A stretch of 41,472 nt of DNA from Verrucomicrobium sp. BvORR106 (GTDB taxonomy: Bacteria > Verrucomicrobiota > Verrucomicrobiia > Verrucomicrobiales > Verrucomicrobiaceae). The notes below the pieces were generated by a model. It did not search any database and was not told the DNA's origin. It saw nothing but the letters and a program-made list of their open reading frames with translations. Of this stretch, positions 1 to 41,472 are shown piece after piece. The DNA lies in the NCBI RefSeq assembly GCF_000739655.1, contig NZ_BATR01000036.1, positions 1 to 41,472 on the forward strand, given 5' to 3'. Position 1 is the first letter of the stretch; every line of letters starts with the position of its first letter. The position numbers and the translations under genes were made by a program.

Positions 1-882
1 GCCTCGGCCAACTATCGTCGCGTGGTGGAGCTGGTGCAGGGCGGGGCCATTGGTCCAGTGCGCGAGGTGCATGTGTGGGTGTCACGCGCCTGGGGCATGC
101 AAAGCAAGGCGGAGGCCGAGGCCAACGGTGACCTCTTTGTGAAGGCGGGCCTGCTGGACTATATCGACAAGATGCCCACCGAGGCCAAGCCTGTGCCGCC
201 ACAGCTTGACTGGGATCTCTGGATCGGACCCGCTCCCATGCGGCCCTATCACGACATCTATTTCCCCGGACCGCGCTGGTATCGCTACTGGGACTTTGCC
301 AATGGCACCATGAGCGACCTCGGCAGCCACTGGAACGACCTTCCCTTCTGGGCGCTGAAGCTGGACCATCCCAAGACCATCTCCGCCGACGGTCCCGCTC
401 CGCATCCGGAGCTGGCTCCGGCCAGCATGTCTGCCACCTATGAGTACGGAGCCCGTGGTGACTTGCCACCGGTGAAGCTCACTTGGTATCAGGGCTCACT
501 GAGGCCCCAGCTGCTGAAGGACAAGAAGATCCCGGAGTGGAGCAATGGCGTCCTTTTTGTCGGCGATGGCGGCATGCTCCTCGCCGACTATGGCAAGTAC
601 CTGCTCCTGCCAGAAGACAAGTTCAAGAGCTTTACCGCGCCAGCTCCTTCCATCCCCGCGAGCGTGGGGCATCACAAGGAGTTTGTGGAGTGCGCCTCGG
701 CCGGTAAGCCAGCCCTGTGTGACTTCAGCTACAGCGGTCTGCTCACGGTGGCCAACCACCTTGGCGGCGTGGCGTATCGCAGTGGCAAGAAGATCACCTG
801 GGATCCGGTCAAAGGCGTCACCGATGACGCTGGTGCCAACAAGTTCCTCCAGCGCGAATATCGCGCGGGTTGGAAGCTGTAG
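1..882 (+). CDS. Gfo/Idh/MocA family oxidoreductase, 5'-truncated
   Basis: The reading frame is open from base 1, so the gene begins before the window; the GTG at 22 is internal, not a start. The 293 residues seen correspond to the C-terminal alpha/beta domain of Gfo/Idh/MocA dehydrogenases, with the N-terminal NAD-binding Rossmann fold missing upstream. Recognisable stretches are [15 protein letters not shown] near the start, then a [10 protein letters not shown] segment and [18 protein letters not shown], all typical of the secreted or periplasmic Gfo/Idh proteins abundant in Verrucomicrobia and Planctomycetes. The family oxidises or epimerises sugars and sugar-like polyols with NAD(P). The substrate cannot be read from the sequence. 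A strong hairpin follows the stop codon. Family call is firm; exact role is open. Confidence 0.85.
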
Positions 883-900
883 AAGAGATTCTTTCTGGTC

Positions 901-931
901 TGGGTGCGAAGCAAAAACTGCTTCGCACCCA
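901..931 (+). terminator. Hairpin after the oxidoreductase gene
   Basis: A perfect 13-bp stem (arms 901-913 and 919-931, arm TGGGTGCGAAGCA) with a 5-nt A-rich loop starts 19 bases after the stop codon. Only a short T-run follows (GCTTTG), so it is a plausible but weak intrinsic terminator. Confidence 0.5.
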
Positions 932-972
932 GCTTTGTCCATGGCAGAATGGACGGACTGGAAGGTTTGTTC

Positions 973-1488
973 ATGAAGAAATCATCCCCGCCCCCCGCTA
1001 CTCCGGCCCGCAGCAAGAAACGGAAATCCTGGCAGGAGAAGCTCGACCATGACAATGGGCTGCCCAAGGTCATCCAGATGGAAGGGCGGCTGGAGAAACA
1101 GTTTGGTCCCGGGACCATGGTGGTGCCCGCACCTCGTGCGGTGGATGCCAAGATGAAGAAGGTGCCGCTGGGCAAGCTGACCACCATCGAGGCCATCCGC
1201 GATCGCTTGGCCTCAGATCACAAGACGACCACCGCCTGCGGTATCACCACGGGCATTTTTGCCTGGATCGCCGCGCACGCCGCAGCAGAACTGGAGGCCG
1301 ATGGTGCCACTGAGGCGAAGGTCACCCCTTATTGGCGGACGCTTAAGACGGGCGGCGAGTTGAACGCCAAGTACCCGGGCGGTGTGGAGGCACTGCGGGA
1401 ACGATTGGAAAACGAAGGCCACGAGGTTTACCAGAAGGGCAAACGCTGGCTGGTGAAGGGGTATGAAGAGCGACTAGTGAGGTTGTAG
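973..1488 (+). CDS. MGMT-like domain protein
   Basis: A 171-residue protein, taken to start at the ATG at 973 because the reading frame upstream of it lies inside the preceding hairpin. It resembles the small proteins annotated as MGMT family, related to the DNA-binding and active-site half of O6-alkylguanine-DNA alkyltransferases. It has a lysine-rich N-terminus (about residues 1-22), PGTMVVPAP near 47-54, VPLGKLTTIEAIRDRLA at 64-80, and TTACGITTGIFAW around 86-98, where Cys89 stands near the position of the alkyl-acceptor cysteine of the PCHR motif. The classic PCHR sequence is absent. The C-terminal half has conserved-looking PYWRTLK and KYPGGVEALRERLE stretches. Whether it repairs or only binds DNA cannot be told from sequence. 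Confidence 0.65.
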   Translation: MKKSSPPPATPARSKKRKSWQEKLDHDNGLPKVIQMEGRLEKQFGPGTMVVPAPRAVDAKMKKVPLGKLTTIEAIRDRLASDHKTTTACGITTGIFAWIAAHAAAELEADGATEAKVTPYWRTLKTGGELNAKYPGGVEALRERLENEGHEVYQKGKRWLVKGYEERLVRL

Positions 1489-1494
1489 GGGAGT

Positions 1495-1520
1495 GGAGAC
1501 ACAAGATGCAAGATCTGAGT
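1495..1520 (+). repeat. Repeat family A copy (GGAGACACAAGA type)
   Basis: Starts 7 bases after the preceding stop codon. It shares GGAGACACAAGA and a closing CTGAG with other copies at 6298, 6681 (reverse), 17693 (reverse), 23487 (reverse) and 34448 (reverse). This copy is diverged. Confidence 0.5.
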
Positions 1521-1640
1521 GGGTGAGTGGAAGGGCGTCAGGATGTTCTTTACTCGAACCCGCAGGCGAGTGCCTTGACTTGAGAAGCTGCTGGCATCGC
1601 CAGGAAGCTCAGATCACCTCCCTTAGGGTCTGGCCCCTCC

Positions 1641-4427
1641 TCACTGAAAACTCAGCGTCAATCCGTTCCTGCCATACCGCAGACTGGTGCCGGCGGGTTG
1701 GGGAATACGGCTCGCATCCTGAATCTCGATCTGCCGGTCGGGACCGGTGACGGGGGCGCTCCGGCGGTCGGTGAGATAGATGGTGGTCTTCACCGGGGTC
1801 TTGATGCGCAGGTCTGATTCCGGGGCTCCGAAATTACAACTCTCAAACACGCAGTTCTTCGTGGCGATGAGCACGCTCTCCGGAATGCGGCAGTTGATGA
1901 AGCGGCAGTTCTCGATGGACAACCACGAGCGCTTCACTTCGTCGCCTGCGTCCTTCTGATAGAGAAGCGGGGAGAAGTCCACCTCGTGAAAGGTGCACTG
2001 GTTCAGCTTGATGCCGATGTCGATGACCTTCCAGGGTTGGATGAAAGAACCGGCAAACACACAGTTGTCGAAGGTCCACTTGCTGGAGAAGTAATCACCA
2101 AACCAGTCGCCTCCCTTTCCAAGGCGGCAGTTGGAGAAGAGGGAATTCGTGGCCTTGAAATCGGCACCCCACTCTGCGGTGATTTTCACGTTGGTGAAAA
2201 GCGTGCCGGTGGCCGTCCAGGATCCTCTTTCGATGAAGGCCGAGCCGCCGGTGATTCGGGCACCTGGCAGCGTGAAGAACCGGCCCGCGGTCTTGGCTTT
2301 GGGGTCCACGGGGTCTGGTCCGCCCAGAACGAGATGCTTCTTGGGGCGATAGTCTCCGGCCGGGAACGTGATGCGGCCGATCATCCGTTCTTCGCGATCC
2401 AGGAACGCCTGCGTGGCCTGGACGACGGGAATGCGTGATCCATTGACGCGGAATGGACGCCCATTGAAATCGGTGCCGGAATAGGTGGCGAGATCCTCGG
2501 CGAAATGGAGATGCGCCTCAGTGTTGTTGGAGCGACCGGTGACTTTCAGCAGGACATGCCGCCGACCGAGCACCTGCCATTGCACTCCCAGATTCTGTTC
2601 GTCCCAGGAGGGGCAGACGACCTTGCCCCCGGCATGGAGTTCAATGGCTTCATCACTCTGGCTGCGCCAGCGCCAGACGGTGTCGCTGAGGTATTGCTGG
2701 AGTTTCCCTTCCTCGCCGCCCAGCGTGGGCGCGACGGGGGCGGGAGTTACCGGGACCTGAGCGGCGGCGTCAGGCATGACGGGCGCGGTGCTGGCCAATG
2801 CAGGGGCCGCGGCTGGCTCCGGCTGGCTCAGACTGGCTCGCACGATCTCACGACGCCGGCGCACCTCGCCAGCACCAGCTTCTTGTCCGGGCTGGGCCAG
2901 CTCCTGTTCATAGGCCGCAAGGACGTCGTCATACTTTTGGGACAAGGTGCGCTGGGTTTTGGCGGCCTCGGTTTCAATTTGGCCCAATGTCGTCCGATAG
3001 ATCCGGCGCAGGTCCTTGAGCCCGCTGGTGATTTCGGGGCCGTCTTCGGCTGACAGTGGCTGGTTTTGTGAAACCCGGGCCTTTTCGGCGTTGAGGGCGG
3101 CGATCTCTTGAGGCGTGGCCGTTCCTGCTGCGGCGTTGATCATGGCCCGATCCAGTGCAGCCAGGAACTTGCTGTTGAGGTCTCGCAGTGCGGCTTCTTT
3201 GACCTGGGTCACGTCCCGCTGCACGGCGCTTTGGAATTGTGTTTCCAGCCCGGTCAGGCGGTGAGCGACTTCAGGGGGGATGACGGGTGCAGGCGTCGGA
3301 ACCGGCGAGGGCGCAGCTGGGGCCGCTGCGGTGGAGCTCGCGCTTTCCGAGGTCACCGTGGCAGGTGGTGACCCGTCCGTACCTCCAGCAGTCGACCCCG
3401 CGTCGTTCTTGCCGTTCAGCACGTAGAATCCCACTGCGCCTGCGACGATGATCCCCACGGTCAAGACGCCCCACGGGAGCGAGCTGCTCTTGGGCTTGGT
3501 ACGGGCCGCCGCCGCTGCAGCCTGCTCGGCACTGGCGCGGAAGGGGGCAGGTCTGGGGCTCTGCGCCTTGGCCACGGGGACGGTGAGGATGTGATTGAGA
3601 TCTTTGCGGAAGTCTGCCGCCTTCTGATACCGGGCCCCGGGCTCATGCTGCATGGCCCGCTTCACGATGGCATCCAGCCGCTTGTCCAGACCGGGCACCA
3701 CCTCACTGGGTGAGGGGTGCAATCCACGGGGCACCTCGCCGGTGAGCATCTCATACAGCATCACACCCAGGGAGTAGAGGTCGGCACGTCCGTCCGCCAC
3801 CACCCCCATCTGCAGGGACTCTGGAGCCACGTAGTCTGGCGTGCCCATGGTCACGGTGCTGTGGGCTTCGTCCCCATCCTGGGTGGAATGTTTGGCCAGA
3901 CCGAAGTCGGCCACCTTCACGCGGCCCTCCATGTCCACCATCACATTCGCGGGCTTGATGTCGCGATGCACAATGCCGTGCTCATGAGCATAGCTGAGTG
4001 TGTCGCACACATGGGCCGCGATGGAGATCGCATGCACGGGCTCCAGCTGCCCCTTCTGGAGCAGCATCTTGGAGACGTCCGTACCTTCCACGAACTCCAT
4101 GACGATGTAGAGCAGACCGCCCGGCATTTCGCCGAAGTCGAAGACGGCGATCATCCCCGGGTGCATGAGCCTCGCCATGAGCCGGGCTTCATTGCGGAAG
4201 CGCTGAGCATACTCTGCCTCATCTTCCCAGAGGCCGGAGGGGAGTACCTTGATGGCGACCAGCCGGTCCAGGGAGTTCTGCCGGGCCTTGTACACAGCTC
4301 CCATGCCCCCCTGGCCGATGAGTTCCAGCACTTCGTAGCCGTGCAGCGTCTGTTGCAGGGAAGAAGGTGAGGGCGCTCTCCAGTGGGGACCACTGGAAGA
4401 GGATGCGGAATATGAAGAGCCAGACAT
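1641..4427 (-). CDS. Membrane Ser/Thr protein kinase with beta-helix-like C-terminus
   Basis: A 928-residue Hanks-type kinase. The kinase domain (about 30-282) has the glycine loop GQGGMGAVY at 39-46, ATP-binding Lys60, catalytic loop HRDIKPAN with Asp156, DFG at 174-176 and APES at 201-204, so it looks active. A linker leads to one transmembrane segment at about 318-337. Beyond it lie a Pro/Ala/Ser/Thr-rich stretch and a charged region that may be coiled coil (about 395-550). The last 250 residues contain short repeating strands with CxF or NCxF pairs (DNCVFAG, NQCTFHE, ENCRFIN, KNCVFES), suggesting a right-handed beta-helix sensor outside the membrane. A TPR gene lies 25 bp upstream on the same strand, so the two are probably co-transcribed. 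The substrate is unknown. Confidence 0.88.
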   Translation of the reverse strand: MSGSSYSASSSSGPHWRAPSPSSLQQTLHGYEVLELIGQGGMGAVYKARQNSLDRLVAIKVLPSGLWEDEAEYAQRFRNEARLMARLMHPGMIAVFDFGEMPGGLLYIVMEFVEGTDVSKMLLQKGQLEPVHAISIAAHVCDTLSYAHEHGIVHRDIKPANVMVDMEGRVKVADFGLAKHSTQDGDEAHSTVTMGTPDYVAPESLQMGVVADGRADLYSLGVMLYEMLTGEVPRGLHPSPSEVVPGLDKRLDAIVKRAMQHEPGARYQKAADFRKDLNHILTVPVAKAQSPRPAPFRASAEQAAAAAARTKPKSSSLPWGVLTVGIIVAGAVGFYVLNGKNDAGSTAGGTDGSPPATVTSESASSTAAAPAAPSPVPTPAPVIPPEVAHRLTGLETQFQSAVQRDVTQVKEAALRDLNSKFLAALDRAMINAAAGTATPQEIAALNAEKARVSQNQPLSAEDGPEITSGLKDLRRIYRTTLGQIETEAAKTQRTLSQKYDDVLAAYEQELAQPGQEAGAGEVRRRREIVRASLSQPEPAAAPALASTAPVMPDAAAQVPVTPAPVAPTLGGEEGKLQQYLSDTVWRWRSQSDEAIELHAGGKVVCPSWDEQNLGVQWQVLGRRHVLLKVTGRSNNTEAHLHFAEDLATYSGTDFNGRPFRVNGSRIPVVQATQAFLDREERMIGRITFPAGDYRPKKHLVLGGPDPVDPKAKTAGRFFTLPGARITGGSAFIERGSWTATGTLFTNVKITAEWGADFKATNSLFSNCRLGKGGDWFGDYFSSKWTFDNCVFAGSFIQPWKVIDIGIKLNQCTFHEVDFSPLLYQKDAGDEVKRSWLSIENCRFINCRIPESVLIATKNCVFESCNFGAPESDLRIKTPVKTTIYLTDRRSAPVTGPDRQIEIQDASRIPQPAGTSLRYGRNGLTLSFQ

Positions 4428-4452
4428 GAGGGGGGCGTGATTTAACCTGAGG

Positions 4453-5691
4453 CTATGGCGCAGCCCCTTTTTCCTTCAACAGTACTTTGTGCAAAATGTC
4501 GCGCAACTTCGCCTCTGTCTCAGCGGGAACTCCCGGCTTGGCCAGTGCCGTCTCCAGATCCTGCTTGGCCCCGCTGACGTCCCCCATGGCGATGCGCACG
4601 ACAGCGCGCATTCCCAGCGCGTCCAGCACTCGCGAGGGCTCGGCGCCTTTTATCTCCAGGATGCGGGTGAGATCCTCCTGCGCCTCAGAGTGGTTCCCTT
4701 TGTTGGCCCGGATCGAGGCGCGAAAGCCGTAGGCAGTCCCCAGAAGTTCGGGAGAAACATTCTTGGACTGGATGATGGCGGTGAAGTCGTTCTCCGCCTC
4801 GGCAATTTTCCCGATCTTGAAAAGGGTCAACCCCCGGTTGTTCAGCGTTTGGTGACGGCGAAGATCGCCGAGTGCCGGCGACGCCAGAGCCTTGTCCATC
4901 GACTCGATTGCGGCTGTCTGCTGACCGCGGCTGATTTCGACAGTCGCCAGCACCGTGTAAGCTTCCGCGACAATATCGGCGGGCACATCCTTCATGGACA
5001 GGATCTTGCCGATGTCCGCCTCTGCTTCGTCCGCGCGATTGGATGTTGCCCGAATGTAAGCCCTTTTCACCAACGCCGCCGCCGCATACTCGACCGGGGG
5101 GTTCTCAAGGAACAGCAGTTCGGTGAAGTCGAAGCTCGCCTCGCTCATTCTCCCCTTGTCGCCATAAGCCAGACCCCGCTCCATCAGGGCTTTTCCCCTG
5201 TTCTTCACAGAAATGTCCTTCATCTTGAGCGTTTGGGTGAAATCCAGAATCGCCTTGTCCTTCTCACCTGTCGCCGACTGGACTGCGCCCCTCGTGTTCA
5301 GGAGGCCGGCTTGGAGGTTGGCGGTCAGACCAGGCAGCTCCAGGGCCCGGTCGAGATCCTTCAGCAGCTCCTTCACCCGGCTTTGATGGTTGAAGATCGC
5401 AGCCCGCATCATCAATGCCGTGGCCTTGAATTCATTGGAGACCGCTACGTCGGCGAGGATCTTCTCCAGGGCCTCCGATCCCTCCTTCTCCTTTCCGGTG
5501 TGGATGAGATTCCCCGCCTCGCGCGCTTTTAGAGTCAGTTCCGGCGGACTGTTCAAGCCCAGATAGAACTCGGCAAAGTCGCGAATCTCCACCATTTGGG
5601 CGGGCAAAGACTTTGTCGCTCCGAGAAACACCGATGGCAGCAACACCACGAAAATCATGCGGATTCGAAGGGGGGCTCGCATGAAAGGCAT
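4453..5691 (-). CDS. Exported TPR-repeat protein
   Basis: A 412-residue protein. An N-terminal basic and hydrophobic segment (RIRMIFVVLLPSVFLGA) ending near SLPAQ fits a signal peptide, so export is likely. The rest consists of about nine TPR-like helical pairs with a 38-40 residue period, for example around GLLNTRGAVQSATGEKDKAI, RGLAYGDKGRMSEASFDF, NNRGLTLFKIGKIAEAENDF and YGFRASIRANKGNHSEAQ. TPR arrays act as protein-binding scaffolds; nothing indicates an enzyme. The gene lies directly upstream of the kinase gene on the same strand, suggesting that the extracytoplasmic kinase region and this protein work together. An alternative start is the ATG at 5682. Confidence 0.8.
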   Translation of the reverse strand: MPFMRAPLRIRMIFVVLLPSVFLGATKSLPAQMVEIRDFAEFYLGLNSPPELTLKAREAGNLIHTGKEKEGSEALEKILADVAVSNEFKATALMMRAAIFNHQSRVKELLKDLDRALELPGLTANLQAGLLNTRGAVQSATGEKDKAILDFTQTLKMKDISVKNRGKALMERGLAYGDKGRMSEASFDFTELLFLENPPVEYAAAALVKRAYIRATSNRADEAEADIGKILSMKDVPADIVAEAYTVLATVEISRGQQTAAIESMDKALASPALGDLRRHQTLNNRGLTLFKIGKIAEAENDFTAIIQSKNVSPELLGTAYGFRASIRANKGNHSEAQEDLTRILEIKGAEPSRVLDALGMRAVVRIAMGDVSGAKQDLETALAKPGVPAETEAKLRDILHKVLLKEKGAAP

Positions 5692-5823
5692 TCTAAGCTT
5701 TTTTCGACTGCGTTGACAATCTAAGGAATGCGCGGCCGCCTGCCGGGCGTGGAAAAACCATTGCCTCCCCGGACTTTACTGGGGTACACTTTCTTTCACC
5801 GGTGCAAACACCCGGATAAACGC

Positions 5824-6285
5824 ATGAAACACTCCATGAAGTGGTCGGCGGCGATATTTGCCGCGGGCCTGGTGCTGTGCAGCCCTGCCGCTGCGGAACA
5901 GAAAGAAAAAGGGGCGGCGACAGCTCCCGCCACCAAGACAACCCCGGCGGCTGCGGCCGAGAAGGAAGCCAAACCGAAGAAGGACACCTACCCGCTCTAT
6001 GGGGAAGTGGTCTCCATCAATGCCACCACGCTGGTCATCAAGGGCGGGGTGGACAAACCCAACCGGACCTTTGTACTGAACAAAGACACGGAGATCGTGG
6101 ACGGCGACAAGGCCGCCAAGGTCAGCGATGTGAAAGTCGGCCATTGGGTAGGTGGCCTGATCAAGAAGACGGAGAAGGGCGATGATCAACTGCTCAAGCT
6201 CAATGTGGACGTGAAGCAGAAGGAGGCCAAGGCGGCGGAGCCCGCGGCGACTGGTGCGAAGGCCCCCGACAAGAAGAAGCCTTAG
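5824..6285 (+). CDS. Small secreted protein of unknown function
   Basis: 153 residues from the ATG at 5824. Upstream in-frame codons exist, but the signal peptide MKHSMKWSAAIFAAGLVLC followed by SPAAAEQ fixes this start, with a likely cleavage after AAA. A low-complexity Ala/Lys/Thr/Pro segment (about 27-55) leads to a compact beta-rich core (about 57-120) containing YGEVVSINATTLVIKGG, NRTFVLNKDTEIVDG and VKVGHWVGGLIKKTE. This pattern resembles small periplasmic OB-like or DUF5666-like domains. The C-terminal tail is again Lys/Ala/Pro-rich. No catalytic residues are evident. It is transcribed divergently from the TPR-kinase pair. Confidence 0.7.
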   Translation: MKHSMKWSAAIFAAGLVLCSPAAAEQKEKGAATAPATKTTPAAAAEKEAKPKKDTYPLYGEVVSINATTLVIKGGVDKPNRTFVLNKDTEIVDGDKAAKVSDVKVGHWVGGLIKKTEKGDDQLLKLNVDVKQKEAKAAEPAATGAKAPDKKKP

Positions 6286-6685
6286 CCCGCTTCGCGGGAG
6301 ACACCAGACTGCCAGACGCCAGACATCAGACTTGAGGTCAGGGGCGGAGCAGAGTTTTCCTGAATGCTAACTCGTCAGTTGCGTTACCCGATGCTTCCAA
6401 TACCAGGCTAAAGCCCGGCACTACTTTCAGCTGCCGCGTGCGGCGTAGTCCGGTTGTGCCAACCGGCTTTGGAAGCGGAGGGGACGAAAGTATTGAGGCG
6501 GTGCGATGTCATAACCGTCTGCTGCGTCAGGGGTGGCGCGTCTGACCGGGACAGGAATGTCCCTAGCTCCCTTTACTGACCGCAGGATTGAGTGCCTTAG
6601 ACCGGCTCCTGAGTCCAGGCCGCCTTCCATCCGCCCCCAGACCTCAAGTCTGATGTCTGGAGTCTGGCAGTCTGGTGTCTCCACT
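6286..6685. repeat. Repeat-filled intergenic region with 51-bp inverted terminal copies of family A
   Basis: There is no gene here. Two near-identical inverted copies of repeat family A (6298-6348 and 6631-6681) bound about 280 bp, giving a MITE-like outline. The left copy includes a CCCGC-TTC-GCGGG mini-hairpin (6287-6299). Inside lie one copy of family B (6403-6480, hairpin CCGGTTGTGCCAACCGG) and one copy of family D (6546-6591, hairpin GGGACAGGAATGTCCC). Each outer arm begins within a few bases of the stop codon of a flanking gene. Confidence 0.75.
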
Positions 6686-8284
6686 TCAATGCGCTCCTGC
6701 TGGTGCAGGTCCGGTGGCCTTGCGCGTCAGGAAGATCAGAGGGATCATCGCAAACAGCAGGAGGGAGGCGACGTGGAAGCTGTCGTTGTAGGCCATGATG
6801 TAGGCCTGTTTGCGAACGCCGAGGTCAAGCAGCCCCAGGGCGCGGGACTGGGCGGTGACGGCGTCGAGGCCCTGGTTCATGAAATTCTGCGCCATGGCGG
6901 TGAGCCGCTCATTGGTGAGCGGGTTGTAGGTGCTGATGGCCTCGCCCAGATGGTGGGAGTGGAAGTGCTCCCGGTTCGTCAGCAGGGCGGAGAGCAGGGC
7001 TATGCCGATGGACCCGCCCAGGTTGCGCAGCATGTTGAACAGGCCGGAGGCGCTGGCGGCCTGCTCGGACTCAATGCCGCCTGTGGTGATGAGGGAGAGC
7101 GGGACGATGGTGCAGGTGAGCCCGATGGCGCGGATGATTTGCGGCAGGACGAGCTGGTCATGGCCGGTGTCGGCGCTCATGCCGCTCATGAGGAGGGCGC
7201 TGAGGCCGAACATGCCGAGCCCGAAGGCCACCACCACGCGCTTGTCCACCCACTGCATGATCTTTGGGATGAAGGGCATGACCACGAGCTGGGGCAGGCC
7301 CACCCACATGAGCGTGCGGCCGATCTCCAGCGCGTTATACCCTTGAATCTGGGCCAGATAGAGCGGGAGCAGGTACATCATGCCGTACAGGCAGAGACCC
7401 ACGACAAGGTTCACAATGCAGCCGAGGAGGAAGTTGCGGCGGGAGAAGAGACTGAGGTTGACGGCCGGAGTGCGCTTCCGCTTCACAAGAGAAAGGATGA
7501 CAAACACCGGGAGGGTGATGGCGGCGATGATGGCCAGGGTGGTGATGAACTCAGAACCGAACCAGTCCTCGCGGGTTCCTTCCTCCAGGAAGACGGTCAG
7601 AGAACCCAGACCCACAGCCATGAAGGCCATGCCCCACCAGTCGCCTTTCTTTAGCAGCGACAATTTCGCGGGCGTGGAGTTCAGGCCGTAGCCGATGGCG
7701 CTGATGAGGATGATGCCCGGTACCAGGTTGAGGTAGAAGATCCAGGGCCAGGAGTAGTTCTCTGTGATCCAGCCGCCGATGCTGGGTCCGATGGCCGGGG
7801 CGAACATGGCGGAGAGGCCGAAGAGCGCGAAGCCCACCGGCTGCTTCTCCGCAGGCAGCATGATCATCACCATGGTGGAGGCCATGGGAATGAGGGCCCC
7901 GCCGGTGAAGCCCTGAAAAGCGCGGAAGGCGATCATGCTCTCCAGGTTCCAGGCAAAACCGCAGCACATGGAAAAGACGAGGAAGAGCACGCTGTTCCAC
8001 ATGAGGTAGCGGCGCAAACCGAAGACCTGGGCCAGCCAGCCGCAGAGGGGAATGACGATGATCTCCGGCACCAGGTAGGCGATGGAGATCCAGGAGCCCT
8101 CATCCAGCGTGGCTCCGATGCCGCCCGTGATGTTTTGCAGGGAGGAGTTGGAGATCTGGATGTCGAGCACCGCCATGAACGCGCCGAGCAGGGCGCCCAG
8201 CACGGCGATCCAGTTGCGCAGTGACGTTCCGGGGTTCGTGGAGTCACGTGCGCCTGTCTGGGGCAGGGTGGCGGTCGCGTTCAT
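6686..8284 (-). CDS. DHA2-family multidrug efflux MFS transporter (EmrB/QacA type)
   Basis: A 532-residue, strongly hydrophobic protein with about 14 predicted membrane helices, matching the DHA2 drug:proton antiporters. Helix 1 carries a motif-D1-like LGAFMAVLDIQISNSSLQNI. GWLAQVFGLRRYL fits motif A in the loop between helices 2 and 3. The AFRAFQGFTGGALIPMAS and GPSIGGWITENYSWPWIF segments fit motifs B and C of EmrB-like proteins. It would export lipophilic compounds together with the membrane fusion protein encoded just upstream. In diderms such pairs usually need a TolC-type outer membrane partner, and none is encoded in this window. The gap of 76 bp to the upstream gene is consistent with one operon under the divergent LysR regulator. 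Confidence 0.92.
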   Translation of the reverse strand: MNATATLPQTGARDSTNPGTSLRNWIAVLGALLGAFMAVLDIQISNSSLQNITGGIGATLDEGSWISIAYLVPEIIVIPLCGWLAQVFGLRRYLMWNSVLFLVFSMCCGFAWNLESMIAFRAFQGFTGGALIPMASTMVMIMLPAEKQPVGFALFGLSAMFAPAIGPSIGGWITENYSWPWIFYLNLVPGIILISAIGYGLNSTPAKLSLLKKGDWWGMAFMAVGLGSLTVFLEEGTREDWFGSEFITTLAIIAAITLPVFVILSLVKRKRTPAVNLSLFSRRNFLLGCIVNLVVGLCLYGMMYLLPLYLAQIQGYNALEIGRTLMWVGLPQLVVMPFIPKIMQWVDKRVVVAFGLGMFGLSALLMSGMSADTGHDQLVLPQIIRAIGLTCTIVPLSLITTGGIESEQAASASGLFNMLRNLGGSIGIALLSALLTNREHFHSHHLGEAISTYNPLTNERLTAMAQNFMNQGLDAVTAQSRALGLLDLGVRKQAYIMAYNDSFHVASLLLFAMIPLIFLTRKATGPAPAGAH

Positions 8285-8301
8285 GGCGGGAAGTGTCCGG
8301 A

Positions 8302-8330
8302 GTTTTCAGGTTCAAGCTTTCAGTTTTCAG
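8302..8330. repeat. TTTTCAG short repeats between the efflux genes
   Basis: TTTTCAGG, CTTTCAG and TTTTCAG occur in near-tandem order in the 76-bp gap between the two efflux genes. No other signal is visible there. Confidence 0.35.
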
Positions 8331-8360
8331 CACTCGGTGGCGGCACTGGGAGCTGCTGGT

Positions 8361-9590
8361 TCACTTGACCTTCACGGTGGCGATGGCGGAGAGGCCGGGG
8401 GCGATGCGGTCCTGGTTGGCTTCGGCGTTGGCGTTGTGATCGAAGGTGATCTTCACCGGCACGCGTTGCACGATCTTGGTGAAGTTGCCCGTGGCGTTGT
8501 CAGGAGGCAGCAGGCTGAACTTGGCGCCCGTGCCGGGGGCAAAGCTCTCCACCCGGCCTTCGAAGCGCTGGCCTTTGATGGCGTCGATCTTGATCTCCAC
8601 CGGCTGGCCAGCCTTCATGGTGGCGAGCTGGTTTTCCTTGAAGTTGGCCACCAGCCAGTGGTCTGGGGAAACAACTGCCAGCAGGGCCTGGCCGGGTTGA
8701 ATCTGCTGGCCTACTTGGAGGGTGCGCTTGCCCACCTTGCCGGCGGCGGGGGCCCGCACGGTGGTGTAGGAGAGTTGCAGCTCGGCATCGGACACCGCGG
8801 CCTGGGCGTGGTGCTGACCCGCCTTGGCCACGGCGAGGTTGGCTTCTGCCGTTTTTACACCAGCTTCACCAGCCTGACGGGCGGCTTGGGTGGAGGCGTG
8901 ACTGGCCTGGGCGGCCACGTAGGCAGCCTTGGTGGCGTCGAAATCCTGGTCAGAGATGGCCTTGCCGGAGAGGTTACGCAGCTTCTGGGCGCGCTCGAAG
9001 TCCAGCCGGAACTTCTCCAGTTGGGCAGCACTGGCGTTGACCTGGGCTTCGGTCTGGGCGCTGGTCGCTTGGGCTTGGGCCAGGGCGGCTTCTGCCTGGG
9101 GCACCTGGGCGGCGGCTTGTTCCAGGGCGGTGCGGGCGGACTGGAGCTTCATCTCGTAGTCACGAGGATCGAGCTGGGCGACGGGTTGGCCTGCCTCGAC
9201 CTGCTGGTTGTCCTCCACCAACACGGTCTGGATGTTGCCCGCCACGCGACTGCTCACGGGGTGCACGTCCGCCTCGATGAAGGCGTTGTCGGTTTCCACA
9301 AACTGGGCGGCGTAGTGCAGCCAGAAGCCGACGGTGGTCGCCACCACCAGCAGGATCGGCAGCCCGATCAAGAGGGGCTTGCGGCTGCGATGGCCGGTGG
9401 ATTGAGGCGGCTTGGGCTCCGATTCCGCTGGGGTCGTGGTTTGCGGGGCGGCCGCTCCGTTGTGCTCCACTTCGGGGGCCGGAGAAAAGCCCCGCTTGGG
9501 AAGCTCATTAAGGCTGATGACTCGACTGCTCATAGGAAAAGGTTCTGGGGTTGCACCCGGAATCTCCTTCACCGCCGTACCTCTGGACAT
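8361..9590 (-). CDS. HlyD/EmrA-type membrane fusion protein
   Basis: A 409-residue periplasmic adaptor. A cytoplasmic Pro-rich N-terminus precedes one membrane helix (LLIGLPILLVVATTVGFWL, about residues 91-109). Next come FVETDNAFIEADVHPVSSRVAG, a hallmark of EmrA-like adaptors, and the first lipoyl half (VLVEDNQQVEAGQPVAQLD). A long alanine- and glutamine-rich coiled-coil hairpin follows, then the second lipoyl half (TTVRAPAAGKVGKRTLQVGQ) and a beta-barrel domain. The start at 9590 is preferred because AAAGGA lies 8 bases before it; a second ATG at 9533 lacks this. It would link the MFS pump to the outer membrane. The divergent LysR gene is 47 bp away. Confidence 0.92.
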   Translation of the reverse strand: MSRGTAVKEIPGATPEPFPMSSRVISLNELPKRGFSPAPEVEHNGAAAPQTTTPAESEPKPPQSTGHRSRKPLLIGLPILLVVATTVGFWLHYAAQFVETDNAFIEADVHPVSSRVAGNIQTVLVEDNQQVEAGQPVAQLDPRDYEMKLQSARTALEQAAAQVPQAEAALAQAQATSAQTEAQVNASAAQLEKFRLDFERAQKLRNLSGKAISDQDFDATKAAYVAAQASHASTQAARQAGEAGVKTAEANLAVAKAGQHHAQAAVSDAELQLSYTTVRAPAAGKVGKRTLQVGQQIQPGQALLAVVSPDHWLVANFKENQLATMKAGQPVEIKIDAIKGQRFEGRVESFAPGTGAKFSLLPPDNATGNFTKIVQRVPVKITFDHNANAEANQDRIAPGLSAIATVKVK

Positions 9591-9611
9591 GACTTGTTTC
9601 CTTTGCGCGTG

Positions 9612-9626
9612 ATAGGAAAAACCTAT
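9612..9626. promoter_or_regulatory. LysR-type T-N11-A operator in the divergent gap
   Basis: ATAGG-AAAAA-CCTAT is a perfect 5-bp inverted repeat with T9613 and A9625 spaced as T-N11-A, the classical LysR-type binding box. It sits in the middle of the 47-bp gap between the adaptor gene and the regulator gene, so one bound LysR protein could control both. Confidence 0.65.
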
Positions 9627-9637
9627 AAGCTCATTCT

Positions 9638-10579
9638 ATGGAACTCCGGCATTTGCGTTACTTTGTGGCGGTGGCGGAAGCCCTGAGTTTCAGCCGGGCG
9701 GCCACAAGGCTGAGGCTGGCGCAGCCTTCCCTGAGTGCGCAGATCCGCAATCTGGAGGACGACTTGGGATTCCAACTGCTGGAGCGTGATCGCAATCGAG
9801 TGGCTCTGACCGATGCCGGGACGGTGTTCCTGAAAGAGGCCCGACAGGTGCTGGCGCGGGCGGACAAGGCGGTGGCACGGGCAAGGGAGGCCGCCGAAGG
9901 GAAATCGGGTGAGTTGCGAGTCGCCTCGATGGGCCCGCTCACCTTCAACTTTCTTCCTACCTGTCTGACGCGGTTGCATGCGGAACTGCCGGCCGCTAAG
10001 GTCAATATCACGGAGATGTCCGCCTCGGATCAGCTCACCCAGGTGGCTTCAGGGCGCGTGCATCTCGGCTTTGTGCCCGCCCCGTTCCCCAGCCTGGCCG
10101 CGGGGAAAAAGCTCGCGGCCCAGCTGATCTTGAAGAGTCCTCTGGCCATCGTGATGTCCACGGGGCACCCACTGGCCTCGCAGAAGAGCATTCGGCTTCA
10201 TGCGCTGGAGGACGAGACTTTTGTGCCCATTACGATGTTCGGCACGGACGCCCAGCGGATCTGGAGCCAGGAGGTCTGCCGGAAGTCGGGCTTTCTCCCG
10301 CGCTTCGGTCCAGCCGCATCCAGCCCGGACAATCTGGTCACCCTGGTGGCAGCCGGCAGCGGGGTGGCTTTGATCCCGAAGATCGCCGAACGCATGAGCT
10401 CACCCGGATGCATCACCGTGCCCGTCGCGGACAAGGGGCTGCGGTATGAGCTGTATGCGCTGTACGATGACCGGTTTCCCTCCGTGTTGCGGGACCGGTT
10501 TCTCGCCATCGTCACAGAAGAGGCCGTGACGGTGCAGGCGATCCTGGAGAGCAATGGAAGCGTGACGGCACCGCACTAG
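9638..10579 (+). CDS. LysR-family transcriptional regulator
   Basis: A 313-residue protein with the standard N-terminal winged helix-turn-helix (MELRHLRYFVAVAEALSFSR, then AATRLRLAQPSLSAQIRNLE; about 1-60). The linker helix follows, then the two-lobed periplasmic-binding-like effector domain (about 90-300), including the usual GELRVASMGP opening strand and an AAGSGVALIP segment. It is divergently transcribed from the efflux pair across a T-N11-A box, so it probably controls that pair and itself. The inducer is unknown. No recognisable terminator follows; a repeat-rich region does. Confidence 0.92.
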   Translation: MELRHLRYFVAVAEALSFSRAATRLRLAQPSLSAQIRNLEDDLGFQLLERDRNRVALTDAGTVFLKEARQVLARADKAVARAREAAEGKSGELRVASMGPLTFNFLPTCLTRLHAELPAAKVNITEMSASDQLTQVASGRVHLGFVPAPFPSLAAGKKLAAQLILKSPLAIVMSTGHPLASQKSIRLHALEDETFVPITMFGTDAQRIWSQEVCRKSGFLPRFGPAASSPDNLVTLVAAGSGVALIPKIAERMSSPGCITVPVADKGLRYELYALYDDRFPSVLRDRFLAIVTEEAVTVQAILESNGSVTAPH

Positions 10580-11492
10580 GGAGTGGGATTTGGGGGGGGC
10601 GGGTCAGGGACAGGGCAATGTAGTCACAGTCCCGCTGACCAGCGCCAACGACGCCAGGCTAAAGCCTAGCACTACTTTCAGCTGCCACGTGCGGCGTAGT
10701 CCGACGGTCCCCGTCGGCTGTGGGAGCGGAGCGCACGAATGGGTCCGTCGATACCGGCCATACATCGCGACAGACTCCGGCCGACCGCGCCACAAGATAC
10801 GCTTTCTCGCGACCCTTCAGGCCGCCATGCAAAAGCCGCGCCCCTACCCAGGGTCTGCGTCCACTTCGTGGCCTTCGCCCCTGGGCTGAGCTCTTTGGGC
10901 CCTTCAGGCCCGGAGCGCTTCGCGGGTGAAACAAGACATCAGACTTGAGCTGGCGCATAAGAGAGCACCCTCAACGAAGCGGTCAGTAAAAGGAGCGAGG
11001 GACATTCCTGTCCCGGTCCCGTGCAAGCGTCCCAAGACGCCGCAATTTGCGTGGGCTTCTCTACGCGAGCGCCAGCTCAGGTCAGGCTTCTCCTGCACAG
11101 CGGCGGAATGTCCCTCCCTCCTTTTGCTGATCGCCAGTCTGGAAGCCTAAAGGAGGCGGGGGTTCCCAGCCCCGCGTTGGAGCGAAGGTTTGGCGCGTTG
11201 CCTTCATGACTGTCGAGTTGCCGCATTGGACTCAGAGCGCACGTTCCTCGGGCGTACTGATTGGCTGAGGCAGCCGAACTCCTTTCAGGCTGCCGCCGCG
11301 GGCGTAGTCCGACGGTCCCCGTCGGCTGTGGGAACGGAGCGATGCAGCGTGTTGGGCGATGGGACATGATGAGGTCTGCGGCGTCAGTCGCGGACCAAAG
11401 TAGTATAGAGCTTTAGCTCGTCATTCGCGCTGCTGAGCACAAACAACAACGAGCTAAAGCTCTGTACTACGTTTGCTTACCGCCTCCGCCCC
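10580..11492. repeat. 913-bp intergenic repeat cluster (families A, B, C, D)
   Basis: No credible gene lies here. In order: family B copy at 10653-10733 (hairpin CCGACGGTCCCCGTCGG); family A copy at 10917-10950; family D in reverse at 10979-11017; a second D in forward orientation at 11104-11136; a second B at 11281-11340; and the long family C hairpin at 11400-11470. The same A, B and D families fill 6286-6685, so the efflux/LysR block is bracketed by related repeats. Confidence 0.7.
11400..11470. repeat. Repeat family C long hairpin
   Basis: Arms 11400-11421 and 11449-11470 are 22-bp inverted repeats with one mismatch, centred on AGAGCTTTAGCTCGT and its complement, around a 27-nt loop. A second copy with perfect arms is at 34309-34381. 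The stem lies about 20 bp past the uvrA stop codon and could help end that transcript. Confidence 0.75.
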
Positions 11493-14400
11493 CTACCCCA
11501 GCACGGGCTTCAGGAACTTACCGGTCCAGCTGCCTTTCACCTTGGCCACCTCTTCCGGGGTGCCCAGGGCGATGACCTTGCCGCCGCGTTCGCCGGCCTC
11601 GGGGCCGATGTCCACGAGGTAGTCTGCCTCGGCAATGACGTCGAGATGGTGCTCGATGACGACCACGGTGTGTCCTTCGTCCACAAGGCGGTGCAGCACC
11701 TCGATGAGGCGGCGCACGTCGTGGGCGTGGAGGCCGATGGTTGGCTCCTCGATGATGTACAGGTTGCGCTTGTCGGTCTTCAGGCCTCGCATCTTCTCGG
11801 TGACGGTGCGGCCCTGACCGGCGTTGAGTTCGGTGACGAGCTTCAGACGCTGGGCTTCGCCGCCGCTCAGGGTCGGGCTGGGTTGCCCCAGTTGCAGGTA
11901 GCCCAGGCCGGTGTCGGCGAGCAGTTGCAGCGGACGGGCAATGCGCGGGATGCTGGCAAAGAAGTCCGCCGCCTCGGCAATACTCATGCGCAGCACTTCG
12001 CCGATGTGCTTGCTGTTGAACTCGACCTCCATGGTGGCGGCGTTGAAGCGCAGGCCGTGGCAGACCTCGCAGTGCACGCGGGTGGTGGGGAGGAAGTTCA
12101 TCTCCACCTTGATCTCCCCGTTGCCCTGGCAGGTCTCGCAGCGCCCGCCCTCGGTGTTGAAGGAGAAACGCCCCGCCTCATAGCCACGGGCACGGGCCAG
12201 TGGCACCTGGGCGAAGAGCTTGCGGATGTCGTCTAGGACGCCCACATACGTGGCCGGGCAGGAGCGCGAGCTCTTGCCGATGGGGGACTGGTCCACCTCG
12301 TACACGGCGGCGATCTGGTCGGCGTTCAGCACTTCCTTCCAGGTGCGCTCCTCATTCTTCTTCTGCTTGGTTTTGGAAATCACGGCCTGCACGGCGGGAT
12401 GCAGACAGCCGCGGATGAGGGAGCTCTTGCCGCTGCCGCTCACGCCGGTGATGACAGAAAGGCGGCTGAAGGGCAGGGCCACATCCACATTCCGCAGGTT
12501 GTTGGCGGTGGCCCCCTTGAGCCGGAGCCAGCCGGTGGGGGAATTCCGGGCCGGAAGCTTGCGCCGCTGCCCGTGCAGCGGGTGCTTCATGACATCCTTC
12601 AGGGCACGGCCGGTGGCCGAGGCCGGATTGGACCGGATGTCCTCCAGGGTGCCCATGGCGGTGATCTCCCCGCCAAAGCGCCCGGCACCAGGTCCGAGGT
12701 CGATGATGGTGTCCGCCCGCTTCATGGTCTCGTCATCGTGCTCCACAATGAGCAGCGAGTTTCCTTTATCCCGCAGGGCCAGCAGGGTGTTGAGCAGGTT
12801 CTCGTTGTCACGCGGATGGAGCCCGATGGTGGGCTCGTCCAGGACATAGAGCACCCCGCGCAAGTTTGAGCCCAGCTGGGACGCCAGGCGGATGCGCTGT
12901 GCCTCCCCGCCGCTCAGGGTGTCGGCGCTGCGGTTGAGCTGCAGATACCCCAGGCCAACCTCCTGCATGAAGCGGAGCCGCTGGGTGATCTCCTTCATGA
13001 TGTCCCGGGCGATCTCTGCCTGGATGCCGCTGAACTTGAACTGGGAGGCAAGCTCCCCGCCGCGTTCGGCAGAGAGGCAGACGATCTGCTCCATGCGCAC
13101 CCCCTTCACCTCCACCGCGCGAGCCACGGGGTTGAGGCGGCTGCCGTGGCAGGACTCACAGGGGACGAGGGCGTGCTCCTCGCTGGCGAACTTGCGCTCC
13201 TCCTCCATCTCCGCCTCCAGCAGGGAGACGTCGTCGCGGCGGTGGTCCAGGTTCTCCGTGGCGGGGCGGAAGCCGAAGCCGCGGCAGTCGCGGCACCAGC
13301 CGTGCGGGCTGTTGAAGGAGAAGAGGCGCGGATCCAGCTCCTCAAAGGACATGCCGCACTGCGGGCAGCTCATCTCCGTGTTGAGCACGTGGGTGGTCTT
13401 GTCCGCCAGCAGCACCTTGATCGTGCCCTTGCCCATCTTCAGCGCCTTTTCGATCACCGGGCGCAGCGCGATGGCGGAGGCCTTCTTGTCCACCTGGCCG
13501 AGCACGGCGTCGATGGTGTGTTCCTTGAACCGCTCCAGGCGCTTGAATCCGGCGGTCTCCTTGAACTGACCGTCCACCAGCAAGGTGGTGATGCCCTGTT
13601 TGGCGGCAAACTCCGCCACATCCGTGTGGAAGCCCTTCCTGGCTTTCACCAGCGGGGCGAGGATGTGCACCTTGCCCTTGGCGGCCATGGTCTCCACGGA
13701 GCGGACGATCGCCGCCACGCTCTGCTTCTCCACCGCCACGTTGCAGTTCGGGCAGAACTGGGTGCCCACCTTGGAATAGAGGAGCCGCAGGAAGTGATAG
13801 ACCTCGGTGACGGTGGCCACAGTGCTCTTCCCGCTGCCGCGGGAGACGCGCTGCTCGATCGCGACGGTCGGCGGCACTCCGGAAATGAGGTCCACGTCCG
13901 GCTTCTCCATCTGCTCCACAAAGGTGCGGGCATAGACGGACATGCTGTCCAGGAAGCGGCGCTGACCTTCGGCAAAGACGAGGTCGAAGGCCAGGGATGA
14001 TTTCCCGGAACCGCTCAGACCGGTGACCACGACCATCTTGTCGCGCGGGATGTCGAGGTTGAAGTTTTTGAGGTTGTGCTCCCGGGCCCCGCGGATCGCG
14101 ATGGTGTTGGGCGCAGCCTCCACCGTCGTGCTTCCATACTTGGGTGAGGCTTCCTTGAGGGAGGCAGCGCGTTTAGCGGCGGCTCCGGATCCCTCCAGCA
14201 CCTCGCCGAGATAGCGTCCGGTCCAGGAGGCGTCGCATGCGGCGACCGTCTCTGGCGTGCCTGTCACGACCACGTTGCCACCGGTCGCTCCGGCTTCCGG
14301 ACCCAGGTCGATGACCCAGTCCGCGCACTTGATGACCTCCATGTTGTGCTCGATCACCAGGATGCTGTGTCCTTCATGAGTGAGGCGTTGCAGCAGCTTG

Positions 14401-17102
14401 AGGAGGAGGGCGATGTCGTCGAAATGCAGCCCTGTGGTGGGTTCGTCCAGGAGGAAAAGGGTCTTGCCCTGGGGATCATCGCTCTCGGCCAGGCCCTGGG
14501 TATCCAGCAGGTGGCCAATGAGCTTGAGCCGCTGGGCTTCACCGCCGCTCAGGGTGTTGAGTGGCTGGCCGAGCCGGAGGTAACCCAAGCCCGCCTCCAC
14601 CAGCATGTTCATGGAGGCCACCACGGCCTTGGCCCGGCGGGACTCCAGTGCGCCGAAGAATTCCGCCGCCTCCTCAACCGTGAGGCTCAGCACCTCGTGG
14701 ATGTTTTTTCCTCGAAGCCTGAGCCTGAGCGCATGCGGCTGGTAGCGCTTGCCCTCGCACTCCGGACAGGTCACGTACAGGTCGCTGAGGAACTGCATCT
14801 CGATCTTCTCGAAGCCGTTGCCCCAGCAGCGCTCGCAGCGGCCGTCTCCGCTGTTGAAGCTGAAGAATCCGGCGGTGACGCCTTCCGTCTTGGCATCCTC
14901 CGTATCGGCAAAGAGCTGACGGATCTGGTCAAAGGCACCCACGTACACGGCTGGTGTGCTTCGCGGGGTGCGGGCCAGCGGGCTCTGGTCCACCATCACC
15001 ACCTGGCCGACCTTGTCGCCGCCTTCGATGGCTTTCACCTTGCCGGGCTCGTCCTCGATCACCTCCCCGCGCTGGCGGAGCAGGTTGCGGTAGAGCACGT
15101 CATGCACCAGCGTGCTCTTGCCGCTGCCGCTCACGCCCGTGACGCAACACATCAGCCCCAGGGGCACGTCCACGCTTACATTCTTAAGGTTGTGCTGCCG
15201 GGCGCCTACGATGCGCAGGTTCTGGCCCTTCTTCACCGGGCGGCGTTTGGCGGGCACGGGGATGCTCTTGCGGCCAAAGAGGTAATCTCCAGTGAGCGTG
15301 CCTGGCGTGTCCTGCAGGGCGGTCAGCGGGCCGTGGAAGACGAGCTCGCCCCCTTTCTCGCCACGACCGGGTCCGATCTCCACGAGGTTGTCCGCCGCAT
15401 GCATGACGGCCTCCTCATGCTCCACCACGAGCAGGGTGTTTCCTTTATCCCGCAGGCCTTCCATCACGCCGATGAGGCGGCCGATGTCCCGGGGATGGAG
15501 GCCGATGCTCGGCTCATCCAGGACAAAGAGCGTGTTCACGAGCGAGGCACCGAGGCAGGTGGTGAGGTTCACACGCTGCAACTCCCCGCCGCTCAGGGTG
15601 CGCGTCTGGCGGTCCAGGTCCAGATACCCCAGGCCGGCGCGCTCCATGTAGCTGAGGCGGGAGACGATTTCATCCCGCAGCATCTTTACCGCGCGATCGC
15701 CGTCCGGGACTTCCAGTGTCTGGATGAAAGGCGAGAGATCGCTCACTGGCGTCTTCCAGAACTCCGCCAGGGACTTCCCGCCCACGCGGAAGTACGCGGC
15801 CTCTTTCTTCAGACGCCCGCCTCCGCAGGCCTCGCATTCCGTGTAGGCGCGGTAGCGGCTCAGGAAGACGCGGACGTGCATCTTGTAGGCGCGGCTTTCC
15901 TGCCACTTGAAGAACCCGCGCACGCCGTACCATTCACCATTGCGGTGGGCTTCTTCAGGGTCGCTGTTGTCGCCTTCGATGAGCCAGCGCTGCTGCGGCA
16001 CGGGCAGCTCGTTGAAGGGCGTGTTGATGTTCACCTTCGCGGCCTTGGCGCATCGCTCCAGGTCGTCCTGGCACTCGCTGTAGGTGTCACCTTGGAAGGC
16101 CCGCACCAGCCCGCCCCGGATGCTCAGGGTCTCATCTGGCATCGCCTTGCCCATGTCGAGCCCCAGAGTGCGGCCAAAGCCACGGCAACTGGGACAGGCT
16201 CCGATGGGGTTGTTAAAGCTGAACAGTCCTGGTGTGGGCTCCGGCAGCTTGAAGTCGCAGTCGGCGCACCGCCAGTCGGTGGAGAAGCTCAGCATCTCCG
16301 GTTTCCCGGCAGCGTCTTTGCCAGAGCCGGTCAGCGACACGCTCACCTGCCCCTTGCCGTGACGCAGCGCGACCTCGATGGCCTCCGTGAGACGCGGTTT
16401 GTTGGCGGGTTCCAGGACAATACGGTCCTGCACCACATGCACCATGGCGGGCAGCTTGCGGCCCTTGAGATTCTGGGGCTCGTCGGTGCGGAACACTTCG
16501 CCGTAGATCAGGACGCGCACATAGCCCTGGGCCTGGAGGAAGCTGAAGAAGTCCTCAACAACGGTGTCTGCGGGCACGGGCACGCCAAAGAGCAGAAGGG
16601 AGGTCTTACCCGTGTGCGCATGCAGCAGCGCATGGAGAATGCTTTCTGGTGTCTCCGGGCGGACCGGGCGGTGGCACTCCGGGCACTCGCCCACGGCCAG
16701 CCGCGGGAAGAGCATCTTCAAGTAGTCGTTGATCTCCGTGATGGTGCCGACGGTGGACCGGGTGGAGCGGATGTTGTTGACCTGCTCAATGGCGATGGCC
16801 GGCGGGATGCCGTGGATGGCGTCCACATTCGGCTTGTCCATGCGCTCGAAGAACTGGCGCGTGTACGGTGAGAAGGTCTCCACATACCGGCGCTGGCCTT
16901 CCGCGTAGATGGTGTCGAAGGCCAGGGAGGACTTCCCGGAGCCACTGGGGCCGGTGATGACGTTCAGCTTGCCCAGAGGGAGGTCCAGGTCGAAGCCCTT
17001 CAGGTTGTTTTGCCGCACACCCCGGATGTGGATGAAGGCATCGGTCGGCGCAGCAGCGGGAGAAGGCTCGGCAGGGGCGGCTTTTTTCTTGCGGGTGGAC
17101 AT
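11493..17102 (-). CDS. uvrA: Tandem-fused excinuclease ABC subunit A (double-length UvrA)
   Basis: At 1869 residues this is twice the usual 940, being two complete UvrA units in one chain. Each unit has two ABC ATPase modules, giving four Walker A motifs (about residues 51-59, 657, 1028 and 1554; [36 protein letters not shown]) and four signatures beginning LSGGE. The second half carries a canonical zinc module ([18 protein letters not shown], then [10 protein letters not shown]). Both halves have the C-terminal zinc finger ([10 protein letters not shown]...CPECEGKRY and [10 protein letters not shown]...CEVCHGLRF). UvrA recognises DNA lesions as a dimer and loads UvrB in nucleotide excision repair. 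The fusion would make an obligate pseudo-dimer. Chlamydial UvrA is similarly doubled. No uvrB or uvrC is nearby. Confidence 0.95.
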
Positions 17103-17693
17103 GGTGGTCGCGAGGCAGGCGGGCGTGCGGAAAAGAGAAGGGCGGGGGACAAGATCCAGCCAATCCGATTCGTGCGCCAGCGGCGGTCGGGTGCATCGGA
17201 ATGGTGTTTATTTGACCACCTATGGTGCCTTTAGCCGGGATTGGCGGCGGCGCAAGGGGAGAGAAGGGGGGAGGGGCGAGGAAGTGGCCGGTTGTCGTTT
17301 GTCGGGATTCCTTCGTTTAAGCGCGAGCCAGACCGCCGAAACACCTTCGGAGTAAGAGTTCATCCTTCTGTTACCCAACGTAGACTCGCTGGAAGCTCGT
17401 CAACGTTGGGCTTGTGGCCGCATCCTCTTCGAGGAAGGGCTTCTCGACGGAGGATGGGGAATTGGCACAGCGGAGGTCCTTGGCGGTCGCTCTACAGCCA
17501 AGAGGATGTGCACTTCCAACCTGCCTCTGGCATTGCCAACGACATTCTGTTTGTAGTACAAACTTTTTGATGCTCAGTTCGTGTTACGCCAGATCGACAG
17601 AGCAAAAAGTTTGAAATACGAACAGCTGCCAACAGCGCTGGCAGCTCTCAGGTCTGGCGTCTGGCGTCTGGCGTCTGGCAGTCTGGTGTCTTC
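17103..17693. repeat. Intergenic region with several hairpins and a family A copy
   Basis: No gene is supported in these 591 bp. Visible structures are an imperfect hairpin with CCCAACG/CGTTGGG arms (17374-17410), a 23-bp inverted repeat (17547-17569 with 17603-17625, 20 of 23 matching, core CAAACTTTTTG), a perfect 7-bp hairpin GCTGCCA/TGGCAGC (17625-17645), and a family A repeat in reverse (17647-17693) with a GTCTGGC unit repeated four times. Family A abuts the esterase stop codon. The uvrA promoter presumably lies in 17103-17300, but I see no clear -35/-10 pair. Confidence 0.6.
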
Positions 17694-19262
17694 CTACTCA
17701 TCCGTCCTGAACGGCTGCGCGGGCAACCCATCCTGATTGAACAGATTCGCCCAAGGGAACTGGTAGCTCCAGGCATAGCGCACAGCCTTCGGCGCAGGCA
17801 CGGTCGGGCTGGAGACCACCACCTCATTGCCTTCAATGACTGCGTCTGCCCAGACGAACTTCTTGTCCTCACCTGCGATCAGGAACCCCTGAAGCTGGGG
17901 CGCGTGTTTCACCGCCAGCCCCTTTCCCACATGAGTGTAGCGAATGCGGACTTTATTACCCTGAACCTCATGCCCTGCATAGAGCGGGCCGTAGATCTCC
18001 TGCTTCTTCCCGTACACAGCCGCCATGGCGGTCTGAGCACCGCGGGCACCGTAGCCGGACTTGTTCACGGGATGCACACCCGGACCCAGATCCGTGCTCG
18101 TGACCATGAACGTGTTGGGATTGTTCATGATCTTCAAATGCGCCTCATAGGAGTAAGTCGCGTCGGGTGGGAACGGCAGCGTCTTGGGCTGGGGCGCAAA
18201 GGCGTTGGCCTTCGCCGTGACCGGATTCGTCGGGTCCCAGGCCGGGCTGCCGCCACTGGGCTTCTGCACGTAGAGGAACGGGAAATCTCCCTGGCCCCAG
18301 TCCTTGCGCCAGCCCTTGATGAGCGCCTTCATGAGCGTCACCTGATCCACACCAGTGATGGCGGTGCGGCTTTCCCCCTGATCCCAGAGCACTCCCTTGA
18401 TGCCGTAGCCGACGTAGGGGCGGATGAAGGATTCAAACAGATTGCCCACCTTCCCGTTGATGGGCTCTCCCGCTGGAGAAACCGCCTGTGGATTCTTGGG
18501 CCCGGGCGGCGGTTGTTTGCCTTCTTTTTTGGCCGCGTCTGCCAGAGGTTTCCACACCGCGAACTCCTCGTCGTACTTCGCCTTCAGCGTGTCGTACTTG
18601 GCCTTCTCCGCGGGGTAGTCGTAGGTTTCCGCGAACTTCTTCGCCACCGCCGCACACTCCGCATCGGCGCGGTACATCTCCTCACTGAGCCAGAAGCCCG
18701 AGGGCGTCCCACCGACGGCACCCACCATGAGGCCCACGGGAACATTGAGCTCCTTCTGCAAAGGATGACCGAATGAGAACAACATGGCACTGAAGGCCGG
18801 GATGGTGCCAGGCGTGGCCACCTGCCAGGAATCGCCCGCGCCTTTCTTCAGGAGGCGGAGGTTCGGATAGGTCTGCTTGGCCGCTTCCGCCAGCACCGCA
18901 TCATCCTTCGTGTAGCTGGTCACTGGCATGTCCATATTGGACTGGCCAGAGCCCACCCACACGTCTCCCACCAGCACATCATCGATCTTCTTGTCGCCGA
19001 TCATCAGCACGTCCGGCCCGCCGGGCTTGAGAGCATCCAGCCTGACCGACCACTTGCCCGCCGCATCCGCCTGGGTGGTTTTTTCCTGATTCCGGAACCT
19101 CACCACCACCTTCTCCCCAGGCGACGCCGTGCCCCAGATGGGGACTGCCATCTCGCGCTGAAGCACCATGTGCGGGGTGAAGACCTTGGAGAGCTTGATC
19201 TCGGCGGACAAGCCAGAGGCGCTGGCGAGCAAAACCAGCGTGGGGAGAAGGAAACGGTTCAT
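17694..19262 (-). CDS. Secreted sialate O-acetylesterase
   Basis: 522 residues from the ATG at 19262, chosen because MNRFLLPTLVLLASASGLSA is a clean signal peptide; codons upstream of it do not look coding. An N-terminal beta-sandwich (about 20-90) contains FTPHMVLQREMAVPIWG, typical of the family. The SGNH/GDSL-type catalytic domain starts with DVWVGSGQSNM, giving nucleophile Ser108. It continues with GVLWDQGESRT (the block carrying the oxyanion or structural residues) and ends with DLGPGVHPVNKSGYG, which holds the catalytic Asp and His. The enzyme removes O-acetyl groups from sialic acids or other acetylated glycans, so a role in polysaccharide use outside the cytoplasm is likely. It is a single gene with no carbohydrate cluster visible around it. 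Confidence 0.88.
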   Translation of the reverse strand: MNRFLLPTLVLLASASGLSAEIKLSKVFTPHMVLQREMAVPIWGTASPGEKVVVRFRNQEKTTQADAAGKWSVRLDALKPGGPDVLMIGDKKIDDVLVGDVWVGSGQSNMDMPVTSYTKDDAVLAEAAKQTYPNLRLLKKGAGDSWQVATPGTIPAFSAMLFSFGHPLQKELNVPVGLMVGAVGGTPSGFWLSEEMYRADAECAAVAKKFAETYDYPAEKAKYDTLKAKYDEEFAVWKPLADAAKKEGKQPPPGPKNPQAVSPAGEPINGKVGNLFESFIRPYVGYGIKGVLWDQGESRTAITGVDQVTLMKALIKGWRKDWGQGDFPFLYVQKPSGGSPAWDPTNPVTAKANAFAPQPKTLPFPPDATYSYEAHLKIMNNPNTFMVTSTDLGPGVHPVNKSGYGARGAQTAMAAVYGKKQEIYGPLYAGHEVQGNKVRIRYTHVGKGLAVKHAPQLQGFLIAGEDKKFVWADAVIEGNEVVVSSPTVPAPKAVRYAWSYQFPWANLFNQDGLPAQPFRTDE

Positions 19263-19426
19263 GAGGGGAGCAAGTGAGCAGTTTTCCCCATACGCAGGCG
19301 GCCCCGGCTTTCGTTCAGCCGTGCCCCAATCCGCCGTCATGATGCGACGGAATCGTCACCCACCCCCGCTTTCACGCTTGGGGAGGCCGGAGTTAGGAAC
19401 GCGGTTCATCCTCAACCCATCCACTC

Positions 19427-20779
19427 ATGAAGCACTCCCGCTTACTCCAAGGGCTGGCAGTCACCGGACTGTTCGCCCTGCCGATGCCTGCCATCCAGGC
19501 CGCCAACTTCACCGTCAACGCCGGCGCGACGGACAACACCGCCAAAACCCTCGCTGCTGGTGAAACAGGCACGGTGCAGGCCACCGGCACCCTCTCCATC
19601 AGCGGCGGCACCACGGCCGTCGGCATCACCGGCACGGGCATCGCAACCCTCAACAACAGCGGGACGATCTTCCAGACCGGCACGGGACGCGGAATCGACA
19701 ACACAGGTGGTCCCAACGTCGCCACGATCAACATCACCAACAGCAGCACCGGGACGATCAAAACCCAAAACGGAGACACCATCCGGGTGAACGTGGGGGG
19801 CTCCAAGATCACGCTCGACAACTACGGGGCCATCGAGTCCATCCTCGGCAACCAGGCGCTCGATTTCAACGCGATCACCACCGGCCAGGCCATCATCAAC
19901 AACTACAGCTCGGGCACCATCAAGTCCACGGGCGAAGACGCCATCCGCGCCGGCACGAACGCCATCATCACCAACCAGGGCCTCATCCAGGCCACGCCGG
20001 TGGCCGCGCTGGACGACAACGACTTCACCCAGGCCAGCGGCAGCGACGGCATCGATGTGCGAGACAAGACGGGCGTGCAGATCACGAACTCCGGCACCAT
20101 CTCCGGCCGCCACGGCATCACCGGCGGCGAAGGCGTCAACATCACCGTGAACATCACGAACCTCGCTGGCGGCAAGCTCATCGGCGTGAACGGAGCGGGC
20201 ATCAACATTGATGAGTTCGGCTCCGTGGTCACGGTCAACAACAGCGGCACCATCACCGGCTCCTACGATACCCAGTACCAGGTGGGCGATGGCGACGGCG
20301 TGGATGTGGATGGCATCCTCCACCTCACCAACAGCGGCATCATCCGCGGCATCGGCGCCGGCGGGGTCAATGACAGCGACAACCGGCCCAACAACGCTGA
20401 AGGCGTCTCCATCGGTGGCGGCACCATCGTGAACCTCGCGGGCGGCCAGATCATTGGCGAAAACCCCACCAACACCGGAGCAGCGGGCAACGGCATCCTG
20501 GTGGACGACTCCAGCGGCGGCAATGCCCTCAGCGCCACTAGCATCACCAACAGCGGCCTGATCCAGGGCAAAAACGGCTACGCCATCAAGATCATCGGCA
20601 CCTTTGGCGACACCCTCATCAACAACGCCGGTGGCGTCATCCAGGGCGCTGCAGGCGTGACCACCATCGAGACCGGCGGTGGAGCCGACATCATGACCAA
20701 CCGCGGTACCGTGATCAGCGGCGGCAGCAAGGCCATCGATCTCGGCGAGGGCGATGACAGCCTCGCCATCCTCGGTTGA
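19427..20779 (+). pseudogene. Autotransporter passenger, 5' part, ended by in-frame TGA
   Basis: 450 residues. MKHSRLLQGLAVTGLFALP...IQA is a signal peptide. The rest is a repetitive beta-helix passenger with many NNSGTI, ITNSGTISG and LAGGKLIG units, ending in GDDSLAILG. The TGA at 20777-20779 stops it. The same frame continues at once with AAAIVGDVHGGTGANTL and runs to a complete translocator barrel. The joined frame would be 1054 residues, a normal autotransporter size, so a single codon (for example GGA to TGA) separates the halves. As read, the 5' product lacks the barrel and could not be secreted by the type V route. Alternatives are a sequencing error, readthrough or a true recent pseudogene. 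Confidence 0.75.
20777..20779 (+). other. In-frame TGA inside the autotransporter gene
   Basis: Codon 451 of the otherwise continuous frame 19427-22591. The next codons, GCA GCG GCC ATC GTG GGC, continue the passenger motif (AAAIVGD) without a frame change. One base change from GGA would restore the family-like sequence LGGAAAIVG. Confidence 0.85.
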
Positions 20780-20791
20780 GCAGCGGCCATC

Positions 20792-22591
20792 GTGGGCGAC
20801 GTCCACGGCGGTACAGGAGCCAACACCCTGGTGATCAATCCCGGTGCGGGCGGACGCTTTGTCTTCAACCATTCCTTCTACGACTTCCAGAACGCCCAGT
20901 TCCAGAGCGGCACCACGGTGCTCAATGGCACGAGCTTCCTGGCTGGCACCACCTCCGTGACTGGCGGCAGCCTGCTGGTGAACGGCAACCTCATGACGCC
21001 CCTGGTCAATGTCTCCCACGGAGCCCTGCTCGGCGGCAACGGCTACATCTCCGGCAACGTCCACAACGCTGGCACGGTCAGCCCTGGCAACTCCATCGGC
21101 CACCTCACGATTGGCGGAAACTACACCCAGACCTCCAGCGGCACGCTGCTCATCGAGGTGGCCGGCCCCGGCCGCTACGACCGCCTCACGGTCCACGGCA
21201 CCGCCCATCTGGACGGCACGCTCCGCATCGCGGCGCTGAACAAGCACGTGTCCTTTGGCGACCAGTACCCCTTCCTCCGCGCGGGCAAGATCACTGGCCG
21301 CTTTGATCGCATTGTCATGCCGAATCCCGGCGTGCTGCGTGGCCGCTTCCTCACCGAGGGCGGCACCGGCATCCTGCTCGTGGCCCCGGCTAGCTACACC
21401 CTCGTGGCGCAGACGCCCAACCAGGCCCGTCTCGCGAGTGCGCTGGATCACTGGATCGGCACCGAGCACGGTGACATCGGCGAAGTCACTCTCGCGCTGG
21501 ATGTCCTGCGCGCAGAGCAGTATTCCGCCGCATTTGAAGCCATCCTGCCCACCTACTATGACGGCGCGCTCCGCACTGGCATTGAGCTCAGCCACAACCA
21601 CGGCCAACTTCTTCACCAGCAGCTCAGCGCCCGCCGCCTTGGTCAGCGCGCCCTGGCTGGCGAGGCAGCTCCCGCCCCTGCCCCGACCGTTGGTTCTAAG
21701 AACCCCAAAGCCGTGCAGAAAGTCGCAGCTCCGGTCCAGCCTCCCGTGGGTGATGACGCCCGCTGGAATGCCTGGGTGCAAGGCAGCGGCCTCTTCTCCA
21801 GCGGCGGTTTGAGCCTCACTCCCGGCGAAGACTTTGAAAGCGGCACCATCCTGGTCGGCGCGGACTATGCCCTGAGCGAACACTTCGCCCTCGGCCTGTT
21901 CGCCAGCTATCAGGAAGGCTGGGGCGACTACGCCAATGGCGGCGAGACCGATCTTGAGTCCGTCCGCTTCGGTCTGTACGCCACCATCGACCACGAAGGC
22001 TTCTATGCCAACGCAGCAGTCGGCGGCGGCACCACGGACTACAGCATCGTGCGCCCCCTCTCCTGGGCTTCCCTGGACCGCACCGCCCGGAGCAATCCCG
22101 ATGCCGCGGAGTTCTTCTCCCTCATCGGCACCGGTTATGACTTCCAGTTCGGCAACTTCACCGTAGGTCCGCAGCTCAGCGCCCAGTACACCCGTCTGGA
22201 GATGGACGGCGTGACGGAAACCGGTGCCGGCGTGCTCAACTTGGGCCTGGATGACTCCACCAGCGAAAGTTTCCGCACCTATCTGGGCGGCCGCCTCGCC
22301 TACACCATCCATGCCAGCGAGACCGTCGCCATCATCCCCGAACTGCGCGTGTTCTGGCAGCATGAGTTCCTTCAGGACGACGAAACCCTGCACGCCCGCC
22401 TCGACGGCGGTCGCGGCCCTGGTTTTGAATACCGCAGCTCCACCGACGATCGCGACGCCGTGTTCGTCGGAGCCGGTGTGGGCGTTCAAGTGGGCACAGA
22501 GCTCTACTTCAACGTGTACTACAACGCCGACTTTGGTCGCGGCGATGACGGCAACCACGCCGTGTCTGCGAGCATGAACTTCAAGTTCTAG
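20792..22591 (+). pseudogene. Autotransporter 3' part: passenger end and beta-barrel
   Basis: 599 residues if read from the GTG at 20792, in the same frame as the upstream part. It holds the end of the beta-helix, including the autotransporter-associated GTVSPGNSIGHLTIGGNYTQ segment (about 90-110) and a linker with a Pro/Ala-rich stretch. The C-terminal autotransporter barrel (about 325-599) has alternating amphipathic strands such as GTILVGADYALSEHFALGLF and FRTYLGGRLAYTI, ending in SASMNFKF with the terminal aromatic needed for outer membrane insertion. On its own it has no signal peptide, so it can reach the outer membrane only if the TGA is read through or absent in the cell. Confidence 0.75.
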
Positions 22592-22915
22592 TTCGTAGAG
22601 CCAACATCACGCAGCCCGCATTCCGCCCCGGTCTCCTCCCGCGAGACCGGGGCTTTTCATTTCCAACACGCACGGCACTCTCGATCCTCGCGCCAGCGTC
22701 TTGGAGTGCGTGTGGCTCGACACCGCTTTGGCGGCTCTTGTAATACCTTGAACCTTATGGTGTGAACAGAGCAAAGTGAAAGCAAGTGCATCTTGCCAGC
22801 TGACGACACGTTTCAAAAAATGGCCCGTTCATTCGGCAGGCGAAAGCTGCGTCAAGCCGCAGCACTCCGAAGACGCTGCCGCGTTTCTTGTCTGGGCCAC
22901 TCTTCTACTGACTGT
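22592..22915. other. Intergenic region: terminator and a large inverted repeat pair
   Basis: No gene is supported. After the autotransporter terminator, two 41-bp imperfect inverted copies lie at 22689-22729 and 22843-22883 (shared cores CAGCGTCTT and GGAGTG in the first, their complements in the second). They enclose about 113 bp that includes an A6 run. Confidence 0.55.
22625..22657 (+). terminator. Rho-independent terminator of the autotransporter gene
   Basis: GCCCCGGTCTC pairs perfectly with GAGACCGGGGC across a short loop and is followed by TTTTCATTT, 33 bp after the stop codon. This is the clearest intrinsic terminator in the window. Confidence 0.88.
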
Positions 22916-23371
22916 CTACAGATCCTCCTCCTCTTCCTCCCCGCCCCCATTCATAAACGACTCCAGCATCTCCCTGCTGAAAACGGCATCATCCTCAATG
23001 TCCTTTAAGAACCGGTTCAGCGCGGGCGTCAGCGACTTCTCCTGATCCATCCTCGTGCCGTCGATCAAGCGACGCAGGGTGCCCACGGTGATGGGCCGCG
23101 CCTCGCCCAGTTCGTATCTCACCTTCACAAACGTCCAGATGAAGCGCAGCGGCCGCGCCCATTCTCTCCGCTTTCCCGTCACCGTCACTTCACGGAGCGT
23201 TGCGTCGTCTTCAATCAGCCAGTGGAACTGCGCATCCGGGTGGATGCTCTCGGTCGCCTCATAGGTCGTGCCCGCCACAAGCCGGAAGTTCCAGATCTTG
23301 GAAAAGTCTTCACCGCCGGGCACGATCATGTCGTCAAACCGGAAGAGAGCGGGGCAAAGGTCGGAGTTCAT
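22916..23371 (-). CDS. Hypothetical protein with acidic tail
   Basis: 151 residues from the ATG at 23371; upstream in-frame codons run into repeat-like DNA and look non-coding. I do not recognise the family. It is soluble, with MNSDLCPALFRFDDMIVPGG at the start, several probable beta strands (WNFRLVAGTTYEATESI, FHWLIEDDATLREVTVTG), a WARPLRFIWTFVKVRYELG segment and a helical C-terminal part ending in a run of glutamates (GGGEEEEEDL). It lies downstream of the hybrid histidine kinase gene on the same strand, separated by a family A repeat, so co-transcription is possible but unproven. Confidence 0.6.
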   Translation of the reverse strand: MNSDLCPALFRFDDMIVPGGEDFSKIWNFRLVAGTTYEATESIHPDAQFHWLIEDDATLREVTVTGKRREWARPLRFIWTFVKVRYELGEARPITVGTLRRLIDGTRMDQEKSLTPALNRFLKDIEDDAVFSREMLESFMNGGGEEEEEDL

Positions 23372-23460
23372 ACGCAGGATGCGAAAGGGAGGGTCTCTGC
23401 GAAAGGGAGGTCTTCGATTTCCGCCAGAGTCACACAAACGGCAGGCACAATCAAGCGCCA

Positions 23461-23487
23461 GCTCATGTCTGGCGTCTTGTGTCTCCC
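23461..23487 (-). repeat. Repeat family A copy after the histidine kinase gene
   Basis: Read on the minus strand, GGGGAGACACAAGACGCCAG begins right after the kinase stop codon and closes with ATGAGC, as in the other family A copies. Confidence 0.6.
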
Positions 23488-23490
23488 CAC

Positions 23491-26412
23491 TCACATATCC
23501 CGCCCACCCACCGGCGCATTCAAGCACTCACGCACCATGTGGGCCAGCTTCTGGGTGGTAAACGGTTTGGGCAGGAACCACACGTCTTCCGACAGGGCGA
23601 TGTTGCGGTTCAAGAGTTCAACACTGTAGCCGCTGGTGAACAGCACCCGGATGTCCGGCCGCGCATCCCGCAGCATGTCTGCCAGGTCCTTGCCGCTGAT
23701 GCCTTCGGGCATGACCATGTCGGTCAGCAGCAGATCGATCCGCTCGGGATGGTCCTCCACCACCTTGAGCGCCTGACGCCCGGAGCCAGCCTCCAGCACG
23801 TGATAGCCGAAGTGCTTGAGCGTCATCTTGGACACGAGGCGCAGCGCCGGCTCATCGTCCACCAGCAGGATGGTCTCGTGTCCACCCTTGGCCTTGGGCT
23901 CTGCTTCAACAGGATTGGCAGGCGCTTTCACCGCCGCACGGCAGGCAGGCAGCAGGATCTGGAACTCCGTGCCCAGGCCCAACTGGCTAGTGACCCGCAC
24001 CAGCCCCCCGTGCTGCCGCACGATGCCATGCACCGTGGCGAGCCCCAGGCCGGTGCCTTGATTAACCTCCTTGGTGGTGAAGAAGGGCTCAAAGATGCGC
24101 GCCAAGTTCTCCACCGGAATGCCACAGCCAGTGTCCGTCACCTTGATGAGCACCGCCAGCCCCACGCGGGCATCGGCATGCTGCCGGGCCTCATCCTCCG
24201 TGATGACCGCCGAGCCGGTCTGCACCGTAAGCGTGCCCCCTTTGGACATCGCATCACGGGCATTCACGGCCAGATTCAGGATGATCTGCTCCATCATGCC
24301 CTGATCTGCCATCACACCGGGCAGGTGGGTGTCTGCCTCCACCTGGAGGGTGACATGCTCACCCAGCGTCCGGCGCAGCAGGGTGATCATGTTCTGCACC
24401 ACCACGTTCAGGTCCAACTCACGCGGTTGCATGATCTGCTTCCGGCTGAAGGTCAGGAGCTGCCGCGTCAGGCTGGAGGCACGCTCCACGGAAGCGGAAA
24501 TCTCCCGCACGCCATCCGCTGGTGAGATGTCTCCCGACTGCAACAGCGAGGCGTAGCCCTGGATGACGGTGAGGATGTTGTTGAAATCATGCGCCACCCC
24601 GCCGGCCAGCTGGCCCACGGCCTCCATCTTCTGCGACTGGCGGAACTGCTCCTCCAGCTTCTTGCGCTGGGTCACGTCCTGGATCTGCGCGGTAAAGTGC
24701 AGCGGTCGCCCCTTGCCATCCCGCACGAGGGAGACGGAGAGCAGGGCAGAGACCACCGCCCCGCCCTGGTGGATGTAGCGCTTCTCCATCTGGTAGCTGT
24801 TGCGGTCCCCGGCCAGGGTCTTGCGCAGCAGGCCCATGTCCGCCTGGAGGTCTGCGGCATGGGTTATTTCCTGGAAGGTCTTCGCCATCAGCTCCTCCGC
24901 CGTGTAGCCGAACATGGCGCAGAGCGCGGCATTGACCTTGAGGAAATGACCATCCGTGCCCACGAGGGCCATGCCGATGGCGGCCGATTCAAAGGAGCTG
25001 GAGAACCGTGCCTCGCTGGTACGCAGGGCTTCCTCCGCCCGCTTGCGCTCGCTGATGTCCCGGACCACGGCCTGCACGATGGTGCGTCCGCCTACATGCA
25101 GGGCATTGACGCTGATCTCCGCGTCAAAGACGCTGCCATCCGGACGTTTCATCAGCCATTCAAAGAGACGCCGGGCTCCCTTTTCCTCCACGCTGAACCT
25201 CTCCGCCACGTCACTCTGCGCAGGATGGCCATCAGGCTGCCGTTCTGCGGAGATATCCAGCGGTGAACGACCAATCACCCGATCCCGGCTGCAGGCGAGC
25301 AGTTGCAAGGCACGTTCGTTGCAGTCCACGAACTTCATGCCATTGAGGATGAAGATGCCGTCCAGGGAGGATTCGAACAGAGACTGGTAGCGACCCTCGC
25401 TCTCCCGCATGCGCTGCTCCACCAGCAGACGGCGGTCGCGCTCAGAGACCATCACGTTCTGACGCCAGATGATCAATACCACCGCCAGCGCGGAGGCGAT
25501 GTCCACCGAGATCTGCACCGCGGGCGAGAACTGCCGGAAGGTCTCTGCCAGCACCACGCTGATGACTGCCAGCATCACCAGCACCAGCGGCAGCATGCGC
25601 AGCGCCACCTCACACGGGCGCTCCATCCGGGGATGAGTAAGACCCTGAACCCGCCACGTCATGGCACCGTAGCCAAGTGCGAGATTGGCGAGCGAAAAGC
25701 TCAAGTTGAACCAGGTCCCGTCAGCCAGCTTGTCCTGCAGTTGCAGGATGTTCCACTCCATCCACACCGACCCTGTGCCTGCCAGCGCCACCAGGAAGAG
25801 CACCCAGGACACCCGGGGCAGTAGCCGCAGCGTGAGGGCTAGAACCACCCCGATCCACAATGCCCCCAGTAGCGTCACTGGGTAAGCCACCAGCAGAAGC
25901 AGCGGCACCGGGCCCATCTCCCCCTGGTTGGGCAGATAGAGCGTCAGGACGAATGCTGTCGCTCCGACACCGAGCGCGGCCGCGTCCAGCGAAGCCACCT
26001 TGAGTTCCGACTTGGAGGTGTTGGCCCGGAGGCACTGCCAGAGCCCTATCGCGCAACACGGGCCCAGGGCGGAGTAGAGTATGTCTGCGGGAGCGGGGAA
26101 CGGATTCCACCCCGTCAAAACCTGAATGTCCCAGATGATCTGCCCGCCCGCGTTGGCCAGCAGGCCCCAGGCGAACCAGCGACGCACGCTCTTCTCCTCC
26201 GGGGCCGCGGTCCTCACTCCATACCAGCCCAGCCAGGCGGCGACCACGTAGCACAACGTCCAGTGGAAGTTGTCCATGAACTGGATCACCGGCGCGCTCA
26301 CCCCCGTCTGGCTGATCCCATAAGCCGTCAGCGAGAGCAAGGCCGCGGACAGCAACACCACCTTCGGCAATCGCGAGGGTGGAGCACCGCTGGGGGCAGG
26401 GGGTTCTAACAT
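23491..26412 (-). CDS. Hybrid sensor histidine kinase/response regulator with two PAS domains
   Basis: 973 residues. The N-terminal 320 residues form an integral membrane sensor with about eight to nine helices (for example 17-34, 50-65, 140-160, 168-195, 201-220 and 270-290). Two PAS domains follow (about 340-455 and 465-583), each ending in a PAC-type [11 protein letters not shown] or [11 protein letters not shown]. The dimerisation helix has [17 protein letters not shown] with phospho-acceptor His608. The ATPase domain has the N-box [11 protein letters not shown] (Asn717), the G1 motif DTGCGIP and the G2 motif [11 protein letters not shown]-terminal receiver (about 846-965) has the acidic pair DDE, phospho-acceptor Asp898 in LLTDMVMP, and Lys949 in PKPF. 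The input signal and the output partner are not identifiable. Confidence 0.93.
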
Positions 26413-26538
26413 TGGGGCAAAGTCTGCCAGATTACGTTCATCTGGAAATTATAACAAGTATAATGTGCCGCGGGCTGTCATCCCTTGTTGCCGGGATTTC
26501 ACCGTGCTTGATGCGGAATCGTTTTTCGACCCGCACGC

Positions 26539-27267
26539 TCACACATAAATCTGTGCCATGCGCCGCCAGTAGTAGCCGCTGTGGGCGCGGTCCTCCCAGA
26601 AGTGGATCTGGTGCTCGATGCCCTTGCCCTGGAGGATGGAGCTGAGCAGCTCGTTGTTCTCCCGGAAGGGATCTTCCTTCCCGATCGTCAGCACGATATC
26701 CATCTCCCTCAGCCGGGTCAGCTGCCGCGGGCAGTCCACCTTGGGCAGGAAGTGCGTGGGCGTGTGCTCATGCACGCTGTCACTATAGTAGCCGGAAAAC
26801 AGATTGCTGAAATGCTCCACGCTCAGGGTCAGATCATACCGACCGGAGAAGGCGGCGAGCTTTTTGAAAAGGTGCGGATGGCGGAAGGCGATGTTGGCCG
26901 CCTGATAAGCTCCCAGACTGCAGCCGTGCGCGATGACACACGGGTCGGGATTGCGGGAGTTCATGAAGGGGAACACCTCATGCAGCACATATTCCTCGTA
27001 CTGCGCATGCCGCCGGATCCTGTCCTCTGGATGGGCCCACGGGCAGTAGAGGCTCTCCCCATAGATGCCATCCACACAGAAAAACTGGAGCTGCCCGGCC
27101 GCGATCTTCTCCTGCAGCACGAGCGGGATGCGTAAGTCCTCGTACTCGTAGAAACGGCCCTCACGCGTGGGGAAGACCAGCACCTTGGCACCGGCATGAC
27201 CGATCACAAGGAGCTCCATCTCGCGGCTCAGCCGCCAGCTCCACCACTTGTGATACTCGCGATTCAT
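26539..27267 (-). CDS. Alpha/beta hydrolase, esterase-D-like
   Basis: 242 residues from the ATG at 27267, chosen because MNREYHKWWSWRLSREMEL matches the usual family beginning; a GTG or ATG 39 bases earlier is possible. The fold is a putative esterase of the EstD/FrsA-like group: ELLVIGHAGAKVLVFPT (first strands), the nucleophile elbow HGCSLGAYQA (Ser117), acid candidate Asp199 in IGKEDPF, and His229 in WEDRAHSGYYW. It is a soluble cytoplasmic enzyme with no signal peptide. The substrate is unknown, but relatives act on short acyl or glycan-linked esters. The acetyl-xylan-esterase-like gene lies 45 bp upstream on the same strand, so the two are probably one transcript. Confidence 0.8.
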   Translation of the reverse strand: MNREYHKWWSWRLSREMELLVIGHAGAKVLVFPTREGRFYEYEDLRIPLVLQEKIAAGQLQFFCVDGIYGESLYCPWAHPEDRIRRHAQYEEYVLHEVFPFMNSRNPDPCVIAHGCSLGAYQAANIAFRHPHLFKKLAAFSGRYDLTLSVEHFSNLFSGYYSDSVHEHTPTHFLPKVDCPRQLTRLREMDIVLTIGKEDPFRENNELLSSILQGKGIEHQIHFWEDRAHSGYYWRRMAQIYV

Positions 27268-27312
27268 GCGGGGTCTGACAGCAGAAAGTACCGCCACCGT
27301 CCCCAATTTACG

Positions 27313-28260
27313 TCACAATGCCGCAAAAAAATTGTGAAGTTCCCGCCTCAAGCGGGCATCTTCCTCGGTCTGCCTTGGATGAGGGTGGTGTCCCGCCTCC
27401 AAAACGAAGAGTTGTTTGTCGCCAGGCAGAGCATTGAAGATGGAGAACTGCCCGGCTGGCGCCACCGCGGGATCAAACACCGCACACGCCGCATGCACCG
27501 GCACCTTCACATGCCGGGCGGCCACCGCCGCATCGAAGTACCGCAGCACCTCCATCGTCTCCGGGCGGCGTTTCACATGCTGCTGCACACTGGCGGCACT
27601 GCCGATCGTGGCCAGCTTCATGCGCAGCGGCTGGTTGCCAAAGGTGGGCACATTGTAGTGGGCGCGCTGCAGACGGTCTTCCCAAGCCACGGCCATGGTC
27701 CCCACCCCGCCACCAAAACTGATGCCCATGTAACCGATGCGACCCACCACCTGGGGGAAGAGGGCCAGCATGGCAGATACTGCCAGCCAGAGATCATCCA
27801 CACAGCCTCCCAGCACATAGCGGCTGCGGTTCTCGATCTCGTGAAGCACATGCCAGTGTGGCTGGTCAGAGATCGAGGGATGCCAGCTCCGACCCAAGCC
27901 CCGGGCGCAGGGGAAAAAGATGACCGCATCCTCCACTGGCAGCTCGAACTCAGGCTCACTGCGGCCTCCGTAGCCGTGGCCCACGATGAGACCGCGAACG
28001 ACCTGGCCCGACTCCGGCACCAGAGCCCAGCCCTGAATGCGCGTGCCGCCCGTGGAGATGTAGGAAAGATCCAGCACCCGCCAGCCCTGATTCACCTCAC
28101 CCGTATCCCGCAGCCGGGCCCGAGGATCACAGACTAGCGCCTCGGCACGACGAGCCAGCCAGAAGTCGGCAAAATCACCCACCTCCTCCGGGGCCTCCAC
28201 CTTGAGCAAGTCATCCAGCCGGTACCCGTGGGTCGGGTCGAAGGGATGACCGTGTGCCAT
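27313..28260 (-). CDS. Alpha/beta hydrolase of the acetyl xylan esterase (AXE1) family
   Basis: 315 residues from the ATG at 28260 (MAHGHPFDPTHGYRLDDLL, the usual family start); in-frame starts at 28281 or 28317 are possible. The AXE1/cephalosporin C deacetylase pattern is clear: an N-terminal helical cap, strand VVRGLIVGHGYGGRS (oxyanion region), CARGLGRS, then the nucleophile elbow GYMGISFGGG with Ser181. The Asp candidate is in AVFDPAVAP and the catalytic His is in LEAGHHPHP near the C-terminus. Members deacetylate xylo-oligosaccharides and related acetylated sugars. It has no signal peptide, so it would act in the cytoplasm on imported oligosaccharides. Confidence 0.82.
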   Translation of the reverse strand: MAHGHPFDPTHGYRLDDLLKVEAPEEVGDFADFWLARRAEALVCDPRARLRDTGEVNQGWRVLDLSYISTGGTRIQGWALVPESGQVVRGLIVGHGYGGRSEPEFELPVEDAVIFFPCARGLGRSWHPSISDQPHWHVLHEIENRSRYVLGGCVDDLWLAVSAMLALFPQVVGRIGYMGISFGGGVGTMAVAWEDRLQRAHYNVPTFGNQPLRMKLATIGSAASVQQHVKRRPETMEVLRYFDAAVAARHVKVPVHAACAVFDPAVAPAGQFSIFNALPGDKQLFVLEAGHHPHPRQTEEDARLRRELHNFFAAL

Positions 28261-28461
28261 TCTAGTGGAGCCCGGGGACATGCTTGGGGGGAATGTAGTT
28301 TCTTGAGCAGTTCCCATGCGCCAGCGTTCTCAAATGTCTCCCGAGTTGCAAAAATGCCAAATTGTCTTGCGAACGACTCTCATGGAGCAGATTCGGGGGC
28401 ATCACTCAACCGGGAAACGGCGAGGCTAGCCAATCGGATAGGGGGCGAGGGATCTGTCGTG

Positions 28462-28986
28462 TCAGGAAAGCCAGTCACTCATCTCATAGAGCTTCCGGTC
28501 GCGCTTGGGGGCTCGCAGGCCGCTCCGCAGGCGTTTCACCGTCTGGGCGAAGAAGTCTGCTCCATCGGCACCCTCCCCCTCTGGCCCGCCAAACTCTGAT
28601 TCTAGTTTTTCCGGGTCCTCACCTGCCTCCAGCCGACGGATCATCTCCCGCATCTCCGGCGGCGCTTTGTCCCCCATGACATCGGTCATCTTCCTCATGA
28701 AGTGACCGAGCTGCCGGGGATCAGGATTGCTCTCGTCCATCCCTGCCATGTCACGCTCCATCTCCGCCATGAAGGACTCCATCTTGGCGTCGTCCATGCC
28801 TGCAAAGGGATCGTCTCCAGCGTCCTCCTTCGCTCCGCGCAGGAAGGCAAAGCGGGAGATGCGTTTTTCCATCCGGAAGGAGGGGTCTTCCGGGCAACGG
28901 GGTGTCTTTTCCCGGTTGGACAGCGTGCGGGCCAGAAACTGGTACACGGTGTGATTGTCCGGGCAGTAAAACTCGTAAATGGGCAT
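28462..28986 (-). CDS. FmdB-like zinc-ribbon-related protein with missing cysteines
   Basis: 174 residues from the ATG at 28986, fixed by the family start MPIYEFYCPDNHTVYQF. FmdB-type proteins normally carry two CxxC knuckles. Here Cys8 is paired with Asn11 (His12 next to it) and Cys31 with Asp34, so two of four zinc ligands are replaced. The ISRFAFLRG strand that closes the ribbon is kept. The rest is an acidic, methionine-rich helical region (FAGMDDAKMESFMAEMERDM, then PRQLGHFMRKMTDVMG and EMIRRLEAGEDPEKLE) seen in the longer bacterial FmdB-like proteins. Function is unknown. It is divergent from gluQRS across 131 bp. Confidence 0.72.
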   Translation of the reverse strand: MPIYEFYCPDNHTVYQFLARTLSNREKTPRCPEDPSFRMEKRISRFAFLRGAKEDAGDDPFAGMDDAKMESFMAEMERDMAGMDESNPDPRQLGHFMRKMTDVMGDKAPPEMREMIRRLEAGEDPEKLESEFGGPEGEGADGADFFAQTVKRLRSGLRAPKRDRKLYEMSDWLS

Positions 28987-29117
28987 CGCAGAATGAAATG
29001 GAAAAGGTTCTCCGTGTTGGTGCCTCATGCGCACCATTTCGTTGAGAGATAAAAGATTGCGTTTTCCCCGCGGCTTGACAAGAAACATCCCCGACCCCCG
29101 TCTCGCCCCCACCGACA

Positions 29118-29966
29118 GTGATCACCCGCTTCGCCCCCAGTCCCACCGGATGGCTGCATCTGGGCCATGCGTATGCGGCCGTGTTCGCGCATGAGGAAGC
29201 CCGCCGGGCCAATGGCCGATTCCTGGTGCGGCTGGATGATCTGGATCTCACGCGCGTGCGCCCGGCCTACGAAGAAGCCATCTTTGAAGACCTCACCTGG
29301 CTGGGGCTGACCTGGGAATCTCCGATCCGGAAGCAGAGCGACCACTTCGAGGACTATCGCGATGCCCTGCGCCGCCTGGAGGCGCTGGGGCTGCTCTACC
29401 CGTGCTTCTGCACCCGTCGCGAGATCCAGGAGGAGATCGCCCGGGCCGGACTGGCCCCCCAGGGCCCGGACGGCCCCCTCTACCCCGGCACCTGCCGCCG
29501 TCTCCCACCCGACCAGGTGGCAGAGCGCCTGGCTTCAGGGCGCGACTACGCCATGCGCCTGGACCTGACCAAGGCCCTCGACCTCGCCGGGCGGGATCTG
29601 GAGTGGCTCGACCTGAACCACGGCCGCCTGATCGCCGATCCCACGCCGCTGGGGGATGTGGTGCTCTCCCGGAAGGAGACGCCCACCAGCTACCACCTCG
29701 CGGTGGTGGTGGACGACTTTGCCCAGGAGATCACCCTGGTGACCCGTGGCGAGGACCTGCTGCCCTCCACCCACCTCCACCGGGTCCTCCAGGCACTGCT
29801 CGACCTGCCCGTCCCCACCTGGAAACACCACCGCCTCATCACGGATGAATCCGGGAAGCGCCTCGCCAAGCGGGATGACGCCCGCTCCCTGCGCTCCCTC
29901 CGCGAGGCGGGCTGGACACCGGATCAAGTCCGTGCTGCCATAGGCGTTCCTCCGCCGGAGGGTTAA
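29118..29966 (+). CDS. gluQRS: Glutamyl-queuosine tRNA(Asp) synthetase
   Basis: 282 residues from a GTG start immediately before the conserved beginning ITRFAPSPTGWLHLGHAYA. It is the GluRS catalytic domain without the anticodon-binding part. Residues: HIGH motif as HLGH (about 14-17), glutamate-binding RLDDLDLTRVRP, zinc ligands in CFCTRREIQ and YPGTCR, the DDFAQEITLVTRGEDLLPST segment, and a KMSKS counterpart KRLAKR near 255. The enzyme activates glutamate without tRNA and transfers it to the cyclopentene-diol of queuosine at position 34 of tRNA(Asp). It has full expected length. An aldo/keto reductase gene follows 44 bp later on the same strand. Confidence 0.9.
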   Translation: MITRFAPSPTGWLHLGHAYAAVFAHEEARRANGRFLVRLDDLDLTRVRPAYEEAIFEDLTWLGLTWESPIRKQSDHFEDYRDALRRLEALGLLYPCFCTRREIQEEIARAGLAPQGPDGPLYPGTCRRLPPDQVAERLASGRDYAMRLDLTKALDLAGRDLEWLDLNHGRLIADPTPLGDVVLSRKETPTSYHLAVVVDDFAQEITLVTRGEDLLPSTHLHRVLQALLDLPVPTWKHHRLITDESGKRLAKRDDARSLRSLREAGWTPDQVRAAIGVPPPEG

Positions 29967-30010
29967 TTCATCCGCGCATCCTTCTCCTTCACTCCCAGCT
30001 TCCTCCTCCC

Positions 30011-30922
30011 ATGTCCCTGCCCCGCCTCAAGCTCTCCCCGAACGGTCCCGAATTCTCCCGCCTCGTCTATGGCACCTGGAGGGTGCTGGACGATGGCTCC
30101 AGCCTGCAGGAGCTGAACCGCCGGCTCAATCGCTGTGCGGATCTGGGCATGACCACCATCGATACCGCAGAGATCTACGGTCTCTATGAGGTGGAGGAGG
30201 CTCTGGGTAAAGCCCTCGCCCTCTCCCCCGGCCTGCGGGATCGCCTGGAGATTGTCACCAAGGCGGGCATCTACGTGCCCAACAAATTCCACCCCGAACG
30301 CCGCACCGCCTTCTACAACGCCTCCGCCTCCCGCTTGATCAAGAGCCTGGAGAAGTCCCTCCGGTTCCTCGGCACTGATCGCGTGGACCTCTTCCTGGTG
30401 CACCGCCCCGACTGGCTGACCAGTGCGGATGACACCGCCTCCGGCCTCAACCAACTGGTGCGCGATGGCAAGATCGCGAGCGCTGGGGTGTCGAACTACA
30501 GCGTCACCCAGTATGACCTGCTCAACAGCCGCCTGGATCAGCCCTTGGTGACGAATCAGGTGGAATTCCACCTCCTGCACATGGATCCCGTCTATGACGG
30601 CGTGTTTGACCAGTGCCAGAAGCTGCAAGTCCGCCCCATGGCCTGGAGCCCGCTCGCTGGGGGCCGCCTCTTTGACGCAACCAACGAAGCCGCCCGTCGC
30701 CTGGCTGCGGAGGCTGCGCGTCTGGCCAACAAGTATGACGGGGCCACGCTGGAGCAGCTTGCCTACGCCTGGATCCTGGCCCACCCGGCCCAGGCGCTGC
30801 CGGTGATCGGCACGAACAAGGTGGAAAGAATCGAGAGCGCCGCCCAATCCTCCCGCATCCAGTTGGAGCGTGAAGACTGGTACTCCCTCTGGGAGGCGGC
30901 CAAGGGCCATAAGATCCCATGA
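30011..30922 (+). CDS. Aldo/keto reductase (YdhF-like)
   Basis: A 303-residue TIM-barrel NADPH-dependent oxidoreductase. The catalytic tetrad is intact: Asp51 and Tyr56 in TTIDTAEIYG, Lys84 in IVTKAGIY, and His131 in LFLVHRPDW. GVSNYSVTQYDLL and the C-terminal LPVIGTNKVERIESAA cofactor-binding stretch are typical of the family. Length and motif order are closest to the E. coli YdhF group. The physiological substrate is not known; members reduce aldehydes or ketones. It is soluble with no signal peptide and starts 44 bp after gluQRS, perhaps in one transcript. Confidence 0.9.
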   Translation: MSLPRLKLSPNGPEFSRLVYGTWRVLDDGSSLQELNRRLNRCADLGMTTIDTAEIYGLYEVEEALGKALALSPGLRDRLEIVTKAGIYVPNKFHPERRTAFYNASASRLIKSLEKSLRFLGTDRVDLFLVHRPDWLTSADDTASGLNQLVRDGKIASAGVSNYSVTQYDLLNSRLDQPLVTNQVEFHLLHMDPVYDGVFDQCQKLQVRPMAWSPLAGGRLFDATNEAARRLAAEAARLANKYDGATLEQLAYAWILAHPAQALPVIGTNKVERIESAAQSSRIQLEREDWYSLWEAAKGHKIP

Positions 30923-30988
30923 TGGGCCGCTCGTCCTTATTCACTTGAAGCATCCCGGCTTTGCGGCACTCATGTGCCTTCCCCCATC

Positions 30989-32254
30989 ATGCCTGCTCGT
31001 GTTGCTGTCGTCATCCCCTGTTACAATCACGGTCGCTTCGTAGGCGGAGCCATCGATTCCGTCCTGGCCCAGACGCGCAAGCCCGACCGCATCCTGGTGA
31101 TCGATGACGGCTCCACGGACAACTCCGTGGAGGTGCTCAAGGCCTACGAGAGCAAGGGCATCGAGCTCTGGACGCGGGAAAACCGCGGCGCGCACAACAC
31201 CATCAATGAGCTGGTGGACCGCGCCGCGACGGACTGCGAGTACGTGAGCATCTTGAACTCTGACGACCGGTACCTGCCGCAGCGCATCGAGCTCTGCCTG
31301 GAACTGGCCACGCAAAACCCGGTGAAGTGCGTGTTTTGCACCGGCCTGCGGGTGATCGATGCCGAAGGTGCGGTCATGCCGGAGGACGCCCCGCGCGCCC
31401 GGTGGTTCCACGGTGCCTGGAGCCTGGGCAAGCAGGAGGGCATTTCCATGGCAGAGTGGTTTGGCCAGGCGAACTTCGTGGCCACTACCACCAACGTCTT
31501 TGCCCGGGCGACCTACCTGCAGCAGTACCCCTTCCGCCCCTACCGGTTCAATCACGACTACTTCTTCCTCGCCACCGCCGCGCTGGAGAACCAGATCGCC
31601 GTGCGGCCTGAGGTGCTCCTGGAGTACCGGGTTCATGGCAGCAACACCATCGCCACCAAGCCGGAGCCGCTCATCAAGGAGATGGTGCGCATGCAGCTCG
31701 ATCTCTACAAGGAGCACGCCGAGGCCTTCATGACCCAGCCGGAGATGCGCAAGCGCTTCTTCCAGTTCGCCCGCGCCTCCTGGGACAACATCAGCAGCTT
31801 CCACGCTGGCTTGCTCCAGCTTGCCCTCGCCCGCCTGGCCACCCTGGCCTCCGAGCAGGAGTTGGAGGCCATCGCCGCCAGTCTGGAAGGGCCGGAGCTC
31901 GACGAGTTCCCCAACAAGATCCTCGCCGGGTCCTACGACGGCAAAACGCCCCTCATCTCCGGTGGATTGCTCAATGACCGCCTGGAGACCCTGCGGGCTG
32001 AGCACGACCAGTGCAAAAAGGACCGCGAGGCACTGGACCAACTCGCCCGCGCCCGTCAGAAGCTCCTCTCCTCCAAGTGGCTCCGCCTCGGTCTGCTGCT
32101 CGGCCAGCTCGGCCCCCTCACCGGGAACGAGGGCAAACGCCCGGCTGACAAGTGGCAGAACTTCAAAGACGCCTGCGCCGCCAGCAAATGGGTGAAGATC
32201 GGTGCCACCCTCCGCTCCAAGAGTGCGCGGGCCCTGCGCGATACGAAGGATTGA
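30989..32254 (+). CDS. Family 2 glycosyltransferase
   Basis: 421 residues from the ATG at 30989 (MPARVAVVIPCYNHGRFVGG); a GTG five codons upstream is possible. The GT-A nucleotide-sugar-binding domain (about 1-220) has VIPCYNHGRF at the start, the first Asp pair in VIDDGSTDNS (Asp39/Asp40) and the DXD-like metal motif ILNSDDRYLP (Asp92/Asp93). The C-terminal 200 residues are helical, with a probable coiled coil (RLETLRAEHDQCKKDREALDQ is part of it) and no transmembrane helix. It would transfer a sugar from a nucleotide donor, perhaps for surface polysaccharide or protein glycosylation. No polysaccharide cluster is nearby. Confidence 0.87.
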   Translation: MPARVAVVIPCYNHGRFVGGAIDSVLAQTRKPDRILVIDDGSTDNSVEVLKAYESKGIELWTRENRGAHNTINELVDRAATDCEYVSILNSDDRYLPQRIELCLELATQNPVKCVFCTGLRVIDAEGAVMPEDAPRARWFHGAWSLGKQEGISMAEWFGQANFVATTTNVFARATYLQQYPFRPYRFNHDYFFLATAALENQIAVRPEVLLEYRVHGSNTIATKPEPLIKEMVRMQLDLYKEHAEAFMTQPEMRKRFFQFARASWDNISSFHAGLLQLALARLATLASEQELEAIAASLEGPELDEFPNKILAGSYDGKTPLISGGLLNDRLETLRAEHDQCKKDREALDQLARARQKLLSSKWLRLGLLLGQLGPLTGNEGKRPADKWQNFKDACAASKWVKIGATLRSKSARALRDTKD

Positions 32255-32316
32255 CGCTGCGGCGCACCGCCGGGATTGGGATCGACAAAACCTGACGTTT
32301 CCGCAACCATGCGGGA

Positions 32317-34116
32317 ATGCCCCCCCTCTGGCCACGCCTGCTTCACATCGCTTTGCTTTCCGCAGGGATGATCGCCTCTCCGGCGGTCGCCGAGAAGCCA
32401 GCTCCCGCTGATTCACCTGCCCTGCCCGCCTGGAGATCCTGGCTCCACTCCGGTCCACCCATGCTGGAGTCAGATAATCAGACCCTGCGGGCGAATTTCA
32501 AAGCCTTGCCCCCCGCGGAGCGGGCTGACGCAGCCCGGTACATCTTCGATACCTGGGATGTGAAGCACTCGACAGAGGTGTACTACCTCATCGAGGATGT
32601 TGACCTGTCCTTCCCCAAGCTCGTCACTCAATGGGCGGAGAAAGACTTCGAGACCGTGTTCCGCCGCGCCGAGGAGTGGGAGGGATTTCACGGCAATGTT
32701 CTCCGCATCGCTCTGGTGAGACAGATGGGAGAACGCAACCCGCTGGAAGCAGCCCGCTTCATGCGGACGAGGCTCAATCCCATGAGCAAGCAGTACTATT
32801 ACTACGTGACGGTCGAGGGCCTCGTGCCAACGCTGGCCAACAAGCCCATGTCGGAAGTCATGCCTGCCCTCGCCAGCATCGCATCGGGACAGTATGGGCT
32901 GGATGAGTTTCGCTGGCTGGATTCCTCCTCGTACCTCCTCGGTGGCGGAAGGCCCTGGAACTCCCCCAACCTGGACGCCGACTGGAGTTTCGTACTTTCC
33001 CAGAACCCTGGCCCGTTGAGAACCTTCATGCTCCACACCGTTCTGCATCGGAAGCTTGAGAAGGACTTTGTCTCGGCGATCAAGACAGACCTTGGCCAGG
33101 AGGACATACCGGCCTCGCTCCTGCAAAAAAGCATGGCGGCGACCGCTCCGAAAGACCCGATGGAAGTGCTCACCCTGTTCCCAGACGCGAACCTGCTTCT
33201 GCTGGAAGCCTGGGTGGAGTCCCTGATCCAGAGCAAGAAAGCTCCCGACTGGCCTCAGTGGGCGGAAAGCGTGCTCAAGCTGGAGCCGGCCGCCAGACGC
33301 AACCGGGCAGTGGCCAAGTTCACCCGGATCCGCCTGCTCCATGATGAATTCCCCGCCCGTCAATGGGCTGCCACCCTGGCGGATCCTGATGCTCGCCGTC
33401 TGGCCGAGGAACAGGTGCAGGTCAGTGAGATCATCCACCAATCCACCGAGAACTGGGGCAAGGCCCGTGCAGCCGCCAGCGCGCTGACCGATGCGGATGC
33501 ACGCCGGCGGGCGCTGGAAGGAGTCTTCAAGGCGGGCACCCATTTTACACTGAAAGAGATCACTGCCGAAGCCCAGGACAGCGTTTCAGACCTGCGGGAA
33601 ATGGACGCCCTGCTGGATGCATGGACGCTGGGCGAGTTCACGCTGGCCGCCCGGGAAAAACACCGGCAGAATGAGTTGTTTCCTCTCCTTCTCACCATGA
33701 GAAGGCCCGGCGTCCGGCAAACAATGACCGTGGAGTACACGCACATCGGGCGCTTCATTGGTTTTGACGCCATTCGGGAGGCCATTCAAAACACTGCGCT
33801 CCACGCGGCAGAGAAGCAGCTTCTGCTTCAGCGTGTCTCCACCGACGAGGTGGACGGACTGATTGACGGCTTTCATCCGGACGACGTTGTCGGCGGGGCC
33901 AAGACCGCGATGGACGCCTCCCTGCGCATTGAGGATCCTGATCAGCGCTTCGTCCAGCAGCGGGGTATCGTGCACCATGCCGTGATGGACAACGTGCAGG
34001 AAGCGAAACACCAGGTGGAGGCGGCCCATGTGGATGCAGAAACGAAAGCCCGCCTCATGAAGGAATGGGAGCGGGTCTCCAGATGGTATCGGGCACAGGA
34101 TGAGAAGGCCGAATGA
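32317..34116 (+). CDS. Large secreted helical protein of unknown function
   Basis: 599 residues. The N-terminus MPPLWPRLLHIALLSAGMIA followed by SPAVAEK is a signal peptide. The mature part is almost entirely alpha-helical, with loosely repeated 30-40 residue units (for example ERADAARYIFDTWD, RNPLEAARFMRTRLN, NWGKARAAASALTDADARRRALEGVFKAG), resembling the HEAT/TPR-like repeat proteins common in Verrucomicrobia. There are no cysteines or catalytic motifs that I can assign. The stop codon overlaps the ATG of a short downstream fragment (ATGA), and that fragment looks like the start of a related gene. Confidence 0.7.
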   Translation: MPPLWPRLLHIALLSAGMIASPAVAEKPAPADSPALPAWRSWLHSGPPMLESDNQTLRANFKALPPAERADAARYIFDTWDVKHSTEVYYLIEDVDLSFPKLVTQWAEKDFETVFRRAEEWEGFHGNVLRIALVRQMGERNPLEAARFMRTRLNPMSKQYYYYVTVEGLVPTLANKPMSEVMPALASIASGQYGLDEFRWLDSSSYLLGGGRPWNSPNLDADWSFVLSQNPGPLRTFMLHTVLHRKLEKDFVSAIKTDLGQEDIPASLLQKSMAATAPKDPMEVLTLFPDANLLLLEAWVESLIQSKKAPDWPQWAESVLKLEPAARRNRAVAKFTRIRLLHDEFPARQWAATLADPDARRLAEEQVQVSEIIHQSTENWGKARAAASALTDADARRRALEGVFKAGTHFTLKEITAEAQDSVSDLREMDALLDAWTLGEFTLAAREKHRQNELFPLLLTMRRPGVRQTMTVEYTHIGRFIGFDAIREAIQNTALHAAEKQLLLQRVSTDEVDGLIDGFHPDDVVGGAKTAMDASLRIEDPDQRFVQQRGIVHHAVMDNVQEAKHQVEAAHVDAETKARLMKEWERVSRWYRAQDEKAE

Positions 34117-34250
34117 ATTCTCCACGGCCGCTTTGGGTGATGAGTTTCCTGGCACCCCTGGTCATAGTGTGGGTGGAGCGGAGCCACGCTGCAGACCAAG
34201 GGCCTGTAGTGAACGACGTTCCGAGCTGGAAATCCTGGCTTCCGTTAGCT
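34113..34250 (+). pseudogene. Truncated paralogue of the upstream secreted protein, ended by repeats
   Basis: The ATG overlaps the stop of the preceding gene (ATGA), as in a translationally coupled pair. About 46 codons look real: a signal peptide (MSFLAPLVIVWVERSHA) and a mature start DVPSWKSWLPL that matches LPAWRSWLHSG of the upstream protein in sequence and position. From about 34250 the DNA is repeat family B and then the family C hairpin. The frame runs to 34367 only by chance (QPDYA/TTPAAAAESS-type repeat translation). The simplest reading is a second copy cut off by repeat insertion or by a deletion bounded by repeats. Confidence 0.55.
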
Positions 34251-34310
34251 CTCTCCGCTCCCAAGGCCGGTTGGCACAACCGGACTACGCCCGCAGCGGC
34301 AGCTGAAAGT
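34250..34310 (-). repeat. Repeat family B copy (reverse)
   Basis: On the minus strand this reads CTTTCAGCTGCCGC, then GCGTAGTCCGG and the hairpin CCGGTTGTGCCAACCGG, as in the copy at 6421-6465. It directly follows the truncated coding fragment and leads into the family C hairpin. Confidence 0.7.
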
Positions 34311-34381
34311 AGTCACAGAGCTTTAGCTCGGTATTGGAAGACATGGCTAGCACGACTGACGAGCTAAAGCTCTGTGACTAC
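34309..34381. repeat. Repeat family C long hairpin, perfect arms
   Basis: Perfect 22-bp inverted arms (34309-34330 and 34360-34381) with core CAGAGCTTTAGCTCG, a 29-nt loop and the same sequence family as 11400-11470. It lies between convergent genes and may act as a two-way transcription barrier. Confidence 0.8.
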
Positions 34382-34420
34382 TTTGCCCGACCGCTCCGCT
34401 CATCACCCTCGCCCGTGCGT

Positions 34421-34460
34421 GAGCTCAGGTCTTACGTCTTGTGTCTCCCGCGCAGCGGGC
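34421..34460 (-). repeat. Repeat family A copy overlapping the 3' end of rtcR
   Basis: On the minus strand it reads GCGGGAGACACAAGACGTAA then GACCTGAGCTC, preceded by a CCCGC/GCGGG mini-hairpin. It spans the rtcR stop codon (34425-34427) and encodes its last residues. Confidence 0.7.
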
Positions 34461-36062
34461 CCAACTCAACTCAAACCGCGCCAGATACTTCTTCAAGCGA
34501 TCGGCGTCATTGGACTTTGCCTTCGATTTCCGCGACACCGTGAAGAGCTTCCGCCCCGCATCCGACAACGAAACGGAGTCCCGGCATACCTGCACCACAT
34601 GCTCCAGTTGCACGAGGTCAAAGGGGTCGATCTCCGCGCAGGCCTCTTCACCCAACAGGGAAGGCAGGAGTTTGCAAGGCACAGTCGTCTCCCCCTCCTC
34701 CCCAGGGCGCAGCCAGGCGTCCTTCAGACGACCGATCTCAGCCTCCACACACTCCTCGGTGATGCGACCTCGCGGTGCCAGGGTGGCCAGGCGGGTCACC
34801 GCCGCGTTGAGATCGCGGAAGTTCGCACTCCATCTGGCCTCGGCGCTCAGGGCGAACTTGAGAAACCGGTCGCGCGCCTCCTTGTTGAATCGCACTTGCT
34901 TGCGCTGGCCGCGGGACAGGCGCTCCAGCTCGTAGTCGAGGTTGGGCCCGATGTCCTCCCGCCGCTCTGCCAGCCCCGGCAGGGCAAAGGTCCAGAGGTT
35001 GATGCGGGCCAGGAGGTCCTCACGGAAAGTTCCTCGAACCACCTCTGCCCGCAGGTCGCGGTTCGTGCCCGCGATGAGCTGGAAGTCGCTGCGCACCGGC
35101 TTGTCCGAGCCCAGCGGGAGGAAGGTCTTGTCCTCCACCGCACGCAGCAGCATGGCCTGCTCATCCGCGCCCAGTTCCCCGATTTCATCCAGAAAAATGA
35201 GCCCCTTGTCCGCCTCCTTGAGCAGGCCGGGACGGTCCGTTTGAGCTCCGGTAAAGGACCCCTTGCGATGGCCAAAGAGAGCGGACATGGCCTGATCCCC
35301 GCGCAGGGTGGCGCAGTTGACTTCCACGAACCTTCCCGCCAGCCCGGAGCGCTGCTGCCGCAGTTCATAGATGCGGCTGGCCAGCAGGGACTTGCCCGCC
35401 CCGGTCGGACCGGTGAGCAACATCGGGTGCGAGGAATTGACCGCCACCTGCTCGATCTGTCCGATGAGCCGGTTGAACGCCGGGTTGCGTGTGGCGATGC
35501 CGCTCTTAAGGAAATCCAACGTCTGCTCCTGCTCCTGGGCGAAGCGCGTGGCAATGCGGTCGTACTTGGAGAGGTCCAGATCGATGATCGAGTACTCGCC
35601 CGCCGGAGTGTCCCCGCGGTTCGTCCCCCTCGGAGGCGAGCTCTGCAGAATGCGCGCCGGCAGATACCGGGCCTCATTGAGCAGGTACCAGCAGATCTGC
35701 GCCACGTGCGTGCCCGTGGTGAGATGAATGAGGTAGTCCTCCGCCTCGGCATCAAAAGGATAGGCCCGCACCCAGTCATAGAGCGCCTCATATACCTCCT
35801 GAAAGTCCCAGGGATCCCGCACGGGCATCGGCACCAGGTTCACCTGCGTCTCCGGGGAGCAAGTTCTCATGTCCGCCATCACCTCCCTGGCCAGCGGCTC
35901 ATGTCGGGGATCGAAGATCAGCTCGAACCGGCTCACCAGCAGATCCTCATGCTGGCACAGACCGACCGTCGGACGCCACCTCGACCAGCGCTCCGGACCC
36001 CGAGCGCGGTCCAGTTGGACGCCAATAAAGCCAATGACAACGGTTGGGCGATGAGCAGACAC
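34425..36062 (-). CDS. rtcR: RtcR, sigma54-dependent activator of the RNA repair operon
   Basis: 545 residues from the GTG at 36062 (VSAHRPTVVIGFIGVQLD), which aligns with the start of E. coli RtcR; the frame stays open upstream but shows no family similarity. The N-terminal CARF-like sensor (about 1-180) has RWSRWRPTVGLCQ, DPWDFQEVYEAL and DYLIHLTTGTHVAQICWYLL. The AAA+ domain has Walker A GPTGAGKS, the sigma54-contact loop GSFTGA (GAFTGA in the E. coli protein), Walker B LIFLDEIGELG and the arginine-finger region. The C-terminal helix-turn-helix ends NDADRLKKYLARFELSW. The last eight residues (AGDTRRKT) are encoded by an invading repeat. It is divergent from the SPFH-Ro60-rtcBA operon, which it should activate. 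Confidence 0.95.
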   Translation of the reverse strand: MSAHRPTVVIGFIGVQLDRARGPERWSRWRPTVGLCQHEDLLVSRFELIFDPRHEPLAREVMADMRTCSPETQVNLVPMPVRDPWDFQEVYEALYDWVRAYPFDAEAEDYLIHLTTGTHVAQICWYLLNEARYLPARILQSSPPRGTNRGDTPAGEYSIIDLDLSKYDRIATRFAQEQEQTLDFLKSGIATRNPAFNRLIGQIEQVAVNSSHPMLLTGPTGAGKSLLASRIYELRQQRSGLAGRFVEVNCATLRGDQAMSALFGHRKGSFTGAQTDRPGLLKEADKGLIFLDEIGELGADEQAMLLRAVEDKTFLPLGSDKPVRSDFQLIAGTNRDLRAEVVRGTFREDLLARINLWTFALPGLAERREDIGPNLDYELERLSRGQRKQVRFNKEARDRFLKFALSAEARWSANFRDLNAAVTRLATLAPRGRITEECVEAEIGRLKDAWLRPGEEGETTVPCKLLPSLLGEEACAEIDPFDLVQLEHVVQVCRDSVSLSDAGRKLFTVSRKSKAKSNDADRLKKYLARFELSWARCAGDTRRKT

Positions 36063-36071
36063 GATGTCTGG

Positions 36072-36093
36072 ATATACTCTTATCCCAGTATAT
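36072..36093. promoter_or_regulatory. Perfect palindrome, candidate RtcR binding site
   Basis: ATATACT and AGTATAT form a perfect 7-bp inverted repeat with an 8-nt spacer, about 125 bp upstream of the sigma54 promoter and 10 bp from the rtcR start codon. Position and symmetry suit an enhancer-binding protein that also controls itself. No other copy was seen in the region. Confidence 0.5.
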
Positions 36094-36207
36094 AAACAAG
36101 ATTGGATTTTCTCGGTAGGCCAAAACGGGCCTGAAAAATAATTGTGCGCTTTCTTCCCTAGTGAAATCAAGGGTTCCAGCGCGTTGAGGGGTCCAGTTGG
36201 CACGACT

Positions 36208-36223
36208 TGGCACGCTCCTGGCA
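36208..36223 (+). promoter_or_regulatory. Sigma54 (-24/-12) promoter of the Ro60/rtc operon
   Basis: TGGCACG-CTCC-TGGCA matches the consensus TGGCACG-N4-TTGCA with one difference and the correct GG to GC spacing. It faces the SPFH gene; transcription would begin near 36233. A second TTGGCACG lies 9 bases upstream (36198). The sigma54-dependent RtcR encoded divergently supports the call. Confidence 0.75.
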
Positions 36224-36520
36224 ATAGGAAGACACAACCCCAACGCTTCACGCAGACTCCGCGGCAATCGCCAACGAAGACGCACATCGGAGCTGAAGGG
36301 TACCAACTTGAAACTGGAGGGGAGCGATCCCCACCTGCCTCATCCGCAAGCCTGCTGAAGTTCCTCCGGGAATAGAAGCAGCGGCCCGGTGCCCTGCAGG
36401 ACGGTTCAGGCCCCTTTGGAAGTCCCAAAGGTCAGCCGGACCGCCCTCCGCACCAAGCCGCGGCCTCTGCGGGTGAGGCACTTCAAAATACTCCGCATCT
36501 TCCCTTTCTCTCAAACTCCC

Positions 36521-37252
36521 ATGGCTCTCATCGAAACCCTCCACCTCGCAGCCGGATTTTCTTTCTCGATTCCAGACTCTCGTGCGGCCCTGCTGTTCCA
36601 GCATGGAGCGTTTGTCCGCCCGCTTGCCCCTGGACGCTACCGTCTCTGGCAGGGCGGCCACCAGGTGGTGCAGTATGACCTCCGCATCCAGCAGGTCATC
36701 ACGCAGGGTCAGGACGTTCTTACCTCGGACCAGGTCGCGCTCAAGATCAGCACGGTGCTGCTCTACCGCGTGGCGGATGCCCTGGTGAGCTACCGCGCCG
36801 TCGCGGACCCCGCCGCCACCCTCTATGTGGAAGTGCAACTCGCGCTCCGCGAGCTCGTGGGATCCACCACCTCGGAAGATTTCCTCAAATCCAAGTCGTC
36901 TCACGGCGCGGCCTTGCTGGAAGCCCTCCGCCCTCGTGCCGCAGCCCTCGGGTTGGAAATCGAGCGGGTGGAGATCCGGGACGTGATGCTGCCTCCAGAG
37001 CTCAAGAAGGCCTTCATGGCCGCACTGCAACAGCGCCAGGAGGCAAACGCCTCACTGGAAAAGGCCCGGGCCGAAACCGCCGCCATCCGTACGCTGGCCA
37101 ACGCCGCGAAACTCATGCGCGACCACCCGGAACTCCTCCAGCTCCGCTACCTCCAGACCCTCGGCGAGATCGGTGCCGGCAAGGCCACCACCCTCGTGCT
37201 GGGACTCACTGAAAGCGACAAACTGGCCTCCAAGGTCCAGTCCGGAATTTGA
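36521..37252 (+). CDS. SPFH/band-7 (slipin-like) protein of the RNA repair operon
   Basis: 243 residues from the ATG at 36521. The band-7 core spans about 15-185: AALLFQHGAFVRPLAPGRYRLW, YDLRIQQVITQGQDVLTSDQ, VALKISTVLLYRVADAL and LEIERVEIRDVMLPPELKKA, the last a slipin hallmark. A short charged coiled coil follows (QQRQEANASLEKARAETAA). Unlike typical slipins it has no convincing N-terminal membrane helix, so it may be a soluble or peripheral scaffold. It is the first gene after the sigma54 promoter and only 23 bp before the Ro60 gene, so it is surely co-expressed. Its role in RNA repair is not established; SPFH proteins usually form large ring or cage assemblies. Confidence 0.85.
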   Translation: MALIETLHLAAGFSFSIPDSRAALLFQHGAFVRPLAPGRYRLWQGGHQVVQYDLRIQQVITQGQDVLTSDQVALKISTVLLYRVADALVSYRAVADPAATLYVEVQLALRELVGSTTSEDFLKSKSSHGAALLEALRPRAAALGLEIERVEIRDVMLPPELKKAFMAALQQRQEANASLEKARAETAAIRTLANAAKLMRDHPELLQLRYLQTLGEIGAGKATTLVLGLTESDKLASKVQSGI

Positions 37253-37275
37253 AATAACTTTAGCTATCTGCCAAC

Positions 37276-38844
37276 ATGGCCAACAAGCAAATCTTCCCAT
37301 CCCAAGCCGGAGCCCTCCTCCCCCGTACCACGGCGGTGAACGAGGCCGGTGGCGTGGCCTACCAGCTCGAAGACCGGGCTGCCCTGGCCCAGCTCGCCGC
37401 CACGGGATGCCTCAACGCGACCTACTACGCCTCGGCCGAAACTCAGCTCGATACCGTGCTGCAGCTCGCGACCAAGACGCCGACGGACTTCCTGGCCCGC
37501 ACCGCGCTCTACTGTCGCAAGAAGGGCCTCATGAAGGATACGCCCGCGCTGCTCTGCGCCGTGCTGGCCTCCCGCGATGTGGACCGCCTTGAACTCATCT
37601 TTGATCGCGTGATCGACAACGCCAAGATGCTCCGCAACTTCGTCCAGATCCTGCGCTCCGGCGTGACGGGTCGCAAGTCCCTCGGGACACTGCCGAAGCG
37701 CCTCGTGCGCCGCTGGCTCGAGTCCCGTCGGGATGAAGACCTCTTCCGTGCGGACGTGGGCCAGTCTCCATCCCTGGCAGACATCATCAAGATGGTGCAC
37801 CCCCGCCCGGCCACCACCGCGCGCGCCGCCCTCTATGGTTATCTCCTCGAGCGTGAGCACCCGGCAGATCTCCTCCCGGCTATCGTACGTGAGTTCGAAG
37901 CCTGGAAGAAGGACCGCCAGGGCCCCGTGCCGGATGTGCCTTTCCAGATGCTGACCGCCCTGCCGCTCACGTCGGACCAATGGAAGTCCATTGCCCGCCG
38001 GGCCCCGTGGCAGATGACCCGCATGAACTTGAACACCTTTGCCTGGCATGGTGTGTTTGAGGACAAGCAGATCGTCTCCCTTGTGGCTGACCGGTTGCGC
38101 GATGAAACCCAGGTGCAGCGAGCCCGGGCCTTCCCGTACCAGTTGTTGATGGCCTACACCAGCGCTGGGCAGGAAGTGCCGGAGGAAATCCGTGACGCCC
38201 TCCAGGACGCCATGGAACACGCCACGGCCAATGTGCCCCAGGTGAACGGCAAGGTGGTCATCTGCCCGGACGTGTCCGGCTCCATGCGCTCTGCCGTGAC
38301 GGGCTACCGCAAGGGTGCGACCTCAGCCGTGACGTGCCTGCACGTTGCCGCCCTGGTCTCCGCCTGCCTCCTGCGTCAGAACCGCAACTCTGTGGTGCTG
38401 CCGTTCTCCGACAACGTGGTGCCAGCGACCCTGAACCCGCGTGACTCCGTGATGACCAATGCTGAAAAGCTCATGGCCCTGCCCTCGGGCGGAACCAACT
38501 GCAGCGCGCCCATGGCGGAACTCAACCGCCAGAAGGCGCAAGCAGACCTGGTCATCTATGTTTCGGACAATGAATCCTGGAGAGATACCCTTCCCCCTGG
38601 TCGCTACGGCGCAAGCCCCACGCGCACCATGCAGGAATGGGCCCTCTTCAAGCAGCGCAATCCGCAAGCACGGCTCGTGTGCCTGGACATCCAGCCCTAC
38701 ACCACCACGCAAGCGAAGGAACAGAAGGACATCCTCAACATCGGCGGGTTCTCGGACTCGGTCTTTGAGGTGATCGCCGCCTTCGCCCGGGGTGAACTGG
38801 GGCCGGAACACTGGGTCGGCGAGATCAACCAGGTGCCGCTCTAA
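37276..38844 (+). CDS. rsr: Ro60 homologue (TROVE domain RNA-binding protein)
   Basis: 522 residues, close to Deinococcus Rsr and human Ro60 (530-538). The TROVE domain of HEAT-like helices fills about 15-320 (YQLEDRAALAQLAATGCLNA, then LARTALYCRKKGLMKD, and GRKSLGTLPKRLVRRWLE). The C-terminal von Willebrand A domain has a full MIDAS-type set: DVSGSM near residue 332, a Thr in PSGGTNCSAPM, and the acidic VIYVSDNESW. In known systems the ring binds misfolded or damaged RNA ends in its hole and Y RNA on its outer face, and can hand RNA to exonucleases. The Y-RNA-like array starts 27 bp after its stop codon, and rtcB and rtcA follow. Confidence 0.95.
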   Translation: MANKQIFPSQAGALLPRTTAVNEAGGVAYQLEDRAALAQLAATGCLNATYYASAETQLDTVLQLATKTPTDFLARTALYCRKKGLMKDTPALLCAVLASRDVDRLELIFDRVIDNAKMLRNFVQILRSGVTGRKSLGTLPKRLVRRWLESRRDEDLFRADVGQSPSLADIIKMVHPRPATTARAALYGYLLEREHPADLLPAIVREFEAWKKDRQGPVPDVPFQMLTALPLTSDQWKSIARRAPWQMTRMNLNTFAWHGVFEDKQIVSLVADRLRDETQVQRARAFPYQLLMAYTSAGQEVPEEIRDALQDAMEHATANVPQVNGKVVICPDVSGSMRSAVTGYRKGATSAVTCLHVAALVSACLLRQNRNSVVLPFSDNVVPATLNPRDSVMTNAEKLMALPSGGTNCSAPMAELNRQKAQADLVIYVSDNESWRDTLPPGRYGASPTRTMQEWALFKQRNPQARLVCLDIQPYTTTQAKEQKDILNIGGFSDSVFEVIAAFARGELGPEHWVGEINQVPL

Positions 38845-38870
38845 CCAGCGCACTCTCACAACAACCCTTT

Positions 38871-38943
38871 GGAGGCTGGTGAATGCCTTTGAGACTACAT
38901 TGCAAACTGTTCTGTCTCATTAACCCCTTTGTCACCAGCCTCC
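38871..38943 (+). ncRNA. Y RNA 1, short form without tRNA module
   Basis: A perfect 12-bp closing stem (38871-38882 GGAGGCTGGTGA with 38932-38943) is followed by an internal loop holding the shared motif GAATGCC (38881-38887). A second helix pairs TGAGAC (38890-38895) with GTCTCA (38914-38919), capped by the ACTACAT loop region. At 73 nt, it has no T-arm or D-arm. The 3' side has CCCCTTTG before the closing stem, as in the other copies. The motif and position next to Ro60 identify it as a Ro-binding Y RNA stem. Confidence 0.8.
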
Positions 38944-38974
38944 AATCCCCCCCTTTCTTGATCTTCACCTAAAC

Positions 38975-39105
38975 GACGATGAATGCCCGAGGAACTACAT
39001 CTTACCCTGCAGGCCGCGGGTTCGACTCCCGCCCTCTGTAGCAATACAGACGGTAGCTCAGCGGTAGAGCAGCAGGCTCGTGTTCCTCAATCCCTAGTCA
39101 TCGTC
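38975..39105 (+). ncRNA. yrlA: Y RNA 2, YrlA-like with permuted tRNA module
   Basis: Closing stem GACGATGA (38975-38982) with TCATCGTC (39098-39105); shared motif at 38981-39000; second helix GAGGAAC (38989-38995) with GTTCCTC (39082-39088). The inner module 39006-39076 is closed by CCTGC/GCAGG. It contains, in order, a T-arm (GCGGG-TTCGACT-CCCGC, 39016-39032), an acceptor-like stem capped by a 4-nt loop (TCTGTA-gcaa-TACAGA, 39035-39050) and a D-arm (GCTC-AGCGGTA-GAGC, 39056-39070). This is tRNA with the anticodon arm replaced by the Y stem, as described for bacterial YrlA RNAs. It is not a true tRNA. Confidence 0.88.
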
Positions 39106-39126
39106 ACCTCTTTCAATCCCCCAAAC

Positions 39127-39183
39127 GCTGACGAATGCCATCGAAACTACATACGGAGTGTTTCGCAAACTCTAGTCGTCAGC
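39127..39183 (+). ncRNA. Y RNA 3, short form without tRNA module
   Basis: Closing stem GCTGACGA (39127-39134) with TCGTCAGC (39176-39183), perfect; shared motif GAATGCC...ACTACAT at 39133-39152; second helix CGAAAC (39142-39147) with GTTTCG (39160-39165); 3' side ACTCTAG before the closing stem. It is only 57 nt and, like Y RNA 1, it lacks the tRNA-like insert. It lies between two module-bearing copies. Confidence 0.8.
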
Positions 39184-39215
39184 ACCTTCTCTGACTCAAA
39201 CATCCCTTTCTCCAA

Positions 39216-39349
39216 TGACGGCGAATGCCCGAAGGAGCTCCTTTTCCCCAAGCACAGACATGGGTTCGATTCCCATCTGCGGGATGAACACCCCGCAGTA
39301 GCTTAATGGTAGAGCAGTGAAAAGCTTCTTCACCCCCTTGTCGCCGTCA
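39216..39349 (+). ncRNA. yrlA: Y RNA 4, YrlA-like with permuted tRNA module
   Basis: Closing stem TGACGGCGA (39216-39224) with TCGCCGTCA (39341-39349), perfect 9 bp; GAATGCC at 39223-39229, though the ACTACAT half is diverged here. Second helix 39231-39239 with 39323-39331 (one G-T wobble). Module: CAC/GTG closure (39253-39255, 39317-39319); T-arm ATGGG-TTCGATT-CCCAT (39260-39276); a 7-bp acceptor-like stem CTGCGGG/CCCGCAG (39277-39283, 39292-39298) capped by an 8-nt loop; D-arm GCTTAATGGTAGAGC (39301-39315). The acceptor length equals that of true tRNA. Confidence 0.87.
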
Positions 39350-39389
39350 CCTCTTTTAAAAACGTCAATGCCACATCGTGGCTCGCATT

Positions 39390-39522
39390 GCGCGGGCGGA
39401 TGCCGGGGAAACTACATCCTACTTGGTTACGGGTTCGACTCCCGTCTCGTGCTGGTTCAGCACGGGTAGCTCAATGGCAGAGCAGGAAAAAAATACGTTT
39501 CACCATTCCTTGCCGCCCGCGC
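39390..39522 (+). ncRNA. yrlA: Y RNA 5, YrlA-like with permuted tRNA module
   Basis: Perfect 10-bp closing stem GCGCGGGCGG (39390-39399) with CCGCCCGCGC (39513-39522); motif GGATGCC...GAAACTACAT at 39398-39417; second helix GAAAC (39408-39412) with GTTTC (39497-39501). Module: CCT/AGG closure (39418-39420, 39484-39486); T-arm ACGGG-TTCGACT-CCCGT (39429-39445); 7-bp acceptor-like stem CGTGCTG/CAGCACG (39448-39454, 39458-39464) with a 3-nt cap; D-arm GCTC-AATGGCA-GAGC (39469-39483). It ends 37 bp before rtcB. Confidence 0.88.
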
Positions 39523-39559
39523 TCATTTCATTCAGCCTTTTCACATCCTCACTTCGATC

Positions 39560-41065
39560 ATGTCCGATACCTCAGTCATCTCCCCTTTCCACGTCACCGG
39601 CGAAGCCGAAGCCATTCTCCCTGCCCGGGACAGCAAAGGCAAGCCGATCACCGTGATCGGAACGGAGGCCATCCGCAACGGCTTCGACGCCACCTGCTTG
39701 GCGCAGGCCCTCAACTCCCGCTCCGCGCCTGGGGTCACAGATCTCGTGCTCAACCCCGATGCGCATGCAGGCTACGGGGCTCCGGTGGGTTGCGTCATGG
39801 TCTCGCCGACGCACATCTATCCAGGCCCGGTGGGTGTGGATATCAAGTGCTCGATGAGCCTGCTCCAGCTGAACATTCCGGACGATGTCATCGCGGACAA
39901 GGCGGTGCGCCGTGCCCTCATCAATGCCATCGTGGAACGCACTCCGACCGGGGCCGGTCGCGGTCAGCGCACGGCCAAGAAATCCCGTCGTGTGAATGGG
40001 GATCTCGGTGAAAAGGTGGTGACTCAGGGAGCCTCCAAGGAAGTGTGCGAAGCGCTCGGGATCCCGCCGGAATGGGCGGCCCGCTGCGAAGATAGCGCGC
40101 ACGTCGGTCATGACGGAAACGTCTCGACGCTCATCGAGCGCCTCGAAAAGATGCGTCGTTTCAACGGGTATCCGAACTTCGACAAGAAGGTGGAGCAGCT
40201 CGGCTCCTACGGTGGAGGAAACCACTTCGGGGAATGCGAACGCGTGGAGCTTGCGGACGGATCGCCTGAGGCGCGCCGTGCAGCCGAGGCCTTTGGTCTG
40301 AAGGACGGTCATGTGGCCTTCCTCTCCCACTGCGGATCCCGCGGGTTTGGTCATGACCTGGCCTCGCGCCAGTTCAAGTCCCTGGAAGCCTTCTTCCGCC
40401 AGTGGTCGCTGCCGTTCCCGGCGGAGGACCGGCAGCTCGTGTATGCGCCGCTCGGTTCGCCGGAGGCCAACGCTTATCTTGATGACATGTCCCTGGGGGC
40501 GAACTTCGCCACCGTGAACCACCTGCTCATCAACTCACTCGTGCTGGAGGCTTTCCAGGAAGTGCTTCCTGGAACCCAGGGGGAGCTCGTGTACTTCATC
40601 AGCCACAACATCGCCCGCGAAGAGCTGGTGGACGGACGCAACACCTGGGTGCACCGCAAGGGGGCCACCCGCGCCTTCCCTGCCCTGCATCCTGGGTTGC
40701 AGGAAACACCCTTCTACAACATCGGCCACCCGATCCTCCTGCCTGGCAACCCGCGGGACGGCTCCGTCGTCATGGTGGCCAAGCCCGGTGCCGTGAAGTC
40801 CTGCTACAGTGTGAACCACGGTGCCGGACGCTGCATGGGGCGCAAGCAGGCGGGGCGTGTCCTGGACCAGAAGCTGGTGGACGCCGACTTCGTGACCCAC
40901 GACATCCTCACCAACTGCCGCACCTACCCGATCGACGAAGCCCCGAACGCGTACAAGGATTTCAACGAAGTCCTCCGCTCCGTGGAAACCGCCGGTCTGG
41001 CCGAGACGGTCTGCAAACTCAAAGCCCGCTTCGTGATTAAAGACGCAAGCGAAGCGGATGACTAA
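39560..41065 (+). CDS. rtcB: RtcB, GTP-dependent 3'-phosphate RNA ligase
   Basis: 501 residues. RtcB joins RNA 2',3'-cyclic phosphate or 3'-phosphate ends to 5'-OH ends through a guanylylated histidine with Mn2+. Visible motifs: NPDAHAGYGAPVGCVM (about 65-80), metal ligands Asp94 and Cys97 in GPVGVDIKCSM, GGGNHFGE with a metal His, HCGSRGFGHD, the FISHNIAREE segment and the nucleophile motif VNHGAGRCMGR in the last quarter. It is longer than the E. coli protein (408) and near archaeal size. It stands directly after the Y-RNA-like array and before rtcA, under the same sigma54 promoter unless the array is processed separately. Confidence 0.95.
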   Translation: MSDTSVISPFHVTGEAEAILPARDSKGKPITVIGTEAIRNGFDATCLAQALNSRSAPGVTDLVLNPDAHAGYGAPVGCVMVSPTHIYPGPVGVDIKCSMSLLQLNIPDDVIADKAVRRALINAIVERTPTGAGRGQRTAKKSRRVNGDLGEKVVTQGASKEVCEALGIPPEWAARCEDSAHVGHDGNVSTLIERLEKMRRFNGYPNFDKKVEQLGSYGGGNHFGECERVELADGSPEARRAAEAFGLKDGHVAFLSHCGSRGFGHDLASRQFKSLEAFFRQWSLPFPAEDRQLVYAPLGSPEANAYLDDMSLGANFATVNHLLINSLVLEAFQEVLPGTQGELVYFISHNIAREELVDGRNTWVHRKGATRAFPALHPGLQETPFYNIGHPILLPGNPRDGSVVMVAKPGAVKSCYSVNHGAGRCMGRKQAGRVLDQKLVDADFVTHDILTNCRTYPIDEAPNAYKDFNEVLRSVETAGLAETVCKLKARFVIKDASEADD

Positions 41066-41077
41066 TGCCATCCCTGG

Positions 41078-41110
41078 ACTGAAGCGCCGTCGCAACGACG
41101 GCGCTTCAGT
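41078..41110 (+). other. Perfect 15-bp hairpin between rtcB and rtcA
   Basis: Arms 41078-41092 (ACTGAAGCGCCGTCG) and 41096-41110 are exact complements with a CAA loop, 12 bases after the rtcB stop codon and 27 before the rtcA start. No T-run follows, so it is more likely a partial terminator, mRNA stabiliser or processing site than a full terminator. Confidence 0.7.
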
Positions 41111-41137
41111 CAACCAAGAACCAAGAACCTTTTTCCC

Positions 41138-41472
41138 ATGCTCCTCCTCTCCGGCCTTGAAGGCGGTGGCCAGTTGCTACGCACCTCCCTCTCGCTCTCC
41201 CTGATCACCGGCAAAGCGTTTCACATGACCCGCATCCGCGGAGCCCGGCCCAAGCCGGGGCTCATGCGGCAGCACTTGACGTGTGTGAATGCAGCGGCGG
41301 AGATCTGTGGGGCCGTGGTGGAGGGTGCGCACTTGGGTTCCCAGGAGCTGAAGTTTCAGCCCGGCCCGGTGCGTGCTGGCGACTACCAGTTTGCCATCGG
41401 CAGCGGCGGGGCCACCACCTTGGTGCTACAGACGTTGCTGCCCGCCCTGCTCCATGCTCCCGGTCCCAGCAC
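41138..41472 (+). CDS. rtcA: RtcA, RNA 3'-terminal phosphate cyclase, 3'-truncated by the window
   Basis: The frame is open from the ATG at 41138 to the window end, giving 111 residues of an expected 340. The conserved start [20 protein letters not shown] matches the EGGGQ-RT opening of RtcA. The next segments, [34 protein letters not shown] and [21 protein letters not shown], follow the family in order. The catalytic His lies in the missing part. RtcA converts RNA 3'-phosphates to 2',3'-cyclic phosphates using ATP, making substrates suitable for RtcB. It completes the rtcBA pair of the operon. Confidence 0.93.

What the first reader, a model, noticed from the sequence alone, without database searches (positions are those of the whole stretch)
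39006..39486. Three circularly permuted tRNA modules (T-arm, capped acceptor, D-arm)
At 39006-39076, 39253-39319 and 39418-39486 a canonical T-arm (TTCGANT loop) is followed by an acceptor-like stem closed by a 3-8 nt loop and then a D-arm with a GG in its loop. This is a tRNA opened at the anticodon arm and closed at the acceptor end, and the Ro-binding stem takes the place of the anticodon arm. It matches the published tRNA mimicry of YrlA RNAs. Two copies have a 7-bp acceptor stem, like true tRNA, so they could be substrates for tRNA-modifying enzymes or decoys.
Basis: partly seen in the sequence, partly recalled or inferred. Interest (0 to 1): 0.82.

Follow-up and report, generated by a model that had tools for sequence, protein, structure and literature searches.

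The report
tRNA-like Y RNAs in repair operon
The three odd RNA shapes are bacterial Y RNAs of the known YrlA type, which copy the body of a tRNA; comparison with many relatives suggests that one branch of this family specifically copies the features that mark alanine tRNA, though the copies in this window do not.

Summary
T-arm, capped acceptor and D-arm lie in that order at 39016-39070, 39260-39315 and 39429-39483. They are the tRNA-like domains of three YrlA Y RNAs (RF02553, E 5e-14 to 7e-10, all below the curated cut-off). Two shorter Y RNAs share the array, between rsr (Ro60) and rtcBA with rtcR diverging: an RNA-repair operon. YrlA as a circularly permuted tRNA and as a DusA/TruB substrate is in print, so the window is a new member of a known kind. 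The comparison gave more. (1) Tertiary pair 15-48 covaries in 182 modules: 139 G-C, 32 A-U, 11 other. (2) In 7-bp acceptors with A73, pair 3-70 is G.U in 26 of 63, other pairs 0-4; a held-out set, predicted beforehand, gave 12 of 21, other pairs 0-2. G3.U70 with A73, G1-C72 and G2-C71 is alanine-tRNA identity. (3) CCA in the cap is enriched exactly at 74-76. A YrlA subclass therefore looks like an anticodon-less tRNA-Ala mimic. The window's own modules lack G3.U70.

The parts
34452..36050 (-). RtcR, sigma-54 activator of the RNA-repair operon (extent of the homology)
   Evidence: NF038308 809 bits, residues 127-659 of the ORF; PF06956 and PF00158
36208..36223 (+). sigma-54-like promoter element TGGCACGCTCCTGGCA upstream of the operon
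   Evidence: only match of the pattern used on either strand of the window; consensus recalled, function inferred
36521..37252 (+). SPFH / Band 7 protein upstream of rsr on the same strand (start codon inferred)
   Evidence: PF01145 E 8.3e-30
37276..38844 (+). Rsr, Ro60 orthologue, the expected Y RNA-binding ring
   Evidence: PF25045 vWA_Ro60 4.6e-21, TROVE 1.4e-5; phmmer to solved Rsr 2nvo, E 1.5e-23 over residues 20-508
38869..38945 (+). Y RNA unit 1, short, no tRNA module
   Evidence: outer helix and GAATGCC / CTTTGTC motifs; fold z -6.3, 0 of 200 shuffles as good
38976..39107 (+). Y RNA unit 2, YrlA type
   Evidence: RF02553 57.8 bits, whole model
39016..39070 (+). tRNA-like module 1: T-arm 39016-39032, acceptor 39033-39053, D-arm 39056-39070
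   Evidence: Levitt pair G15-C48
39127..39183 (+). Y RNA unit 3, short; in the same-genus genome G003 the same slot holds a tRNA-like module
   Evidence: fold z -2.6, 3 of 200 shuffles as good; comparison of intergenic regions
39218..39350 (+). Y RNA unit 4, YrlA type
   Evidence: RF02553 48.9 bits
39260..39315 (+). tRNA-like module 2: T-arm 39260-39276, 7-bp acceptor 39277-39298, D-arm 39301-39315
   Evidence: A73 present, pair 3-70 is C-G, A15/C48 not a Levitt pair
39393..39522 (+). Y RNA unit 5, YrlA type
   Evidence: RF02553 63.4 bits
39429..39483 (+). tRNA-like module 3: T-arm 39429-39445, 7-bp acceptor 39446-39466, D-arm 39469-39483
   Evidence: pair 3-70 is A-U, position 73 is U; Levitt pair A15-U48
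39560..41065 (+). RtcB RNA ligase
   Evidence: PF01139 3.5e-99
41138..41472 (+). RtcA RNA 3'-phosphate cyclase, cut by the window (and contig) end
   Evidence: PF01137 3.8e-40

Best explanation
The three modules are the effector domains of three YrlA-type Y RNAs in a five-member Y RNA array between rsr and rtcB of an RtcR-associated RNA-repair operon of a verrucomicrobial genome. Shown here: the anatomy, the gene order, the family membership by sequence and structure, and family-wide covariation of the tRNA-type tertiary pair 15-48. Inferred: tRNA damage activates RtcR, sigma-54 transcription makes Rsr, Y RNAs, RtcB and RtcA together; the outer Y stem (GAATGCC...CTTGTC) binds the Rsr ring; the tRNA-shaped domain is displayed to a tRNA-reading partner. 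The partner may differ between units: short units are plain Rsr ligands, while tRNA-like units bind modification enzymes, PNPase or, for the G3.U70/A73 subclass seen in relatives, alanyl-tRNA synthetase. In this window the units are of the generic, non-alanine kind.
For: RF02553 whole-model matches to all three; order rtcR / SPFH / rsr / Y array / rtcB / rtcA; rsr, Y array and rtcB in that order in 16 of 16 relatives compared, rtcR found in 15 of the 16; Rsr matches solved Rsr 2nvo; Levitt pair 139 G-C, 32 A-U, 11 other in 182 unique modules, Fisher p 2e-27 for G/A against C/U, and 22, 15 and 1 in 38 held-out modules. The Salmonella rsr-yrlBA-rtcBA operon is regulated by damaged tRNAs (PMC7790460, passages).
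Against: All three matches are below Rfam's gathering score, and at gathering threshold the window has none. Module 2 lacks the 15-48 pair; module 1 has an irregular acceptor stem; single-sequence folds form the D-arm only in unit 5. No expression, binding or modification data exist here for this organism. Rsr matches the TROVE domain only weakly (24.9 bits, cut-off 23), and the equivalog NF041674 only over its C-terminal half and far below cut-off.
Confidence: 0.85

Rival explanations
1. A subclass of YrlA RNAs (not the window's copies) are alanine-tRNA mimics: elbow plus an acceptor with G1-C72, G2-C71, G3.U70 and A73, which is what alanyl-tRNA synthetase reads (that it needs no anticodon is recalled; the identity table in PMC9976931 lists no anticodon base for bacterial Ala). 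They bind AlaRS as decoy or tether; where a CCA is encoded in the cap, the cap may be opened to give a chargeable two-piece RNA.
For: 26 of 63 A73 7-bp stems have G3.U70, other pairs 0-4; 11 of 35 distinct stems, other pairs 0-3; Fisher for G3.U70 with A73 (26 of 63 against 3 of 68) p 3e-7. Prediction written, then 12 of 21 held-out, other pairs 0-2; 4 of the 7 distinct held-out stems were new. All 26 also have G1-C72 and G2-C71; 11 of 12 held-out for each. In the window's genome G3.U70 occurs in exactly the 3 tRNA-Ala among 53 distinct tRNAs read. Present in 23 of 89 Rsr rows from 4 phyla, at least 15 changes on the tree, 8 forced by starred branches. CCA at 74-76 in 19 of 119 caps, shuffle mean 3.2, maximum 11 of 5000. 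Identity set from PMC9976931 (passages).
Against: The window's own modules lack it. 66 of 89 Rsr rows lack it. The label is clustered on the tree (1 of 500 shuffles as low), so part is inheritance. G20, a bacterial Ala determinant, is absent (0 of 26). No free 3' end. Only 4 of the 26 and 3 of the 12 held-out have CCA in the cap. Leaving out pair 3-70 and base 73, the stems are not nearest to tRNA-Ala (2.0 of 26). In non-A73 stems pair 4-69 is also wobble-rich (15 of 68). The held-out loci come from the same phyla and were not required to adjoin rsr.
Confidence: 0.5
2. The G3.U70 wobble is an inherited trace: the module arose from a tandem tRNA-Ala pair (T-arm of the first, acceptor strands, D-arm of the second) and has no present function.
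For: The Rfam model hits a tRNA-Ile/tRNA-Ala junction in the window's genome (22.9 bits) and tandem tRNA-Lys genes, which have the same T-acceptor-D order. In Acidobacteriota YrlAs adjoin tRNA arrays. The trait is clustered on the Rsr tree.
Against: Other stem pairs differ through compensatory swaps (4-69: G-C, C-G, A-U within G3.U70 stems) while 3-70 stays G.U. The rest of the stem is not tRNA-Ala-like.
Confidence: 0.3
3. The structures are decayed or genuine tRNA genes.
For: T- and D-arms are canonical.
Against: No anticodon arm; ARAGORN finds none; the permuted order recurs across phyla with a Y motif in front.
Confidence: 0.02

Closest known systems
YrlA Y RNA (Rfam RF02553; Chen 2014 and Wang 2018, cited through reviews; PDB 6CU1)
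   Same: Y stem with Ro-binding motif; T-arm, capped acceptor, D-arm; next to rsr and rtcBA
   Different: Three YrlA copies plus two short Y RNAs in one array; two with a 7-bp acceptor; scores under the curated cut-off
Salmonella rsr-yrlBA-rtcBA operon (PMC7790460, passages)
   Same: RtcR, Rsr, Y RNAs, RtcB, RtcA
   Different: An SPFH gene lies upstream of rsr; five Y RNAs instead of yrlB and yrlA
tRNA-Ala and (recalled) tmRNA, alanine identity
   Same: In the subclass only: G1-C72, G2-C71, G3.U70, A73, elbow
   Different: Permuted, closed cap instead of a 3' end, no anticodon, no G20; not present in the window's modules
Permuted tmRNA and permuted tRNA genes (recalled; RF04321 exists in Rfam)
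   Same: T-arm and 3' acceptor strand precede the 5' strand; some caps hold CCA in register

Membership tests
YrlA (RF02553) | Covariance-model match over the whole model | tested here: met
   Three matches, model 1-114, E 4.8e-14 to 7.1e-10
YrlA (RF02553) | Score at or above the curated gathering score | tested here: not met
   63.4, 57.8, 48.9 against 69; only 7 of 77 genomes of the relatives search reach it. A curation threshold, not a biological feature, so I still file it here on structure, motif and neighbourhood.
YrlA (RF02553) | Encoded beside a Ro60/Rsr gene | tested here: met
   Rsr 37276-38844
YrlA (RF02553) | tRNA-type tertiary contacts | tested here: inconclusive
   15-48 covaries in the family; in the window 2 of 3 modules have a standard pair
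YrlA (RF02553) | Binding to Rsr; modified by DusA and TruB | not testable with these tools
   needs biochemistry
RNA-repair operon | rtcR diverging, rsr, rtcB, rtcA in order | tested here: met
   rtcA is cut by the contig end
tRNA gene | Anticodon arm and ARAGORN call | tested here: not met
   none in the window
Alanine-identity subclass of YrlA (defined here) | 7-bp acceptor with G3.U70 and A73 (G1-C72 and G2-C71 as a rule) | tested here: not met
   Window: module 2 C3-G70 with A73, module 3 A3-U70 with U73, module 1 irregular; met in 26 of 182 family modules and 12 of 38 held-out
AlaRS substrate | Free 3' CCA and aminoacylation | not testable with these tools
   cap is closed in the sequence; CCA in register in 19 of 119 caps

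The most novel reading that the evidence does not exclude
Bacterial Y RNAs do not only mimic tRNA in general: a recurrent subclass mimics alanine tRNA, presenting elbow, G3.U70 and A73 without an anticodon, so alanyl-tRNA synthetase (or another reader of G3.U70) is a partner of the Ro60/RNA-repair system; where CCA is encoded in the cap, nuclease opening of the cap would give a chargeable two-piece, tmRNA-like molecule.
Probability: 0.45. Interest if true: 0.82.

Novelty: new member of a known kind. Interest (0 to 1): 0.55.

Why it matters
For the window itself: one more Ro60/Y RNA repair operon, with a five-unit array. [quoted passage not shown] A position-specific alanine-identity signal, reproduced in a held-out set, names a concrete further candidate (AlaRS) that can be tested in vitro. 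The one YrlA that I could read in contigs labelled as Salmonella and Escherichia phage (L321, L322) lacks the signal, so work on such a YrlA might not show it (inference).

Tried and rejected
Real tRNA or tRNA pseudogene: rejected (permuted order). Rfam at gathering threshold: 0 matches in the window. A second YrlA locus in the window's genome: the two weak extra hits (E 0.066 and 1.4) were not kept; the first spans a tRNA-Ile/tRNA-Ala junction, the second overlaps a tRNA listed (C123:52056-52129). Descent of the alanine-type stem from tRNA-Ala: not supported once 3-70 and 73 are left out. Alanine-type units preferring the last place of the array: 16 last against 7 first among 30 raw units, p 0.07, not claimed. 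Enterobacterales sample: 24 of 295 genomes 'hit', but all 28 loci fetched from genomes other than the centre G440 (L293-L320) hold tandem tRNA genes at the match. The divergent tRNA array of the window's own genome (C117): no RNA-repair family among 9 nearby ORFs scanned, 4 of which matched no Pfam family. Literature: Chen 2014, Wang 2018 and Sim 2018 are not held, so I cannot exclude that they mention pair 3-70; searches in the held library with YrlA or Y RNA plus alanine or alanyl-tRNA synthetase gave nothing on this (further searches). What I say of those three papers beyond the cited passages is recall. Structure prediction was not run: the match to 2nvo over residues 20-508 made it dispensable. 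The pairing percentages of T- and D-stems are conditional on my parser and are not used as evidence. A smaller first count (78 modules) and a looser one (185) were superseded by the strict set.

Full report
Observation. A parser that asks for a T-arm, a capped stem and a D-arm finds those three and nothing else on either strand of the 41,472-base window; 60 Markov copies gave 0.17 per window on average, at most 2. Rfam's YrlA model matches all three over its full length, below the curated cut-off. Two more Y RNAs without the module share the outer stem and motifs. In single-sequence folds the D-arm forms only in the third unit.

Context. Upstream and divergent is rtcR (NF038308, 809 bits), then one sigma-54-like element (36208-36223), an SPFH gene, rsr, the five-unit array, rtcB and rtcA. 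Rsr matches the solved Rsr 2nvo over residues 20-508. The window is contig C174 of a genome of 8.69 Mb. Of 77 genomes searched (the window's own included) 23 have an Rsr match at E 1e-10; 17 of these, the window's included, are close orthologues at 58% identity or more. The 16 others all carry Y modules between rsr and rtcB; rtcR was found near 15 of the 16. The nearest named loci are Verrucomicrobiota.

Is it tRNA-like in three dimensions? I collected modules downstream of rsr in 105 loci: 213 raw, 182 unique. Left out before counting: 30 that overlap an ARAGORN tRNA, 13 without Y motif, 12 not downstream of rsr, 7 with under 4 acceptor pairs; 7 of 143 loci had no Rsr hit. The Levitt pair 15-48 is G-C in 139, A-U in 32, A-C in 7, other in 4. 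A further 38 modules, not used before, gave 22, 15 and 1 other. In the window modules 1 and 3 keep the pair (as G-C and A-U), module 2 does not.

Acceptor classes. 131 of 182 have at least 6 of 7 pairs in the tRNA register. In the 63 of these with A at position 73, G.U wobbles per pair are 4, 2, 26, 1, 0, 2, 4 from pair 1-72 to 7-66; in the 68 others 7, 5, 3, 15, 3, 7, 5. Counting each distinct stem once, 11 of 35 A73 stems have G3.U70 and no other pair has more than 3. All 26 also have G1-C72 and G2-C71, 16 have G4-C69, none has G20. Published bacterial alanine identity is A73, G2-C71, G3.U70, G4-C69, G20 (PMC9976931, passages). In the window's own genome G3.U70 is found in the 3 tRNA-Ala and in none of the other 50 distinct tRNAs read (acceptor ends of tRNAs without encoded CCA were read by a simple rule that misplaces some).

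Held-out test. Before searching further I wrote down that pair 3-70 must exceed all other pairs in new A73 stems. Searches round a Planctomycetota, an Alphaproteobacteria and an Acidobacteriota genome (23 of 392, 4 of 385 and 8 of 337 genomes with a match, centres included; up to 30 loci fetched per search) gave 38 new modules in 27 loci; 21 already seen, 9 tRNA overlaps and 1 weak acceptor were left out, and nearness to rsr was not required. Of 21 A73 stems, 12 have G3.U70; the other pairs have 2, 0, 1, 0, 0, 0; of 13 other stems 1 has it. The 12 are 7 distinct stems, 4 of them not seen before. The new loci come from the same phyla as the first set, so this is replication, not full phylogenetic independence.

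Spread. On a tree of 89 Rsr proteins (loci with at least one parsed module) 23 carry an alanine-type unit: Verrucomicrobiota, Planctomycetota, Acidobacteriota and Pseudomonadota; 15 changes at least, 8 forced by starred branches; shuffled mean 20.6, 1 of 500 as low, so the trait is both partly inherited and repeatedly gained or lost. The three rows of the window's genus have none.

The cap. CCA stands at positions 74-76 in 19 of 119 caps of 6 nt or more; at other offsets 0 to 7; shuffles 3.2 on average, 11 at most of 5000. Held-out: 5 of 28 at 74-76, 1 elsewhere. This looks like a tRNA 3' end kept in register, and permits, without showing, opening by processing enzymes.

Against this reading. 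Alanine-type and CCA-bearing caps overlap in only 4 of 26 and 3 of 12; outside 3-70 and 73 the stems are not tRNA-Ala-like, which speaks against plain descent and, if anything, for selection on the identity elements; 66 of 89 rows lack the type; the YrlA of the contigs L321 and L322 lacks it; and pair 4-69 of non-A73 stems is also wobble-rich, unexplained.

Literature. Circular permutation (PMC11472068), DusA and TruB (PMC8394870) and regulation by damaged tRNAs (PMC7790460) are in print; I read passages of each. The papers that define YrlA are not held, so the absence of the alanine point in print is not established.

Verdict. The window is a well-formed member of a published family. The family-level signal is what deserves follow-up.

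Noticed in passing
L215, L216, L218, L219, L222, L224, L232, L240, L248, L276, upstream of rsr: 10 of 80 named Rsr loci carry 5 to 25 ARAGORN tRNA calls, nearly all on the same strand before the Y RNA/rsr block (9 Acidobacteriota, 1 Polyangia; a few calls, such as tRNA-SeC in L215, overlap YrlA and are false); in L240 a tRNA-Asn gene ends a few bases before the first Y RNA. Loci L346, L360, L362 and L366 also show tRNA clusters beside YrlA.
   Followed up: partly
L266:5996-6292, L268:5434-5508, L273:5866-6140, L274:5967-6039: Cloverleaf tRNA genes (Pro-UGG, Arg-ACG) stand between or after YrlA units downstream of rsr in Phycisphaerae and one unclassified genome; in L266 I saw the order YrlA, tRNA-Pro, YrlA, tRNA-Arg, rtcB-like start: spare tRNAs inside the repair operon.
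   Followed up: partly
L065-L068, L070, L072, L073, L205, L206, L232, L243, L271 and others: Y RNAs with only T-arm plus capped hairpin and no D-arm, a 'minihelix' half of tRNA: 29 candidates in 28 of 97 regions searched, several genomes counted twice, some with D-arm remnants; one also by eye in contigs L321 and L322.
   Followed up: partly
L078:6556-6774 and 6928-7151 (G054): Two YrlA units carry an 87-nt insert, 6 differences between the copies, inside the T-loop after A58; its last 50 nt recur at 80-86% in three other places of that genome, parts of a longer dispersed repeat.
   Followed up: partly
window 39127-39183 against L063 and L064: The third array slot is a short Y RNA here and in G001 (L064) but holds a tRNA-like module with a degenerate D-arm in G003 (L063): gain or loss of a whole module within one genus.
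   Followed up: partly
G000:C117:97762-100454 (L326): The window's genome has an array of tRNA genes (12 Rfam matches; 9 by ARAGORN) on another contig, several with low scores.
   Followed up: partly
L079-L089, L091, L093: A second, divergent Rsr (about 22-32% identity) occurs in relatives, in some beside YrlA hits; G024, G035 and G037 carry both Rsr types.
   Followed up: no
L064, L066, L068, L075, between Y array and rtcB: A long extra, possibly coding stretch lies between Y units and rtcB in some relatives (intergenic length 1.2-2.3 kb).
   Followed up: no
non-A73 7-bp YrlA stems, family-wide: Pair 4-69 is G.U in 15 of 68 non-A73 stems; no explanation.
   Followed up: no
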